A stretch of DNA of 8,128 bases, taken from Chloroflexota bacterium. Its GTDB lineage: Bacteria; Chloroflexota; Anaerolineae; Promineifilales; Promineifilaceae. Location: NCBI GenBank assembly GCA_008501785.1, contig QQUD01000661.1, positions 1-8,128 of the forward strand, in the 5' to 3' direction. Of the stretch, positions 1-8,128 are shown in pieces. The position numbers and the translations under genes are program-made. Every line of letters starts with the position of its first letter. Positions within the stretch are counted from its first letter, which is position 1. Under the pieces are notes generated by a model, which was not told the DNA's origin, searched no databases, and saw only the letters and a program-made list of their open reading frames with translations.

Positions 1-28
1 ATAGATGAAAATCCGAACTATTTTCACG

Positions 29-1111
29 TTATGAGCCCGGCCCTACGTATCGATATTCAAGCGATTGTGTGGTCATGGTGTTGATCAGCGATTTGACCTC
101 ATCGGCTTTGGTGCGATTGAGTTGGGAGGAGAAGCCGGTGAGGAATTGCTCAAAGCTGGGCAGACGCTCATATTCGACGATACGTGGTTCGCCGACAATG
201 CCGCCCATGTTAGCTGCTTTGTCAATGGCGTCTTGCAAATTGCCCAGCTCATCAACGAGGCCATTATCCAATGCTTGACGACCGGTGTAAATACGGCCGT
301 CTGCAATCTGTCGCACTTCAGCATCGGAGAGATTACGACCACTACTAATCACCTGCACAAATTCATCATACGCTTCGTCAATATTTTCTGCAAAAATCGC
401 TTCCTGTTCTGGTGTGAGCGGTTCCCACGAACTGCCAATTGTCTTGTTTGGACCACTGGTGATGCTAATCACATCGACGCCAATTTCTTCAATTAGTTCC
501 TCGGCATTGTACAGCGTGAGTACAACCCCCAGGCTGCCGGTGGTGGTGTCGGGGCGGGCAAAAATGTAGTCGGCGGGGGCGCTGACGTAATAGCCACCGG
601 ATGCTGCGACACCTGCCATGCTCACAATCACGGGTTTGCTCACTTCATCTACGAGTACTTCGTGAATCTGGGCGGCGCTGGTGACGGTGCCGCCAGGGCT
701 GTTGACGCGCAGCAGAATGGCTTTTACCGTTTCATCTGCTTCGGCAGTACGCAAATCAGCCATGATGCGGCCGCTGTATGCACCAATTAGGTCAGGGTCG
801 TCGCTGCTGAGCATGACGCCTTCAACGCGAATCAATGCTACTGCATCGCCGGTGCCGACGCTGGGTGATGTGCCGCTGATGCTGCTGGTATCAACCATTG
901 CTAAACTTGCAATAGATCCCGCAAACAAGATTCCGCAGCTGCAAATGGGCAGCATAAAGCCGATAACGACGCTGACAAGTACCCAGAGGGCAACACGGCC
1001 GTTTCCGCTTGTTTTAATTTCAATTGGTTGAGGCTGAGGCTGAACAACAGGTTCATGTTGAACAGCATGTTCAGCTTCAACCAATGGTGTTTGATTTTCT
1101 TCTTCGTTCAT
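29..1111 (-). CDS. sppA: SppA-type signal peptide peptidase (S49 serine protease), membrane-anchored
   Basis: A 360-residue protein of the short SppA family, which cleaves remnant signal peptides in the membrane with a Ser/Lys dyad. Residues 1-38 are a polar, Gln/Pro/Glu-rich cytoplasmic stretch; about 40-64 form one membrane anchor containing a Cys-x-Cys; the rest is the extracytoplasmic protease domain. The nucleophile is probably Ser171 in the motif ASGGYYVSAPAD, and the general base Lys223 in SGPNKTIGS. Their 52-residue spacing equals that of the Bacillus subtilis enzyme (Ser147/Lys199, from memory). VNSPGGTV supplies the usual oxyanion-loop motif. I chose the ATG at 1109-1111 because GAGGAG (1121-1126, minus strand) lies 9 nt upstream; the longer frame from 1165 adds 18 unconserved basic residues without such a site. 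It is transcribed divergently from the NDH-2 gene. Family assignment is very secure; its substrates are unknown. Confidence 0.95.
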   Translation of the reverse strand: MNEEENQTPLVEAEHAVQHEPVVQPQPQPIEIKTSGNGRVALWVLVSVVIGFMLPICSCGILFAGSIASLAMVDTSSISGTSPSVGTGDAVALIRVEGVMLSSDDPDLIGAYSGRIMADLRTAEADETVKAILLRVNSPGGTVTSAAQIHEVLVDEVSKPVIVSMAGVAASGGYYVSAPADYIFARPDTTTGSLGVVLTLYNAEELIEEIGVDVISITSGPNKTIGSSWEPLTPEQEAIFAENIDEAYDEFVQVISSGRNLSDAEVRQIADGRIYTGRQALDNGLVDELGNLQDAIDKAANMGGIVGEPRIVEYERLPSFEQFLTGFSSQLNRTKADEVKSLINTMTTQSLEYRYVGPGS

Positions 1112-1272
1112 AAAAAGGCGCTCCTCGCTCTTTATCCACATTCGTCTGCATATTCTGCGTCCCAATTATTTCTTTGACTATTTTGTCACTTTGCTAAAAG
1201 ATTGCAAAATGCATTAAAACATTCAATTGTGTTCATGGTCGCAGAAAAAGTCAATTTTCACTTCTTTAGATT

Positions 1273-1301
1273 CCCGATTTTGAATACGTGACGCAATCGG
1301 G
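1273..1301. repeat. Inverted repeat CCCGATT / AATCGGG, possible operator
   Basis: Perfect 7-base arms at 1273-1279 and 1295-1301 are separated by 15 bases. There is no T-run after it, so a terminator is unlikely. It overlaps the candidate -35 box of the NDH-2 promoter, where a repressor or redox-responsive regulator could bind. The arms are short and the role is inference. Confidence 0.35.
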
Positions 1302-1317
1302 TAAAACCTATTATGAT
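1288..1317 (+). promoter_or_regulatory. Candidate sigma70-type promoter for the NDH-2 / membrane protein unit
   Basis: GTGACG (1288-1293) and TATGAT (1312-1317) are 18 bases apart. The -10 matches consensus at 5 of 6 positions, the -35 at 4 of 6. It would give an untranslated leader of roughly 85-90 nt. Other AT-rich hexamers nearby, such as TATTAT at 1309-1314, are nearly as good, so the exact position is uncertain. Confidence 0.35.
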
Positions 1318-1410
1318 TAGAAGGTAATTATACACTCAGGTGAACCACAACGGATGGAAATCGTAGGTCAAAACAGCGTTTTGCCTTACGGTTTTAAAGG
1401 AGATAGGTGA

Positions 1411-3180
1411 ATGTTTAGACTGCGTCGCGCTGCTGTGGGCGGAACGATTGGTTTACTGATCGGCATCCTTTTTACTCTTTTTGTCAACTTTGTATCGAAC
1501 ACAAACGTGTCGTTAGCCACACTAGGGGGGCCTTTGTGGGTATTAATTGCAGCATTTCTCATTGGGTTATGGTATGCGGTTTTATTTGAACCACATCGTG
1601 ATAATTATGCTGAAAATGTATCTACCGGATTAGTTCTGGGCATTATTCTTTGGTTTGTGTGGGCGATTAGTTTGCAACCGTTTCTGGTAGGTAAAGGGGA
1701 AAGCTGGCAGGCGGTTGAGGCGATAACGGCCGTTCCCAAACTAATCACCTACATCTTGCAAGGTGGCCTGGTTGGATTCGTATACGGATTGCTTTTTGGA
1801 TGGTTGGCAAAGTCCTTAAAGCTGCATTCGACTGAAATTTTAGGTCCTCCAGAGATTACCAAGCGTGTTGTGATTATCGGCGGCGGTTATGCGGGCGTGT
1901 CGGCTGCACAAGTTTTGGAGAAAGAGCTGGCTAAACATCCTGCTATTGGCGTGACTTTAGTTAGTCAAAACAACTTTCTTATTCATACCCCCATGCTTTC
2001 CGAGGTATCAGCCAGCGCTGTCAATGCACAGAACATCAGCCCTTCTTTGCGCAGCTTCTTCAAAAATGTTCAAGTTATCCAAAGTGATATTGCCAACATA
2101 GATTTAGATAAAAGAATCGTGCATTTACGTGCTGATACGCGCTCAACTAAAAAAGATTTACACTTTGATCATCTTATCTTAACTGCGGGCAGCGTTCCCA
2201 ACTTTTTTGGAAACAAAAATATTGAGAAGGAAGCCTTTTCCTTTAAATCACTCGAAGATGCCACCATTATTCGCAACCAAATCATTGATATGTTTGAGCG
2301 GGCAGATTTGGAACCCAATTCAGAAAAAAGAAAACAAATGTTGACCTTTGTGGTGGCTGGCGGTGGATTTGCCGGGGTGGAATTGCTGGGCGGGATGAAC
2401 GATTTTGCCCGAGGTATCTGTTTTTATTACCCAAATGTGAACCCGGCAGATGTACGAACTGTTTTGGTGCATTCTCGTGAACGAATTTTGCCAGAACTGA
2501 GTGAGGCGCTTGGTGAGTTTGCCAAAGAAAAGCTGATTGAACGCGGTGTTGAGTTTCAATTAGGTGTGCGGGTGACGGATGCTCGACCTGGATTTGTGGT
2601 GACAGGTGAGCAGGAAATACCGAGCAATACGTTTATTTGGACCGCAGGCAACCGCCCCAGCCATGTCCTCAGCTTGTTGGACTTGCCATTAACCAAGCGG
2701 GGGCAGTTAGAAGTGAATACGGCGTTGCAGGTGTTGCATACCGACAATATTTGGGCAGCCGGTGATTGTGCGCAAGTGCCTGATTTGACGACAGGTAAAT
2801 TTGCGCCACCAACAGCCCAACATGCGCTGCGAGAAGGCAAGGTTGCTGGCTACAATGTGGCAGCGGCGCTGACAGGGAAGCCATTAAAGACATTCAAATT
2901 TAAGACATTGGGCAGTTTGGCTGCGCTAGGCCACCAATTGGCTGTAGCCGAGGTGTTTGGTCGCCGCTTCTCTGGCTTTTTTGCGTGGCTGTTGTGGCGC
3001 GGCATTTATTTGTCTAAATTGCCGACACTGCAAAAACAGGTGCGTGTGCTGCTTGATTGGATTTTGGATGTGTTTTTTCCACCTGATATTGTGCAAACGA
3101 TTAATTTTAGTCAAAAAGAACGGGAACAACAGCGGGTGATGACTGAGGGAAACGGCCGTTCTCCAGAGGTACAAGCATGA
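1411..3180 (+). CDS. Type II NADH dehydrogenase-like flavoprotein with N-terminal four-helix membrane module
   Basis: A 589-residue protein: a membrane module (about 1-135) fused to a complete NDH-2-type pyridine nucleotide-disulfide oxidoreductase (about 150-565). NDH-2 enzymes pass electrons from NADH through FAD to membrane quinone without pumping protons. The FAD-binding motif GGGYAG is at 157-162, preceded by VVII; the second dinucleotide fold GGGFAG is at 317-322 and ends in Glu324, consistent with NADH rather than NADPH. The second FAD motif WAAGDCAQ is at 448-455, followed by the quinone-side segment APPTAQHA (465-472). The C-terminal part (TLGSLAALGH at 499-508, then a Trp/Tyr-rich amphipathic segment) is typical of NDH-2 membrane attachment. 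Predicted helices of the added module lie near 9-29, 41-59, 70-90 and 110-132. Usual NDH-2 proteins are about 400-450 residues, so the N-terminal module is extra. The stop overlaps the next start by ATGA. The quinone-reductase activity is inferred from family. Confidence 0.88.
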   Translation: MFRLRRAAVGGTIGLLIGILFTLFVNFVSNTNVSLATLGGPLWVLIAAFLIGLWYAVLFEPHRDNYAENVSTGLVLGIILWFVWAISLQPFLVGKGESWQAVEAITAVPKLITYILQGGLVGFVYGLLFGWLAKSLKLHSTEILGPPEITKRVVIIGGGYAGVSAAQVLEKELAKHPAIGVTLVSQNNFLIHTPMLSEVSASAVNAQNISPSLRSFFKNVQVIQSDIANIDLDKRIVHLRADTRSTKKDLHFDHLILTAGSVPNFFGNKNIEKEAFSFKSLEDATIIRNQIIDMFERADLEPNSEKRKQMLTFVVAGGGFAGVELLGGMNDFARGICFYYPNVNPADVRTVLVHSRERILPELSEALGEFAKEKLIERGVEFQLGVRVTDARPGFVVTGEQEIPSNTFIWTAGNRPSHVLSLLDLPLTKRGQLEVNTALQVLHTDNIWAAGDCAQVPDLTTGKFAPPTAQHALREGKVAGYNVAAALTGKPLKTFKFKTLGSLAALGHQLAVAEVFGRRFSGFFAWLLWRGIYLSKLPTLQKQVRVLLDWILDVFFPPDIVQTINFSQKEREQQRVMTEGNGRSPEVQA

Positions 3181-4643
3181 AGAATAAAACCGTTGCCTTA
3201 CCGTACAGGCTCCTGGCTGGTGCATTAGCTGGATTAATTGGCGGTCTTCTTTTTATGCTGACCGTGAGTATCTTGTTTAGTTTTGTGATTCATTTAGTTA
3301 TTAGCGTTGGACTTGGTTTGATTTTTGCAGCTTTTGTCGGTCCCAAATTGCATACCGGCGGTGCCAGCCTCGTTTGGGGTGAAGCGTATGGTCTGATTTG
3401 GTGGTTGGTTGGCTATTTAACATTTATCCCATTAGCCTTTGGTGAAGGTTTGTATTGGCAACCCGAGCAAATTAAAGCACTTTTTCCATTTCTGCTGGGA
3501 CAGGTCATCGCGTTTGGGGCGGCTTTAGGGTTGGGTTATTATTGTTTTATAAAGATATTCCAGCGCTTTGTACCAGTTATTCACGTTCAAGAATCCAATC
3601 CAGATGCACCAAAAGGACAAGACATTGTTGCGCCTCGAGTGCAAAGCTTGCTGATTGGTGGAATTGGCGGTTTGTTGGGTGGTTGGATATTTTTGTTAGG
3701 CATTCAGCGAGCGGCTTTTTTTCCATTGGTTGCTGGATTGCTTGGTTCAGACTCATTGGTTTTGGGGCAGTTTTTGCATTATGTGATTGCGGTGACGATT
3801 GGGTTGGGGTTTGGGCTTTTGTTTCATCGAGATATTCGCAGTACGGGGGCGGCGATTGTGTGGGGGATGACGTATGGGCTTTCGTGGTGGATGCTGGGAC
3901 CGATGACGTTACGGCCGTTACTCTCTGGCACCCTTCCCGATTGGTCATTAGCCGCCGCTCAAGCCACCTTTACGCCGCTCATTTCACACATGCTTTATGG
4001 AGCGCTGGTTGGCCTTTTTTATGCGTTGGCGACAAATTTATGGAATGCACTTTTTGTTGACTCTGATCCGCTGAATCGAACGCGAGAAAGCGCGGGGAGT
4101 CGCAGCTTGCGTGGTTTGTTGATGGGGCAAGGGGCTGGTGTGATTGGTGGGCTGCTTTTTACGATTGTGATGGTGGCGACGAATAGCCTGCCACGGGTGG
4201 CTAGTTTGGTGGGGGGAAATACGGCCGTTTTTGGATTCATCGTCCACCTAATCATTGCCATCATCATTGGCAGCACCTATGGCTTATTCTTTCAAAATGC
4301 AGCCTACAGTTATGGGTCTGGTTTGGGATGGGGGTTGCTGTATGGGTTACTTTGGTGGTTTCTCGGCCCTGGCACCTTGTTTTTTATATTGCTGCGCCAA
4401 CCAGTTGATTGGTCGTTAGCCAGCACCATTTCTCGCTACCCTGCATTGGTTGGCCATTTGCTTTATGGGATGGGATTAGGTCTAGGGTTTCAATATTTTA
4501 TGCATCGTTATGATACCCATTCCAAACAGCATGGCGGTCATTTACATCAACATCGAACCGCAGGCACACCTGCTTCCGCACTGTGGGCAGTGACTTTATT
4601 AATTGCCATTTTATTGCCATTATTATTAGGGACAACAACTTGA
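3177..4643 (+). CDS. Polytopic membrane protein with three internal repeats, partner of NDH-2 gene
   Basis: A 488-residue, very hydrophobic protein of a family I cannot name. It has three homologous units at about 10-124, 156-288 and 312-442. Each contains a Gly-rich helix, a helix with GLG(F/Y)GLLF-like sequence, a WG..YGL.WW.LGP motif (near 67, 229 and 385), and a closing helix with LLYG..LG; units 2 and 3 also share DWSLA (255-259, 411-415). Unit 1 is shorter and more divergent. Polar linkers at about 130-155 and 290-310 separate the units. After unit 3 comes a His-rich segment (six His among residues 443-459), then a final membrane helix at about 466-484. It starts inside the stop of the NDH-2 gene (ATGA, 3177-3180), so translation is probably coupled. 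The same module appears at the N-terminus of that NDH-2. A role as membrane partner or scaffold is inferred; transport cannot be excluded. Confidence 0.8.
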   Translation: MKNKTVALPYRLLAGALAGLIGGLLFMLTVSILFSFVIHLVISVGLGLIFAAFVGPKLHTGGASLVWGEAYGLIWWLVGYLTFIPLAFGEGLYWQPEQIKALFPFLLGQVIAFGAALGLGYYCFIKIFQRFVPVIHVQESNPDAPKGQDIVAPRVQSLLIGGIGGLLGGWIFLLGIQRAAFFPLVAGLLGSDSLVLGQFLHYVIAVTIGLGFGLLFHRDIRSTGAAIVWGMTYGLSWWMLGPMTLRPLLSGTLPDWSLAAAQATFTPLISHMLYGALVGLFYALATNLWNALFVDSDPLNRTRESAGSRSLRGLLMGQGAGVIGGLLFTIVMVATNSLPRVASLVGGNTAVFGFIVHLIIAIIIGSTYGLFFQNAAYSYGSGLGWGLLYGLLWWFLGPGTLFFILLRQPVDWSLASTISRYPALVGHLLYGMGLGLGFQYFMHRYDTHSKQHGGHLHQHRTAGTPASALWAVTLLIAILLPLLLGTTT

Positions 4644-4698
4644 TTGTTGTAAAAGTAAAGTCGGGAAGTCCCGGCTTCATTGATTCTAGGAAAATAGC

Positions 4699-4726
4699 TT
4701 GTGAAAAATAGAATTTGTGATATTAT
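4699..4726 (+). promoter_or_regulatory. Promoter of the rpsF unit (extended -10)
   Basis: TTGTGA (4699-4704) and TATTAT (4721-4726) are 16 bases apart, and TGA directly before the -10 box gives the extended TGn element. It is the best promoter-like sequence in the window and sits in the 187-base gap before rpsF. Transcription would begin near 4733 and give a leader of about 100 nt. Confidence 0.6.
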
Positions 4727-4734
4727 CCTCACCC

Positions 4735-4747
4735 GTTGCACAGCAAC
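4735..4747 (+). promoter_or_regulatory. Small hairpin at the start of the rpsF leader
   Basis: GTTGC (4735-4739) pairs with GCAAC (4743-4747) around an ACA loop. It lies just after the predicted transcription start, where it may protect the 5' end of the mRNA. It is short and could be chance. Confidence 0.3.
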
Positions 4748-4758
4748 TAAAATATTAT

Positions 4759-4797
4759 GCTGCTTTCCGCTCCCTGATTGATGGGGGCAAAGCTCGC
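4759..4797 (+). promoter_or_regulatory. Putative S6:S18-binding leader RNA of rpsF
   Basis: The leader folds into a lower stem GCUUU/AAAGC (4762-4766 with 4789-4793), a two-base CC bulge (4767-4768), an upper stem GCUCCC/GGGGGC (4769-4774 with 4783-4788, including one G-U pair) and an eight-base loop. A GC/GC pairing at 4759-4760 with 4796-4797 may extend it. The known autoregulatory motif ahead of rpsF has a CCG trinucleotide in a bulge between a stem and a hairpin, mimicking the 16S rRNA site of the S6:S18 pair. Here CCG spans 4767-4769 in that place. The fold was derived by hand; binding and repression are inference. Confidence 0.55.
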
Positions 4798-4830
4798 TAG
4801 AGTCAATTCCGAGGAAAGGAGGTATGCAAC

Positions 4831-5163
4831 GTGCGAGAGTACGAAGTTACCATTATTATTCAACCGAAATTAGAAGAATCAGGACGAAATGAGCTAATCG
4901 AACAGGTGAATGCTTGGCTGGTTGGTGAAGAAGTCACAGAAGAAAACAAACCAGAAGTAAACCACTGGGGGATGCGCAAAATGGCCTATCCTATCCAGAA
5001 GTTTGCAGAAGGTTATTACGTTCATTACAGTTTGAACTTGGACACAACTCGTGTGACTGATATTGAACGGAACTTCCAATATAACGAAAACATTATTCGT
5101 TATATGGTTATCCGCAAGGAAGTGGAAACCAAAAAAGAAGTGGAAACCCAAAAAGAAGACTAA
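4831..5163 (+). CDS. rpsF: 30S ribosomal protein S6
   Basis: A 110-residue S6 protein, which binds the central domain of 16S rRNA together with S18. The start MREYEVTIII, the core WGMRKMAYPI (46-55) followed by KFAEGYY, and NENIIRYMVIR (85-95) are characteristic. Translation starts at GTG: the strong Shine-Dalgarno AAAGGAGGT (4815-4823) lies 7 nt upstream, whereas the ATG at 4824 directly abuts that site and is in another frame. The C-terminal tail consists of a charged hexapeptide repeat (KEVETK, KEVETQ, then KED). S6 tails vary between species and are often charged. The gene leads a unit with ssb and a SurA-like gene; its usual third partner rpsR is not here. Confidence 0.97.
   Translation: MREYEVTIIIQPKLEESGRNELIEQVNAWLVGEEVTEENKPEVNHWGMRKMAYPIQKFAEGYYVHYSLNLDTTRVTDIERNFQYNENIIRYMVIRKEVETKKEVETQKED
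5116..5160 (+). repeat. 18-bp tandem repeat in the 3' end of rpsF
   Basis: Two 18-base copies (5116-5133 and 5134-5151), differing at two positions, are followed by a nine-base partial third copy (5152-5160). They keep frame and encode KEVETK, KEVETQ, KED. This looks like a recent duplication by replication slippage that lengthens the charged S6 tail. Confidence 0.75.
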
Positions 5164-5201
5164 TATTTCGTGAATGGTGCTCATTTTCGTTGGGGGAATG
5201 A

Positions 5202-5543
5202 ATGAACAAGGGTTTAAACAAGGTCATGTTGATCGGTTGGGTGGATGGCGTACCTGAAATACGTCATACACCAAATGGTCGTCCGGTTGCCTCTTTTAGT
5301 GTTGCCACCTCTCGTAGTTGGTTGTCTGCTGAAGGCGAACGGCATGAAGAGACCGAATGGTTTAATATTGTTGCCTGGGGTGGTCTGGCCGAAATCTGTG
5401 GTAAACGTTTTACAACTGGACATAAAGTTTATGTTGAGGGGCGATTACAAACACGCAGCTGGGAAGACACAAATGGCCGTAAACATTTCCGTACAGAAGT
5501 AGTTGCCCATGACATCATTGCCCTCAACGATTTTGAAGAATAG
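5202..5543 (+). CDS. ssb: Single-stranded DNA-binding protein, short OB-fold form
   Basis: A 113-residue protein with a full SSB OB-fold: NKVMLIG at 6-12, NGRPVASFSVAT at 25-36, ETEWFNIVAWG at 50-60, LAEIC at 62-66 and VYVEGRLQTRSW at 76-87. The aromatic residues Trp40, Trp53, Trp59 and Trp87 lie where SSBs stack on DNA bases. Typical bacterial SSBs have about 150-180 residues, with a flexible linker and an acidic tip ending DDIPF-like that recruits repair proteins. This one stops just after the OB-fold, with only a brief acidic NDFEE end. A purine-rich TGGGGGAA (5191-5198) precedes the ATG. It follows rpsF by 38 nt and precedes the SurA-like gene by 8 nt, so the three are probably co-transcribed. 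It could be the main or an accessory SSB. Confidence 0.93.
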   Translation: MNKGLNKVMLIGWVDGVPEIRHTPNGRPVASFSVATSRSWLSAEGERHEETEWFNIVAWGGLAEICGKRFTTGHKVYVEGRLQTRSWEDTNGRKHFRTEVVAHDIIALNDFEE

Positions 5544-5551
5544 TTATCAAC

Positions 5552-6904
5552 ATGGCAAAAAAGCGTAGAGAAAAAGAAAATCTGGATAGCCAGCGACAGT
5601 CGCGTCGTGAGATTTTACGGCAGCGAAAATTGAATGAACAAAAAAAACAAGTTCGTATTGGCGTGGCAATTGTTGGTGGTTTGTTAGCCATTGTTTTTCT
5701 AGTGGCAATTGTCAACGAATTTTTTGTAGCACCCAATCGGCCGGTTGCTGTTGTTCAGGGTGAAAATATCACGCTCCAAGAATGGCAAAATCGCGTTCGG
5801 CTGGAAAGGGCACAACGAGTTGTGCTTTTGGAAAATCAATTAGAAGCATTTGGTGGAGATGTTGGTATTATCCAACAATTCTCAGGCCAGATAATGGTTG
5901 ATTTACAGGACGCTGATGGTCTCGGTCAAAATGTGCTGAATACAATGATTGACGAGCTTGTGATTCGCCAAGCGGCTGCGGCACGGGGCATCATGGTTAC
6001 AGATGAAGATGTTTCTCGTGAAATTGGTGAATTGTATGGTTATTTTGGCGGTGGATTACCGACCCCAGAGCCAGAACCAACAGAAACAATGATGCCTACC
6101 CCATCAATAACGCCGATTCCAACACAAGTCATTACAGATGTGCTGCCGACTACCATTCCAATCCCTTCACCAACAGCTGGACCAACTTTCACGCCGCAGC
6201 CAACTGCGACGCCAGTGTCTGAAGAATCTTTCAACGAGCAATATAGCGAAATATTGACTCGTTTGGTTGATTTAGGTGCCGATGAAGTAACCTATCGGGA
6301 AAGCGTTCGTTCGCAGATTTATCGGGAGCTTTTGCAAGAAGCTTTGGTAGAAGAAACTGGATTGTCATCCGAAGCAGAACACGTCAGTTTTTACCTGTTG
6401 TCGTATGGGTCAGAAGAAGAGGCTAATGAAGCTGTCGCTATGATTGAGGCAGATACATTTCTCAATGTGTGGAACGAGGTTCGCTCGGTCCCATTTGACC
6501 CGGAATCGACTTCGACTGGTAGTGCAACTGAAGTTGTGTGGCGTTCTCGCACCGCATTGGCTAACTCGGTTAGCCCGCAAGTTGCGGATGCTGTCTTTGC
6601 GTTACCACTCAGTACGCCCAGTGACTTGATTGTGTCACCGATTGATGAGGAAACGAGTCAGTATTTTATTGCGATGGTGTCGGGACGTGAAATACGGCCG
6701 TTATCTGCCAACGAAATTCAAAATGCCGAACAAGAAAATTTGGCAAGCTTTGTTTCGCTGCAACAAGTGGAACAAGTTGAATTAACGGGTTATGATCGCG
6801 GACGTGTACCAACGCAGCCGGTACTCGATCCTTTGTTCACACAGCCCCCAACGCCAACGCCTGAGCTAGTTGACCCGGCATCAGCCATTGATGATGGCTC
6901 ATAG
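5552..6904 (+). CDS. Membrane-anchored SurA/parvulin-like protein with Pro/Thr-rich insert
   Basis: A 450-residue protein. Residues 1-34 are very basic, followed by one membrane helix at about 36-56, so the bulk lies outside the cytoplasm. Residues 63-165 resemble the SurA N-terminal chaperone domain (VAVVQGENITLQEWQNRV, then DELVIRQAAAARGIMVTDEDV). A low-complexity Pro/Thr/Ser insert at about 170-222 is followed by more helical SurA-like sequence (225-275). Residues 277-380 have the layout of a parvulin peptidyl-prolyl isomerase domain, including VADAVFALPLSTPSDLIVSP, but are degenerate, and I cannot confirm the catalytic residues. A second short PPTPTPE stretch lies near the C-terminus. It is probably a folding chaperone for secreted proteins; isomerase activity is doubtful. 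It begins 8 nt after the ssb stop with a weak ribosome site, suggesting translational coupling. Strong termination follows. Confidence 0.8.
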   Translation: MAKKRREKENLDSQRQSRREILRQRKLNEQKKQVRIGVAIVGGLLAIVFLVAIVNEFFVAPNRPVAVVQGENITLQEWQNRVRLERAQRVVLLENQLEAFGGDVGIIQQFSGQIMVDLQDADGLGQNVLNTMIDELVIRQAAAARGIMVTDEDVSREIGELYGYFGGGLPTPEPEPTETMMPTPSITPIPTQVITDVLPTTIPIPSPTAGPTFTPQPTATPVSEESFNEQYSEILTRLVDLGADEVTYRESVRSQIYRELLQEALVEETGLSSEAEHVSFYLLSYGSEEEANEAVAMIEADTFLNVWNEVRSVPFDPESTSTGSATEVVWRSRTALANSVSPQVADAVFALPLSTPSDLIVSPIDEETSQYFIAMVSGREIRPLSANEIQNAEQENLASFVSLQQVEQVELTGYDRGRVPTQPVLDPLFTQPPTPTPELVDPASAIDDGS

Positions 6905-6915
6905 CACTTTGTGCT
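6903..6915 (+). other. Small hairpin straddling the SurA-like stop codon
   Basis: AGCAC (6903-6907) pairs with GTGCT (6911-6915) around TTT and is followed by TTTC. It is too weak to terminate alone but may assist the stronger terminator 25 nt downstream or protect the 3' end. Confidence 0.3.
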
Positions 6916-6940
6916 TTTCAACAACTGAATAATTAATCTA

Positions 6941-6971
6941 AATGGCGCAGACGAATCTGCGCCATTTTTTT
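6941..6971 (+). terminator. Strong intrinsic terminator of the rpsF-ssb-SurA-like unit
   Basis: AATGGCGCAGA (6941-6951) pairs perfectly over 11 bp with TCTGCGCCATT (6956-6966) around a CGAA loop. The T-run extends from 6965 to 6971. It ends the upstream unit, so the MbtH-like gene should have its own promoter. Confidence 0.92.
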
Positions 6972-7023
6972 GTGTTAGAATGTTTATGATAGTTAGTTTT
7001 TGGTGGTTGATGGCTATGGAGTA

Positions 7024-7031
7024 ACGGCCGT
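7024..7031. repeat. Intergenic copy of the ACGGCCGT palindrome
   Basis: The only one of the ten ACGGCCGT copies outside a gene. It sits 12 bases before the GGAG ribosome site of the MbtH-like gene, in the context AACGGCCGTT. I see no convincing promoter in 6972-7023, although TATGAT at 6985-6990 could be a -10 box. Confidence 0.8.
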
Positions 7032-7054
7032 TTTCCCGTACACGGAGCAACCCA

Positions 7055-7273
7055 ATGTCCTGGGATGAGCAAGATGACACGATCACATACAAAGTTGTCG
7101 TTAATCACGAAGAGCAATACTCAATCTGGCCTGCTGATCGAGAAATGCCGTTTGGTTGGAAGGCTGTCGGCAAAGAGGGCAGTAAACAAGAATGCCTGGA
7201 TTACATCGAAGAAGTATGGACCGATATGCGTCCTCTCAGCCTGCGCAAGAAGATGGAGGATGATCAGAAATAG
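7055..7273 (+). CDS. MbtH-like protein (NRPS adenylation-domain partner)
   Basis: A 72-residue protein with nearly the whole MbtH signature: N17, E20-Q21, S23, W25-P26, P32, G34-W35, ECLDYIE at 46-52, then WTDMRPLSL at 55-63. MbtH proteins bind the adenylation domains of nonribosomal peptide synthetases and are needed for their folding or activity. GGAG at 7044-7047 lies 7 nt before the ATG, and the length is normal for the family. It lies alone: the upstream unit ends at a terminator and the downstream gene is convergent. No synthetase gene is in the window, so it either serves a remote NRPS or a nearby cluster outside the window. Family assignment is very sure, the partner is unknown. Confidence 0.95.
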
Positions 7274-7314
7274 AGAAGAGAGTTTTGTAAATCGCCAATC
7301 GAAAATCTTGAAAT

Positions 7315-8128
7315 TTACATGAGGTCGGAAGCAAACTGCTCCGAAAATGGTTCCGCTCATCAGTACCAGGATTCGCTAAGGGTGGGGATGGCAACGGCCG
7401 TTTGCTTCAAAACAGGCGCACCTCCCCATCTGTCTCGTTCATACTCTGACAAAAAGCTGATAACTGTCTGCCAAATACGATTAAACAAAGTCAGTCGTGA
7501 TTCGTTTGCATTTTGGCTGGCTTTAACAAGTTTGAAAATTGCTTCGTACAGGGTGTCTACTGCCGATTCAGGATGTGTCCAGGGGTAAACAAGCGCGGCT
7601 TCATCAAACGGCCGTATTAACTCCCTCACCTCTTTCAAATCCAACAAACGAGAACTTGCCGGAATGAGCAGCCGAATCGCATATTGAATCGGATTAATCG
7701 CCTCTACCAAATCCAATTCTGCCATCAACGCCAGGAATTCAGCATACCCTTGTGCGGTTGTCCATGGGGTAAATGTGACAAAGGTTGGTGTGAGCGGCAG
7801 CCTTACTTCGCGCATCAGGTGCACAACGCGGATAAAATCAGCTTGGGTGTGGCCTTTTTTCAAAATGGCAAGCGTATGATCATCTACTGCTTCTACAGCA
7901 CTAACTACAAATGTGCAGCCCGTATCGCGCAAAACTGGCAGCATGTTTTCATGTTTCAGCAAATGCTCAATTTTGATGGTTACATCGTAAGTGAGGGTGG
8001 GAAACTCGGCGTGGAGTGCCTGCACGAGCGGCAAGGCATGACCAGGCCCGTTTAAAAAATCAGGGTCGCCAAAGGTGATATGCTCAGCTCCGGCGTCAAC
8101 TTGCTGTCGAATGTCCGCCAGCACAATT
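7315..8128 (-). CDS. Radical SAM protein of CUAEP/CCAEP-tail type, 3' part, predicted selenoprotein ending UUAEP
   Basis: The gene enters from the right edge; its N-terminal part, with the CxxxCxxC iron-sulfur cluster motif, lies outside. The visible 270 codons begin within the SAM-barrel: HITFGDPDFLNGPGHA, the strand TYDVTIKIEHLL, and GCTFVVSAVEAVDD all fit radical SAM barrels of the CUAEP/CCAEP-tail family as I remember it. A nominal stop TGA (7360-7362) follows Trp-Tyr. Reading on in frame gives a second TGA (7357-7359), then Ala-Glu-Pro and ten residues (FSEQFASDLM) to TAA at 7315-7317. The family carries Cys-Sec or Cys-Cys before AEP, so both TGA codons probably encode selenocysteine. 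TGA is a normal stop at two other genes here, which argues against a reassigned code. The GTG at 8122-8124 is not a real start, since the frame stays open upstream. The reaction is unknown. The gene converges on the MbtH-like gene, 41 nt apart. Confidence 0.85.
7325..7344 (-). promoter_or_regulatory. Candidate bacterial SECIS stem-loop
   Basis: On the minus strand UCGGAGCA (7337-7344) pairs with UGC-U-UCCGA (7325-7333) around a GUU loop (7334-7336): eight base pairs with one bulged U. The stem starts 12 nt and the loop 20 nt after the second TGA, within the general range for bacterial SECIS elements, and the loop begins with G as the common model requires. In E. coli fdhF the bulged U is on the 5' arm; here it is on the 3' arm. 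Folded by hand. Confidence 0.6.
7357..7362 (-). other. Two adjacent in-frame TGA codons, predicted Sec-Sec
   Basis: On the minus strand the codons read TGG TAC TGA TGA GCG GAA CCA, that is Trp-Tyr-Sec-Sec-Ala-Glu-Pro. The known tail motif of this family is CUAEP or CCAEP, so both TGA codons fall exactly on the two Cys/Sec positions. Tandem Sec would require SelA, SelB, SelC and SelD elsewhere in the genome. Confidence 0.75.

Follow-up and report, generated by a model that had tools for sequence, protein, structure and literature searches.

The locus and its double-TGA reading frame

The window analysed here, the whole stretch of 8,128 nucleotides, holds the 3' part of a radical SAM gene on its minus strand. 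The frame enters from beyond position 8127, reaches the residues ...PTLSESWY and, in the open reading frame, continues as SESWY-TGA-TGA-AEPFSEQFASDLM-TAA (Table 1). The original prediction had described this arrangement, two in-frame TGA codons followed by Ala-Glu-Pro and by TAA 13 residues on, and its coordinates agree with ours. With TGA read as selenocysteine (Sec, U), the C-terminus of the protein is UU-AEP, that is, a Cys/Sec pair followed by AEP as in the CUAEP/CCAEP family, with UU as the pair rather than CU or CC.

Table 1. Features of the window, with the basis of each assignment
Feature	Positions	Strand	Remarks
Radical SAM selenoprotein gene, 3' part	7315..8127	-	270 residues + TAA with TGA read as Sec; 5' end outside the window
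Trp-Tyr, end of the protein in standard gene calling	7363..7368	-	96 of 120 listed database matches stop here
First TGA (U1)	7360..7362	-	Cys or TGA at the aligned position of homologues
Second TGA (U2)	7357..7359	-	Cys or TGA at the aligned position of homologues
AEPFSEQFASDLM tail, 13 residues, opening with Ala-Glu-Pro	7318..7356	-	In-frame conservation
Candidate bacterial SECIS hairpin, UCGGAGCA-GUU-UGC(U)UCCGA	7325..7344	-	Apical loop GUU at 7336-7334
TAA stop	7315..7317	-	Open reading frame
MbtH-like protein gene	7055-7270	+	PF03621, 88.9 bits; convergent to the radical SAM gene
NDH-2-like FAD oxidoreductase gene	1411-3180	+	Has an extra N-terminal stretch that is apparently membrane-bound (sequence reading)
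Gene for a very hydrophobic protein	3177-4643	+	No Pfam match over cut-off; overlaps the NDH-2-like gene by 4 bases

MbtH-like proteins are normally NRPS helpers; no NRPS gene was seen among the window genes scanned. The palindrome ACGGCCGT is strongly over-represented: ACGGCCGTW has 18 strand-wise matches in the 8128 bases, whereas dinucleotide shuffles predict 0.13 (sites at, for example, 995, 1726, 3152, 3911, 4221, 6694, 7024, 7394, and 7608). HIP1-type octamers of cyanobacteria show a similar over-representation.

The assignment to the radical SAM CUAEP/CCAEP family, also part of the original prediction, is borne out by NCBIfam profile NF040546, whose curated cut-off is 500 bits. The window piece, with TGA read as Sec, reaches 355.6 bits in an alignment to positions 204-467 of the 468 in the profile, below the cut-off because only the 3' part of the gene lies within the window. 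Full-length relatives with the same pair exceed it (L001, 631; L002, 616.5; L006, 625.3 bits), as do a full-length relative with a Sec-Cys pair (L003, 615.2 bits) and the best other database match, P0002, which stops at Trp-Tyr (592.5 bits). The radical SAM CX3CX2C motif, which in the window gene falls beyond the window end, is invariant in all 49 aligned relatives. With Cys in place of each TGA, six cysteines are likewise invariant in the 49 full-length rows, namely those of the cluster, the two of the pair and another (175, 179, 182, 269, 455, and 456 in L001 numbering). The DxHxxG motif, a cobalamin motif, is absent from the first 150 residues in all 49 rows. A predicted structure model has a confidence of 77 in the region of the pair, falling to 54 at the end.

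Most public records of these proteins lack the tail. Among the best 120 of 7,982 matches in a protein search, 96, including the window's own protein, stop precisely at Trp-Tyr, 21 extend one Cys further, and three carry a CC tail. It was expected from the DNA that standard gene calling would truncate the protein after Trp-Tyr, and this is what the listed matches display. With the window's own protein set aside, 95 of the 119 listed relatives end at Trp-Tyr and so lose the tail, which means that many public proteins of the family are cut short; protein records alone do not tell UU from UC.

Relatives and the order of events

The relatives were collected from DNA. Of 587 confirmed stretches in a scan of representative genomes, the best 80 were taken as loci; their selection was by similarity to tail-less or whole proteins and thus independent of the tail. 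In 79 of them a pair of Cys/TGA codons directly follows the match, and in the 80th (L071) a CC pair lies further on. Together with the window and the tail-pattern loci of class and family samples, minus three chance matches (L101, L106, and L146) and seven duplicates, they make 126 tails, distributed as CU 101, CC 14, UC 6, and UU 5. The pattern-scan counts reveal only tails that fit the pattern, a limit which the 80 similarity-chosen loci escape. The UU rows are the window, L001, L002, L006, and L007. The last four, from records titled Anaerolineae, Anaerolineaceae or Chloroflexi, share 58-75% identity with the window protein. UU and UC tails are all of one length, with 13 codons following the pair.

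Of the 52 genomes scanned in the family of G001, 25 have the tail pattern and ten have TGA-TGN (4 UU and 6 UC). A class sample of 396 genomes yielded TGA-TGN tails only in six of these ten genomes, plus a match in G191 that was rejected as an independent UC tail, the DNA upstream being without a radical SAM frame. In the phylum of G008 (Acidobacteriota), TGA-TGN tails were found in none of the 396 genomes sampled. The class and family scans also gave 36 loci with a further kind of tail, Trp-Phe-Cys-Sec-AEP (L109-L130, L137, L139-L141, L143, and L147-L155). Nine of them were placed on the tree, where they join L107 and L108 in a separate, deeply branching group; it may differ in function from the Trp-Tyr group.

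Other expectations of the original prediction could be followed in these relatives. Both TGA codons sit at positions where the family has Cys or Sec, since homologues align Cys or TGA at each, and the AEP tail, whose loss from homologues had been named as counter-evidence, is kept in them. TGA-TGA occurs in four other, independent genomes (those of L001, L002, L006, and L007), all Chloroflexota, and is therefore no sequencing error. Judged by this recurrence, the combination of TGA-TGA with AEP and a 13-residue tail is not due to chance. By its pattern of substitution, the tail is under purifying selection: over its 13 codons in the 11 UU and UC rows, pN is 0.093 and pS 0.352 (pN/pS 0.26), and for eight of its residues (A, E, P, Q, F, A, S, and D) pN is 0.010 vs a pS of 0.380.

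Two trees that leave out the tail were computed, from 88 and 46 of the 126 rows. The UU and UC rows together form one clade, with SH-aLRT 92 in a first tree and 94/82 in a careful tree. In the latter, L006 (UU) branches first and the inner ten rows are held together at 99/97. The window groups with L001 and L002 (100/99), and L007 (UU) with the six UC rows (99/92), which are themselves a clade (99/96). The weakest node inside the UU and UC clade is the one joining L006 to the other ten rows, 94/82. Position 1 changes once on both trees, which put a single gain of Sec at position 1 and, inside the clade, a single loss of Sec at position 2. Because UU and UC are one clade and their CU relatives lie outside it, CU to UU to UC is the simplest history, and UU looks like its intermediate.

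The gene neighbourhood gave no function, no gene common to all UU sequences being seen among the neighbours. L001 and L002 are close kin and have most neighbours in common. Three UC loci (L003, L004, and L005) share a cation-efflux-like gene; like the other neighbour names, this one was assigned by reading the sequence rather than by a family search. Of 81 sequences examined (the 80 loci and the window, with unequal flanks), 36 have an ATP-grasp-like gene on the stretch that carries the radical SAM gene (for example, L008:2160-3531). Of these 36, 26 are in records titled Acidobacteriota or its subgroups and none is a UU sequence; the gene may be a clue to the pathway of the enzyme.

A hairpin in the tail and the selenocysteine machinery

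The tail of the window gene can fold into a 20-nt hairpin of -7.9 kcal/mol, whose apical loop is 23 nt downstream of U1 and 20 nt downstream of U2. Neither this hairpin nor the UC sister form, with the evolutionary path that it implies, was part of the original prediction. The bSECIS model, as given in a 2026 review, has a loop of 3-9 nt with G in its first two places, a spacing from UGA to loop of 16-37 nt and an MFE of -7.5 kcal/mol or lower (PMC13188914). Against these published values, the window hairpin has the loop GUU, both spacings within range and a sufficient energy. In UC genes the hairpin is 23 nt from the sole Sec codon and in CU genes 20 nt, or one less in a second register. At least five pairs and a loop G[G/U]U are found in 107 of 111 UGA-bearing tails vs 3 of 12 CC tails (Fisher 1e-8), a count that omits two CC rows with too short a tail (L024 and L060) and a CU row with undetermined bases (L015). 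The UGA rows that fail are L049, L052, L107, and L108, and the CC rows that pass are L047, L073, and L077.

Retention of the pairs was compared with a null of synonymous recoding with each gene's own codon usage, either register being allowed in the data and in the null. Of six pairs, UU tails keep 6.00 (null 3.33), UC tails 5.83 (3.44), CU tails with Trp-Tyr 5.46 (3.69), CU tails with Trp-Phe 5.49 (3.94), and CC tails 3.83 (3.08). The hairpin is thus also kept in the Trp-Phe tails. The recount with either register was made because part of the family pairs one base over: in a single register, all six pairs are present in 20 of 60 CU Trp-Tyr rows, and with either register in 30 of 61. In a covariation count, pairing is best in the register given in Table 1 (79.4% of cells, with 24 double changes vs 7.4 when shuffled). 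The covariation score is slightly higher for a register slid by two, 0.254 vs 0.229, which is attributed to the second register in part of the family.

Corrected for kinship, the loss of the hairpin in CC lineages comes down to five pairs on supported branches; a mean of 3.6 of them point the expected way and none the other, and the result is not significant (p 0.125). The window RNA downstream of the UGAs is not unusually stable (z -0.16). The corresponding 36-nt stretch folds above -7.5 kcal/mol, the limit of the bSECIS model, in five of ten UU and UC relatives (L002, -7.1; L003, -7.3; L004, -6.6; L005, -7.3; and L132, -7.3 kcal/mol), and in two of the ten (L001 and L134) its lowest-energy fold is another one.

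The selenocysteine machinery was searched for in 20 genomes that we chose from those of the 80 loci, 16 with UGA and four with CC; seven of the 20 carry UU or UC. SelB is over its cut-off in all 16 UGA genomes, two of the four CC genomes and two of 14 controls. The corresponding figures are 15, two and one for SelA, and 13, two and two for SelD (over cut-off). SelD itself carries an in-frame TGA in the UU carriers G001, G002, and G006. Since 19 of the 20 carriers but also five of the 14 controls exceed the gathering score of the tRNA-Sec model, tRNA-Sec was counted at 59 bits or more, a limit set after the scores had been seen. At this limit it is present in 12 of 16 UGA and two of four CC genomes, including all four UU and all three UC genomes, where it scores 67-72 bits. 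Four CU genomes (G009, G011, G015, and G016) have no tRNA-Sec match above 50 bits. The original prediction also looked to selenocysteine machinery in the genome, and in the UU relatives this held in part: SelA, SelB, SelD, and tRNA-Sec are complete in G001, G002, and G006, whereas in G007 SelB and tRNA-Sec are present but SelA has no match and SelD none over cut-off, a gap that may reflect an incomplete MAG.

Interpretation and comparison with known systems

From these sequence comparisons, we put at roughly four in five the probability that the gene product is a CUAEP/CCAEP-family radical SAM protein with a Sec-Sec pair, served by one shared SECIS and arisen in the order CU to UU to UC. Both successive UGA codons most likely insert Sec. 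Mechanistically, SelB would bring Sec-tRNA to two successive UGA codons, with the one hairpin in the tail serving both. An ancestral Cys-Sec tail would have gained a second Sec at the first position, giving Sec-Sec, and one daughter clade would then have swapped the second Sec for Cys, giving Sec-Cys. Sec would in this way shift by one residue through a double-Sec intermediate that is still extant. That the UU genes are such a survivor, with two UGAs read through a single SECIS and the hairpin unmoved throughout the shift from CU to UC, we regard as probable. In the enzyme, the pair could work in or close to the radical SAM active site, whether in redox chemistry, as a hydrogen donor or as a soft-atom ligand, and Sec at either position might suffice; both suggestions are tentative. 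The two Sec might form a diselenide of very low potential, as the original prediction proposed.

The doubled UGA could be read in other ways. The first UGA might mostly terminate, leaving a protein that for the most part stops at Trp-Tyr and a smaller, selenium-dependent fraction with the Sec-Sec tail that regulates the enzyme. Two consecutive UGAs should indeed reduce the amount of full-length product in Sec decoding. However, selection on the tail and retention of the hairpin argue against such a minor role, as do the Cys-Cys relatives, which make the tail without any choice, and we consider it unlikely. The records ending at Trp-Tyr (96 of the 120 listed) reflect gene calling and lend partial readthrough no support. 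It is much less probable still that the TGA pair marks decay or an error, with the tail lost and the AEP frame a relic. UU is uncommon, as decay might lead one to expect (it occurs in 4 of the 52 genomes scanned in the family of G001, 25 of which show the tail pattern), but four other sequences as distant as 58% in identity share TGA-TGA, and the tail has kept its frame and length at the low pN/pS given above. An altered code, with UGA an ordinary sense codon and no selenium involved, would explain two in-frame TGAs within one gene, but it is hardly credible. TGA ends two of the seven other window genes checked and also the same gene in four of six UC relatives, and three of the four UU relatives have SelA, SelB, SelD, and tRNA-Sec.

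A different question is what the pair does. By analogy with the related enzyme ArsL, it might hold arsenic or another metalloid substrate rather than act in redox, a reading compatible with Sec-Sec being real. In six proteins the second-best NCBIfam match is NF040542 (ArsL, the arsinothricin radical SAM enzyme, rSAM_RCCLKC), at 272.6-295.6 bits. These matches in six relatives are below the curated cut-off of 450 bits, however, and the window part reaches 154.4 bits; no arsenic gene was recognised beside the UU loci when the gene lists were read by eye, and ArsL was over its cut-off in none of the 197 genomes searched. We regard a metalloid-holding pair as possible but doubtful.

The Sec-Sec reading gains interest from the relatives, since all four kinds of pair (CC, CU, UC, and UU) on one enzyme make two open questions testable, namely, how far one bacterial SECIS serves UGAs at different distances, and how the position of selenium in a vicinal pair affects catalysis. 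In four of the six UC genes (L003, L004, L005, and L134), TGA is used both as the presumed Sec codon and as the stop. The latter is an ordinary TGA 13 codons past the pair, and the Sec reading is therefore local; genes with both uses of TGA offer a test, provided by nature, of the range over which the hairpin acts.

Compared with solved radical SAM structures (AprD4, OxsB, TsrM, and MgmA), the family has an identity of 15-18%. An adjacent Sec pair or UGA pair in bacteria was not found in the literature searched, subscription papers being mostly outside its reach. In eukaryotes, an algal PDI_e selenoprotein with a GUGUU motif was called in 2020 the first selenoprotein with two consecutive Sec (PMC7539508). 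It resembles the present case in having two Sec side by side, but is a protein-disulfide-isomerase-like protein, unrelated to radical SAM enzymes. For prokaryotes, the 2026 review states 119 selenoprotein families and subfamilies; its table, which gives motifs and not whole sequences, has no motif with adjacent Sec and no entry for NF040546 (PMC13188914). UxxU and CU proteins in that table, such as the UxxU metal-binding NF041115 and MbdU NF045648, have two Sec per protein or a CU pair; unlike the UU tail, none of the motifs listed for them has adjacent Sec (PMC13188914, Table 1). The closest known system is NF040546 itself. The full-length UU relatives belong to this family, and they and the window gene have its tail of Trp-Tyr, pair and AEP, Sec at position 2 being the commonest form. 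Whereas the name of NF040546 covers CU and CC only, position 1 is here presumably also Sec, and in the sister clade position 1 alone.
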